Positions 1 to 43,515 of a stretch of DNA of 43,515 nt are shown here, one piece after another. Source of the stretch: an uncultured Sulfurovum sp. (lineage in GTDB: Bacteria > Campylobacterota > Campylobacteria > Campylobacterales > Sulfurovaceae); contig CAJXJN010000015.1 in NCBI GenBank assembly GCA_913055205.1, forward strand, positions 1-43,515, read 5' to 3'. The notes beneath the pieces were generated by a model. That model did not search any database, had not been told where the DNA came from, and saw only the letters and a list, made by a program, of their open reading frames with translations. The translations under genes were made by a program, and so were the position numbers. Every line of letters begins with the position of its first letter. The stretch's first letter is position 1.

Positions 1-1
1 A

Positions 2-625
2 ACCCTCTCTTTCACGTTATCTTCTCAGAAATTGCACTTATTGTTGGAATTGGCGGAAGGTAAAGCAGGTGTCGGAACGGCTTATATTGACCCACTGGCA
101 AGAGGGTGTTATCTTTGTGAGGCTTTCCCTTGTGTATTGGCATGCCCTACAGGAGCATTGGATCATGAATCAAATGTGATAGAGAAAGTACATATGGGGA
201 TGGCTATTGTGGTCAATGAGAGTGCCTGTCTTGCACTGACCAATAAAAAAGTAACCAAAGAGATGATATCCAGAATATATGACCATACAAAAGTGATCTC
301 TGAGCAGGAGAAAGCGAATGTAAAAGTGGAAATGTATGATAATGACTCAGAAAAAGTAATGTTACAAAAGAGACTTTTGAAAAAACTGAGTGAGCAAGAG
401 GGTAAGAATTGCAGTATTTGTGCAGATCTTTGTCCTTTTACGCCGGATCCAAGTAAGGCAATAGGTATGGTCTCCAAAAAGGGTGGACTTTTCCCTGAAA
501 TTCGTGATGCCTGTGTCGGTTGTGGTGCCTGTGTAGAGCTCTGCCCTACCAAAGTATTGCAGATCCTTCCGCATGCTACGTATGCAGATGTATATCAAAA
601 AAACAAAGGAACAGAAAATGCGTAG
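2..625 (+). CDS. nosG: NosG-like polyferredoxin (5' end missing)
   Basis: The frame is open from the left edge, so the N-terminus lies outside the window. Cysteine motifs typical of 4Fe-4S ferredoxins are visible: CYLCEAFPCVLACP early on, CSICADLCPF in the middle and CVGCGACVELCP near the end. In clade II nos clusters (Wolinella, Sulfurimonas) NosG is thought to act with NosH and small cytochromes in passing electrons from menaquinol to periplasmic NosZ. NapG is the closest paralogue, but the downstream nosC1-C2-H-F-L-Y order argues for NosG. The stop overlaps the start of the next gene by 8 nt, showing translational coupling. Confidence 0.88.
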   Translation, partial: TLSFTLSSQKLHLLLELAEGKAGVGTAYIDPLARGCYLCEAFPCVLACPTGALDHESNVIEKVHMGMAIVVNESACLALTNKKVTKEMISRIYDHTKVISEQEKANVKVEMYDNDSEKVMLQKRLLKKLSEQEGKNCSICADLCPFTPDPSKAIGMVSKKGGLFPEIRDACVGCGACVELCPTKVLQILPHATYADVYQKNKGTENA

Positions 626-1187
626 TATATTATGGATATTCCCACTGAGTATAACACTGTTTCTATTTAATGGCTGTAGTGAAAAGAAATCAAAAACTCA
701 GACAGATGAAGCAAAAACTCCAGCGGGTATCGTTGTTACTGAAGGTGTTGTTGAAGACTTGAAAAAGAGTGATAAGAGTAAGGAGAACAGTGGACAGTTC
801 TACTATGCTTATAATAAAGAAAAAAAAGAGGGAAGTTATAACTCGGAAGCATCAAAAACAAGAACAGAATTGGATGCCTATAGAGATATCAGATCTCCTT
901 ATGAAAGAGTACAGATCACACTGATGATCAAGCAGCTCAGTCCTGATTATCGTCTTCTCTGTTCTGCCTGTCATGATGATTATGCCAATGGTGTTATCGG
1001 TCCGGCATTGCTGGATAAAAATGCATCATTTATTTTCAAGAATATAATGGCATTCAAAACAGGTGAAAAAAAGAATGCATTGATGAAAGAACTGGTTACG
1101 AGGATAGATGAAGAGAGACTTAAATCGATTGCAAAAGAGATCGAGAGATTTAACACACAAATTAAAGAAATGAGGAGCAAAAAATAA
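618..1187 (+). CDS. nosC1: NosC1-like mono-haem c-type cytochrome lipoprotein
   Basis: I chose the ATG at 618, which gives a clean lipoprotein signal: basic start, hydrophobic core and a lipobox ending FNGC at Cys20. The longer frame from 573 lies inside nosG. One haem-binding CSACH motif sits at residues 115-119, followed by a GVIGPALLDK stretch typical of class I cytochromes c; the later Met-containing helices could give the distal ligand. Length is 189 aa. In Wolinella-type nos clusters the paired cytochromes NosC1 and NosC2 are proposed to link the NosGH dehydrogenase to NosZ. It overlaps nosG by 8 nt and the next cytochrome by 1 nt. Confidence 0.85.
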   Translation: MRSILWIFPLSITLFLFNGCSEKKSKTQTDEAKTPAGIVVTEGVVEDLKKSDKSKENSGQFYYAYNKEKKEGSYNSEASKTRTELDAYRDIRSPYERVQITLMIKQLSPDYRLLCSACHDDYANGVIGPALLDKNASFIFKNIMAFKTGEKKNALMKELVTRIDEERLKSIAKEIERFNTQIKEMRSKK

Positions 1188-1714
1188 TGAAACATATTAT
1201 AGCTGCAGTTGCAACTGTATTGGCATTGGGAGCAATGTTCTTAGTCTATCAGTCAGACAAAGAGGTCAACAAGATTGAAGAGATCAGTAAAACAATTTCA
1301 AAAAGTCAGGTAAAAGTTAATTTGGGAACAACACAACTTGTATCTCAACCATCTGTCACTGCTCAATCAGATGCAAGTATTGAGCAGGAACAGAAAAAGA
1401 AAAAGAAAGAACTTGATGAAAAACTTCAAGCACTTAAAAATAAAGCAGGGAATGTAGCTGCATTTAAAGTAAGTCCACTCTATAAGCAGAAATGTTCTTC
1501 TTGTCATGGGGTAAACGGTGAAGGGATCATCGGTCCCAAATTGATCGGTGACAGTGCTGAAAAAGTCTATCAGGCTTTAACAGATTTCAAATCCGGTAAG
1601 AGAAAGAATTATGTGATGTACGGATTGCTTAGTAAAATGGATGATGGTCAACTTAAAGCACTTTCAGATGAGATCGGCTCTTTTGAACAAAAACTTAAAG
1701 AACAGCAACAATAA
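1187..1714 (+). CDS. nosC2: NosC2-like mono-haem c-type cytochrome
   Basis: The TAATG junction with the previous gene sets the start. The 175-aa protein has an uncleaved anchor or Sec signal (residues 3-21), a Lys/Glu/Gln-rich charged linker (about 62-86, probably helical) and a cytochrome c domain with CSSCH at 103-107 followed by GVNGEGIIGPKL. It resembles NosC1 in its C-terminal half, suggesting the pair arose by duplication. Periplasmic and membrane-tethered, it should shuttle electrons to NosZ. About 50 nt separate it from nosH. Confidence 0.85.
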   Translation: MKHIIAAVATVLALGAMFLVYQSDKEVNKIEEISKTISKSQVKVNLGTTQLVSQPSVTAQSDASIEQEQKKKKKELDEKLQALKNKAGNVAAFKVSPLYKQKCSSCHGVNGEGIIGPKLIGDSAEKVYQALTDFKSGKRKNYVMYGLLSKMDDGQLKALSDEIGSFEQKLKEQQQ

Positions 1715-1764
1715 TGCAGGCTGCTTTACAGAGTAGCTTGGTAGGGTGATAAAAAGGATATCAA

Positions 1765-2676
1765 ATGGATAGATATAACGGTAGTGTAAAAGAGTTGATC
1801 AATGCATCACTGCTTAGTACCTTGTATTATAAAAATCTCGATGGAAAGTTCAGGCTTACGATCAGGGCATGGAGATGGTTAAGTATTTTCATCATTAACC
1901 TGCTTTTTTTTCTTTCGTTCCATATCGATATGCAGATGCTGGAAGGGACACTGAACGGTTCAAGGCTGTTTGGATTCCATCTTATCGATCCTTTTACGGC
2001 ACTGGAGATATTCGCTGCAGAGCACCATTTTCACATTAATGTGATCATTGGAAGTGTGACGCTTATCGTATTTTATCTGCTTGTTGGCGGTAAAGCATAC
2101 TGTTCATGGGTTTGTCCTTACGGCTTTCTCAGTGAGATAGGTGAACGTATCCATCAGATCCTGGTACGTAAAAAGATCATTAAAGAACATAAGTTCAATC
2201 CAAATATCCGTTTTATCTTTTGGGTGATCTTTCTTGCTGCCGCAGCCATAGACGGATATCTGGTTTTTGAGGTGATCAATCCTATCGGATACATGAGCCG
2301 TGCGATCACTTATGGTTGGAGTTTAGCTTTAGTCTGGGTCCTTGTTGTATTGGCCATTGAAATATTTTATTCAAGAAGAGCGTGGTGTAAATATATCTGT
2401 CCTGTAGGAACGACCTATAATATGCTTGGATGGGTCAGTGCTACCAAAGTACAGTGGGATATGAATAAATGTGACCATTGCGGTGCATGTCTAAATGCCT
2501 GTTTTGAAGACCATGTGCTTGAATTTATCAAACCTAAATATGATAAAGAGCGTGCTGAAAAGGGGATAGAAAAGCAGCTTGTTATAAACGGTGACTGTAC
2601 CATGTGTGGCAGATGTTTTGATGTCTGTCATACAGATGCCTACAATTATGAATTTAGATTGAAGGATCTGGTATAG
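1765..2676 (+). CDS. nosH: NosH-like membrane ferredoxin (NapH family)
   Basis: This 303-aa polytopic membrane protein has about four or five hydrophobic segments. It carries the two cytoplasmic CxxxCP motifs of the NapH/NosR C-terminal family (CSWVCPYG near residue 113 and CKYICPVG near residue 210). Two 4Fe-4S motifs follow at the C-terminus: CDHCGACLNAC and CTMCGRCFDVC. NapH-type proteins oxidise menaquinol together with a G-type ferredoxin, so this is the likely membrane entry point for electrons going to NosZ. An AAGGAT ribosome-binding site precedes the ATG. The stop abuts the ATG of nosF with no gap. Confidence 0.88.
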   Translation: MDRYNGSVKELINASLLSTLYYKNLDGKFRLTIRAWRWLSIFIINLLFFLSFHIDMQMLEGTLNGSRLFGFHLIDPFTALEIFAAEHHFHINVIIGSVTLIVFYLLVGGKAYCSWVCPYGFLSEIGERIHQILVRKKIIKEHKFNPNIRFIFWVIFLAAAAIDGYLVFEVINPIGYMSRAITYGWSLALVWVLVVLAIEIFYSRRAWCKYICPVGTTYNMLGWVSATKVQWDMNKCDHCGACLNACFEDHVLEFIKPKYDKERAEKGIEKQLVINGDCTMCGRCFDVCHTDAYNYEFRLKDLV

Positions 2677-3318
2677 ATGTTAGTTGTTGCCAAAAATATA
2701 AGTAAGAAATTTATGGGAACAAAGGTTCTTGATAATGTAAGTCTGACTATCAACGGTGGGGACCGTATCGCAATGATGGGCCCTAACGGAGCAGGGAAAA
2801 CCACGCTGGTACGTGCAATACTTGGCTTTTATCATATAGACAGCGGTGAGATCAGTGTGAACGGTTTTGATCCGGTTAAAAAGAGAGTGGACGTGTTGAA
2901 AAATATCAGTTTTATTCCTCAGTTGCCTCCTCCGGTAAAATTAAGTATAGAAGAATTGCTTATGTATGTTGAGCGTAGTTCCGGAGTTTCCAAAGAGAAG
3001 ATCTTTGAAGAATCTTCCAAAATGGATCTGGATCTGAAAAGTCATATTAAGAAGCCATTTTTTAAACTCTCCGGAGGTATGAAACAGAAACTTTTGATCG
3101 CTATTGCTCTGTCGAAAAAGAGTAGTCTACTCATTTTTGATGAACCGACAGCCAATCTTGATCCTAAGGGTAGAGAAAAATTCTATGAACTTCTTACAGA
3201 GATAGATACAGAGTGTTCAACTCTTTTTATTACACACAGACTTGATGAGATAGAAGGTTTGGTAAATCGAAAGATTTATATGGATCTTGGAAAGGTAACA
3301 GAAGATGAAAAAATTTAA
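2677..3318 (+). CDS. nosF: NosF, ABC transporter ATPase
   Basis: A 213-aa ABC ATPase with Walker A (GPNGAGKTT, residues 35-43), a Q-loop glutamine in FIPQLP, signature LSGGM (131-135), Walker B LLIFDEPTA (151-159) and the switch His in FITHR. NosF works with NosY and periplasmic NosD to deliver a sulfur species or otherwise act in CuZ assembly on NosZ. nosD is not in the window; in this cluster type it sits upstream, before nosG. nosF overlaps nosL by 14 nt. Confidence 0.92.
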   Translation: MLVVAKNISKKFMGTKVLDNVSLTINGGDRIAMMGPNGAGKTTLVRAILGFYHIDSGEISVNGFDPVKKRVDVLKNISFIPQLPPPVKLSIEELLMYVERSSGVSKEKIFEESSKMDLDLKSHIKKPFFKLSGGMKQKLLIAIALSKKSSLLIFDEPTANLDPKGREKFYELLTEIDTECSTLFITHRLDEIEGLVNRKIYMDLGKVTEDEKI

Positions 3319-3778
3319 TTTTCTTTTCTTTGCGGTGATATTCTTATTATTGGGTTTTTCAGGATGTGAAAAAAAACCGATAGGTGCAGTTGAGAAGATG
3401 CACTGGGACAGGGATATGTGCGAACGCTGTAAAATGGCGATCAGTGAGCGTAAATTTGCTTCTCAGATCATCGATCCGAAAACCGGGAAAGTGTATAAAT
3501 TTGATGATATCGGTTGTGCAGTTCTTTGGATGGATGAGACAAAGGTACCATGGAAAGATCAGGCGATAATTTGGATCACAGATGCTAAAACGGGTGAATG
3601 GATCAATGCAAGAAAAGTAAAATATACTGCAGATGCTATTACCCCTATGGCATACGGTTTTGCAGCCTATACAGATAAGACACTCCCCAAAGGTGCAAAA
3701 GTTTTTGATTTTCCTTTTATCAGTAAGAAGATCATAGAGATTGAAAAATCAAATAGCCAAAAGGTAAGGACATACTAA
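3305..3778 (+). CDS. nosL: NosL, copper-binding lipoprotein
   Basis: A 157-aa protein with a lipoprotein signal (lipobox GFSGC, Cys21) and the NosL motif MCERCKM (Cys39, Cys42, Met44). A second conserved part reads KFDDIGCAVLWM, and the end holds PMAYGFAAYTDKT. NosL is an outer-membrane or periplasmic Cu(I) chaperone that supplies NosZ. It overlaps nosF by 14 nt and nosY by 1 nt (TAATG). Of the five NosL-like proteins in this window it fits the canonical family best, and it shares most sequence with the protein at 10775. Confidence 0.93.
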   Translation: MKKFNFLFFAVIFLLLGFSGCEKKPIGAVEKMHWDRDMCERCKMAISERKFASQIIDPKTGKVYKFDDIGCAVLWMDETKVPWKDQAIIWITDAKTGEWINARKVKYTADAITPMAYGFAAYTDKTLPKGAKVFDFPFISKKIIEIEKSNSQKVRTY

Positions 3779-4617
3779 TGAAAAATCTTTTTTTGATCGC
3801 CTATTTGGATGTAAAAGAGTCTCTTCGTTCTAAATGGTTCTATGTTTATTCTGTAGTGTTTGGTGGGTTAATGGCACTTTTTTTTATTGCAGGAGTTTCT
3901 GATTCGGTAGTGATGGGATTTACAGGACTCAGCAGAATGCTTTTGATCTTTATACAGGTGACTATCATTATTTTACCGATCTTTATTTTGATCACAACGG
4001 TCAAATCGATCTCCGGGGATAGAGAGAGTAATGTACTTGAATATATGCTTTCTTTTCCTGTATCACTTAAAGATTATTACTGGGGTAAGATGCTTGGACG
4101 TTTTCTGACAGTTTTTCTGCCTGTTTTCCTGCCTGTTTTCCTGGCGTTACTGTTAGGAGTGGTATTTGGTCTGTTCAAAGGGGGAGATCTGCCGTGGAGA
4201 ATGGTATTTCTTTACTCCTCATTTCTTTTTTCGCTCAGTTTTGTATTTTTGGGATTAGCATTTTTTCTTTCTACTATAGTTAAATCAACGGATGTGGCAT
4301 TGGGCAGTTCTTTTGTTGTCTGGATCATAATGCTTGCCTTTATAGATATTGCTCTGATGGGGCTTATGTTGCAAAACAGAATAAGTGATGAAGTGATCAT
4401 TACTATAGCAATGCTTAATCCTATAGAAGTATTCCGTATCGGAGCAATTTCGCTTTTTGATCCTGAATTGACGGTGATCGGTCCTGTTGCCTACTACCTT
4501 CTTGATACACTGGGATCAAATCTATTGATCATTTATGCTATTGTTTACCCTATTGTGATAGGCTTGATTTTGGCTTATTTTGGCTATATTGCATTTAGAA
4601 AAAAAGATCTTTTATAA
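3778..4617 (+). CDS. nosY: NosY, ABC transporter permease
   Basis: A 279-aa permease with about six membrane segments and the ISGDRESN loop after TM2 that is typical of NosY and related ABC-2 permeases. It pairs with NosF. A 12-bp direct repeat (about 4117-4144) encodes a duplicated Leu-Pro-Val-Phe inside a membrane segment; it keeps the frame and looks harmless. The start shares an A with the nosL stop. Confidence 0.9.
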   Translation: MKNLFLIAYLDVKESLRSKWFYVYSVVFGGLMALFFIAGVSDSVVMGFTGLSRMLLIFIQVTIIILPIFILITTVKSISGDRESNVLEYMLSFPVSLKDYYWGKMLGRFLTVFLPVFLPVFLALLLGVVFGLFKGGDLPWRMVFLYSSFLFSLSFVFLGLAFFLSTIVKSTDVALGSSFVVWIIMLAFIDIALMGLMLQNRISDEVIITIAMLNPIEVFRIGAISLFDPELTVIGPVAYYLLDTLGSNLLIIYAIVYPIVIGLILAYFGYIAFRKKDLL

Positions 4618-4626
4618 AGGAAAATA

Positions 4627-5112
4627 ATGAAAAAAACAGTTTTAGGTTTATTGCTTTTTGTGGGGATGCTCTTCGCAGATACTGTGTTTACAGGAAAGAT
4701 AATGCTCTTAGATAAAAATGCTACAGATCTTGCATATAATTTGCCTCTAAATAAACAAGCATACCAAAAATGGCTCTGTGAAGCAACATTGAAGAACGGT
4801 AAAAAAGTACAGTTTCTTTCTGTGAAATCCATGATGCAAGTCTATTTTCATCAGGATTATTTTAAAAGACATAAACTTTTAGATGCTTCTATCAGTAAAC
4901 TATATGTACAGGATTTTATCAATGGTCAAAAAATAGATGCGACGAAAGCAGTGTATATATTTGGAAGCAGAATGGTTGGACCTCATGGAGATGATCTTAT
5001 TCCGTTTGTATCAGAAGAGAATGCAAAGCTTTTTATGATGAAAAATGGAGGTACTAAAATTTTACCATATGCGAAACTTACCAAAGGTCTGATACGCTAT
5101 TTGGATATGTGA
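4627..5112 (+). CDS. Secreted NosL-like protein lacking the CxxCxM motif
   Basis: A 161-aa protein with a Sec signal peptide (predicted cleavage after LFA, near residue 17). The C-terminal half matches the NosL fold: GSRMVGPHGDDLIPF (residues 113-127) followed by SEENAKLFMMKNGG, parallel to GPMGHELLPF in the protein at 6980. The N-terminal metal motif CxxCxM is absent and a single Cys remains in the mature part (WLCEA, Cys51). It is the last gene of the nos operon, 9 nt after nosY with an AAGGAAAA ribosome site. It may be a partner or a NosL half-domain that has lost or changed its metal site. NosL-related by eye; role unknown. Confidence 0.72.
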   Translation: MKKTVLGLLLFVGMLFADTVFTGKIMLLDKNATDLAYNLPLNKQAYQKWLCEATLKNGKKVQFLSVKSMMQVYFHQDYFKRHKLLDASISKLYVQDFINGQKIDATKAVYIFGSRMVGPHGDDLIPFVSEENAKLFMMKNGGTKILPYAKLTKGLIRYLDM

Positions 5113-5113
5113 G

Positions 5114-5308
5114 AACCGTTAAGTAAACGACAACTGCTTGTCGTTTATAGGTTCGAAACCGGAGCGGTCGCAGCGTAGCGTAGCCGCGAAGGCAGGAAAC
5201 CGTTAAGTAAACGACAACTGCTTGTCGTTTATAGGTTCGAAACCGGAGCGGTCGCAGCGTAGCGTAGCCGTGAAGGCAGGAAACCGTTTAAGTAAACGAC
5301 AACTGCTT
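5114..5308. repeat. 84-bp tandem repeat, 2.3 copies, with internal hairpin
   Basis: Two full copies start at 5114 and 5198 and a third, partial copy at 5282. Full copies differ at one base (CCGCGAA against CCGTGAA); the third has one extra T. Each contains a perfect 10-bp inverted repeat, TAAACGACAA-CTGC-TTGTCGTTTA (5124-5147 in copy 1). A GC-rich stretch, AGCGTAGCGTAGCC, stands out from the AT-rich surroundings. It lies between the nos operon and the PAS gene, so it could act as a transcription terminator or mRNA-stability element, or be a mobile palindromic unit. Confidence 0.9.
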
Positions 5309-5338
5309 TATTCACGAACTTTAAAGAAAGGATAGACC

Positions 5339-5860
5339 ATGAAAAGACCAGAACCTATAGATGAAGAGATAGAACTTAAAAACAATGTTTATATAGAAAG
5401 TGATACCGATACAAAAGGGATCATTACCTACTGTAACGACTATTTTGCTGAAATATCCGGTTACAGCAAAGAAGAGTTGATAGGAGAGCCGCACAGTATC
5501 GTCCGTCATCCCGATATGCCTAAGATTTTATTCAAGATCCTCTGGGACCGTATACAAAACGGACATAATTTTGTAGCAGCAGTGAAAAACCTTGCAAAAG
5601 ACGGAAGATATTACTGGGTATTTACTCATTTTGAAGTACTCAGAGACGAGAATGGTGAAATAACAGGATATAAAGCTTCAAGAAAGAAAATATCCAAACA
5701 TGTGACCGAGGTACTTGAACCTATCTATAAAAAACTGGTAGAGATTGAAAAAGAGGGTGGTATGGAAGTATCCGGGAAGTATTTGACTGATTTTTTAAAA
5801 TCTCACGGAGATGATATAACAGTTGACAATATGCTTGAGGAAATTCATAGACTATATTAG
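5339..5860 (+). CDS. Lone PAS-domain sensor, CetB/Aer-like
   Basis: A 173-aa soluble protein made of one PAS domain (about residues 18-120) and a short helical C-terminus. The IVRHPDMP motif and the FVAAVKNLAKDGRYYWV segment are typical of Aer-type, FAD-binding PAS domains. In Campylobacter jejuni the PAS protein CetB has similar size and works with the transducer CetA in energy taxis. No transducer gene is adjacent. Its place beside nos genes suggests redox sensing linked to respiration, but that is inference. An AAAGGAT ribosome site precedes the ATG. Confidence 0.8.
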   Translation: MKRPEPIDEEIELKNNVYIESDTDTKGIITYCNDYFAEISGYSKEELIGEPHSIVRHPDMPKILFKILWDRIQNGHNFVAAVKNLAKDGRYYWVFTHFEVLRDENGEITGYKASRKKISKHVTEVLEPIYKKLVEIEKEGGMEVSGKYLTDFLKSHGDDITVDNMLEEIHRLY

Positions 5861-5978
5861 ATGTCTTATGAGAACTCAATCAAATATATCTATAATTTAT
5901 GAGTTTTGCAAGATATTTATTAACACTTATTTAACACAACTATATTACTATATATTATTAAAACTATAAGGATATAAA

Positions 5979-6716
5979 ATGAAAAAAATGTTACTGACTC
6001 TACTGGCATTGGCTACAATGATAAGTTTCTCGCATGCAGAGATGAAATGTGCTTCGGGAAAATGTGGTGCAGCTATGAAATCATCAGCAAAACCTAAAAA
6101 GATGATGAAGATGTTCCAATCGGTTCCCAAAGAGAAAGCTATACTCTTACAAGAGGGTAAAGCTAAAGCTTTTTGTCCTGAGTGTGGCATGACACTGCCA
6201 ATGTTCTATAAAACAAATCATGCTGCAACAGTAGATGGAAAAGTAAAACAGTATTGTTCTATTCACTGTGTCGTAGAAGATATGAAAAAAGGTTCTAAAC
6301 TTACAGATATCAAAGTGGTTGATACAAACTCTTTAAAATTCATTGATGCTGCAAAAGCTTTTTATGTTGTAGGAAGCAGTAAAAAAGGTACGATGACAGC
6401 AGTGAGTAAATATGCTTTTGCTTCCAAAGCAGATGCAGATGCTTTTGTTAAAGCCAATGGTGGTAAAGTGGTTGATTTCAAAGGAGCATTGGAAGCTGCT
6501 AAAGGTGATTTTGCCAAAGACAGTAAGATGATTGCTAAAAAACAGGCAATGATGGCTAAAAAAGGTGAGATGATGTATGGTAAAATGTGTCAAAAGACAG
6601 ACAAGAAGTTTGCCACTACAGCTGAAGCAAAAGCATTCATCGTTGAGAATAAACTCTGTAAAGGTTTGAATGGTAAACAGTTACAGGCTGTTGGACTTTA
6701 TTTGAAAAATAGATAA
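5979..6716 (+). CDS. Secreted NosL-domain protein with C-terminal two-cysteine module
   Basis: A 245-aa protein with a Sec signal (residues 1-20, SHA cleavage). A Met/Cys-rich start follows (KCASGKCG; KKMMKMF), then a NosL domain with FCPECGM (Cys66, Cys69, Met71) and YCSIHC (Cys93, Cys97). The last 55 residues form a separate module starting MAKKGEMMYGKMC, with Cys204 and Cys227 and ending LQAVGLYLKNR. This module looks like a small helical domain, maybe cytochrome-c-derived but without CXXCH. A similar module is N-terminal in the protein at 6980. The gene is monocistronic, with an ATAAGGAT ribosome site. Likely periplasmic copper binding. Confidence 0.75.
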   Translation: MKKMLLTLLALATMISFSHAEMKCASGKCGAAMKSSAKPKKMMKMFQSVPKEKAILLQEGKAKAFCPECGMTLPMFYKTNHAATVDGKVKQYCSIHCVVEDMKKGSKLTDIKVVDTNSLKFIDAAKAFYVVGSSKKGTMTAVSKYAFASKADADAFVKANGGKVVDFKGALEAAKGDFAKDSKMIAKKQAMMAKKGEMMYGKMCQKTDKKFATTAEAKAFIVENKLCKGLNGKQLQAVGLYLKNR

Positions 6717-6735
6717 AATAATTATGGCTCTTTTC

Positions 6736-6948
6736 CTCGTTCCCAACGTCTGAGCTTGGGAAAGAACCCATGGAAGTGGAGACTTCAGTCCCACACAAAG
6801 GTTATTTGCTCGAAAAAGTTTGTGTTTATTTATAATTTATGCTTCTTTTAGCATAAAAAACATGCATATATGCACATTTTAGGTGGACTGAAGTCTCCGC
6901 TTCCAGGGGAAATAGGTTTTTGCACAGTCTCGGGAGCTTGGGCACGAG
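6736..6948. repeat. Nested inverted-repeat element (about 213 bp)
   Basis: Outer arms CTCGTTCCCAA (6736-6746) and TTGGGCACGAG (6938-6948) are inverted with one mismatch. Inner 20-bp arms at 6772-6791 and 6885-6904 are inverted with one mismatch. The core is AT-rich and holds no gene. The left outer arm also forms its own hairpin (TCCCAA/TTGGGA). The layout suggests a small non-autonomous element or a palindromic pair. It fills most of the gap upstream of the six-gene operon and ends about 30 nt before the first start codon. Confidence 0.8.
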
Positions 6949-6979
6949 AGTAGAGTAATGAGAATAAGGGTGGGATTGT

Positions 6980-7657
6980 ATGAAGAAGATTATTTTTGTA
7001 GGAATATATATAGTTGGGTTGCTTTATGCTCAAGAGAGTAGTTCTACCAAAGTAATAAAGCTTTCACAAAAAGGTGAAAAGATTGTTCAAACACTTTGTG
7101 AGAGTGGAAAACTGCCAAAGGCTACAGGCAGCATAGAACAATTAATAGAAAAGATTAAAACCTCTCATGCCTGTCCTTCTCTTTCAAAAGCTAAATTGGA
7201 AGCAGTGGCGTATTTTGTGAGTAATGGGAGTATGAAAAAAGTAAGTAAACACATGCATGTTCCTCATGATGCAAAATGTCCTGTGTGCGGTATGTTTGTG
7301 AGTAAGTATCCAAAATGGGCAGCATCTATGGAGTATGATGGTAAAAAACACTACTTTGACGGTGTGAAAGATATGATGAAATATTATATCTTTGATGGGG
7401 ATTTCCTCTACGACCGTAGCCGTATTTCCCAGATGACAGTGAGTGACTATTACACACTGGAAGAGATTCCTGCGAAAGAGGCTTTTTATGTGCTGGATGC
7501 AGATGTTTTTGGACCGATGGGACATGAACTCCTCCCGTTTAAGAGCCAAAAAAGTGCCAAAACGTTTATGTCTGAGCATCATGGTAAAGCGATAGTGAAG
7601 TTTGATGAAATTACCGATAAAATGGTGATGGCATTAGATGGCATCGAACAGCCGTAA
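6980..7657 (+). CDS. Secreted NosL-like protein with N-terminal two-cysteine module
   Basis: A 225-aa protein with a Sec signal (residues 1-18, cut near YAQ). Residues 30-83 form a helical module (QKGEKIVQTLC, Cys40; HACPSL, Cys65; LEAVAYFVSNG) resembling the C-terminal module of the protein at 5979. The NosL domain follows: KCPVCGM (Cys100, Cys103, Met105), HYFDGVKDMMKY and FGPMGHELLPF. It is the first gene of an operon running to 11278. Likely a periplasmic copper-binding chaperone for that system. The ATG follows AGGGTGGGATTGT, a moderate ribosome site. Confidence 0.78.
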   Translation: MKKIIFVGIYIVGLLYAQESSSTKVIKLSQKGEKIVQTLCESGKLPKATGSIEQLIEKIKTSHACPSLSKAKLEAVAYFVSNGSMKKVSKHMHVPHDAKCPVCGMFVSKYPKWAASMEYDGKKHYFDGVKDMMKYYIFDGDFLYDRSRISQMTVSDYYTLEEIPAKEAFYVLDADVFGPMGHELLPFKSQKSAKTFMSEHHGKAIVKFDEITDKMVMALDGIEQP

Positions 7658-7678
7658 TTAGAAATTGGCAGGTAGCAA

Positions 7679-7933
7679 TTGATTAAAGAATTTTCTATAT
7701 TGGTATCCATGGTACTGTTGCTGGCAGGCTTTGTACTTGTACACTATCTGACTCATAACGGCATCTCCTCAAAAGAGATGTTAAGTAGTGTTACGAAGGT
7801 CACAAAACTCTCTTCTCCCTCATTAAGTGTTGCTTACTATGAACCAAGAGTTCTTTTCTATGATGAGGCCTCAAATCCTGCATATCCTCAAATGCAGACT
7901 ATAAATAAAATGGATCTGGTTTATGCAAAATAA
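7679..7933 (+). CDS. Small membrane-anchored protein of the NosL/ABC operon
   Basis: An 84-aa frame with a TTG start, one membrane segment (about residues 6-27) and a polar tail rich in Tyr and Ser that ends LVYAK. I do not recognise the family. It starts 21 nt after the NosL-like gene and overlaps the permease gene by 11 nt, which supports it as a real, co-translated gene. The tail should be periplasmic if the anchor is an uncleaved N-terminal signal. It may be a small subunit of the transporter downstream. The start codon is uncertain. Confidence 0.6.
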   Translation: MIKEFSILVSMVLLLAGFVLVHYLTHNGISSKEMLSSVTKVTKLSSPSLSVAYYEPRVLFYDEASNPAYPQMQTINKMDLVYAK

Positions 7934-9116
7934 TGTTTTTGGACATAGTGCTTTTCTGCACTTTCTTACACTGCTGCTTTTTAAACAAAAAGGCAAACAT
8001 ATTGGAGCAGTGTTGATCTCTGTGATCATCATCTTTCTTTTGAGTTCTGTACTCTTTATCTCCTCCTCTTTGCAAAATTCACTTTTGAGTACGCTGGAGA
8101 GTCAAGCGGATTTTACGTTAAATAAAGTTCAAGCAGGAAGAGCTGTCAACACACCTGTGGATTGGCTAGATAAAGTGCTTGAGATCGATGGGGTATCCAA
8201 GGTTGCACCCAGGGTTTATGGCAGGTATTTTTTTACCCCTCGCGGGAAATCCTTTTTAGTGGTCGGCGTAGATTTTTTTGATGAACAAAGCAGTAGAGAA
8301 CTTCGATCACTTATAGAGAGCATAGACCTCAAAAGCTTTTTATCTACAGATAGTATGATCGTAGGCGAAGGGGTAAAAACCTTTTTGTCAGAACATTATT
8401 ATAGTGAGAATTTTTCATTTAAGACCCCGGAAGGGAGTTTTAAAAAAGTACAAATCTACCAAACCCTTCCTGCTCAGAGTAATCTCATTGCTAATGATAT
8501 GATCATTATGCCTATAGATCTGGCCAGAGAAATTTTTGGATTGGGAGAAGATGAAATAACGGATATTACTTTCAATGTTCCCAATGATGCAGAGTGGGAC
8601 AACATTATCACTAAACTACACCTGCTATTTTATGATGTTCGGGTGGTGGAGAAAAGAGAGGTTGCAAAAGCCTATGAAAACCTTTACAACTACAAAGGGG
8701 GACTCTTTTTGATACTCTATCTTGTTACCATAGTCACCTTTATGCTTATACTCTATCAGCGTTATTCCATGGTCTATTCGACAGAGCGAAAAGAGATAGG
8801 CATACTTCGTGCAGTAGGATGGAGTATCAAAGATATTTTGAAATTGAAATTCTATGAAACGGCAGTGATTGTAGTGATTAGTTTTATATTGGGTGTGGTG
8901 TTGGCATATCTGTATGTATTTGTATGGGGTGCACCACTGCTTAGTCAGATATTTTTAGGAGGTGTAAATTTGCCCAATCATGTAAGTTTTGTACCAGTGA
9001 TAAAGTTTGGATTGTTGGGGTCAATTTTCCTTTTTTATGCCATTCCATTTTTTGCTGCAGTAATTATCCCTGCCTGGAAGATCGCAGTGACATCACCTAA
9101 AGAGGCAATGTTATGA
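7923..9116 (+). CDS. MacB/FtsX-type ABC transporter permease
   Basis: A 397-aa protein with one N-terminal membrane segment (about 28-50), a large extracytoplasmic domain (about 50-265) and three C-terminal segments around 268-288, 320-345 and 370-390. This is the topology of MacB/LolC/FtsX mechanotransmission permeases. The cytoplasmic STERKEIGILRAVGWS motif before the second group of segments is the classic FtsX-family coupling region. Such permeases usually work on periplasmic substrates or partners rather than moving ions across the membrane. It overlaps the ATPase gene by 4 nt (ATGA) and lies between NosL-like genes. Confidence 0.85.
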   Translation: MQNNVFGHSAFLHFLTLLLFKQKGKHIGAVLISVIIIFLLSSVLFISSSLQNSLLSTLESQADFTLNKVQAGRAVNTPVDWLDKVLEIDGVSKVAPRVYGRYFFTPRGKSFLVVGVDFFDEQSSRELRSLIESIDLKSFLSTDSMIVGEGVKTFLSEHYYSENFSFKTPEGSFKKVQIYQTLPAQSNLIANDMIIMPIDLAREIFGLGEDEITDITFNVPNDAEWDNIITKLHLLFYDVRVVEKREVAKAYENLYNYKGGLFLILYLVTIVTFMLILYQRYSMVYSTERKEIGILRAVGWSIKDILKLKFYETAVIVVISFILGVVLAYLYVFVWGAPLLSQIFLGGVNLPNHVSFVPVIKFGLLGSIFLFYAIPFFAAVIIPAWKIAVTSPKEAML

Positions 9117-9796
9117 TGATCCGTATAGAAGGTGTCAATAAAATATTTAACGAGGGAAGAGTACAGGCATTTGAAGCGCTCAAGTCTATTGATCTTGAAA
9201 TAGCCAAAGGTGAGACGATCATATTAAGTGGTGTAAGTGGCAGTGGGAAATCAACACTCCTGTCACTCATCGCTGCACTCGATAAACCCAGCAGTGGGAA
9301 GATAGTAGTGGAAGGTGAACTTATTTCAAAACTTCCTGATCTGCACGCATCAGCCTATCGTGCAAAAAGTATAGGGTTTATTTTTCAGCACTTTAATCTT
9401 TTAGAGTCATTGAGTGTAGAAGAGAATGTGATTGCCCCTTTGATCAATTCCGGACTTGATATGGTCGACATTAAAGCCAAAGCAGAAAAGAGTATGAAAA
9501 TGGCTGCTATTGAGCATAAGGCATCACAACAGGTCAAAGCACTCTCAGGCGGAGAGAAGCAGCGCTGTGCCATTGCCAGAGCTTTGGTCCATGAGCCTGA
9601 ACTCATCATTTGTGATGAACCTACTGCCAATCTTGATAGAGAGAATTCACTTAAATTCATAGAAATACTTCGCTCGTTGTATGCGTTGAAGAAAACCATC
9701 ATCGTTGCAACCCATGATCCACTTTTTGAGACGCTCTCTTTTCCTGTAAGATTGGTTCATATGGAGGATGGAAAAATAGTGAGCAGTGAGCAGTGA
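9113..9796 (+). CDS. LolD/MacB-type ABC transporter ATPase
   Basis: A 227-aa ABC ATPase with Walker A GVSGSGKST (40-48), Q-loop FIFQHFNLL, signature LSGGE (144-148), Walker B ELIICDEPTA (163-172) and switch His in VATHD. It belongs to the LolD/MacB/FtsE branch and pairs with the permease upstream (4-nt overlap). The stop falls in a threefold GTGAGCA repeat that also contains the proposed start of the next gene. The substrate is unknown; NosL neighbours suggest metallocentre or copper handling. Confidence 0.88.
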   Translation: MMIRIEGVNKIFNEGRVQAFEALKSIDLEIAKGETIILSGVSGSGKSTLLSLIAALDKPSSGKIVVEGELISKLPDLHASAYRAKSIGFIFQHFNLLESLSVEENVIAPLINSGLDMVDIKAKAEKSMKMAAIEHKASQQVKALSGGEKQRCAIARALVHEPELIICDEPTANLDRENSLKFIEILRSLYALKKTIIVATHDPLFETLSFPVRLVHMEDGKIVSSEQ

Positions 9797-9799
9797 GCA
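9779..9799 (+). repeat. Three tandem GTGAGCA heptamers at a gene junction
   Basis: Three exact copies of the 7-bp unit GTGAGCA cover the ATPase stop codon (9794-9796) and the GTG proposed as start of the next gene (9786-9788). Seven is not a multiple of three, so gain or loss of a copy would change the reading frame at the ATPase C-terminus and the coupling to the next gene. Confidence 0.85.
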
Positions 9800-10778
9800 G
9801 GTAGCGGTTTTGAATGAAATATTATTAAGTAATGAAGTAATTGTCTATTTACTTTCAGAGACGGTACTCTACATTCTGCTTTTTGTTGCTTTTCTCTCTA
9901 CGATCGGATTGCTGAGAAAATGGAACTTTAATACCTTTACCACAGAGCAGTTCAATTTGGAAAACCGTTCTTATTTGGTAATGACTATCATCTTTTTTGT
10001 GATGTTGCTTAAAGTCATTTTACTTCCTTATTTTGTCTATACCATAGATAATCTCGCCGACCTTATTCCCGGGGCGATGTGTGGTGCAGGAGTCATTAAA
10101 GCGAATGTATATGGTAATCCGCTTTTATCACTTAAAATCGTCATACTCTTTTTGAGTGGTATCTGGTTGAGTATTAATCAGATCGATCTTAAGGCAAAGA
10201 ACTATCCTTATCTGAAATTAAAATCATGGTTTTTCGTCGCTATTTTTCTGCTTTTAAGTATGGAATTCTTATTGGATCTACTCTATTTTACCCATATAGA
10301 AACAACTAAAGCTGTGAGCTGCTGTTCTGTAATTTTCGGACAGACAGGTGGAGCCAATGGGCTTCCTTTTGGTTTGGATATCCCTAAACTCCTGATGCTT
10401 TTTTATCTGCTTTATGCTTTGGTGATATTAACAATATTCTCAGACCTTGCTCTTATGAGTATTATCGCAAGTTTGCTTTTTGCTGTGGTGGCTTATTATG
10501 CAGTTGTTTATTTCTTTGGTACTTATATTTATGAGTTACCGACACATCAATGTCCTTTTTGTATGCTGCAAGACCATTATTATTATGTGGGCTATGCCGT
10601 TTGGGGATTTTTGCTTCTGAGTGTCTTTTTGATCATTGATGGTGCCGTGATGCAATATTTTTTTCATCAGTATTTAAAAACTATAAAGCGATTTTCGCTA
10701 TTATTGCTGACACTTTTTGTAATACTTTGCAGTGCCTATGTCGTTATCTATTATTTAAAAAACGGAGTCTTTTTATGA
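9786..10778 (+). CDS. Polytopic membrane protein with CPFCM motif
   Basis: A protein of up to 330 aa with about eight membrane segments. Cysteines are few and grouped: MCGAG (Cys99), SCCS (Cys179-180) and THQCPFCMLQ (Cys256, Cys259, Met260). The last motif recalls the CxxC of DsbB/VKOR-type quinone-linked oxidoreductases but could equally bind copper. I do not recognise a named family. The GTG start at 9786 overlaps the ATPase gene by 11 nt; a TTG at 9807 or the following codons are alternatives. It ends with a 4-nt ATGA overlap into the next NosL-like gene. Confidence 0.78.
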   Translation: MSSEQVAVLNEILLSNEVIVYLLSETVLYILLFVAFLSTIGLLRKWNFNTFTTEQFNLENRSYLVMTIIFFVMLLKVILLPYFVYTIDNLADLIPGAMCGAGVIKANVYGNPLLSLKIVILFLSGIWLSINQIDLKAKNYPYLKLKSWFFVAIFLLLSMEFLLDLLYFTHIETTKAVSCCSVIFGQTGGANGLPFGLDIPKLLMLFYLLYALVILTIFSDLALMSIIASLLFAVVAYYAVVYFFGTYIYELPTHQCPFCMLQDHYYYVGYAVWGFLLLSVFLIIDGAVMQYFFHQYLKTIKRFSLLLLTLFVILCSAYVVIYYLKNGVFL

Positions 10779-11278
10779 AAAAAATACTTATCAATTTATT
10801 AACTTTTGCTATAGTTGTAGCTGTTATTGTGATACTTTTACTTTCATTGGGAAGTGAAGAGGGAGCAAGGTATGTCTACAAAGGCAATACAGCACATCAA
10901 CCTGTTTCCGTAAAATCTAAAGAGTATCAATGTTCTGAATGTAATATGGATGTGGAAGATCTTAGTTATACAGTAGAACTTATTACCGAAAAAGGTGATA
11001 CTTATTTTTTCGATGATATAGGGTGTGTAGTACTTTGGCTTAAGAACCATACACCAAAAATCAATAAGATCGTAACACAAACGCAAGATACCCATCAGTG
11101 GGTCGATGCTACTAAAGCCTGGTACTCTCGCACTGCATATTCACCTATGGGTTACGGATTTGCTGCATATGAAAAGAAAAAAGAGGGGTTGATCCCTTAT
11201 GATGAAATGAGGCTTTTGATGCTTCAGGGGAAAAACCTGCATGATCCTTTTGTCAAAAAGAAGCTTTTGGGAGAATAA
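10775..11278 (+). CDS. Membrane-anchored NosL-like protein
   Basis: The ATG at 10775 gives 168 aa with a strong N-terminal membrane anchor (about residues 4-25) and no lipobox. The frame upstream of it lies inside the previous gene. The NosL domain has YQCSECNM (Cys53, Cys56, Met58), FFDDIGCVVLWL and SPMGYGFAAYEKK, nearly the same pattern as nosL at 3305. It closes the six-gene operon, coupled by ATGA to the CPFCM membrane protein. Probably a Cu(I)-binding periplasmic domain held at the inner membrane. Confidence 0.85.
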   Translation: MKKILINLLTFAIVVAVIVILLLSLGSEEGARYVYKGNTAHQPVSVKSKEYQCSECNMDVEDLSYTVELITEKGDTYFFDDIGCVVLWLKNHTPKINKIVTQTQDTHQWVDATKAWYSRTAYSPMGYGFAAYEKKKEGLIPYDEMRLLMLQGKNLHDPFVKKKLLGE

Positions 11279-11369
11279 TCTATTTCTTGGATAATTTACA
11301 AAAACACGATTTACTGTCTAACGAGCAGCTATTTGGATAAAAAATATAAGGTTTTTATCATTTTTTTGT

Positions 11370-11375
11370 TATACT
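11370..11375 (+). promoter_or_regulatory. Candidate -10 box for acpP
   Basis: TATACT sits 35 nt before the acpP ATG in a T-rich tract, fitting the Campylobacterota pattern where the -10 box is conserved and the -35 replaced by AT-rich periodic sequence. An AAGGAG ribosome site follows at 11398-11403. Confidence 0.45.
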
Positions 11376-11409
11376 TGTGTGTATTTTTAACAAACTTAAG
11401 GAGTAATCA

Positions 11410-11637
11410 ATGGCATTATTTGATGATGTGAAAGAAGTAGTTGTAGAGCAACTAAATGTGAGCCCGGATGAGGTAAAAGAAGAGTCTAAATTCGTAGAAG
11501 ATCTGGGGGCTGACAGTCTTGATGTTGTTGAATTGGTAATGGCTCTTGAAGAGAAATTCGATATAGAAATTCCTGATGATCAAGCAGAAGCTATTGCAAC
11601 AGTAGCAGATGCAATTAAATTTATCGAGAACGTATAA
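11410..11637 (+). CDS. acpP: Acyl carrier protein
   Basis: A 75-aa acidic protein with the phosphopantetheine attachment motif [10 protein letters not shown] (Ser36), full length for bacterial ACP. It carries growing acyl chains in type II fatty acid synthesis. A strong AAGGAG ribosome site lies 6 nt before the ATG. fabF and accA follow on the same strand, a common grouping in Campylobacterota. The hairpin after the stop may set ACP mRNA higher than fabF mRNA. Confidence 0.97.
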
Positions 11638-11645
11638 TTTTCGAT

Positions 11646-11669
11646 AGTAATCCCTTTTGCGGGATTACT
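11646..11669 (+). terminator. Hairpin after acpP (terminator or attenuator)
   Basis: AGTAATCCC-TTTTGC-GGGATTACT is a perfect 9-bp stem with a 6-nt loop, starting 8 nt after the acpP stop. No clear T-run follows, so it may be a partial terminator or a 3'-end stabiliser for the abundant acpP transcript. Confidence 0.7.
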
Positions 11670-11739
11670 TAAAATATATATCAGTATTTTAGATCGAATA
11701 TTAATATATGTCTTATAAAGTAAATAGATAGGAGAGCCA

Positions 11740-12957
11740 GTGAAAAGAGTAGTAGTAACAGGTTTAGGAATGATAAATTCTTTAGGACTTGACAAAGAGA
11801 GTGCATTTTCTGCAATAGTAGAGGGAAAATGCGGGATTAAAGTGATTGAATCATTTGATGTAGAGAAACATACAGCAAAAATTGCAGGTGAGATCATGGA
11901 TTTTGATCCACTTTCTGTAATGGATGCAAAAGAGACAAAAAAAGCAGATAGATTCATTCAACTTGGACTTAAAGCTGCTGCTGAAGCGATAGAAGATGCA
12001 AAACTTCCTGAAGATTTTGACAGAGATAGATTCGGAGTGGCTTCTGCATCAGGAATAGGCGGCTTACCGAATATTGAAAAAAACTCAGTCGTATGTGAAA
12101 ATAGAGGACCAAGAAGAATCTCTCCTTTCTTCATCCCTTCTTCACTGGTAAATATGCTTGGTGGATTCGTATCTATTTATCAAAACCTCAAAGGACCAAA
12201 CCTCTCTTCTGTAACTGCTTGTGCTGCCGGAACACATGCCATAGGTGAAGCAGCAAAAAGTATCATGGTAGGTACTGCTGACAAGATGCTTGTTGTAGGT
12301 GCGGAATCTGCTATCTGCCCTGTAGGTGTAGGTGGATTTGCTGCAATGAAAGCGCTCTCTACCAGAAATGATGATCCAAAAACGGCTTCAAGACCATTTG
12401 ATGCAGATCGTGATGGATTTGTCATGGGTGAAGGTGCTGGTGCATTGGTGCTTGAAAGTTATGATGATGCTATTGCCCGTGGCGCTACTATTTATGGTGA
12501 AGTGATCGGCTTTGGTGAAAGCGGTGATGCAAACCATATCACAACACCAACGATGGATGGCCCGCTTCGCGCAATGAAGGGTGCATATGAAATGGCAGGC
12601 AGACCAAAAGTAGATTATGTCAATGCACATGGAACATCCACACCGGTAAATGATAAAAATGAAACAGCAGCACTTAAAGAGCTTTTTGGCGGCAAAGAGA
12701 ACTGTCCTCCAGTAAGTTCTATCAAGGGGCAGATCGGTCACTGTCTTGGTGCGGCAGGTGCCATAGAAGCAGTGGTGTCTCTTATGGCTATGAGAGATGG
12801 TGTATTACCTCCAACCATCAATTACACAACTCCTGATGAGAATTGTGATCTTGATTATATCCCTAATGAGGCAAGAAAAGCAGATGTTAATATTGTAATG
12901 AGTAATTCATTTGGTTTTGGTGGTACGAACGGTGTAGTCATCTTTAAGAAAATATAA
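11740..12957 (+). CDS. fabF: 3-oxoacyl-ACP synthase II (KAS II)
   Basis: A 405-aa beta-ketoacyl synthase that condenses malonyl-ACP with acyl-ACP. The catalytic triad is Cys161 (VTACAAGTH), His297 (NAHGTSTP) and His334 (GQIGHCLGAAG). The Cys-His-His set fits FabF rather than FabH. GTG start at 11740 with GGAGAG 5 nt upstream; the protein begins KRVVVTGLGM as in the family. Ends 9 nt before accA. Confidence 0.97.
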   Translation: MKRVVVTGLGMINSLGLDKESAFSAIVEGKCGIKVIESFDVEKHTAKIAGEIMDFDPLSVMDAKETKKADRFIQLGLKAAAEAIEDAKLPEDFDRDRFGVASASGIGGLPNIEKNSVVCENRGPRRISPFFIPSSLVNMLGGFVSIYQNLKGPNLSSVTACAAGTHAIGEAAKSIMVGTADKMLVVGAESAICPVGVGGFAAMKALSTRNDDPKTASRPFDADRDGFVMGEGAGALVLESYDDAIARGATIYGEVIGFGESGDANHITTPTMDGPLRAMKGAYEMAGRPKVDYVNAHGTSTPVNDKNETAALKELFGGKENCPPVSSIKGQIGHCLGAAGAIEAVVSLMAMRDGVLPPTINYTTPDENCDLDYIPNEARKADVNIVMSNSFGFGGTNGVVIFKKI

Positions 12958-12966
12958 GGATCAAAA

Positions 12967-13902
12967 GTGGCAACTTATTTAGATTTTGAAAATAAAATTG
13001 AAAAGATACAGGAAGAGATCGTATCTGCACATGCCATTGCCAATTTAGAAGCTGTAGAGAAGCATCAAAAAGAGTTGGAGAAAGAGGTAGAAAAAACATT
13101 TGGTTCTCTTAGTGACTACCAAAAACTCCAGCTTGCACGTCACCCCGACAGACCTTATGCCTTGGATTACATCAAACTTCTTATGGATGATGCCTATGAA
13201 ATTCATGGAGACCGTGCTTTCCGTGATGATCCTGCTATTTTATGTTATATCGGTTGGATCGATGGTCAAAAGACGATGGTCATAGGTGAACAAAAAGGGC
13301 GTGGTGTTAAAAACAAGATCAAAAGAAATTTCGGTATGCCAAATCCGGAAGGATATAGAAAAGCACTTCGTGCAGTGCGTATGGCAGAGAAATTTGATAT
13401 TCCGGTATTGATGCTCATAGACACTCCGGGTGCTTATCCGGGCCTAGGAGCAGAAGAGAGAGGACAGAGTGAAGCTATTGCTAAAAATCTTTTTGAATTC
13501 GCTTCAGTGAAAGTGCCTATGGTCTCTGTTGTGATCGGAGAGGGTGGTTCCGGTGGAGCACTTGCCATTGGAGTAGCAGATAAGCTCGCAATGATGCGTT
13601 ACTCTGTATTTGCAGTTATCTCTCCTGAGGGATGTTCAGCGATATTATGGAATGACCCGTCTAAGGTAGAAACAGCAACAAAAGCACTGAAGATCACACC
13701 AAGTGACCTCTTGGAACATAAGCTTATCGATGATGTGCTTGATGAACCGCTCATAGGGGCACACCGTGATAAAAATACCGCAGCAGAGGTACTTAAAACA
13801 TATTTTCTGGAGAATGTAAAAGCCCTTAAAGAGCTTTCAATAGATGAATTGCTTGACCAGCGCTATAAAAAACTTACTTCTGTAGGCGCTTATAGCGAAT
13901 AA
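12967..13902 (+). CDS. accA: Acetyl-CoA carboxylase carboxyltransferase subunit alpha
   Basis: A 311-aa protein, family length, with a GTG start and an AAGGAT ribosome site. Markers are the N-terminal helical region, the [10 protein letters not shown] segment, [22 protein letters not shown] and [15 protein letters not shown], where the oxyanion-forming glycines lie. It forms the carboxyltransferase with AccD (not in the window), making malonyl-CoA for the FabF pathway encoded next to it. Confidence 0.97.
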
Positions 13903-13924
13903 GCCCTGCATGCTTTTCTAAAAT

Positions 13925-14539
13925 ATGATACATGAAATAGCCAATACCATTGTTGGGTACATTGGAGATATGGGCTATTTGGGTATCTTCCTTCTCATGT
14001 TTCTTGAGAGTACTTTCTTCCCCTTTCCCAGTGAGATTATCATGATACCGGCAGGTTATCTTGCTTTTAAAGGTGAGATGAATATCTATATGGTTGTATT
14101 AGTGGGTATTATCGGTTCCGTTACCGGGGCACTCTTTAATTATTACTTAGCCAAGCACTTTGGCAGAAAGTTCATTTTAAAATATGGAAAATACTTCTTC
14201 ATAAAAGAAGAGACCCTGGAAAAATTAGAAGCCTTTTTTACAAAACACGGAGAACTCTCCACCTTCAATGGAAGGCTCATCCCAGGCATACGCCAACTCA
14301 TCTCCCTACCGGCAGGACTGGCACGTATGAATGTTGCCAAGTTTTCTTTTTATTCAGGACTTGGTGCGGGTATTTGGGTAGTTGTTCTGGTAGTTTTAGG
14401 ATATCTGTTGGGTTCAAATGAAGCACTTATCAGTGAATATCTCAAATCTGCAACACTCATTGCACTTCTTTGTGTTGTATTTATTACGCTTTTTTATATC
14501 GTTAGACATAAAAGAAAAAAAGAGATATTGGATGATTAA
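13925..14539 (+). CDS. DedA-family membrane protein
   Basis: A 204-aa membrane protein with a typical DedA start (GYLGIFLLMFLEST-FFPFPSE), the conserved GRLIPGIRQLISLPAGLARM segment, where the two Arg residues are conserved, and a hydrophobic C-terminus. DedA proteins act in membrane lipid or undecaprenyl-phosphate translocation and envelope homeostasis. It begins 22 nt after accA and its stop overlaps that of the convergent helicase gene by 4 nt. Confidence 0.9.
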   Translation: MIHEIANTIVGYIGDMGYLGIFLLMFLESTFFPFPSEIIMIPAGYLAFKGEMNIYMVVLVGIIGSVTGALFNYYLAKHFGRKFILKYGKYFFIKEETLEKLEAFFTKHGELSTFNGRLIPGIRQLISLPAGLARMNVAKFSFYSGLGAGIWVVVLVVLGYLLGSNEALISEYLKSATLIALLCVVFITLFYIVRHKRKKEILDD

Positions 14540-15897
14540 TCCAATATCCAAGCTACATACTTCTTTTTCTTGATCTTCGTATTTTTTAATGCTTTAAAAA
14601 CTTTATCTATGACAGTATGATGCAGTGCTACATAAGATTTTGTCTCAGTGATGTGGATCTTGCCTATCAACTTGTTGTCAATACCTATTTCTTTACAAAG
14701 TGTTCCGAGTATATCTCCTGCACGAAGTTTTGTTTTTTTCCCGCCATTGATGCAAAGTGTATCATACTTGGAGATCATTTTAAATGCAGCATCTACCCGT
14801 AATTCTTTCATCTCTCCCATACGTGCATGAGAAGTAATATAAGAGCATTTTGCGCTATCTTTAGGTTCATATAGAGACAAAGCTGTACCGGTAGCATCTG
14901 CCCGTCCTGTACGTCCTATGCGGTGAGTGTAAACTTCTTTGTCAAAAGGCAAATCGTAGTTGATAACAAGTTCAATACCTTTAATATCCAGTCCTCTTGA
15001 AGCAACATCAGTAGCTACAAGAATTCTTTTGGAGCCATTAGAGAACGCAATGACAGCTTCATTGCGTTCTCTTTGATCAAGGTCTCCATGCAGGTCTATG
15101 ACAGAGTGTCCACGTCTATGCAGTCTGTCAGCAAGTGAGGTTACTTCAGCTTTTGTATTACAAAAAATAAGCAGAGATTCCGGTTTATAGGACTGCATGA
15201 GTGCGGTGAGTGTTTTGAACTTATCAGATGTCTCATAGACGATCTCATCTATCTTGGTACTCTCCTGTACGGTATCTACTTTGATGGTAAGAGGCTGTTT
15301 TAAGAGGGCTTTAGCCAGTTTTTCTATCTTCTCCGGGAACGTAGCAGAGAAGAGAAGCGTTTGTCTATTTCTGGGCATGTTAGAGCCTATTTTGACGATC
15401 TCATCATAAAATCCCATATCCAACATACGGTCTGCTTCATCAAGTACAAGCGTTTTAATACTGTCCAGAACAAGGGTTTCTTTGGCCAGATGATCTTGTA
15501 TGCGTCCCGGAGTCCCTATGAGTATATGTGCTCCTTTGGCCAGTGACTCTGCTTGTGCACGAAGAGGTACCCCTCCATAAAGTGTCAGTATTTTGAGGTT
15601 GGCTTTGTATGCTGCTATTTTTCTAAGCTCTACTGCGACCTGATCTGCCAGTTCACGTGTAGGGGTGATGATAATGGTTTGAGGTTTATTCTTATTCATA
15701 TCTGTATGCATAACAGCAGGGAGTCCAAAAGCCAATGTTTTTCCTGAACCTGTTTTGGATTGAGCTAAAATATCTTTACCTTCAAGAATAGGATTGATAG
15801 TTTTTTCTTGTATCTCTTTCATGGTAGAAAAATTGAGTGCATCTAACGTTTTTAAAAGAGCCTCTGGTATATTTGTAATGTTGTTAAATGATGCCAT
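14536..15897 (-). CDS. dbpA: DEAD-box RNA helicase, DbpA-like
   Basis: A 453-aa helicase with the Q-motif region, Walker A AQSKTGSGKT, PTRELA, the DEAD box (VLDEADRMLDMGF), SAT (FSATFP) and the HRIGRTGR motif VI. The C-terminal 75 residues (GGKKTKLRAGDILGTL to YVAWILD) match the DbpA RNA-binding domain, which in E. coli recognises 23S rRNA hairpin 92 during 50S assembly. Single gene, convergent with dedA. Confidence 0.88.
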   Translation of the reverse strand: MASFNNITNIPEALLKTLDALNFSTMKEIQEKTINPILEGKDILAQSKTGSGKTLAFGLPAVMHTDMNKNKPQTIIITPTRELADQVAVELRKIAAYKANLKILTLYGGVPLRAQAESLAKGAHILIGTPGRIQDHLAKETLVLDSIKTLVLDEADRMLDMGFYDEIVKIGSNMPRNRQTLLFSATFPEKIEKLAKALLKQPLTIKVDTVQESTKIDEIVYETSDKFKTLTALMQSYKPESLLIFCNTKAEVTSLADRLHRRGHSVIDLHGDLDQRERNEAVIAFSNGSKRILVATDVASRGLDIKGIELVINYDLPFDKEVYTHRIGRTGRADATGTALSLYEPKDSAKCSYITSHARMGEMKELRVDAAFKMISKYDTLCINGGKKTKLRAGDILGTLCKEIGIDNKLIGKIHITETKSYVALHHTVIDKVFKALKNTKIKKKKYVAWILD

Positions 15898-15992
15898 ATC
15901 GGATCTCTCTTTGGTTTTGTATTTTTGTAAGTATAGGGTAATTTATATTAAGAGGAAAGTACGTAAGATGTGAGCTGAAGCCCACAATAGGA

Positions 15993-16217
15993 TTAAGCTT
16001 TTGTTTTTCTATAATCCATGATCATTTTATATGCTTCATCTTTTAAAAGCAGCTTCTCTTTTTTGAGTATTTCCAGCTCTACATCGGTAAGGATACTTCT
16101 GCCTGCTTCGGCATCCTCTATTTTTTGATCAAGTTTATTATGTTTTTCGAAAATTCTTGCGAAGTGCGCATTTTCTTGTTTTAGCTCATGGATTTCGTCT
16201 CTATATTCGTGTAACAT
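15993..16217 (-). CDS. YdcH/DUF465-like small helical protein
   Basis: A 74-aa, highly charged helical protein. It starts MLHEYRDEIHELKQ and has the HNKLDQKIEDAE segment typical of the YdcH (DUF465) family, followed by a basic KKEKLLLKDEAYKMI helix. The family is widespread in Proteobacteria with no firm function. It lies alone between argJ and the helicase gene. Confidence 0.78.
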   Translation of the reverse strand: MLHEYRDEIHELKQENAHFARIFEKHNKLDQKIEDAEAGRSILTDVELEILKKEKLLLKDEAYKMIMDYRKTKA

Positions 16218-16290
16218 TTTTGATTCCTAGTGTTAATATATTGTATATTATAACTCTTTTGTGGTTAGCAGAGAGTTAAAATTAAAATTT

Positions 16291-17502
16291 TCAAGTTCGA
16301 TATTCTGCATTGATTTTGACATATTCATAACTTAGATCACAACCGTAAGAGGTATAAGAACCTGCTCCCAATCCTATGTCACAAGTGACTTTGAAACTTT
16401 CCTGTTTCATGATTTTATATGCTTTATCTTCCCGTTCTTTATCCAACTCTCTAAATGTATCAGAATAGATAAGAAGATCATCATAATGGATAGTAAGTTT
16501 TTTCTCATCACATGCAATGCCGCTCGCACCTATAGTGGAAGCAATACGTCCCCAGTTCGGATCTTCACCAAAGAGGGCGGTCTTCACCAGTAGGGAGTTG
16601 CTTAGCGCCATACTTGCTTTTTTCGCTTCTTCTTCACTTTTTGCCCCTCTGACTTCAAAAGCTACAAGTTTGTTTGCACCTTCTCCATCTTTGAGTATCA
16701 TCATAGCAAGTTCGAACATGATCTTGTTTAATGCAGCTTTGAATGCTTCTTTGTGGTAAGCACCACTCTCTTTGTTCGCCAGAAGCATAACGGTATCGTT
16801 TGTAGAGGTATCTCCATCTACAGAGATACGGTTAAATGAATCCTCTGTACTTTGGACAAGTAGTTCATCCATATCACTTTTAGGAATATTCGCATCAGTA
16901 ATAATAAAACAGAGCATGGTTGCCATGGCAGGATTGATCATTCCTGCACCTTTACAAATGGCTGCGATGTTGAAACTTTTACTATTTTCAAGTTCTACTT
17001 TATAAGCCAATTCTTTTTTAAAGCTGTCTGTAGTCATGATCGCACGGGCAGCTTTATGAGAGTCTGATGCATGAAAGTTCAAGGTGTCAAATGCAGAAGT
17101 GATTTTGTCAACAGGTAAACGGTATCCTATGACCCCGGTAGAACTCATAACAGGGTTAAGAACATCTATTTTAGTTCGAAGTGTTGACATAATAGTGTCA
17201 ATATCTTCAATACCTTTTTCACCAGTCATAGCATTGGCATTTTTGGCATTGATCAGTACAAAATCAGTTTGAAATTCTTTAGGATACTTCAGAAAATGTT
17301 TGATAGGTGCTGCCTGGAACGTATTGCTTGTAAAGACTGCTGAAATGTCACAAGGAGACTCAGAACGTATAAAAGCTACATCACCATCCACATCACCTCC
17401 TCCTGAATTTACAGGGTTGGTTCTCATACCTACATTAGTCGCCCCACAAAAAAATCCCTTGACATTTTCCAGGCCATTTGTAACAGGAAAAAGTTTAAAC
17501 AT
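16291..17502 (-). CDS. argJ: Bifunctional ornithine acetyltransferase/N-acetylglutamate synthase
   Basis: A 403-aa ArgJ. The self-cleavage site is PAMATMLCF with nucleophile Thr195, giving alpha and beta chains. Other markers are VMSSTGVIGYRLP, IMTTDSF, KGAGMI and the EDPNWGRI motif. It transfers acetyl from N-acetylornithine to glutamate in arginine synthesis. The start overlaps the end of the upstream potassium channel gene by 8 nt, so both are on one transcript. Confidence 0.96.
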   Translation of the reverse strand: MFKLFPVTNGLENVKGFFCGATNVGMRTNPVNSGGGDVDGDVAFIRSESPCDISAVFTSNTFQAAPIKHFLKYPKEFQTDFVLINAKNANAMTGEKGIEDIDTIMSTLRTKIDVLNPVMSSTGVIGYRLPVDKITSAFDTLNFHASDSHKAARAIMTTDSFKKELAYKVELENSKSFNIAAICKGAGMINPAMATMLCFIITDANIPKSDMDELLVQSTEDSFNRISVDGDTSTNDTVMLLANKESGAYHKEAFKAALNKIMFELAMMILKDGEGANKLVAFEVRGAKSEEEAKKASMALSNSLLVKTALFGEDPNWGRIASTIGASGIACDEKKLTIHYDDLLIYSDTFRELDKEREDKAYKIMKQESFKVTCDIGLGAGSYTSYGCDLSYEYVKINAEYRT

Positions 17503-18625
17503 ATTTTAATTCCTCCGGTTTTTCTTTTTTTCGGATGATCTTTTTAGCTTTGCGTATCCCTTCACCTGTACCAATAAGCAGAAGTTTTGACTCGGGCATG
17601 ATAATGGTATCACCCTTAGGCATGGGGATGAACTTATGGTCTTTTTGGCGAATACCAATGACAGTGACATTTGCTATGTCCCTGAATCTTGCAGCTTTGA
17701 TCTTTTTGAGTACAAGCCATGAAGTTTTTGAGACTTTTGCTTCTTCCATATCCAGTGGAGTATCTTTTTTGTAGAGGAACTCCTGCAGCAAGTTTTCCAT
17801 ATCTGGCCGTGCTGCCATTGCATTGATGCGCTGTGCCATGAGTTTTGTGGCAGTCACTACTTTGTTTGCCCCTAATTTTAGAAGTTTTTGCTCATCTTCG
17901 TGGCTTTTTGCATTGGCAATGATCAGATATTTCCTACCTCTATGAATCTCTGTTTCATAAAGACGTGCAGAAGCGATAGTTGCAATATTATCCGCTACAT
18001 TATCTGCAAGGGTGATCACACCTTTCGCAGAGGAAAGATGTGATTTTAAGATTCCTTCTTCTGTATGTGCCTCAGCCATTACAAAGTAAGGGTATTTATG
18101 TTTTTTTGCTATCTCTTCCATATCTTCTCTTGGATCCACTACAACAAAGGGTATATGGTTTGCCCGTAATTGTTTAGTGACTTGAATGGTAAATTCATTG
18201 TGATAACAGACAACAAAATGGTGCTTAAGTCTAGCAATCTCATAAAGCATTTTACGCTCCTTGGCAGTTTTTTGAAATTCACCTTTTTTGACCACTTCTG
18301 CGATAATCCCCACCGCGATAGAGAATACAACAAAACCAAAGATGATAAGCGTAATGGTAAAGATACGACCCATATCTGAGATAGGACGAATTTCACCGAA
18401 CCCTACAGTTGTAAAAGTGATACCTGTTTGATAAATGGCATCCATCAGTGGGAAATCGTCTATAACCATATATCCTATCGTACCTAGCAGCATGACAAGA
18501 ACAGTTAAAATAAGGGGGAGTCTAAAAGGGGCTAAATGACCATAATATTCATCATTCAGTGTGATATGTGGTTTGGGTGTGCTTCTCCAACCGAGAAACT
18601 TTTTTATTTTTTGTATAGCACTCAA
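17495..18625 (-). CDS. Potassium channel with RCK (TrkA-N/TrkA-C) domains, HpKchA-like
   Basis: A 376-aa two-TM K+ channel. Membrane segments lie near residues 34-54 and 88-110, flanking a pore helix and the filter TVGFGE (73-78). A TrkA-N (RCK) domain follows from about 135 and a TrkA-C domain near 290-365. The nucleotide-binding GxGxxG region is replaced by CYHNEF (140-145), so NAD binding is doubtful. Size, filter and the neighbouring rpmB match Helicobacter pylori HpKchA (next to rpmB there too, from memory). Controls K+ homeostasis. Overlaps argJ by 8 nt. Confidence 0.9.
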   Translation of the reverse strand: MSAIQKIKKFLGWRSTPKPHITLNDEYYGHLAPFRLPLILTVLVMLLGTIGYMVIDDFPLMDAIYQTGITFTTVGFGEIRPISDMGRIFTITLIIFGFVVFSIAVGIIAEVVKKGEFQKTAKERKMLYEIARLKHHFVVCYHNEFTIQVTKQLRANHIPFVVVDPREDMEEIAKKHKYPYFVMAEAHTEEGILKSHLSSAKGVITLADNVADNIATIASARLYETEIHRGRKYLIIANAKSHEDEQKLLKLGANKVVTATKLMAQRINAMAARPDMENLLQEFLYKKDTPLDMEEAKVSKTSWLVLKKIKAARFRDIANVTVIGIRQKDHKFIPMPKGDTIIMPESKLLLIGTGEGIRKAKKIIRKKEKPEELKYV

Positions 18626-18635
18626 AAGGCTATAT

Positions 18636-18660
18636 CCAGCCCATCCTTAAAAGGAGGGCT
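18636..18660 (-). terminator. Hairpin after rpmB
   Basis: AGCCC-A-TCC-TTAAAA-GGA-GGGCT forms an 8-bp stem with one bulged base, immediately after the rpmB stop on the minus strand. There is no T-run, so termination before the channel gene may be partial. Confidence 0.5.
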
Positions 18661-18869
18661 TAGTTTGCTGCAGCAGCTTGAGCAGCTTTCTTTTTCATGG
18701 TTCTAAGTGTAGAAGCAGCAACTTTAATTCTTTTTGTTGTTCCATCTTCGAGTGTAATCTTTACAGATCTAAGATTTGGAAGTTGTCTTCTTTTTGTTTT
18801 ATTGTTCGCGTGAGAAACATTGTTTCCTGTAAGCGGACCTTTACCAGAAATTTCACATTTTCTTGACAT
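18660..18869 (-). CDS. rpmB: 50S ribosomal protein L28
   Basis: A 69-aa basic protein starting [24 protein letters not shown], the standard L28 N-terminus. I placed the start at 18869, 10 codons downstream of the longest frame, because GAAGGTAC lies correctly in front of it. An Ala-rich tail ([10 protein letters not shown]) follows. The potassium channel gene is 35 nt downstream. Confidence 0.96.
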
Positions 18870-19268
18870 GATAGTACCTTCTATTAATGTAGATTTCATA
18901 ACACAGGCAATGCCTTAGATATGAAATCCCGAATATTTTGTGCGATTATAGAGAAAAGTAGCATAAAATTTGCTTAAGTTTTATGTTAAGCCTTTTCTTT
19001 GTTTATGTCAAGAGGAAACTGAACTGAAAAGAAGTATGGTTCCTCATGCATTAAATAAAAGTACAGAATAGTGTCATATAGTAGTAGATTTTGTCTTAAA
19101 ACATAATTTTCCTGGCAATAATAGCTTCCTTGCCAGACTATTTTAATTGCAAAATTTGTATCCCTTGGATAAAAGGTTGGTTTTGTGTGGATATTAGTCA
19201 TGACTTTGGCACGATTGCACAAGTTTGATTTTGCTATAATAAAATAAAATAATTTAACTAGGAATTTT
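18870..19268. other. 399-nt stretch between rpmB and rpe
   Basis: This gap lies between divergently transcribed rpmB and rpe and should hold both promoters. A TATAAT-like box (about 19236-19241, within GCTATAATAAAAT) fits rpe, 28 nt before its ATG. The middle part carries only the doubtful small minus-strand frame listed separately. No RNA gene or repeat was seen. Confidence 0.5.
18986..19201 (-). CDS. Possible small protein, 71 aa
   Basis: An ATG at 19201 opens a 71-aa frame on the minus strand. Its composition looks protein-like: aromatic and acidic runs such as YDTILYFYLMHEEPYFF and an ordered polar end DINKEKA. I do not recognise it, and no clear ribosome site precedes the ATG. It sits in the 399-nt rpmB-rpe gap where no other gene is seen. 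Could be chance. Confidence 0.35.
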   Translation of the reverse strand: MTNIHTKPTFYPRDTNFAIKIVWQGSYYCQENYVLRQNLLLYDTILYFYLMHEEPYFFSVQFPLDINKEKA

Positions 19269-19910
19269 ATGTTAGTCGCACCGAGTATACTTTCAGCCGA
19301 TTTTGGATATCTGGCTCGAGATGTTGAAGCCATTTGTGAAGGGGGATGTGATCTTGTACATGTAGATGTCATGGATGGTCATTTTGTACCAAATCTTACC
19401 ATAGGCCCTGTTGTTGTTGAAGCTGTAGCCCAAGCCGCAACGAAACCGTTGGATATTCATCTGATGGTTGAGAATAACAGTTTTTTTGTAGATCTTTTTG
19501 CCCCTTTAAAGCCGGGGTTTATCTCTTTTCATATAGAAGAAGAAAAACATCCGCATAGACTTATACAAAAAATACGTGCATTAGGTATAAAACCGGCAAT
19601 TGTGTTGAATCCGCATACTTCACCTGAAGCTATAGAATTTTTGTTGGAAGATCTAGATATGGTTTTGCTTATGAGTGTCAATCCCGGTTTTGGAGGGCAG
19701 AAGTTTATTCCTTCAGTTATAGAAAAAGCCAAAAGACTCAAGAAACTTATCAATGAAAGAAATCCTAAATGCCTCATAGAGGTAGACGGTGGAGTGAATG
19801 ACGAAAATCTAAAGCTTCTTGAAGAAGCAGGTGTTGATGTTGTGGTTGCAGGCTCGTTCGTGTATAAGCATCCCAAAGGTGTAAAAGAAGCGATTGCTTC
19901 TTTGAAATAA
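19269..19910 (+). CDS. rpe: Ribulose-phosphate 3-epimerase
   Basis: A 213-aa TIM-barrel enzyme that interconverts ribulose-5-P and xylulose-5-P. Markers: APSILSADFGYL, HVDVMDGHFVPNLTIGP (metal His and catalytic Asp), DIHLMVEN, LMSVNPGFGGQ, EVDGGVN and VAGSFVYK. ATG at 19269 after CTAGGAA. First gene of a cluster with trpF and a DnaQ-like exonuclease. It serves the pentose phosphate pathway (or the Calvin cycle, if present). Confidence 0.97.
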   Translation: MLVAPSILSADFGYLARDVEAICEGGCDLVHVDVMDGHFVPNLTIGPVVVEAVAQAATKPLDIHLMVENNSFFVDLFAPLKPGFISFHIEEEKHPHRLIQKIRALGIKPAIVLNPHTSPEAIEFLLEDLDMVLLMSVNPGFGGQKFIPSVIEKAKRLKKLINERNPKCLIEVDGGVNDENLKLLEEAGVDVVVAGSFVYKHPKGVKEAIASLK

Positions 19911-19920
19911 AGGGTAAAGA

Positions 19921-20532
19921 GTGAAGAATAAAGAACGAAGGTTAAGAGTTAAAATATGTGGTATCACCAATCTTAGAGATGCATTGCATGCAGTAGAGTT
20001 TGGAGCAGATGCCTTGGGGTTTGTTTTTTATAATCAATCACCACGCTATATTACCCCGGCAGCAGCAAAAAAAATCATTGATGAACTGCCTCCATTTGTG
20101 GAGAGAGTAGGACTTTTTGTAAATGAGGGTGTTGAGACTATTGATACAATTTGTAAATATACAGGTATTTCGCTTGCACAGATCCATTTTGATGTAGATG
20201 AAGAGTCTTTAGATATTATCACGGCAAAAACTTTACCCGTAGTGCGTGCAAAATCCAAGGAGGAGTTACAGAAGTTTAGTGACAGATACCGTTTGGTAGA
20301 TGCATACAGTGAAGCGTATGGAGGCGTAGGAAAACAACTCAATCTTGAGTGGTTTGAGGGAATGGATTGTTCCAAGATCATCCTTGCCGGCGGGTTGACC
20401 CCAGATAATTTGGAGGCGGTAAAAAAACTTGGTTTTTATGGTGTAGATGTAAGTTCAGGCGTAGAGTTGATCAAAGGTAAAAAAGATCCTAAAAAAGTAG
20501 AGCAGTTTATAGCTAATGCAAAAAGTCTTTGA
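19921..20532 (+). CDS. trpF: Phosphoribosylanthranilate isomerase
   Basis: A 203-aa TrpF. The motif VKICGITNLRDA holds the catalytic Cys, and GVDVSSGVE holds the catalytic Asp and the phosphate site. Also AGGLTPDNL. It performs the Amadori rearrangement in tryptophan synthesis. GTG start 10 nt after rpe; the first 9 residues are poorly conserved, so the exact start is less sure. It ends inside the next gene by 17 nt. No other trp gene is nearby. Confidence 0.93.
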   Translation: MKNKERRLRVKICGITNLRDALHAVEFGADALGFVFYNQSPRYITPAAAKKIIDELPPFVERVGLFVNEGVETIDTICKYTGISLAQIHFDVDEESLDIITAKTLPVVRAKSKEELQKFSDRYRLVDAYSEAYGGVGKQLNLEWFEGMDCSKIILAGGLTPDNLEAVKKLGFYGVDVSSGVELIKGKKDPKKVEQFIANAKSL

Positions 20533-21331
20533 TGAGCTGACTACAGCATTTCGTAAATATAACGGAGTGCTGAGTAAAGAACAATACAAGCATATCGCCA
20601 TAAAGTATACTACTTTATTAGAAGACAGTGATACGATTTTTATTTTACTTCAAGCTTCAGGCTATCCCATAGAACAATTTGATGATGAAATCTATAGACT
20701 GAAAACCTGTTTCACTCCCTATGAAAAGCAGAAGTTCTGTGTGATAGATATTGAGACTAATGGAAGTAAACCAGGCACTTCTCAAGTGATAGAGATCGGT
20801 GCTGTAATGTTGCAGAACGGTGAAGTTATCGATAGCTTTGAAACATTTGTTGAATGTGCTTTTCTCCCTGAGTATATTACTAAGATCACAGGCATAGAAC
20901 CCACTGATCTCATAGGTGCACCCAGTAGAAGAGAAGCATTAACGAAGTTAAGACACTTTATGGGTGATGCGGTTTTTGTAGCACATAATGCAAACTTTGA
21001 CTATGGTTTTCTTAATGCTTCATTTGATCGTTTCGGTTTAGGGGGGATCGGAAATCCAAAGCTTTGTACTATTGACTTGGCAAGACGGACCTTTGAGAGT
21101 GAGCGTTATGGGTTAGCTTACCTTATAGACTCTCTTGAGATAGAAACAGCAACCCACCATCGTGCCTATAGTGATGCAGTATGTGCAGCAAAAGTGATGG
21201 AGAAGAGTTTAGAGACACTCCCTGAATATGTAAAGAGTACCGATGATCTGTTACGCTTTTCTATTTCTAGTAAGAAAGAGAGACGGATGAGTAATGAAAA
21301 ATCAGAAATTAAAAATAAAAAAAATATATAA
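20516..21331 (+). CDS. DnaQ-like 3'-5' exonuclease
   Basis: A 271-aa protein with an N-terminal extension of about 75 residues and a DEDDh exonuclease domain: VIDIETNG (Asp, Glu), VAHNANFDYGFL (Asp) and HHRAYSDA (His and Asp). It resembles the epsilon subunit of DNA polymerase III and stand-alone Campylobacterota exonucleases. The Lys/Asn-rich C-terminus looks disordered. It overlaps trpF by 17 nt, implying coupling. Whether it is the true polymerase III proofreader is not decided by sequence alone. Confidence 0.85.
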   Translation: MQKVFDELTTAFRKYNGVLSKEQYKHIAIKYTTLLEDSDTIFILLQASGYPIEQFDDEIYRLKTCFTPYEKQKFCVIDIETNGSKPGTSQVIEIGAVMLQNGEVIDSFETFVECAFLPEYITKITGIEPTDLIGAPSRREALTKLRHFMGDAVFVAHNANFDYGFLNASFDRFGLGGIGNPKLCTIDLARRTFESERYGLAYLIDSLEIETATHHRAYSDAVCAAKVMEKSLETLPEYVKSTDDLLRFSISSKKERRMSNEKSEIKNKKNI

Positions 21332-21460
21332 TAAATGTTCCCCTCTTATCCTCCTTATAGTTGACAAGAGGAGCTGCAAATACAAATTACAGAGAATAGT
21401 TAAGTAATATTGTATTAAAAGTTCCGGATCTCCGTATGAGGCAGAGGATAACAGAAGGTC

Positions 21461-22126
21461 TTATTCCTGGTTACCTAAAATCTGGTGCAAAAACAATATC
21501 TGTCCAAAAAGTGGAGCAAAGATATTGAGTAGAGGTATATAGTTGAAGAGTGAAGCGATCATGGCGATGAACCATACCTTTTTCTTTTGTGCTTTTTCTT
21601 TTTTCTTGTCTGTGATAAAAAGAGAGCCAACATCATAGTTATTTGGTTCCTTGATAAGAATGGACCAGAGCCACAGCATCCAGACCTGTCCGAGTACCGG
21701 AATAAAGATCAGAGGAAATGTAAAAAGAAAAAGGAGAAAAAAAACAAGACCGGCTTTCAAGCTTAGATATATGGAGGTAGTAATATTAGGGCTCCCTATA
21801 ACCGGTTTATTGGGATAATGTTTTTGTGCCAGTTTGATCAAAAGCGGTTCACTAAAGAGGGAAGTGAGTATAGAAATAGTGATAATGACCAGCATGTAGC
21901 CTATAATGAGTGCAGTGAGGAAAGCGCCGCCGGATTGGAACCATTCCAGGTTTCCTACATAAGGAATTTTCTGAATATAGGTGGTAATCATGCCTGTATA
22001 AAGATCCCATGAGATCCAGAGAAGGAGAACCCATAGCAGAATCGATCCAAAACCAATTTTGAGAATGAAAAAAAGAACTGTAGGGCTTAAAATATCACTT
22101 AGGGATTTTGCAATAACTTTTTGCAT
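21461..22126 (-). CDS. EI24/CysZ-like membrane protein
   Basis: A 221-aa membrane protein with about four strong segments. The pattern LSDILSPTVLFFILK, a central LLFLFTFPLIFIPVLGQ and a C-terminal LNIFAPLFGQILFLHQ matches the EI24 (CysZ-like, DUF540) family. CysZ is a sulfate transporter in enterics; the Campylobacterota members have no proven substrate. It starts 15 nt after the gamma-carbonic-anhydrase gene, likely cotranscribed. Confidence 0.75.
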   Translation of the reverse strand: MQKVIAKSLSDILSPTVLFFILKIGFGSILLWVLLLWISWDLYTGMITTYIQKIPYVGNLEWFQSGGAFLTALIIGYMLVIITISILTSLFSEPLLIKLAQKHYPNKPVIGSPNITTSIYLSLKAGLVFFLLFLFTFPLIFIPVLGQVWMLWLWSILIKEPNNYDVGSLFITDKKKEKAQKKKVWFIAMIASLFNYIPLLNIFAPLFGQILFLHQILGNQE

Positions 22127-22140
22127 GATTATTTACCTTT

Positions 22141-22665
22141 TTACTGGTACTCATTTTTAAATGCAACATACCGTGAAGCAGAAGCATAAAGTTCTTTTAC
22201 TTCATCGTCTGTAAGTGTACGTACCACTTTGGCAGGACTACCCATAATGAGACTTCTTGGAGGGAACTTTTTATTTTTGGTAACTAAACTTCCTGCACCG
22301 ACAATGGACTCTTTACCTATCACAGCACCATCAAGTATGGTAGCACTCATCCCTATGAGACAAGCATCTTCTATGGTACATCCGTGAAGCATTACTCTGT
22401 GGCCTACAGTGACATCATTGCCAATGACAGTAGGGTTCCCATCGGACATGTCTGCTTTTTTATGGTGGGTAACATGTATCATACTGAGGTCCTGGATGTT
22501 ACTTCTGTCTCCTATCGTGATATAATGCACATCAGCACGTACAACACAGCCAAACCATACAGCAGAGTCCTCCCCCATCTTTACTCGGCCAATGACGGAT
22601 GCACCTTCAGCAATCCAAGTATTTTTTTCTAATTTGGGTGTCCATTCTTTAAACTTTAGTAACAT
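22141..22665 (-). CDS. Gamma-carbonic-anhydrase-like hexapeptide protein
   Basis: I chose the ATG at 22665 because AAAGGAA lies 7 nt upstream; the longer frame starts inside a palindrome. The 174-aa protein is a left-handed beta-helix of hexapeptide repeats with the metal-site histidines in IHVTHH and TVGHRVMLHGCTI. The family (YrdA/PaaY-like) includes carbonic anhydrases and acyltransferases; activity here is not proven. Lies between ppk and the EI24-like gene on the minus strand. Confidence 0.88.
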   Translation of the reverse strand: MLLKFKEWTPKLEKNTWIAEGASVIGRVKMGEDSAVWFGCVVRADVHYITIGDRSNIQDLSMIHVTHHKKADMSDGNPTVIGNDVTVGHRVMLHGCTIEDACLIGMSATILDGAVIGKESIVGAGSLVTKNKKFPPRSLIMGSPAKVVRTLTDDEVKELYASASRYVAFKNEYQ

Positions 22666-22678
22666 GTTATTTCCTTTA

Positions 22679-22747
22679 TAGGGTGCGTTTGCCAACGCAT
22701 CATTTGATGTTCAATATTTTAAAGGTGCGTTGGCAAACGCACCCTAC
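22679..22747. repeat. Inverted REP-like pair, GGTGCGTTGGCAAACGCACC family
   Basis: Arm 22681-22700 and arm 22725-22744 are inverted copies matching at 19 of 20 positions, and each is itself nearly palindromic (TGCGTT/AACGCA). The pair fills the ppk to carbonic-anhydrase gap and starts a few bases after the ppk stop on the minus strand. The same family occurs at 32638-32725. Confidence 0.9.
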
Positions 22748-22749
22748 AC

Positions 22750-24837
22750 CTAACTCTCTTTTAAAATTCGATTGGCAAGACGACTCACATAGTCAGGTGT
22801 CTCTTTTTTTGTTTTATCATAGATCTTGTTGACATACTGTTCTAAAACAGTATGGTTATTCACAGGTTTGCCTAAGAGAGGTACTTTGATGTAGTTTCCG
22901 TCTTCTTGAAGTTTCCAACGCAGTTGGTTGTCTGCAAGCTGGAGCATCAAAATCTGTTCTATTTTTTGTGTGAGATTTTCTTCTATGATAGGTGTCATAA
23001 GTTCTACACGTCTTATAAGGTTTCGAGGCATCAAATCTGCACTTGAGATGTAGCATTTGATTTTATGGTTTTTAAAAAAATAGATACGAGAATGTTCGAG
23101 GTATTTCCCAATGATGGACGAGACGACAATATTCTCACTGATTCCTTTAATACCTGGTTTCAAACAGCAGATCCCGCGTATGATCAAGTCTACTTTACAT
23201 CCTGCCTGTGAAGCAAGGTAAAGTGCTTTTATCACATCTTTATCGACTAAAGAGTTGGCTTTAAGAATAATATGACCGTTCTTACCATGTCGACCCTCTT
23301 TTTCTATGAGTTTGAGCAGTTTTGGTTTGATCTGTACCGGAGACATAAAAAGTGTGTTCAGTTTTGTATAGGTGGAAAACCCGGTTAAGAAATGAAAAAA
23401 ATGCGTTGCATCATTACTAAATGCTTCTTTGCTGGTAAAGTAAGAGATATCTGTATAGATCTTTGCAGTACTAGGGTTATAATTTCCTGTAGCCAAATGA
23501 ACATAGCTTTGAAGTTTTTTGCCTTTTCTCTTAATGATCTGTGCTATTTTAGCATGTACTTTAAGTCCCGGGATACCGTAAACGACATGGGCTCCTGCAT
23601 CTTCAAGTGCTTTTGCCCAGCGTAGGTTGTTCTCTTCATCAAAGCGTGCCTTAAGTTCTACAAGTACTGTTACCTGCTTCCCCTCACGTGCTGCATCGAT
23701 GAGTGCTTTTACAATAGGAGATTTCTGTCCTGCACGGTAGAGTGTCATACGTATCGCAAGTGTATCAGGATCAGCTGCTGCCTGTTTAATAAATTGTACT
23801 ACAGGTTCAAAACTGTCAAAAGGATGATAGAGTAGGATATCCTGTTTCTCTATCGCTTCAAAGATATTTTCGCTGTCGAGCGGTGGAAGTGTTTTAGGAC
23901 TGAATGTAGGTAAAACAAGGTGAGAGAGTGCTTTATCCCCTACAATTTGCCATAAGGAACCAAGGTTAAGCGGCAGGCTTTTGTAAGAGTAGATATCGTT
24001 GTCATCAAGATTAAGGTGAGAGAGTAAAAAATTGAGGAGACCGACATCTGCTCCATCCATAAGTTCCAGACGTATGAGAGAACCTTTATTTCTGGATCGT
24101 AAGCCTTCTTGCAGAATTTCCAAGAAGTCATCCGCTTCCTCTTCTTCTATTTCGATGTCTGCATTTCTTGTAACCCTGAATGGTGTAGAAGCAAGTTGTG
24201 TAAATCCGGGAAAGAGTTCAGAAGCAAAATGCTCAACCACGCTCTCTATAGGAATGAAGGTTTGTTCTATTTGTATGAACCTTGGAAGTATTCTTGGGAT
24301 TCTTATAAGCCCGTGTTTGATGTTTTTTGAATTATCTTCGAGTGTAATAGCCAAACCGAAACTAAGGTTGTTGAGGTGTGGGAAAGGGTGTGTTGCATCT
24401 ACGGCAATAGGGATGATCACCGGGTAGATTTCATTGAAGAATATTTCCTTGACTTTCAGTTGTTCTTCTGAATTCAGTGCATCATAGCTCTTTACATGGA
24501 CGCTATAGGTATGTAATTCCGAGATGATAGAGGTATAGCAAGACTCAAGTACCTGATGCTCTTTATGCAGGTAGCCATGTATCTGCTCCAATTGCTCACT
24601 CGGTGTAAGTTTGTCGGCACCGGTCTCCTGTATACGTGCTTTGAAAAGTGCTTTAAGCCCTGCCACACGTATCATATAGAACTCATCAAGGTTTGTTCCG
24701 TAAATGGCAAGGAACTTTAAACGTTCAAGTGGAGGAAGTTTTTCATCAAGTGCCTGCGCCAAAACACGAGAATTAAACTGTAGCCATGAAAGTTCACGGT
24801 TAAAATAGAGTTGTGATGAGTTTAAGTCTAATGCCAT
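22750..24837 (-). CDS. ppk: Polyphosphate kinase 1
   Basis: A 695-aa PPK1 that makes polyphosphate reversibly from ATP. The start at 24837 (MALDLNSSQLYFNRELSWLQFN) is preceded by AAGGT; 19 upstream codons of the longest frame are not family-like. The phospho-acceptor His lies in GLKVHAKIAQI, and other markers are DPDTLAIRMTLYRAG, VELKARFDEENNLRWA, LATGNYNPSTAKIYTD and HSRIYFF. Domain order N-H-C1-C2 is complete. Confidence 0.96.
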   Translation of the reverse strand: MALDLNSSQLYFNRELSWLQFNSRVLAQALDEKLPPLERLKFLAIYGTNLDEFYMIRVAGLKALFKARIQETGADKLTPSEQLEQIHGYLHKEHQVLESCYTSIISELHTYSVHVKSYDALNSEEQLKVKEIFFNEIYPVIIPIAVDATHPFPHLNNLSFGLAITLEDNSKNIKHGLIRIPRILPRFIQIEQTFIPIESVVEHFASELFPGFTQLASTPFRVTRNADIEIEEEEADDFLEILQEGLRSRNKGSLIRLELMDGADVGLLNFLLSHLNLDDNDIYSYKSLPLNLGSLWQIVGDKALSHLVLPTFSPKTLPPLDSENIFEAIEKQDILLYHPFDSFEPVVQFIKQAAADPDTLAIRMTLYRAGQKSPIVKALIDAAREGKQVTVLVELKARFDEENNLRWAKALEDAGAHVVYGIPGLKVHAKIAQIIKRKGKKLQSYVHLATGNYNPSTAKIYTDISYFTSKEAFSNDATHFFHFLTGFSTYTKLNTLFMSPVQIKPKLLKLIEKEGRHGKNGHIILKANSLVDKDVIKALYLASQAGCKVDLIIRGICCLKPGIKGISENIVVSSIIGKYLEHSRIYFFKNHKIKCYISSADLMPRNLIRRVELMTPIIEENLTQKIEQILMLQLADNQLRWKLQEDGNYIKVPLLGKPVNNHTVLEQYVNKIYDKTKKETPDYVSRLANRILKES

Positions 24838-24853
24838 TTTATACCTTATAGAG

Positions 24854-24969
24854 TCTCGTTCCCACTCTCCTGAGTGGGAATGCATATGCAACATTTTTGC
24901 GTAAAGGAAGTTTGTTTACAGTTTATAGTTATATGTATGCATTCCATCTCAGGAGAGATGGAACGAGGA
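24854..24969. repeat. Inverted repeat pair, CTCGTTCCC family
   Basis: Arm 24854-24888 and arm 24931-24969 are imperfect inverted copies of about 35 bp, both carrying a CTCGTTCC outer end and an internal TCTCCTGAG or CTCAGGAGA hairpin. They occupy the gap between uvrB and ppk on the minus strand. Similar outer ends occur at 6736 and near 37474. Confidence 0.85.
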
Positions 24970-25007
24970 TTGTTATTTTATAATTATTGTGTGTATTATA
25001 GCGAAAT

Positions 25008-26981
25008 TTACAATTTTTTGACTTTCGCTATTTCATCTCTCAGCCTTGCTGCCTCTTCAAATTCCAAATTCTTCGCGGCAAGAAGCATTTTAGCTTTGAG
25101 TTCCTTGACAAGTTGTTGTCTTTCTGCCTTTGGCATTTTGTCAAGTTTGCTTCGTTTGTTGTAAAGCTCTCCCGCATCTTCTACCTTGAGGTTGGTGTCA
25201 AGTTCTCGTAAGGTGGTTTTGGGAGTGATGCCGTGTTTTTTGTTGTAGGCTATCTGTTTTTTGCGTCTTTGTTGGGTGACATCTATGGTTGCCTGCATGG
25301 AGTCTGTGATCTTTTTGGCATACATGAGCACTTGACCGTTCACATTCCTTGCGGCACGCCCTGCGGTTTGGATGAGAGAGGTTTTAGAGCGTAAAAATCC
25401 TTCTTTATCTGCATCCAGTATAGCAACCAAACTCACTTCCGGTAGATCAAGTCCTTCTCGAAGCAGGTTGATCCCTACTAAAATATCAAATTCACCCAAA
25501 CGTAAAGAACGTATGATCTGGTTTCGTTCTATGGCATCAAGATCTGAGTGCATGTACCGTGCTTTGAGCCCAAGGTCATTGTAGTAAGTTGTCAACTCTT
25601 CTGCCATCTTTTTTGTTAATACAGTGACAAGTATTCGTTCCCCTCTTTCTATGACGGGTTTCATACGGTCATGGAGGTTCTCCACCTGGTAAGTACTGTC
25701 CACCACTTCAATGAGTGGGTCAAGCAGTCCTGTGGGTCGTACGACCTGCTCTGCCACAACTGAAGAGAGTTCAAGTTCAAGTGCTGCCGGGGTAGCAGAA
25801 ACAAAGAGAAAATGGGGTGCTTTGTTAATGTACTCATCAAACATCAGCGGTCTGTTGTCAAGTGCAGAGGGAAGTCTGAATCCGTGGTCCACCAAGACCT
25901 CTTTACGACTTCGGTCACCTGCATACATCCCTCTAAACTGGGAGAGTGAAACATGAGACTCATCGACGATGACTAGGTAGTCATCATGCATCGCTTCAAA
26001 GTAGTCCATCATAGAGTAGGGGGTTTCCCCCGGTTTTTTCCCTGTAAGATGACGTGAATAGTTCTCGATACCTTTACACATACCCGTAGCTTCTATCATC
26101 TCCAAGTCAAACTCTGTGCGTTGTTTGAGACGATTATACTCGATCATACGGTCCTCTTTTTGAAAATACGCCAGTCTCTCACCCAGCTCCTCTTCGATGC
26201 TTTTGACTGCACGTGCCAGTTTTTCTTTAGAGACGATGAACTGATTGGCAGAGTAGATGGTTGCTTCTTTCATCTCTTTTTCTTTTTCTCCGGTAAGAGA
26301 GTTAAATTCATAAATAGCTTCGACTTCATCTCCAAAAAACTCCACACGTATGGCAAACTCTTCAGCGTAGGCAGGGTAGATGTCTATCACTTCTCCCATC
26401 ACACGAAAATCACCTCTGTCAAAGAACTCATCATTGCGTTTGTACCCCATATCAACAAGTCTAAGAAGCAGGGCTTTTTGATTGTATTCATCTCCCACAC
26501 AAAGTTTTTGTACGATGGAGCGATAATCCTCGGGAGAACCTAACCCATAATTTGCAGAAACCGAAGCGATAACGATGACATCATCGTGGGAAAGCAAAGA
26601 AGCTGTGGTACTTAATCGCAAACGTTCCAACTCTTGGTTGATGGAAGAGTCTTTTTCTATAAAGAGATCTTGCCGAGGCAAATATGCTTCAGGCTGATAG
26701 TAATCATAATAACTTATGAAGTACTCTACATGGTTATTGGGAAAAAAACTTTTAAACTCAGAGTAAAGTTGAGCTGCCAAAGTTTTGTTATGTGTCATGA
26801 TAAGCGTCGGTTTTTTGGTTTTTTCTATGACCTTTGCCATGGTGTAGGTTTTCCCTGAACCTGTCACACCCAGTAAAGTCTGGTATCGATTTCCCTCTTC
26901 TATAGAACGACTGAGTGCTTCTATGGCAGCAGGTTGGTCACCGGCAGGTTTGTATGGGCTTGATACTGTAAAGTTTGGCAA
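25008..26981 (-). CDS. uvrB: Excinuclease ABC subunit B
   Basis: A 657-aa UvrB, full length. Walker [11 protein letters not shown], the damage-probing beta-hairpin region ([15 protein letters not shown]), [14 protein letters not shown], the helicase motifs [17 protein letters not shown] and QTAGRAARN, and a C-terminal UVR domain ([14 protein letters not shown]) that binds UvrC. It loads at DNA lesions in nucleotide excision repair. uvrA and uvrC are not in the window. Confidence 0.98.
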
Positions 26982-27053
26982 AATTAACCTTTGGTTTATG
27001 TTGTTTTTTTTAAATTTTTGCTATTATAACACAACAAAATTACGGAGTATGAA

Positions 27054-27272
27054 ATGTCGGCATTACAAAAATTACAAGAGAAGATAGAACAATGGAGAGT
27101 AGATCATGAAGCACTCAAAAGTGAAAATGCACAGCTTAAAGTGGAACTTTCAAATATATCTGGCTCACAAAGTGAAAAAGAGTCACAAATAGAAGCACTC
27201 AGACGTGAACTTGCAGAAAAAGATGCAGAGATAGAGAAGATCATTGCACAAGTTGAGAGTTTATTAGCATAA
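27054..27272 (+). CDS. Small coiled-coil protein
   Basis: A 72-aa protein that is almost entirely coiled coil with regular heptads (LQKLQEKIEQW; LKSENAQLKVEL; IEALRRELAEKDAEIEKI). It recalls ZapB-type division proteins in size and composition, but that likeness may reflect coiled-coil sequence alone. ATG at 27054 after ACGGAGT. It is divergent from uvrB. Confidence 0.7.
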   Translation: MSALQKLQEKIEQWRVDHEALKSENAQLKVELSNISGSQSEKESQIEALRRELAEKDAEIEKIIAQVESLLA

Positions 27273-27285
27273 TAATATCATTTTT

Positions 27286-27359
27286 TGTCATCCTCAGCTT
27301 GACTCAGGATCCATAAGTAGCCTGGAGATCCTGCAGGAAATGCACTTATGAGGATAATG
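27286..27359. repeat. Short palindromic element, TCATCCTCAGCTTGACTCAGGATCC type
   Basis: ATCCTCA (27290-27296) and TGAGGAT (27349-27355) bound an element with internal GGATCC/GGAGATCC and CCTGCAGG palindromes. The sequence resembles intergenic elements seen in many bacteria. It separates two small genes and ends about 20 nt before the second. Confidence 0.5.
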
Positions 27360-27376
27360 TGAGAAAAAGGAACAGC

Positions 27377-27598
27377 ATGAAAAACGTAGCACTTACAGTT
27401 TCGGGTAACCGTTATGAGATAAAACTGGAAGACACCTTTGCAGACTTTGTAAACCAGGATTTACAGGATGCAGGTGTGAACTTACATACAGACAACAAAC
27501 CAGATAAACTGCTTAAAGCCTATTTGCGTTTAGCCAAACAGGCGACCTCTTACGAAGATGAAATAGAACTGCTTATTGAAACCTTGGATGGACTTTAA
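27377..27598 (+). CDS. Conserved-looking small hypothetical protein
   Basis: The ATG at 27377 follows AAAAAGGA and gives 73 aa; the longer frame begins inside the repeat. An N-terminal beta-like strand (NVALTVSGNRYEIKL) is followed by helices and an acidic end (EDEIELLIETLDGL). I do not recognise a family. It could be cotranscribed with the coiled-coil gene 104 nt upstream. Confidence 0.65.
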   Translation: MKNVALTVSGNRYEIKLEDTFADFVNQDLQDAGVNLHTDNKPDKLLKAYLRLAKQATSYEDEIELLIETLDGL

Positions 27599-27630
27599 AT
27601 AGTTTAGTCCATCTGTTAAGCGGCAATTTT

Positions 27631-28614
27631 TTATTTGTGCAGCAGGTTCTCTATACGAGTTACAAATGCTTCTGCTGTCTCTTCGTAATTAAGATGATCT
27701 GTTGCAAATTTGAATTTTGGTTTTGGAGTAGTGAAGAAATCATGTTTTTCAAATGCTTTTCGTATACGTTCTTCTAAGATCAATGCATCTTTCTCCTCAG
27801 TAAATGGCAATATAATAAAAAAACTATTTTTATCATATCGGCAGGCAACATCACTTGCACGTGTTAAGGAGATGATAAGAGCACCAAAAATTTTAAAAAT
27901 TTGTGTTTTTGTGTTTTTGTCATATATGTTATCCATTTTATCAAAATCAACGATTGTAATCGATAATATTGAAAGTGGATATTTGTATCGTATGGATCTC
28001 GAGAGGGTAGTTTTAATCTCTGAAAGAAAATATTTTTTATTAAAAAGTTTGGTTTCATGATCATGTATGGCATGTTTTTTTATTTGAATATAGATATAGG
28101 CTCTTACGCTATAAATTAAAAGAAGAAGTAAGATAATTGTTATTGCAAATGTAAGATAAAGAAGATTATATATCTTTGCTTCTTTAAGTAAAACCATCTT
28201 TTCAATTATAAAACTTAAGGATCTTGTATGTTTCCAATATTGCAGTGCTGTTGTTGTCGTATTGTTATATAAATCATTTTTGAGTATATTCCAGTATTTC
28301 AGTAACTGATCATAATCTTCTAAAAGTGATCTTCCTCCCACATAAAATTCTTTACGGTTGTTTTCTTTAAACCAGGGTTTTATCATAAAAAGTGTTTTGT
28401 CAATCTCTTTTATATGTCTCGAACGTTCTTGGGGATCTTGTGTATGCGTTACTGCAAGTATTTCAGCTCCACTCTTGTTCAGCTGATACAAGATAGTCCT
28501 GTTTGCCTCTAGATTTTGAAGCGATGTATAAGTATAGTAAAAGCTGAAAGGGAGTATTAAAACTCCAATATAAAGCAGTAAAGTGATACGGTACGCTGAC
28601 CAGTCCAGTTGCAT
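27631..28614 (-). CDS. Membrane protein with degenerate GGDEF domain
   Basis: A 327-aa protein: TM near 8-28, a periplasmic sensor region of about 120 residues, TM near 150-170, then a GGDEF-like domain (from HDHETKLFNKKYF, 184-196). The active-site loop reads DKNSF (261-265) in place of GGDEF, so cyclase activity is unlikely; it may be a receptor or scaffold, or an evolutionary relic. Sits beside pilin-like genes, which fits a link between c-di-GMP signalling and pili. The start is preceded by GGAG. Confidence 0.78.
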   Translation of the reverse strand: MQLDWSAYRITLLLYIGVLILPFSFYYTYTSLQNLEANRTILYQLNKSGAEILAVTHTQDPQERSRHIKEIDKTLFMIKPWFKENNRKEFYVGGRSLLEDYDQLLKYWNILKNDLYNNTTTTALQYWKHTRSLSFIIEKMVLLKEAKIYNLLYLTFAITIILLLLLIYSVRAYIYIQIKKHAIHDHETKLFNKKYFLSEIKTTLSRSIRYKYPLSILSITIVDFDKMDNIYDKNTKTQIFKIFGALIISLTRASDVACRYDKNSFFIILPFTEEKDALILEERIRKAFEKHDFFTTPKPKFKFATDHLNYEETAEAFVTRIENLLHK

Positions 28615-28655
28615 TTTTTCTCCTTATTTAGAATTTAGACAGTGATTTTAAAAAA

Positions 28656-29114
28656 TCAATATATGATTGAAGTACCGTGCAATTTCATTGGAAAAGCATT
28701 GATGTCTATGAGACTGCGTAATTGATCACAGTACGGGTTGGTTGTATTTCCATAATCAATCTTCAATACTTCTGTGCTTGAACCGGGATCATCGATTTTT
28801 ATAATGATACAGTCATCGCTGTCATCAACTTTTATATTTGCCTGATAAGCTGAAAGTGTTGCTTCAGAACGATTGACCATACTTCTGATACTATGTGACA
28901 TAATCCTCAAGTCTGATGTGGTTGATCCTCTGGCGACAGCATAGGAAGCGATTTCAGTTGCAGCAACCATTATATTGTTTGCTTTGGTTGATAATTTTGC
29001 ATCCATTCGTACCGCCGCGAGTTTGGGAATAGCAATTGCAGCCAGAATGGCAATAATTATAATTACAAAGATAAATTCGATCAAAGTAAAGGCTTTACGT
29101 GTTTTATATATCAA
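28656..29114 (-). CDS. Type IV pilin/pseudopilin-like protein
   Basis: A 152-aa protein with a class III signal: short basic leader, then FTLIEFIFVIIIIAILAAIAIP. The residue before the cleavage point is Ala (RKAFTLIE) instead of the usual Gly. TTG start with GGGAGG 7 nt upstream. A Cys pair (Cys104 in DDCIII and the NPYC Cys) could form the D-loop disulfide. It is oriented opposite to the other three pilin genes. Confidence 0.85.
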   Translation of the reverse strand: MIYKTRKAFTLIEFIFVIIIIAILAAIAIPKLAAVRMDAKLSTKANNIMVAATEIASYAVARGSTTSDLRIMSHSIRSMVNRSEATLSAYQANIKVDDSDDCIIIKIDDPGSSTEVLKIDYGNTTNPYCDQLRSLIDINAFPMKLHGTSIIY

Positions 29115-29280
29115 TGGTAATCCTCCCTTCTCATTATACTGTAGGCAATACGACCATTTTCAAGTATAGCAAATATATGTAAAATTACCAAATATAAGTT
29201 TGACTATTTCGTAATGGAATGTAAATCTATCTGGATGGTTTGGACGGTCATGTTTTATATTCATTAAAGATTTTAAAGTG

Positions 29281-29286
29281 TATAAT
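29281..29286 (+). promoter_or_regulatory. Candidate -10 box for the pilin cluster
   Basis: TATAAT lies 53 nt before the pilin ATG at 29340. No convincing -35 box is seen, as is usual in Campylobacterota. The predicted leader contains the hairpin at 29314-29330. Confidence 0.5.
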
Positions 29287-29313
29287 CAAAACAGACCAAT
29301 TATTGAATTGGTA

Positions 29314-29330
29314 CTAGAAATTATTTCTAG
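29314..29330 (+). promoter_or_regulatory. Leader hairpin touching the pilin ribosome site
   Basis: CTAGAAA-TTA-TTTCTAG is a perfect 7-bp stem with a 3-nt loop. Its 3' arm runs into the TAGGAG ribosome site of the pilin gene at 29340, so folding could affect initiation or protect the 5' region. It could also be a protein-binding operator. Confidence 0.6.
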
Positions 29331-29339
29331 GAGTTTATC

Positions 29340-29735
29340 ATGACTAACATGAGACGCGGATTCACAATGATCGAATTGATCTTTGTAATTGTAATTATCG
29401 GAATTTTGGCTGCAGTGGCTATTCCTAAATTGGCAGCAACCAGAGATGATGCAAAAGCATCTACAGAGTTAAATAACTTGGCAACCTGTATTAATGATGT
29501 AGGTACAGCATATACAGCTACGGGTACTGAAGATAACGCAACAACAGCATGTAATGCTCTAAAATGTGCAACAGTAAGTACTGGAACTAGTGCAACAGAT
29601 GGAAATGTAACAGTTGCAGTACCTACTTCTGCTGTTATTGCAAGTTTACCATATTGTTCTAATGTTAAAACTGCTATGGAAGCAAAAGATATGAATGGAA
29701 CTAAAGTATTCGGTGGGACACAAGTATCATATTAA
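29340..29735 (+). CDS. Type IV pilin-like major subunit candidate
   Basis: A 131-aa prepilin with the leader MTNMRRG followed by FTMIELIFVIVIIGILAAVAIP. Gly precedes the cleavage point and the +5 Glu is present. The C-terminal part is Thr/Ala/Asn-rich with Cys residues near 46, 68, 74 and 108 for disulfides. It has the strongest ribosome site (CTAGGAG) and its own promoter-like box, so it may be the most expressed of the four. Pilus or type II-like pseudopilus cannot be told apart here. Confidence 0.88.
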   Translation: MTNMRRGFTMIELIFVIVIIGILAAVAIPKLAATRDDAKASTELNNLATCINDVGTAYTATGTEDNATTACNALKCATVSTGTSATDGNVTVAVPTSAVIASLPYCSNVKTAMEAKDMNGTKVFGGTQVSY

Positions 29736-29762
29736 TCCAAAGTGAAAATGGATTGGAAGAAG

Positions 29763-29792
29763 TTGGGATCGTCACGTAGAACGGTGATCCCA
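29763..29792 (+). terminator. GC-containing hairpin after the first pilin gene
   Basis: TGGGAT (29764-29769) pairs with ATCCCA (29786-29791), extended by CAC/GTG inside. Possible partial terminator or 3' stabiliser; no T-run. Confidence 0.5.
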
Positions 29793-29803
29793 GCCTAATC
29801 AAT

Positions 29804-29853
29804 AATATATTTATTAAGTGATTCATTATATAAAACTACTTAATAAATATATT
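29804..29853 (+). repeat. Perfect 16-bp AT-rich inverted repeat between pilin genes
   Basis: AATATATTTATTAAGT (29804-29819) and ACTTAATAAATATATT (29838-29853) are exact inverted copies with an 18-nt loop. It lies 22 nt before the next pilin ATG. Candidate for differential expression of the pilin genes by termination or RNA processing, or for a regulator-binding site. Confidence 0.8.
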
Positions 29854-29875
29854 GCTTTTAGAAAGGGATGGGGGA

Positions 29876-30259
29876 ATGCGAAGAGCATTTACAATGATCG
29901 AACTGATTTTTACTATAGTGATTATTGGTATTTTGGCTGCAGTAGCGATTCCAAAGCTTAATGCAAGCAGAGATGATGCAAAAGCAAGTACAGAGCTTTT
30001 AAATTTAGCTATCAATGTTAAAGATATAGCCACCTACTACATGGCTACAGGCAAAGCGGATGTAAATAGAAGCAGTGTAAATGTGAAGTGTTTCGATATT
30101 GCTTTAGTGGATACTAATGGAACATTAAGTATTTCGGTTTCTAACGGAGGAGAGGATAACAGTGAAGATTATTGTGCAGCGGCGCAAGAAGCTGCAAGAG
30201 ATAAAAATTTGAGTGGAGCGCATCTTGTTACAGTTGGCGGTACTCTGGTAAAATATTAA
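29876..30259 (+). CDS. Type IV pilin-like protein
   Basis: Start placed at 29876 (MRRAFTMIELIF), giving 127 aa; the longer frame from 29852 begins with TTG inside the inverted repeat. GAAAGGGA lies 8 nt upstream. Ala precedes the processing site. Sequence through residue 45 is close to the pilin at 29340 (DDAKASTELLNLA), showing recent duplication; the C-terminal half differs and has Cys residues (VKCFD, EDYCAA). Confidence 0.86.
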   Translation: MRRAFTMIELIFTIVIIGILAAVAIPKLNASRDDAKASTELLNLAINVKDIATYYMATGKADVNRSSVNVKCFDIALVDTNGTLSISVSNGGEDNSEDYCAAAQEAARDKNLSGAHLVTVGGTLVKY

Positions 30260-30310
30260 AATTCTGCCTGTAATTATGATATAGTAAACAATAAATATTA
30301 AGGAATGAAC

Positions 30311-30745
30311 ATGGATGTATCATCAAAAAAAGCATTTACAATGATCGAACTGGTATTTGTCATTGTCGTGATAGGCATCCTCTCTGCAATTGCTATTCCA
30401 AAATTTGCAGCTACAAGAGATGATGCCATTATCACCAAGGCTAGAACTACAGTTGCTTCTGTGAGGAGCGCGTTGTCTACTGAACGTCAAAAGCGTATCT
30501 TAAAAGGTGAGTTTGCAGATATCAACAAAAGTGCTATAGGGAATGATTCTAATAAGGTTTTTACAAATCTTCTTGAATATCCGGCAAAGGTGTGTAGTGG
30601 TACTTCTGCACGAAACTGTTGGATCGTTGGCGGGACAGAGACAACTCCTACTTATACTTTTAGGGAACCAGATGGTACAGAAGTAAAATTTACTCTCGAA
30701 TCAAATAGATTGAATTGCAAAATTAATTGTGATAATTTTGAATAA
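30311..30745 (+). CDS. Type IV pilin-like protein
   Basis: Of two in-frame ATGs (30305, 30311) the second sits at proper distance from AAGGA, so 30311 is chosen (MDVSSKKAFTMIELVF; 144 aa). Class III leader with Ala at the cleavage site. C-terminal Cys residues: KVCSGTSARNCW and LNCKINC. The stop abuts the TTG start of priA, so the two may be coupled; the pairing of pilin and priA is odd functionally but the spacing is clear. Confidence 0.86.
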   Translation: MDVSSKKAFTMIELVFVIVVIGILSAIAIPKFAATRDDAIITKARTTVASVRSALSTERQKRILKGEFADINKSAIGNDSNKVFTNLLEYPAKVCSGTSARNCWIVGGTETTPTYTFREPDGTEVKFTLESNRLNCKINCDNFE

Positions 30746-32641
30746 TTGTATTACTATAAAATCCTTCTTCTAAGGTCAAGTGCTCCAAGCTTGACTTACC
30801 ACTCTCAGCATCCATTAACTGTAGGGTCAGCTGTTTCAGTACCTTTGAAAACTACTCTCAAAGAAGCAGTTGTCACGGAAGAGGTTGAAAAACCTGAGTT
30901 TGAAACCGCAGAGATCGCTTTCGCAGCAGATACCTATTACACCAATGAACAGATAGAGATAGCAAAATTTATCTCTGAGTATTATTTTTCTTCTTTTGGG
31001 GAAGCGATCTCGCTTTTTTTACCGTATCGCAGGTCGAGGTCTCCCCACTCCGATAAATATCCAAAGTTTTCAGATAAGCCAGAGATAGAAAATGGTATTC
31101 AAATAAATGTCGGGGTGGGGACACCCCGACCTACATTAACCATACAACAACAAAAGGCCTATGAATTATTATTAAAAAAAGATAAAGCTCTCCTCTTTGG
31201 TGTTACCGGTTCAGGAAAGACAGAAATATTTATCTCACTTATGGCAAAGATGTTGGAAGAGGGCAAAACATCCATCTTTCTCATGCCTGAAATATCACTT
31301 ACGCCTCAAATGGAAAAACGTCTTAAAGTCTATTTTGGTGATTCTGTTGCAATGTGGCACTCTAAGTTGACCAAGAAGAAAAAAGAATCTATTTTAGAAG
31401 GTATATATAGTAGAAAAGTTCGTATTGTAGCGGGGGCTCGTTCTGCTCTGTTTGTACCACTTGAAGACTTGGGACTTATCATCGTAGATGAAGAGCATGA
31501 TGACAGTTACAAAGCTATGACTCGTCCCCGTTACCATGCCCGTGATGTAGCGGTGCTTATGGGGCAGAAATTAAGTGCCAAAGTAGTCCTGGCTTCTGCG
31601 ACACCTAGTATGACTTCTTATTACAAGTATAATGTAGTGAAACTGGATAAACCTTATATTGATGCTAGGAAAAAGTATACATTTATCACAGGAGACAGTA
31701 TCTCTTCTTCCATATTAAATGCTCTGTACCATAACCATAAAGCAAAAGAGCAATCACTACTGTTTTTACCTACCAGAGGTAACTTTAAATACCTCTACTG
31801 TGAGAGTTGCGGAAAAACGCATCTTTGTCCCTACTGTTCTGTGGGGATGGCACTGCATAGAAACCATAGACATTTGAAATGTCACTACTGTAATTTTACA
31901 GAAGCCATACAAGATACGTGTACGAACTGTGGACATACACCGCTTAAAAGTGAACGTATGGGGACACAAGAAGCTATAGAAGTCATAAGTACAGCCATAG
32001 AGGGGATACAGATTGAGCAGTTTGATAAAGATAGCATTACGACAGCAAAGAAGCTTAAAGAGGCACTGGGACGCTTTGAGAGTGGAGAGAGTAACTTATT
32101 GCTGGGAACACAGATGCTCAGTAAGGGGCATGACTACTCGGGTATAACGCTTTCGGTCGTTATGGGGCTTGACTATATCTTGGGATTGGCAGATTACCGT
32201 GCAAGAGAAAGAGCAATGAGTTTACTCTTTCAAATCGCAGGTAGAAGCGGTAGGGCTAAAGAGGCTAATGTCATCGTGCAGACAGGAGATGCAGCATTTT
32301 TCAAAAATTATCTCTCTGACTATGAACTGTTTATCAAAGATGAGTTGGCATTTTTGGAAATGGCGCATTATCCACCATTTGCATCGCTTGCACGTATACT
32401 CATAGCCCATAAAGATGAGAGTAAAGCAAGTAAGATTACACTGGATACTGTGACAAAGCTCAAAGCCTTTGAAGATATTGAAATTGTAGGACACGGTAAA
32501 GCACCTGTGGAGAGAATAGCCAATAAGTTCCGGTTCCATATTTTGCTTAGAGCTGAAAGTAGGGTACCGTTACTTAAAGCTTTGCACAGTGTGGATCGTA
32601 GAGAAATTGAGATCGATATGGATCCGGTCGAATTCTCGTAG
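30746..32641 (+). CDS. priA: Primosomal replication restart helicase PriA
   Basis: A 631-aa PriA with a TTG start directly after the pilin stop. The N-terminal DNA-binding region (MYYYKILLL, SLTYHSQHPL) is followed by Walker [10 protein letters not shown] (152-160), DEEH, zinc-binding cysteines (CESCGKTHLCPYC; CHYC; CTNC) and IAGRSGRA. It reloads the replisome at stalled forks. Residues about 95-130 are encoded by a REP-like palindrome pair (31029-31136), giving a basic and Pro-rich linker between the N-terminal and helicase domains. Confidence 0.95.
   Translation: MYYYKILLLRSSAPSLTYHSQHPLTVGSAVSVPLKTTLKEAVVTEEVEKPEFETAEIAFAADTYYTNEQIEIAKFISEYYFSSFGEAISLFLPYRRSRSPHSDKYPKFSDKPEIENGIQINVGVGTPRPTLTIQQQKAYELLLKKDKALLFGVTGSGKTEIFISLMAKMLEEGKTSIFLMPEISLTPQMEKRLKVYFGDSVAMWHSKLTKKKKESILEGIYSRKVRIVAGARSALFVPLEDLGLIIVDEEHDDSYKAMTRPRYHARDVAVLMGQKLSAKVVLASATPSMTSYYKYNVVKLDKPYIDARKKYTFITGDSISSSILNALYHNHKAKEQSLLFLPTRGNFKYLYCESCGKTHLCPYCSVGMALHRNHRHLKCHYCNFTEAIQDTCTNCGHTPLKSERMGTQEAIEVISTAIEGIQIEQFDKDSITTAKKLKEALGRFESGESNLLLGTQMLSKGHDYSGITLSVVMGLDYILGLADYRARERAMSLLFQIAGRSGRAKEANVIVQTGDAAFFKNYLSDYELFIKDELAFLEMAHYPPFASLARILIAHKDESKASKITLDTVTKLKAFEDIEIVGHGKAPVERIANKFRFHILLRAESRVPLLKALHSVDRREIEIDMDPVEFS
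31029..31136. repeat. REP-like inverted pair inside the priA frame
   Basis: Right arm: GTCGGGGTG-GGGA-CACCCCGAC, a 9-bp perfect hairpin (31109-31130) flanked by AAATAAAT and CTACAT. Left arm 31031-31060 (AGGTCGAGGTCTCCCCACTC and following CGATAAATAT) matches the reverse complement of the right arm with a few changes. The pair is head-to-head with about 45 nt between, and keeps the priA frame open. Confidence 0.75.
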
Positions 32642-32726
32642 GGTGCGTTTTCCAACGCACCTTATGTAAGTTTGTATCATTTCTATTGTATATTAAAATT
32701 GATGGTGCGTTGGCAAACGCACCCTG
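32638..32726. repeat. Inverted REP-like pair overlapping the priA stop
   Basis: Arms GTAGGGTGCGTTTTCCAACG (and following CACC) at 32638-32661 and GGTGCGTTGGCAAACGCACC at 32704-32723 are inverted and each nearly palindromic. It is the same family as at 22679-22747. The priA TAG lies within the first arm. Confidence 0.88.
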
Positions 32727-32776
32727 CGTGTTAATATAATTTTGATAAAATAAGACAATTATAACGAAGGTATACC

Positions 32777-33838
32777 TTGAAAGAACGAGTTAAAACAAAA
32801 AAAATTTATGTCGGTGATGTGGCAGTCGGCGGTGATGCACCTATCTCTGTGCAATCTATGACTTATAGTGATACGCATAATGTAGCTGCTACTGTGGAGC
32901 AGATAAATCGTCTGCACTTTGCAGGGGCTGATATAGTACGTGTAGCTGTACCGGATATGGAAGATGCTTTGGCACTTAAAGCGATTAAAGAGCAGATCTC
33001 TTTGCCCCTTATTGCAGATATTCACTTTAACTATAAACTTGCACTTGAAGCGGCTAAGTGGGTGGACTGTATCCGTTTCAATCCTGGAAACATTGGTGAG
33101 AAATCACGTATAAAAGAGATCGTTAAAGCATGCCAAGAGCGCTCTCTGCCTATACGCATAGGGGTTAATGCTGGTTCACTTGAAAAAGAGTTCGATCAAA
33201 AGTATGGTGCTACGGCAGAGGGGATGGTGGCAAGTGCAGAATATAATATTAAATTCCTGGAAGATTTGGGTTTTACAGACATTAAAGTATCCCTCAAAGC
33301 TTCGGACGTAGACAGAACCGTAGATGCCTACAGAATGTTGCGTCCTAAAAATGAGTACCCTTTCCACTTAGGGGTAACAGAAGCAGGGACTATCTTCCAT
33401 GCAACAGTGAAATCTGCCATAGGCTTAGGGACGCTTCTGCTTGATGGTATAGGTGACACGATGCGTGTTTCTATCACGGGTGAGTTGGAAGAGGAGATAA
33501 AAGTAGGAAAAGCTATCCTTAAAGACAGTGGTAGAGTGCAGGAAGGACTTAACATCATCTCATGTCCTACCTGTGGGCGCATAGAGGCTGATTTGGTCAC
33601 AGCGGTTGCAGAAGTGGAGAAACGGACAGCACATATCAAAACGCCTATGGATGTCTCAGTGATGGGCTGTGTGGTCAATGCCATAGGGGAAGCCAAACAT
33701 GCAGATGTCGCTATAGCCTATGGTAAAGGTGCCGGACTTGTAATGGTTAAAGGAGAGGTTGTTGCCAAACTACCTGAAGAAGAGTTGGTAGATAGGTTTG
33801 TGGAAGAAGTGGAGAAGTTTGCGGAGGAGAATAAATAG
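32777..33838 (+). CDS. ispG: 4-hydroxy-3-methylbut-2-enyl diphosphate synthase
   Basis: A 353-aa IspG (GcpE) of the MEP isoprenoid pathway. TTG start after CGAAGG. 4Fe-4S cysteines in [12 protein letters not shown] and [21 protein letters not shown] and [13 protein letters not shown] in the TIM barrel. It reduces MEcPP to HMBPP. Its stop overlaps the dnaB GTG by 1 nt. Confidence 0.97.
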
Positions 33839-35268
33839 TGGAAAATATGTACAATTTAAATATTGAAAGAGCAGTACTTTCGGCTATTATTTTTGATCCT
33901 GAGACCTATGAGGAGATAGCAGCAAAATTGATGTCTCATGACTTCTATCTGCCATTTCATCAACATGTATTTACTGCGATGGAGGAACTTAGTCGCGAAG
34001 AGAAGCCTATAGATGAAGAGTTCTTACGTTCTAAACTTATGAGTATGGGTAAGTTTGATGAAGTAGCAATGCTTGATCTGCTTTCTGCAAATCCCATCTC
34101 AAATACTGCAGCTTATTTAACAGAAATTAAAGCAAAATCCAGTAAACGTGCTTTGGCAACTTTAGCCACTGAAATCAAAAAAGTGACTATTGAAGATGAC
34201 CTGCCTGTAGAAGAGGTGATGAACCTTGTAGAGAAAAAGCTTTATGAGATCACACAGAACAATACCAATGAGGATTTCAGGAATTCTAAAGAGATCACAC
34301 TTGCTATGATGGATGAGATAGAGCGTCTCAAAGCACTGGGTAATTCTAAACTCATCGGTACAGATACAGGATTTAAAAACCTTAATGACAGAACGTCCGG
34401 TTTTGGTAAAGGAGATTTGGTCATCATTGCTGCAAGGCCGGCAATGGGGAAAACGGCATTGGTACTCAATATGGCACTTAAAGCAATAGAACGAAATGAA
34501 GGAGTAGCCTTTTTCTCTCTGGAAATGCCAGCCGAGCAACTTATGCTTAGACTGCTTTCCGCAAAGACTTCCATACCACTGCAGGCTCTTAGGGTAGGTG
34601 ACCTGAGAGATGAGCAGTGGAGTCAACTTGCCGCAGCAACTGATGAACTCTCCAAAAAGAAACTCTTTGTAGATGATGGAGGGTACGCGACTATCCACCA
34701 TGTGAGAAGCAAACTACGTAAACTAAAAGCACAGCACCCAGAGATCTCTATAGCAATCATCGATTATTTGCAGTTGATGAGTGGGGATGGAAAAGAGGGA
34801 AGACAACAAGAAGTTTCTGAAATATCAAGAGGTTTGAAACAGTTAGCCAGAGAGTTGCAGATACCTATATTGGCACTTTCACAGCTTAATCGTGGTGTAG
34901 AGAGTAGAGAAAATAAACGTCCGATGCTTTCTGACCTGAGAGAATCCGGAGCCATCGAGCAGGATGCTGATATTATCCTTTTTGTCTATCGTGATGATGT
35001 CTATCGTGAAGCACAAGAGAAAGAGAAAGAGATGAAAGCCAAGGCTGAAGGGAAAGAATATACCAGCGAATTTAGAAAAAAACCTGAAGAACAAGCCGAG
35101 ATCATCATAGGAAAACAGAGAAATGGACCAACCGGCACGGTAGATCTGATCTTTCAGAAAAAATATACCCGTTTTGTAGATGCCTCTGTTTCACCTGCTT
35201 TTGAAGTAGTGTATGAAGAGAATGATATACCAATGAATACAGGAAATATAGAGCTGCCTCCGATATAG
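33838..35268 (+). CDS. dnaB: Replicative DNA helicase DnaB
   Basis: A 476-aa helicase. GTG start with a strong GGAGGA just upstream, inside ispG. The N-terminal domain (ERAVLSAIIFDPETY) is followed by the RecA-like domain: Walker A AARPAMGKTALV, SLEMPAEQLMLR, IIDYLQLM, LSQLNRGVE and KQRNGPTGT. A Lys/Glu-rich insert (AQEKEKEMKAKAEGKEYTSE) lies near the C-terminus. Hexameric unwinding at replication forks. Confidence 0.97.
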   Translation: MENMYNLNIERAVLSAIIFDPETYEEIAAKLMSHDFYLPFHQHVFTAMEELSREEKPIDEEFLRSKLMSMGKFDEVAMLDLLSANPISNTAAYLTEIKAKSSKRALATLATEIKKVTIEDDLPVEEVMNLVEKKLYEITQNNTNEDFRNSKEITLAMMDEIERLKALGNSKLIGTDTGFKNLNDRTSGFGKGDLVIIAARPAMGKTALVLNMALKAIERNEGVAFFSLEMPAEQLMLRLLSAKTSIPLQALRVGDLRDEQWSQLAAATDELSKKKLFVDDGGYATIHHVRSKLRKLKAQHPEISIAIIDYLQLMSGDGKEGRQQEVSEISRGLKQLARELQIPILALSQLNRGVESRENKRPMLSDLRESGAIEQDADIILFVYRDDVYREAQEKEKEMKAKAEGKEYTSEFRKKPEEQAEIIIGKQRNGPTGTVDLIFQKKYTRFVDASVSPAFEVVYEENDIPMNTGNIELPPI

Positions 35269-35360
35269 TGTGTTTGTATGCAAGTTTGGTGTTAGTCGAT
35301 TTATGATATATATTTTAAATTGTTTGGCGGAACCGAACCTACGGTCATTCAAAGTGAGAA

Positions 35361-36650
35361 ATGATGCAACTTGAAAAACCAAAACTTTTTCCTGAAACCA
35401 AAAGTTTTTTGTGGGTGATGGGGATTTTAGTATGTATTGTATGCATACGACTTTTTATCGAATACCGAGTCTACCAGGATTTTATTTCCAAACCTTTTTA
35501 CTATACACATGCCAAAGTACTTTCTGAAACAAGTAAAACAAAACATGGTAAAACCTATAAAGTATTGAAACTACGCAGTGATGAGGGCTTGACATTTTAT
35601 ACGACAAGCTATCAAAAAAAATCTTTTTCCGGTCAACGTTTGCGTATGCAGTTATTTCCCAGTGATAAGATCACATTTCTTAGTTACTTAGGTACTTTCT
35701 ATGTGAAGAGCCGCATTAAAAATGCAGAAGCCCTTCCTCTCAGTTTTAAAGATGAGTTACTGCAAAAAGTAGATTCTCAACATCAGGAGATATCTTTAAG
35801 ATCATTTTATAATGCTATTTTTTTTGCTACCCCTTTGCAACAAGAGTTAAGAGAAAAGATAAGTATGTTAGGGGTGAGTCATCTTGTAGCACTGAGCGGA
35901 TTTCATCTGGGGATACTGTGGGGATTGGTGTATGGCTTGTTACTTCTGTTATACAGACCTCTGCAACAAAAATATTTTCCTTACCGACATGCATTGTACG
36001 ATGTAGGTATCATAGTGATGGTCCTTTTAGGAGTCTATGTATGGTTTGTTGATTTTCCTCCTTCTTTGGTACGTTCTTATGCGATGGTACTTGTAGGCTG
36101 GATTGTTCTTTTGCTTGGGATAGAACTACTTAGCTTTAGGTTTTTGACCACTATATTGTTAGTACTTGTTGCACTTTTCCCCTCACTTTTAGTTTCACTA
36201 AGCTTTTGGCTTTCTGTTACGGGAGTATTTTATATTTTTCTTTTATTGCAGTACACAAAGGAGTTTAATAAGTGGGTGATCACAGGACTTTTCATCCCTT
36301 TTGGCATTTTTATTTTGATGCTTCCCGTAGTACATAGTATCTTTGGTCTGACAAGTGTGTATCAACTTCTGTCACCTTTGTTGTCACTGCTGTTTATACC
36401 TTTTTATCCGTTGGTAATGGTATTGCATTTAGTAAGTCTTGGTGGAGTATTTGATAGTACTTTATCATGGTTATTTGATCTTCCGCAAGAGGGGCAGAAA
36501 AAGCTTTTACCTGTGTGGGCTATGCTTGGGTATGTTGGTTTATCATTGGGGGCGATCTGGAGTAAAAAACTATTTTACATAGTTCTGAGTGTTGCTGCAT
36601 TATATGCTTTCTATCTCTTCATCCCTGTTGAGCAGATCACAGAACTTTAA
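35361..36650 (+). CDS. comEC: ComEC/Rec2-like DNA uptake channel (short form)
   Basis: A 429-aa membrane protein with an N-terminal soluble part containing a DUF4131-like region and then many membrane segments. The family motif HLVALSGFHLGILWG is present, along with FPPSLVRSYAMVLVGWI. It lacks the C-terminal metallo-beta-lactamase domain of longer ComEC proteins, as in other Campylobacterota. Inner membrane, ssDNA import in natural transformation. Its 3' end overlaps the convergent YihY-like gene by 51 nt. Confidence 0.9.
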   Translation: MMQLEKPKLFPETKSFLWVMGILVCIVCIRLFIEYRVYQDFISKPFYYTHAKVLSETSKTKHGKTYKVLKLRSDEGLTFYTTSYQKKSFSGQRLRMQLFPSDKITFLSYLGTFYVKSRIKNAEALPLSFKDELLQKVDSQHQEISLRSFYNAIFFATPLQQELREKISMLGVSHLVALSGFHLGILWGLVYGLLLLLYRPLQQKYFPYRHALYDVGIIVMVLLGVYVWFVDFPPSLVRSYAMVLVGWIVLLLGIELLSFRFLTTILLVLVALFPSLLVSLSFWLSVTGVFYIFLLLQYTKEFNKWVITGLFIPFGIFILMLPVVHSIFGLTSVYQLLSPLLSLLFIPFYPLVMVLHLVSLGGVFDSTLSWLFDLPQEGQKKLLPVWAMLGYVGLSLGAIWSKKLFYIVLSVAALYAFYLFIPVEQITEL

Positions 36651-37436
36651 TCCATGGAGAAAGATAGCCCAGGAAATGTAGATCCATAAAAAGAAAAAGA
36701 GTAAGGTGCTGATACTTCCATAGATACTTGCATAGGTTTTGTTATGCATAACGTAAAAGATGAATGCGCTTTTAGAAAGATACCAGATAAGCGAAGCGAT
36801 AAAAGAGCTTATCATGGCAGCCCGTACATCAATGCGTGTATTTGCGGAGAGTTGATAGGCTGTATAGAATATCATCCAAACGATAAAGTAAGGTAAAAAT
36901 GTATAAATGTGTATGGCGCTTGTAATACTGTTTTTATCCAGATAACTTTGGATAAAGGAAGAGACGTAAAATGATCCCCCCATCATAGTCGGTATAATAA
37001 GAATGAGTAATAAATACGTTTTAACGGCACTCCAGACCGTTCGGGTAGGGACATTAAAAATATCATTGACGATATAGTCATAGTTTTTAAAGAACATGAT
37101 AGCCGCAAAGAGTACATAAAATCCACCCATAACCCCCAGTTTATCTGAATTTGCGATAAAGGTGTTGATGTATCCCATTACTTCTTTAGAGTCTGTAGGC
37201 ATCAGATTGGAAAAAATGAGTGTTTCTATTTTACTGTAAACGGTATCAAAAAGAGGTAGTGTAGTAAAAATAGCAAGCATAATAGCCAGTAAAGGGATAA
37301 TGGAAAAAAGTGTACTCCAACTTAAACTGGAAGCATAGTGTCCCAGTTTATCTTCAAATAGGTCTTTGAAGAAATCTCTTATGAATAGATAATAGTTTCG
37401 TAGAAGTGTTTTGAATGCGGTATTTGTTTTTTTCAT
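36600..37436 (-). CDS. YihY/BrkB-family membrane protein
   Basis: A 278-aa protein with about six membrane segments. It begins with a cytoplasmic helix and DKLGHYASSLSWSTLFSIIPLLAIMLAIF, the YihY/BrkB (once 'RNase BN') family start. Other family patterns are GLMPTD-like and the FKNYDYIVNDIF region. Function unsettled. CAGGAG precedes the ATG. The 51-nt tail overlap with comEC could allow antisense pairing of the two mRNAs. Confidence 0.85.
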   Translation of the reverse strand: MKKTNTAFKTLLRNYYLFIRDFFKDLFEDKLGHYASSLSWSTLFSIIPLLAIMLAIFTTLPLFDTVYSKIETLIFSNLMPTDSKEVMGYINTFIANSDKLGVMGGFYVLFAAIMFFKNYDYIVNDIFNVPTRTVWSAVKTYLLLILIIPTMMGGSFYVSSFIQSYLDKNSITSAIHIYTFLPYFIVWMIFYTAYQLSANTRIDVRAAMISSFIASLIWYLSKSAFIFYVMHNKTYASIYGSISTLLFFFLWIYISWAIFLHGLKFCDLLNRDEEIESI

Positions 37437-37473
37437 TGTTTACTCCTGATAGGACTCATGTCCTTGGAGAACC

Positions 37474-37483
37474 TGGGAACGAG
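37474..37483. repeat. Solo arm of the CTCGTTCCC family
   Basis: TGGGAACGAG in the 57-nt gap between the YihY and GlcD genes matches the outer ends of the elements at 6736 and 24855. GGACTCATGTCC just before it is a near palindrome. Only one arm is seen. Confidence 0.45.
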
Positions 37484-37493
37484 TCTATCCCTT

Positions 37494-38882
37494 TTAATTA
37501 GGTAACCCCATCTTCCCAGGGTTTAGAATGTTGTTAGGGTCAAACGCATGTTTGATACTTTTGAAAAGGTCAAGCTCTGCAGCAGTGAATGCGATGTTCA
37601 TAAACGGTGCTTTACTTGTACCTATACCGTGTTCACCGCTGAGTGTTCCACCCAAGTCAACCACCAATTCAAAGATCTCTTCGATGGCTTTATGCCCCTC
37701 TTCGAGTTGTTTTTCATCGCTCCCGTCTACCATGACATTGACGTGAATGTTTCCATCGCCTGCATGTCCAAAACATGGTACTTTAAAGCCATACTTGTCA
37801 CCTATCTCATAGATACGTTTCAGTGCTTCTGGCAGCATACTTCTAGGTACAGAGATATCTTCATTGAGTTTTTTGCTTCCAAAGATGGTGATAGAGGGAG
37901 AGGCGTTACGTCTTGCATACCAGAGGGTATCTCTCTCTTTCGTATCATGGGCGATAACAAATTCTTGTGCACCATTCTCTTTAAATGATTTTTCTAAAAT
38001 CTCAAGCTGAAACTCTACCTCTTGAGATACGTTTCCATCTACATCACCGATGAGCAGTGCTCCTGCATCTTCAGGCAGTTCGATACCAAGTTTTTCTTTA
38101 AGTGCTTGAACTACGAGGTCATCGAGGAACTCCATAGCTACAGGGTTTGCTCCTGCCGCGAGTGATTTAAATACTGCGTTCATTGCATCATCTACTGAGG
38201 GGAAGATACCCATATAGGCTTTAGTAAATTTAGGTTTAGGGATGAGTTTTAGTGTAATCTCAGTGAGGACTGCAAGTGTACCTTCACTGGCGATAAGAAT
38301 CCCTGCGATGTTGTAACCTGCTACATCTTTGATGGTACGTTTTCCTGCACGGATGATATCACCATTAGGACGTACTGCACGCAGTGCCATGACGTAGTCT
38401 TTTGTGATACCATATTTGGCCGCACGCATACCGCCTGCATTTTCACTGACATTCCCACCCAGTGTTGAGTACTCCTCGCTTGCCGGATCCGGTGGATAGA
38501 ACAGACCTACCTCTTCGACCGCTTTTTGCAGATCCATATTGATGACTCCCGGTTGTACAACTGCAACCATGTTTTCCATGTCGATCTCAAGGATCTTGTT
38601 CATATGTTTTTCCATCGCAAGTGTGATACCGCCGCTGGTAGGCAGTGCACCGCCTGTAAAACCGGAACCTGCACCACGAGGTGTGATCACAATGTGATGG
38701 TGGTTACAGTAGACAAGGATACGGCTTACATCCTCTTCATCTCTGGGGAAAACCACTGCATCAGGCTCAAAGCGTGTACGTGTAGCATCATAAGAGTAAG
38801 CGATAAGGTGTGCCTTGTCACTATAGACATTCTCATCTCCTACAATATCTTTAAGTGATTGTATATGTTTAGGATCTAACAC
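37494..38882 (-). CDS. GlcD-type FAD-linked oxidase (glycolate or D-lactate)
   Basis: A 462-aa FAD-binding PCMH oxidase: TPRGAGSGFTGGALP and NVSENAGGMRAAKYG bind FAD, and the C-terminal cap has CFGHAGDGNIHVNVM and SGEHGIGTSKAPFM. The family oxidises glycolate or D-2-hydroxyacids such as D-lactate, passing electrons to the quinone pool or a partner Fe-S subunit; no partner is adjacent. GTG start overlapping the upstream gene's TAG by 1 nt. Confidence 0.9.
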   Translation of the reverse strand: MLDPKHIQSLKDIVGDENVYSDKAHLIAYSYDATRTRFEPDAVVFPRDEEDVSRILVYCNHHHIVITPRGAGSGFTGGALPTSGGITLAMEKHMNKILEIDMENMVAVVQPGVINMDLQKAVEEVGLFYPPDPASEEYSTLGGNVSENAGGMRAAKYGITKDYVMALRAVRPNGDIIRAGKRTIKDVAGYNIAGILIASEGTLAVLTEITLKLIPKPKFTKAYMGIFPSVDDAMNAVFKSLAAGANPVAMEFLDDLVVQALKEKLGIELPEDAGALLIGDVDGNVSQEVEFQLEILEKSFKENGAQEFVIAHDTKERDTLWYARRNASPSITIFGSKKLNEDISVPRSMLPEALKRIYEIGDKYGFKVPCFGHAGDGNIHVNVMVDGSDEKQLEEGHKAIEEIFELVVDLGGTLSGEHGIGTSKAPFMNIAFTAAELDLFKSIKHAFDPNNILNPGKMGLPN

Positions 38883-39565
38883 TATATTGACTCCATTGTT
38901 TTGTAGTAGTTTCCTGTACCACTTTTAGAGAACCAACCTGTTTGTATCTCATCAAAACGCATATAGAAAGGGTATTGTCCTTGTTTAGGAAGGTTGCTCA
39001 TGGTTTTTTGGCTGACTATCTGACCGGAAACAGGGTCTAAAAGTACAGCGGAACCATTACGTACGATATAGATTAGCCCTACTTGATATGTTTTGGCAAA
39101 TGCTGCAAGATTTTCTTTAGTCGGATAATCGTCTCCCTCTGTTGAAAGGAAAAGAGCAAAAAGATCTGGATGAATCCATTTTTTATGATGTGATGATGTG
39201 ATCCTTGCATAGGTATTGGCATCTGGAGCTAAAAGCAGAACATTATTATAAAGATACCCGCCAATCACTTTATCTCCGGCAGAAACAGTCGTTTTGATAG
39301 TTGGCAGCTTATCATGATGTATAATATCTTTACTTATGATCTTAGCACTTCCGTCAGACGAAGTTTGTGTTAGATAACTTGTAATGGCTTCTAACGAATT
39401 TCCATAATTGTGAATCACTATACCGCTCATACCGTTTACAGGAAGAGCGGAGGTGAGAGAAACAGTATTCTTTCCCACAGATGCAACAGAAGTTTGTACA
39501 GTAGAAGGAAAAAATCCTGCAAAAAGAGGGAGAGCAGTTAAAGCTATAAATGCTATTTTACGCAT
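38882..39565 (-). CDS. PgbA-N-like exported protein
   Basis: A 227-aa protein with a Sec signal (cut near LFA, residue 16). It resembles the N-terminal domain of the Helicobacter plasminogen-binding protein PgbA, known widely in Campylobacterota including free-living species. Markers here are SGIVIHNYG, DKVIGGYLYNNVLLLAP and the RFDEIQTGWF end. Plasminogen binding is unlikely in an environmental organism; the true role is unknown. TAG overlaps the GlcD GTG by 1 nt. Confidence 0.75.
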   Translation of the reverse strand: MRKIAFIALTALPLFAGFFPSTVQTSVASVGKNTVSLTSALPVNGMSGIVIHNYGNSLEAITSYLTQTSSDGSAKIISKDIIHHDKLPTIKTTVSAGDKVIGGYLYNNVLLLAPDANTYARITSSHHKKWIHPDLFALFLSTEGDDYPTKENLAAFAKTYQVGLIYIVRNGSAVLLDPVSGQIVSQKTMSNLPKQGQYPFYMRFDEIQTGWFSKSGTGNYYKTMESI

Positions 39566-39721
39566 AGCGATCCTTTAAGTAGATAATATATGACAATGAT
39601 TATACAAGCAAAAGATTAAAAGTTTATGAATGTTAAGTAGTATTCAGCGGGTTCAATAGCTATCTCCTTAATTTAATTAAGTTATAATAATGCTCAATTG
39701 AAGCAGAGATGATGGAGTAGA

Positions 39722-41011
39722 ATGAAATATATTGTAGTGCTGGTTTTGATGTTTACTTTTACATTTGGAATGAAGGTAACTCATAAAGAGTGGGAAAAAG
39801 GAAAAACATTTTCAGAGTATTTGAAATCACATAATATTTCAGCAGATCTGTTAAATACTATCTCTAAGGAAGATCAAAAGTTTCTTTCTGAAATTCGAAG
39901 TCGTTATAAATATTATGAACTTACAAACACTAACGGTACATTGTTTCAAGCATTAATTCCAATCAGTGAAGAGATGCAAATTCATCTATATAAAAAGGCT
40001 GAAAGCAACAGATATGGTTTTGATATCATTCCTATTGCATATAAAAAAAATCTCTATTTTGCCAAGGTTATCATCCAAGACAATCCCTATACGGATACAC
40101 TAAAAGCAACACGACAGCCTATAGTAGCCAAGAAAATCAGTCAGGCACTTAAAGGTGTGATCAATACAAAAAAGCTGCATAAAGGTGACGAGATAGATTT
40201 TACCTATGATCAAAAAACACGACTAGGAAAACCTTATACAATGCCAAATATTAAAGTGGTGAGAGTCAAAATGGGTAAAAAAGAGCAGTTTATCTATGTG
40301 GATGAAGATGGGTATGGCTATAAAAGTACAGATAAGCATCAGGCATATACTGTGAACGGCAAGAAAAAAGTGACCTATATGCGCAGGGTACCTGTGAGCA
40401 GTAGAAGTTCAAGATTTGGCATGCCGTTGCGTCATGCCCGCATTACTTCAGGTTTTTCTTACAGAAGATGGCATCCTATTTTGCATCGTTACCGTCCGCA
40501 CCACGGAACGGATTTTGGAGCGAGGAGGGGTACACCACTTTTGGCAGTTAACTCCGGAAAAGTCATCTTTGCCGGCTGGATGGGCGGTTATGGCAAAGTA
40601 GTGAAGATCAGACATGCGGGAGGATATGTTTCTCTTTATGCACATCAAAGCCGTATACGTGTTAAGAGAGGACAAAGAGTTAAAAAAGGCCAGATCATCG
40701 GTTATGTGGGAAGTACAGGCAGGAGTACCGGCCCACACTTGCATTTTGGATTGATGAAGAACGGACGATGGGTAAATCCTATGAAGGTATTGCGTAGAAA
40801 ATCCATTAAAACTTCTATACTGAAAAAATTTACCAAATATGAAAATGTGAAAACAATAAAATATAAAAAAATCGATATAAAAGGTACAAAAGAAAATAAA
40901 GAGAAACTCTTGGTTTATTTGCAAAATAATACGCCATCTTATATCTGGGGAAAAGAACACAAAGCAGATTATAGAGTACATGATAAGGAAATTCTGGAAA
41001 ATGAAGAATAA
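39722..41011 (+). CDS. M23 peptidoglycan endopeptidase, Csd3/Pgp3-like
   Basis: A 429-aa exported protein: short signal peptide (residues 1-16, FGM), an N-terminal inhibitory and OapA/LysM-like region (about 20-200), and an M23 domain with zinc ligands in HHGTDFG, YVSLYAHQS and HLHFG. Helicobacter Csd3 and Campylobacter Pgp3 trim peptidoglycan cross-links and peptides and set helical shape. Overlaps the Nudix gene by 11 nt. Confidence 0.88.
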   Translation: MKYIVVLVLMFTFTFGMKVTHKEWEKGKTFSEYLKSHNISADLLNTISKEDQKFLSEIRSRYKYYELTNTNGTLFQALIPISEEMQIHLYKKAESNRYGFDIIPIAYKKNLYFAKVIIQDNPYTDTLKATRQPIVAKKISQALKGVINTKKLHKGDEIDFTYDQKTRLGKPYTMPNIKVVRVKMGKKEQFIYVDEDGYGYKSTDKHQAYTVNGKKKVTYMRRVPVSSRSSRFGMPLRHARITSGFSYRRWHPILHRYRPHHGTDFGARRGTPLLAVNSGKVIFAGWMGGYGKVVKIRHAGGYVSLYAHQSRIRVKRGQRVKKGQIIGYVGSTGRSTGPHLHFGLMKNGRWVNPMKVLRRKSIKTSILKKFTKYENVKTIKYKKIDIKGTKENKEKLLVYLQNNTPSYIWGKEHKADYRVHDKEILENEE

Positions 41012-41573
41012 AATTGAGAACTTTCAATTGAATCCGCTTGATGATTCCAAGTTCATTTCAACTGCTTTGGCAACATACGATCAAAACGGTATTAGAAAAA
41101 ACTGGGAGATCGTACAGGCACACGACAGTGTTGCTATACTGATCTACCATAAAGACAAAGATGCTTTTATTCTGGTGAAGCAGTTCAGGCCGGCTGTATA
41201 TTTGAATAATAGAAATGGGATGACAGTAGAACTTTGTGCAGGTATTGTTGATAAAGATCTTTCTCTGGTGCAGATAGCAAAAGAGGAAATAGATGAAGAA
41301 TGCGGGTATGATGTACCACTCGAAAAGATAAAAAGGATCACCTCTTTTTATACTTCTGTCGGTTTTGCAGGGAGTAAACAGACACTCTATTATGCTGAAG
41401 TGGATGAGAGTATGAAAGTCTCAGAAGGCGGTGGTGTAGAAGGAGAGTTGATCGAAGTAATCGAGCTCTCTATACAAGATGCTGAAGCGCTTATTTATAA
41501 TGAAACGGTTGCTAAAACACCAGGATTGATGTTTGCTTTTATGTGGTTCTTTAATCAAAAATCAAAAATTTGA
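41001..41573 (+). CDS. Nudix hydrolase, ADP-sugar pyrophosphatase-like
   Basis: The ATG at 41001 (MKNKIENFQL) is chosen over one 7 codons upstream because AAGGAA lies before it. The 190-aa protein has a Nudix box from CAGIVDKDLSLVQIAKEE, then IDEECGY (Gx5Ex7 with the EExG core). Type likely ADP-ribose or nucleotide-sugar hydrolysis, by similarity to NudF-like Campylobacterota proteins. Coupled to the Csd3-like gene. Confidence 0.88.
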   Translation: MKNKIENFQLNPLDDSKFISTALATYDQNGIRKNWEIVQAHDSVAILIYHKDKDAFILVKQFRPAVYLNNRNGMTVELCAGIVDKDLSLVQIAKEEIDEECGYDVPLEKIKRITSFYTSVGFAGSKQTLYYAEVDESMKVSEGGGVEGELIEVIELSIQDAEALIYNETVAKTPGLMFAFMWFFNQKSKI

Positions 41574-41680
41574 AATTAAAAATTTTGGCATATATCATAA
41601 AGTGATATGTATATTGATAAAGATATTTTTGAAAAAATACAGCACTTATTTTTAATTTCTGCCCACTATCTCTTCTTATT

Positions 41681-42178
41681 TTATTTCTTTTCTTCAGCCT
41701 GTGTGTATGCCGCATAATAGGTACTTCCGTCTGAGAAAGTATTTACAGTAAGTTTAGAAAAGTTCTCCAGGTAATCCCAAAAATTTTCAATTAATGCTTT
41801 ATCTACCCCTTTTACTTCATTTAGTGCTTCCCTCATAGTACCAAGCCACTCTATGCGTGATTTCTCAGTAATAGAAAAATCATCATGAAGTCTGATCATA
41901 TATTCATTAAGCTCCATTCCTTTTGCTTCATCTTCATAGACTTTCGATCCACCACAGATCTGGATGAAAAATTTGGTATTTTTAACTTTGACCGCTTCAA
42001 ACTCTTCTTCATCCTGGGGAAAGAAGTGGGCGATATCACTCTCATAGATCTTGTCATAAAAGTTATACATGAGTTTTCGCATTCCATCTTCACCACCAAT
42101 AGCCTCATAAAATGCTATGGCAGGGTTATGAAAGTGAACTTGTTCACCTTTTTTTACAGGGGTAATATCCATTGACAT
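41681..42178 (-). CDS. Truncated haemoglobin, group II-like
   Basis: A 165-aa globin of the 2-on-2 type. Start region FYEAIGGEDGMRKLMYNFYDKIYESD, then HFFP, a Lys-Phe-Phe helix and GGSKVYED. The proximal His lies in MIRLHDDFSIT, followed by RIEWLGTM with the Trp typical of group II. Such proteins bind O2 or NO; a role in nitrosative stress during denitrification would fit. AAGGAAC precedes the ATG at 42178. Confidence 0.85.
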   Translation of the reverse strand: MSMDITPVKKGEQVHFHNPAIAFYEAIGGEDGMRKLMYNFYDKIYESDIAHFFPQDEEEFEAVKVKNTKFFIQICGGSKVYEDEAKGMELNEYMIRLHDDFSITEKSRIEWLGTMREALNEVKGVDKALIENFWDYLENFSKLTVNTFSDGSTYYAAYTQAEEKK

Positions 42179-42369
42179 GATTGTTCCTTGGGAAAATATT
42201 TTTACAGATTATAATTAAAATAACTTAACTTGTGGTATGTTCGGTTTCTTCTTTATGTGCATACCGAAAAGAAGCACCGCACCGGTATACATAAAATAAA
42301 AGTGCAAAGGAGTAACGCAATGTGATTTATTTTGTAATTATTTTAGCTTTTATTGGTTAGATGAAGTAT

Positions 42370-43248
42370 CTATTTTGTATCACAAAAACGTTTTAATAGA
42401 CAATTGTAATCTTCTATACGTCTATCCCGTAGAAATGGCCAGATGTCTCGTACTTCTTTGGTGCGTGCATGCTCTATATTTGCATAGAGAATGGTTTCTC
42501 TTTCATCATCTGCCCGGGCTAACATCTCACCTTGTGCACCGCAGACAAAGGAATTACCCCAAAAGCGAATCCCTTTCATTACTCCACTGCTGTCGGCTTC
42601 AAATCCTACACGGTTACAGCTGAGTACAGGGATACCATTAGCAATGGCATGGGAACGTTGTATGGTGATCCAGCTCTCCAGTTGTCGTTGTTTCTCCTCT
42701 TGGCTATCTTCATCAAACCAGCCAATGGCTGTAGGGTAGATGAGAACTTCAGCCCCTTTGAGTGTCATAATACGAGCAGCTTCAGGATACCATTGATCCC
42801 AGCATACCAATACGCCAAGTTTACCAACAGAGGTTTGTATAGGTTCAAATCCAAGATCACCAGGGGTAAAGTAAAACTTTTCATAAAAACCAGGATCATC
42901 AGGAATGTGCATTTTTCGGTATTTCCCTGCAATGGAGCCGTCTTTTTCAAAGACTACAGCAGTATTGTGGTAGAGCCCCGGTGCACGTTTTTCAAAAAGT
43001 GAAGTGATAAGTACAATACTGTTTTCTTTGGCAATACTGCTCCAAAACAATACATCTGCTTCAAAGTCAGAAGCATATTCAAAAAAATTTGTATCTTCAC
43101 TTTGGCAGAAGTACTCATTTTGATGCAATTCCTGCAGAACAATGAGTTCTGCACCATCTTGTGCAGCTTTTTGTATGTTTTGTGTACTTATATTGATGGT
43201 AGTATTTTTACTGCCATGATATTGTTGTTGGATAAGAGCAATTTGCAT
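42370..43248 (-). CDS. aguB: Carbon-nitrogen hydrolase, N-carbamoylputrescine amidase-like
   Basis: A 292-aa nitrilase-fold enzyme with the Glu-Lys-Cys triad: LQELHQNEYF (Glu), GKYRKMHIPDD (Lys) and LVCWDQWYPEAAR (Cys). The YRKMHIPDDPGFYEKFYFTPGD and IGWFDEDS segments match AguB, which converts N-carbamoylputrescine to putrescine. The partner agmatine deiminase (aguA) is not in the window. Confidence 0.92.
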   Translation of the reverse strand: MQIALIQQQYHGSKNTTINISTQNIQKAAQDGAELIVLQELHQNEYFCQSEDTNFFEYASDFEADVLFWSSIAKENSIVLITSLFEKRAPGLYHNTAVVFEKDGSIAGKYRKMHIPDDPGFYEKFYFTPGDLGFEPIQTSVGKLGVLVCWDQWYPEAARIMTLKGAEVLIYPTAIGWFDEDSQEEKQRQLESWITIQRSHAIANGIPVLSCNRVGFEADSSGVMKGIRFWGNSFVCGAQGEMLARADDERETILYANIEHARTKEVRDIWPFLRDRRIEDYNCLLKRFCDTK

Positions 43249-43297
43249 AGGCTTTGCCTTTGTATTTTTATGTTATTTTATCATAAGAGTCAGATCT

Positions 43298-43326
43298 TAA
43301 ATTTATTTTATTTTATTTTATTTTAA
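43298..43326 (+). repeat. Short AT pentanucleotide repeat
   Basis: About five tandem copies of TTTTA lie upstream of the riboswitch. Simple repeats of this kind may vary in copy number and change promoter spacing. Confidence 0.6.
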
Positions 43327-43362
43327 TGTGATTTATATTAAGATTAAAAAATTCAAAAGTTG

Positions 43363-43441
43363 AAAAAGCCAAACTTGTTGTGAAGCAAGGACGGAAAGCT
43401 ATGGGTCTTTGAAAAAAAGATTGCCAGGTTGCCAGCGGTCT
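43363..43441 (+). ncRNA. Cyclic-di-GMP-I (GEMM) riboswitch aptamer
   Basis: The sequence follows the GEMM-I pattern: AGCCAAAC, a P2 hairpin (CTTGTTGTGAAGCAAG), the conserved GGACGGAAAGCTATGGGT junction, a P3 stem (GTCTTT/AAAGAT with a GAAA loop) and the closing TTGCCAGGTTGCCAG. The family binds one c-di-GMP and controls downstream genes. The window ends about 75 nt later, before any clear start codon, so the target gene lies to the right. No expression-platform terminator is seen in the remaining sequence. Confidence 0.85.
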
Positions 43442-43515
43442 ACACACTATATGTATTCCCTCGCCCATTCAAATCATAAGTGCAATTTCACCTCAATCAA
43501 GCAGCTAATTCCTTA

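Follow-up and report, generated by a model that had tools for sequence, protein, structure and literature searches.

A conserved Campylobacterota operon linking NosL proteins to a type VII ABC transporter, with a probable role in copper-site assembly

The window analysed in this work, a stretch of 43,515 nucleotides from an uncultured Sulfurovum sp., carries six linked open reading frames on the + strand (ORF1 to ORF6, Table 1). The ORF list of the window places them where an earlier sequence-only reading had put them, and Pfam confirmed the NosL, FtsX and ABC_tran assignments of that reading. Its account of the gene junctions held for the 21-nt gap after ORF1 and for the overlaps of 11 nt between ORF2 and ORF3 and of 4 nt between ORF3 and ORF4, and is doubtful for the starts of ORF5 and ORF6. 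For ORF5, a TTG at 9810 would leave a 13-nt gap after ORF4 and a GTG at 9786 would give an 11-nt overlap; the TTG is favoured because most of the 120 database copies listed have 322 aa, unlike one close copy (P0002) of 330 aa. The ORF6 start is more likely the ATG at 10775, in a 4-nt ATGA overlap, since same-genus relatives have 167-169 aa. Scans of the window for promoters and terminators gave counts close to those of shuffled sequence (22 vs 19.6 and 6 vs 4.1, respectively). In the neighbouring upstream genes, Pfam matched ABC_tran and, below threshold, NosL, and the permease had no NCBIfam match; by gene order, we take NosF and NosY as names for genes within this stretch.

Table 1. Genes of the module and of the upstream nos region in the window.
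Feature	Positions	Strand	Basis and remarks
Neighbouring nos genes, upstream	2677..4617	+	ABC ATPase 2677-3318; NosL-like 3305-3778; permease 3778-4617
NosL-domain protein, 245 aa	5979..6716	+	Pfam NosL 6.2e-16; NosL domain, then C-terminal spacer with two Cys
NosL-domain protein (ORF1), 225 aa	6980..7657	+	Pfam NosL 2.7e-29; two-Cys spacer, then NosL domain with CPVCGM
Single-helix anchored protein (ORF2), 84 aa, TTG start	7679..7933	+	No Pfam match
Type VII (FtsX/MacB/LolC-like) ABC permease (ORF3), 397 aa	7923..9116	+	Pfam FtsX 5e-12; Foldseek
ABC ATPase, LolD/FtsE group (ORF4), 227 aa	9113..9796	+	Pfam ABC_tran 3.9e-34
CPFCM (ORF5), 8-helix membrane protein, 322 aa if TTG 9810 start	9810..10778	+	No Pfam, NCBIfam or PDB match
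Membrane-anchored NosL-like protein (ORF6), CSECNM, ATG start	10775..11278	+	Sub-threshold NosL; clustering; motif

These genes form a real, conserved Campylobacterota module, whose components are NosL, a short anchored protein, a permease of the type VII ABC class, an ATPase resembling LolD, CPFCM and often a second NosL. In the window it starts one gene before ORF1, at 5979; by sequence, the protein encoded there resembles the first half of a double-NosL protein, which other loci encode in a single gene, and comparison with homologues shows that the ORF1 product corresponds to the second half. The double-NosL protein occurs in most mcc clusters, and in the homologue at L064 Pfam recognised two NosL stretches. 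ORF6 reached 16.7 bits against NosL (PF05573), under the curated cut-off of 24; it groups with the NosL-like gene at 3305 in protein clustering and bears the CxxCxM motif, which passages of PMC6530538 describe as that of clade II NosL. This motif is present in 46 of the 50 NosL proteins lying upstream in the same gene run and in only 17 of the 34 lying downstream. At the position of ORF2, many relatives have proteins of 61-121 aa that fall into four sequence clusters.

The product of ORF3 is, judged by its domains and structure model (pLDDT 89.2), a type VII ABC permease, with an FtsX domain and a predicted order of one helix, a periplasmic domain and three helices. In Pfam, MacB_PCD appeared only below its cut-off, and a Foldseek search with the model gave LolE as best match (2.9e-16), followed by MacB (1.8e-15), with LolC and HrtBA also found. 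The best NCBIfam profile for ORF4 was LolD, at 195.9 bits against a cut-off of 307.75.

In CPFCM, residues M90, C91, C171, C172, H246, C248 and C251 are invariant in all 57 Campylobacterota relatives, and the five cysteines, which include an adjacent pair and a CPxC, are probably periplasmic, as the loops with the invariant Met, Cys and His were predicted outside by charge count. Fold searches returned no convincing match (Foldseek best E 1.3; mainly helical bundles in VIA-align), and a comparison of half-against-half profiles, made for internal duplication, gave nothing. In a contig scan that kept at least 560 loci, the top 80 came from Campylobacterota-type records, save one titled only 'bacterium', and further relatives occur in records named Desulfobacterota and Gammaproteobacteria. 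Searched against plasmid records, neither CPFCM nor the permease gave a match, and nor did P0211, a relative from the Desulfobulbaceae.

The arrangement of the module is conserved far beyond chance. CPFCM was found in 107 of 298 genomes, all of which carry NosL. With the core genes also staying together, as given below, the refuting case set out in the sequence-only reading (scattered genes, or co-occurrence with an unrelated trait and not with NosL or NosZ) did not arise. Among the 198 genomes lacking both nosZ and type-I mccA, NosL was present in 28/28 with CPFCM and in 4/170 without it, counts that come from genomes of one phylum, which are not independent, and carry no correction for phylogeny. 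The genes are not scattered in relatives: the permease lies at most three genes upstream of CPFCM in 55/59 neighbourhoods and the ATPase at most two genes upstream in 57/59. NosL stands in the gene run of CPFCM in 48/59 and is absent from it in the remaining 11.

MccA is a haem-copper sulfite reductase, and NosDFY acts with NosL in maturation of the CuZ site of NosZ. The most regular neighbour of the CPFCM module is mccA: all 48 genomes with type-I mccA have CPFCM, at a distance of 9.4-13.3 kb in 47 of them, and the tree groups the 11 mcc copies of CPFCM in a single clade (100/99). CPFCM is present in 67 of the 88 nosZ genomes and missing from 21, two of which (G204 and G264) belong to the same genus as the window. 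Where both genes occur, nosZ is within 25 kb of CPFCM in 15 of the 67 genomes and not in the other 52, the proportion being 12/31 once type-I mccA genomes are set aside. Furthermore, both nosZ and type-I mccA are missing from 28 of the 107 CPFCM genomes. This and the regular nearness to mccA show that the module is not specific to N2O reduction. The window's genome is among these 28; its nos cluster runs off the contig, and mccA was not found at 1e-60 in this assembly, which is 86% complete. CPFCM is also missing from 32 of the 37 genomes with a second mccA type. The prediction that this type would be free of copper ligands failed, as the Cys pair of MccA that we take to be copper ligands was kept in all of the eight enzymes examined among the 37. 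CPFCM is therefore not strictly needed for NosZ or MccA, given the nosZ genomes (21/88) and second-type mccA genomes (32/37) that lack it. One further cluster of locus proteins (cluster 11) is presumably a ResB/CcsA-type haem lyase, judging from its sequence.

We hypothesize, with a probability of roughly 0.6, that the operon encodes a NosL-dependent module for copper-site assembly. The genes, their order, homology, co-occurrence and conserved residues are the basis of this reading, and from them we infer that copper is the cargo, which enzymes receive it, how the components share the work and in which direction transfer runs. NosL proteins would hold periplasmic Cu(I), while the permease and ATPase would constitute a type VII ABC engine in which ATP use in the cytoplasm moves the periplasmic domain of the permease. 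The periplasmic Cys/Met/His set of CPFCM could take Cu(I) from NosL or, otherwise, keep the thiols of NosL and of the target reduced. Docking and release driven by the ABC engine would then bring Cu(I) into a periplasmic copper reductase, namely MccA for the mcc clusters and NosZ for the nos clusters. In this way the module would fill the same role as NosDFYL, but through another class of ABC transporter and without NosD.

Another interpretation is that CPFCM is a thiol oxidoreductase similar to DsbB or VKOR, exchanging electrons between quinones and periplasmic thiols and setting the redox state of the NosL CxxC and of the target cysteines, with the ABC pair as an accessory. The five invariant cysteines are consistent with this activity, as are a weak VKOR profile match (0.015) in one of the 57 CPFCM members, a nine-member protein cluster adjoining the downstream NosL, of which one member (L051) is DsbD_2 according to Pfam, and a thioredoxin-like lipoprotein in 3/8 type II mccA loci (checked with Pfam for L103 only). 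However, VKOR and DsbB chains were absent among the fold matches listed for CPFCM, M90 and H246 are conserved as fully as the cysteines in the 57 Campylobacterota sequences, and distant relatives lose cysteines in a way unlike a catalytic CxxC, since several have Asp for the last Cys and one is without both Cys of CPFC. We regard a DsbB/VKOR-like role as unlikely. Rather improbable, in our judgement, is that the module serves envelope copper import or detoxification, mccA and nosZ being merely frequent users of the copper pool. In favour of such a role, a split module (L039) has a gene for an OprC-like copper receptor some 100 nt upstream of its NosL and permease genes, a TonB gene adjoins another split module (L069), and 28 CPFCM genomes are without nosZ and type-I mccA. 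The OprC-like gene at L039 also speaks for copper-site assembly, as does its co-occurrence with CPFCM: among genomes without nosZ and type-I mccA, the receptor is present in 17/28 with CPFCM and in 18/170 without it. Nevertheless, a general pool would need no such closeness as that of CPFCM to type-I mccA, and conserved metal ligands are lacking in the permease: none of its Met, Cys or His residues is invariant as in CPFCM, the best being M145, in 48 of 57 relatives. Copper uptake is in any case compatible with copper-site assembly. Finally, a role of the ABC pair like that of LolCDE, in releasing NosL lipoproteins from the inner membrane or sorting them, as the LolE and LolD matches and the resemblance of some downstream NosL proteins to lipoproteins might suggest, is very improbable, given the single permease gene, a LolCE profile score of 45.8 bits against a cut-off of 362, and a lipobox in only 5 (strict pattern) or 14 (loose, some plainly by chance) of the 84 NosL proteins of module runs.

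If the module loads copper, as we prefer, it would account for NosL in Campylobacterota without nosZ and assign a function to a family of membrane proteins without Pfam match. It would also open a second genetic route to N2O reduction, a process that limits greenhouse-gas release. More tentatively, and somewhat short of an even chance, bacteria may possess two non-homologous, ATP-driven, NosL-centred machines for copper-site assembly, NosDFY and the type VII ABC module, the latter interchangeable between sulfite and N2O reductases; the invariant Met, Cys and His of the new 8-helix family, with its relatives in the Desulfobacterota and Gammaproteobacteria records, would form a membrane Cu(I) relay.

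With respect to known systems, the module shares permease fold and topology and ATPase class with LolCDE, MacB and other type VII ABC systems. It differs from LolCDE in its single, unfused permease gene instead of a LolC/LolE pair and in having NosL and CPFCM as neighbours, and from MacAB-TolC in that the permease and ATPase genes are separate and that the operon holds neither a MacA-like adaptor domain, as searched with Pfam, nor an outer-membrane channel. Thus, of the earlier interpretation, the conserved ABC module linked to NosL, differing in class from NosDFY and probably concerned with copper, is supported, and the trans-envelope machine is not. The FetABCDEF/Cj1658-1665 iron system, which features a DUF2318 protein and two permeases, was rejected as a counterpart, as the module has only one permease gene and DUF2318 was not among the families matched by the 57 CPFCM proteins. 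Like NosDFYL, the module pairs an ABC transporter with NosL, in genes beside that of a periplasmic copper reductase; unlike it, an FtsX-type (type VII) permease replaces NosY, an 8-helix Cys protein is added, NosL is often double, and Pfam found no NosD-like domain among the module's six proteins. The module would work like NosDFYL without being a member of it. Another counterpart is the mcc cluster of Wolinella succinogenes (L056), whose accessory genes are named mccF to mccL, and which has a homologous set in the same order: double NosL, a 62-aa anchor, permease, ATPase and CPFCM. A NosL-like gene follows downstream in 10 of 11 mcc loci examined by protein clusters, L056 being the one without it. 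By contrast, the copy in the window belongs to a nos cluster, branches outside the mcc clade and has its double NosL split into two genes. In Sulfurospirillum cavolei, passages of a 2016 report (PMC4794192) draw a five-gene set in the nos clusters, inserted between nosL and nosY as hypothetical-permease-ATPase-hypothetical-hypothetical, an arrangement as in L060; the two ABC parts are named, and these passages give neither a function nor a link to mcc. The module is thus not undescribed as a gene set, as had been thought possible, although searches of the open-access literature listed no paper in which it is treated as a module. In Shewanella, according to passages of PMC5955497 and PMC9415397, only a few locus tags separate nosL and nosY from sirA, the mccA homologue, and in one strain with this arrangement no nosZ was found. 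Taken with the module beside mccA, this suggests that two ABC classes serve one kind of enzyme together with NosL, and the comparison of Shewanella with Wolinella makes copper delivery to NosZ and MccA directly testable.

CPFCM was found in 107 of the 298 Campylobacterota genomes searched, in 126 copies in total. We inspected 60 of the corresponding loci (59 stretches and the window), and CPFCM was called in 59 of them, the copy of stretch L070 having been missed; a further stretch, L039, was taken for its permease alone. The permease lies up to three genes upstream of CPFCM in 55 of the 59 loci, the ATPase up to two genes upstream of CPFCM in 57, and a NosL gene occurs in the same gene run in 48, while in stretches L086-L088 NosL adjoins the run from outside. 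The module is divided between two places in three genomes (G234, G177, and G196). The nearest relatives belong to three genomes of the same genus, sharing 73-77% identity in CPFCM and 77-80% in the permease, and the top named records in the contig database scan carry Sulfurovum titles, among the matches listed. Genome G248 has two identical CPFCM copies (L060 and L061), one in a nos cluster and the other elsewhere, suggesting that the module was recently duplicated or transferred.

The window is contig C15 of a draft genome of 1.66 Mb (86% complete), and the six ORFs that the sequence-only reading had grouped as an operon are listed in the table together with their surroundings. The nos gene identities come from reading of the sequences, except those of the ATPase and NosL; following the Wolinella order, we take the left-end genes to be NosG, C1, C2, H, F, and Y. 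No nosZ was found when this genome was searched, and the contig begins within the nos cluster. Two starts are probably located further in than first drawn, that of CPFCM since 322 aa is the length of the majority among the 120 copies listed (one close copy has 330 aa).

Features of the window and related loci
Feature	Location	Remarks
Part of nos cluster	left end of window	ferredoxin-type protein, two mono-haem cytochromes, ferredoxin-motif membrane protein, ABC ATPase, NosL-like protein, permease
Another NosL-family protein	window 4627-5112	Pfam 1.2e-15; without CxxCxM
PAS-like protein (by reading)	window 5339-5860	between NosL genes; relatives in L036, L037, L077; possibly a regulator, or unrelated
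Upstream gene	window 5979-6716	probably part of the module
Six ORFs of the module	window 6980-11278	same strand as the nos genes, downstream of them
CPFCM	window 9810..10778 (+)	probable TTG start at 9810
Last NosL	window, from 10775	probable ATG start, giving an ATGA overlap
nosZ match in a Wolinella-like genome	G167:C1:870653-873755	split in two, with about 1.3 kb between the parts, as though an element lay inside the gene
mcc loci with module	L049, L056, L058, L062-L068, L091	

NosL (PF05573, 1e-6) is present in 130 of the 298 genomes and in all 107 with CPFCM. Among the 210 genomes without nosZ, 44 carry NosL, 40 with CPFCM and four without it; where type-I mccA is absent as well, NosL occurs in 28/28 genomes with CPFCM vs. 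4/170 without. These counts, like those for mccA and nosZ below, take genomes as independent, which related genomes are not, and a few genera are over-represented in the sample. MccA was detected in 85 genomes, as 48 high-scoring (type I) and 37 type II proteins (45-51% identity), and CPFCM accompanies 48/48 of the former vs. 5/37 of the latter. The distance between CPFCM and type-I mccA is 9.4-13.3 kb in 47 of the 48 genomes, the sole exception being G182, where mccA lies at a contig end. CPFCM is also present in 67 of the 88 nosZ genomes (86 above the family cut-off and two with a split match); the two are no more than 25 kb apart in 15 of these 67, and in 12 of the 31 having both but no type-I mccA, and therefore in nosZ genomes CPFCM is mostly elsewhere or on another contig. 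Type II MccA mostly lacks the module; among eight of its loci (L103-L110), a thioredoxin-like lipoprotein occurs in three, in one together with an SCO1/SenC protein. Two cysteines of MccA, presumably its copper ligands, are kept in all eight.

In the mcc loci, the genes upstream of the module encode, within the stretch limits, a peptidyl-prolyl isomerase, a ferredoxin, an NrfD-like protein, a haem lyase, and in most cases a protein with Sel1 repeats; the Sel1 name rests on Pfam in L065, and the remaining names come from reading. Their NosL protein has 346-378 aa in 9 of the 11 loci, and 284 and 288 aa in L058 and L062; in the two that were read (L056 and L064), two NosL domains flank a spacer with two cysteines, and Pfam finds two NosL stretches in L064. 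In the window, the halves of this double protein are two separate genes. The MccA upstream in L097 matches PDB MccA 4rkm over residues 1-702 (1672 bits), which makes genome G167 Wolinella succinogenes or a very close relative. A single clade (100/99) of the CPFCM tree unites the 11 mcc copies and the nos-linked copies are scattered over several places, the window copy clustering with the two same-genus nos-linked ones included in the tree (99/97).

MccA is given as a cuproenzyme in PMC7558416. For Shewanella oneidensis, a table in PMC5955497 lists sirA (SO0479), the gene of the MccA homologue, nosL (SO0485), and nosY (SO0488), besides nosA (SO0630), a TonB copper receptor. In a second Shewanella, according to PMC9415397, nosDFYL has tags 04146-04149, there are two sirA genes, one of them with tag 04142, and nosZ was not found. 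Set against the mcc loci, these gene orders suggest that one enzyme class stands beside NosL and NosDFY-type genes or beside NosL and the module, depending on the lineage.

The CPFCM model (pLDDT 89, pTM 0.84) has eight long helices and is poor in the loop after C171 and C172; no convincing match to a Pfam family, PDB sequence, or fold was obtained. M90, C91, C171, C172, H246, C248, and C251 are invariant in 57/57 sequences. The loops holding them are probably periplasmic, since they have few positive charges (mean 0.6-1.6 K+R vs. 1.4-4.1 in opposite-side loops, with slight overlap). Distant relatives occur in records named Desulfatiglandales, Desulfobulbaceae, Thermodesulfobacteriota, Sedimenticola, and Gammaproteobacteria. 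All of 22 aligned sequences, such relatives included, keep GAMC and the CC pair; HxCPFC is variable, often CPFD, with both its cysteines missing in one. Five relatives (P0146, P0171, P0195, P0211, and P0219), several from Desulfobacterota- or Gammaproteobacteria-named records, include some with CPFD for CPFC.

The permease model (pLDDT 89) matches LolE, MacB, LolC, and HrtBA and, as modelled, is a type VII engine. Of its Cys, Met, and His residues, M145 alone is kept at the level of at least 80% (48/57), and from this scarcity we infer that the permease probably acts by moving a partner, not by passing copper. As for NosL, CxxCxM is present in 46 of 50 upstream proteins of the gene run (two copies in 22) and in 17 of 34 downstream ones. 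A GHCxGMCGG membrane protein (DsbD_2 by Pfam in L051) was seen at nine loci, after the downstream NosL in eight (L041, L044, L045, L048, L051, L053, L054, and L094) and beside another NosL, on the opposite strand, in L075.

Taken together, the NosL motifs, the invariant CPFCM residues, and the type VII permease favour a relay in which NosL would hand Cu(I) through CPFCM to a copper reductase, with the ABC pair as power source. The main rival to this Cu(I) relay is thiol redox control. A copper cargo fits, though not tightly, with the occurrence of an OprC-like receptor in 82 of the 298 genomes (55/107 with CPFCM vs. 27/191 without). In L039, such a receptor gene (NCBIfam TonB-copper 9.8e-48, under the cut-off; top PDB match OprC) shares its strand with two NosL genes, an 81-aa ORF, and the permease, which follow it after about 100 nt. 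In L069 the module is preceded by a gene for TonB and by two that are ExbD- and ExbB-like, and members of the latter two clusters occupy the same place in L072, L073, and L095; within this group, the family test covered the TonB of L069. Four genomes from the same genus as the window (G219, G221, G225, and G264) have an OprC-like TonB copper receptor gene directly upstream of nosZ, with about 360-520 nt between matches.

For Sulfurospirillum cavolei, PMC4794192 shows the nos-linked set of five genes in a drawing, where two are labelled as ABC transporter components and the other three as hypothetical. In the portions of the open literature covered, we found none uniting the nos and mcc copies or giving the module a name. 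The module does not belong to NosDFYL, LolCDE, or MacAB; we read it as a probable NosL-dependent, ABC-assisted copper-site assembly system that uses another ABC class and brings in a new family of membrane proteins.
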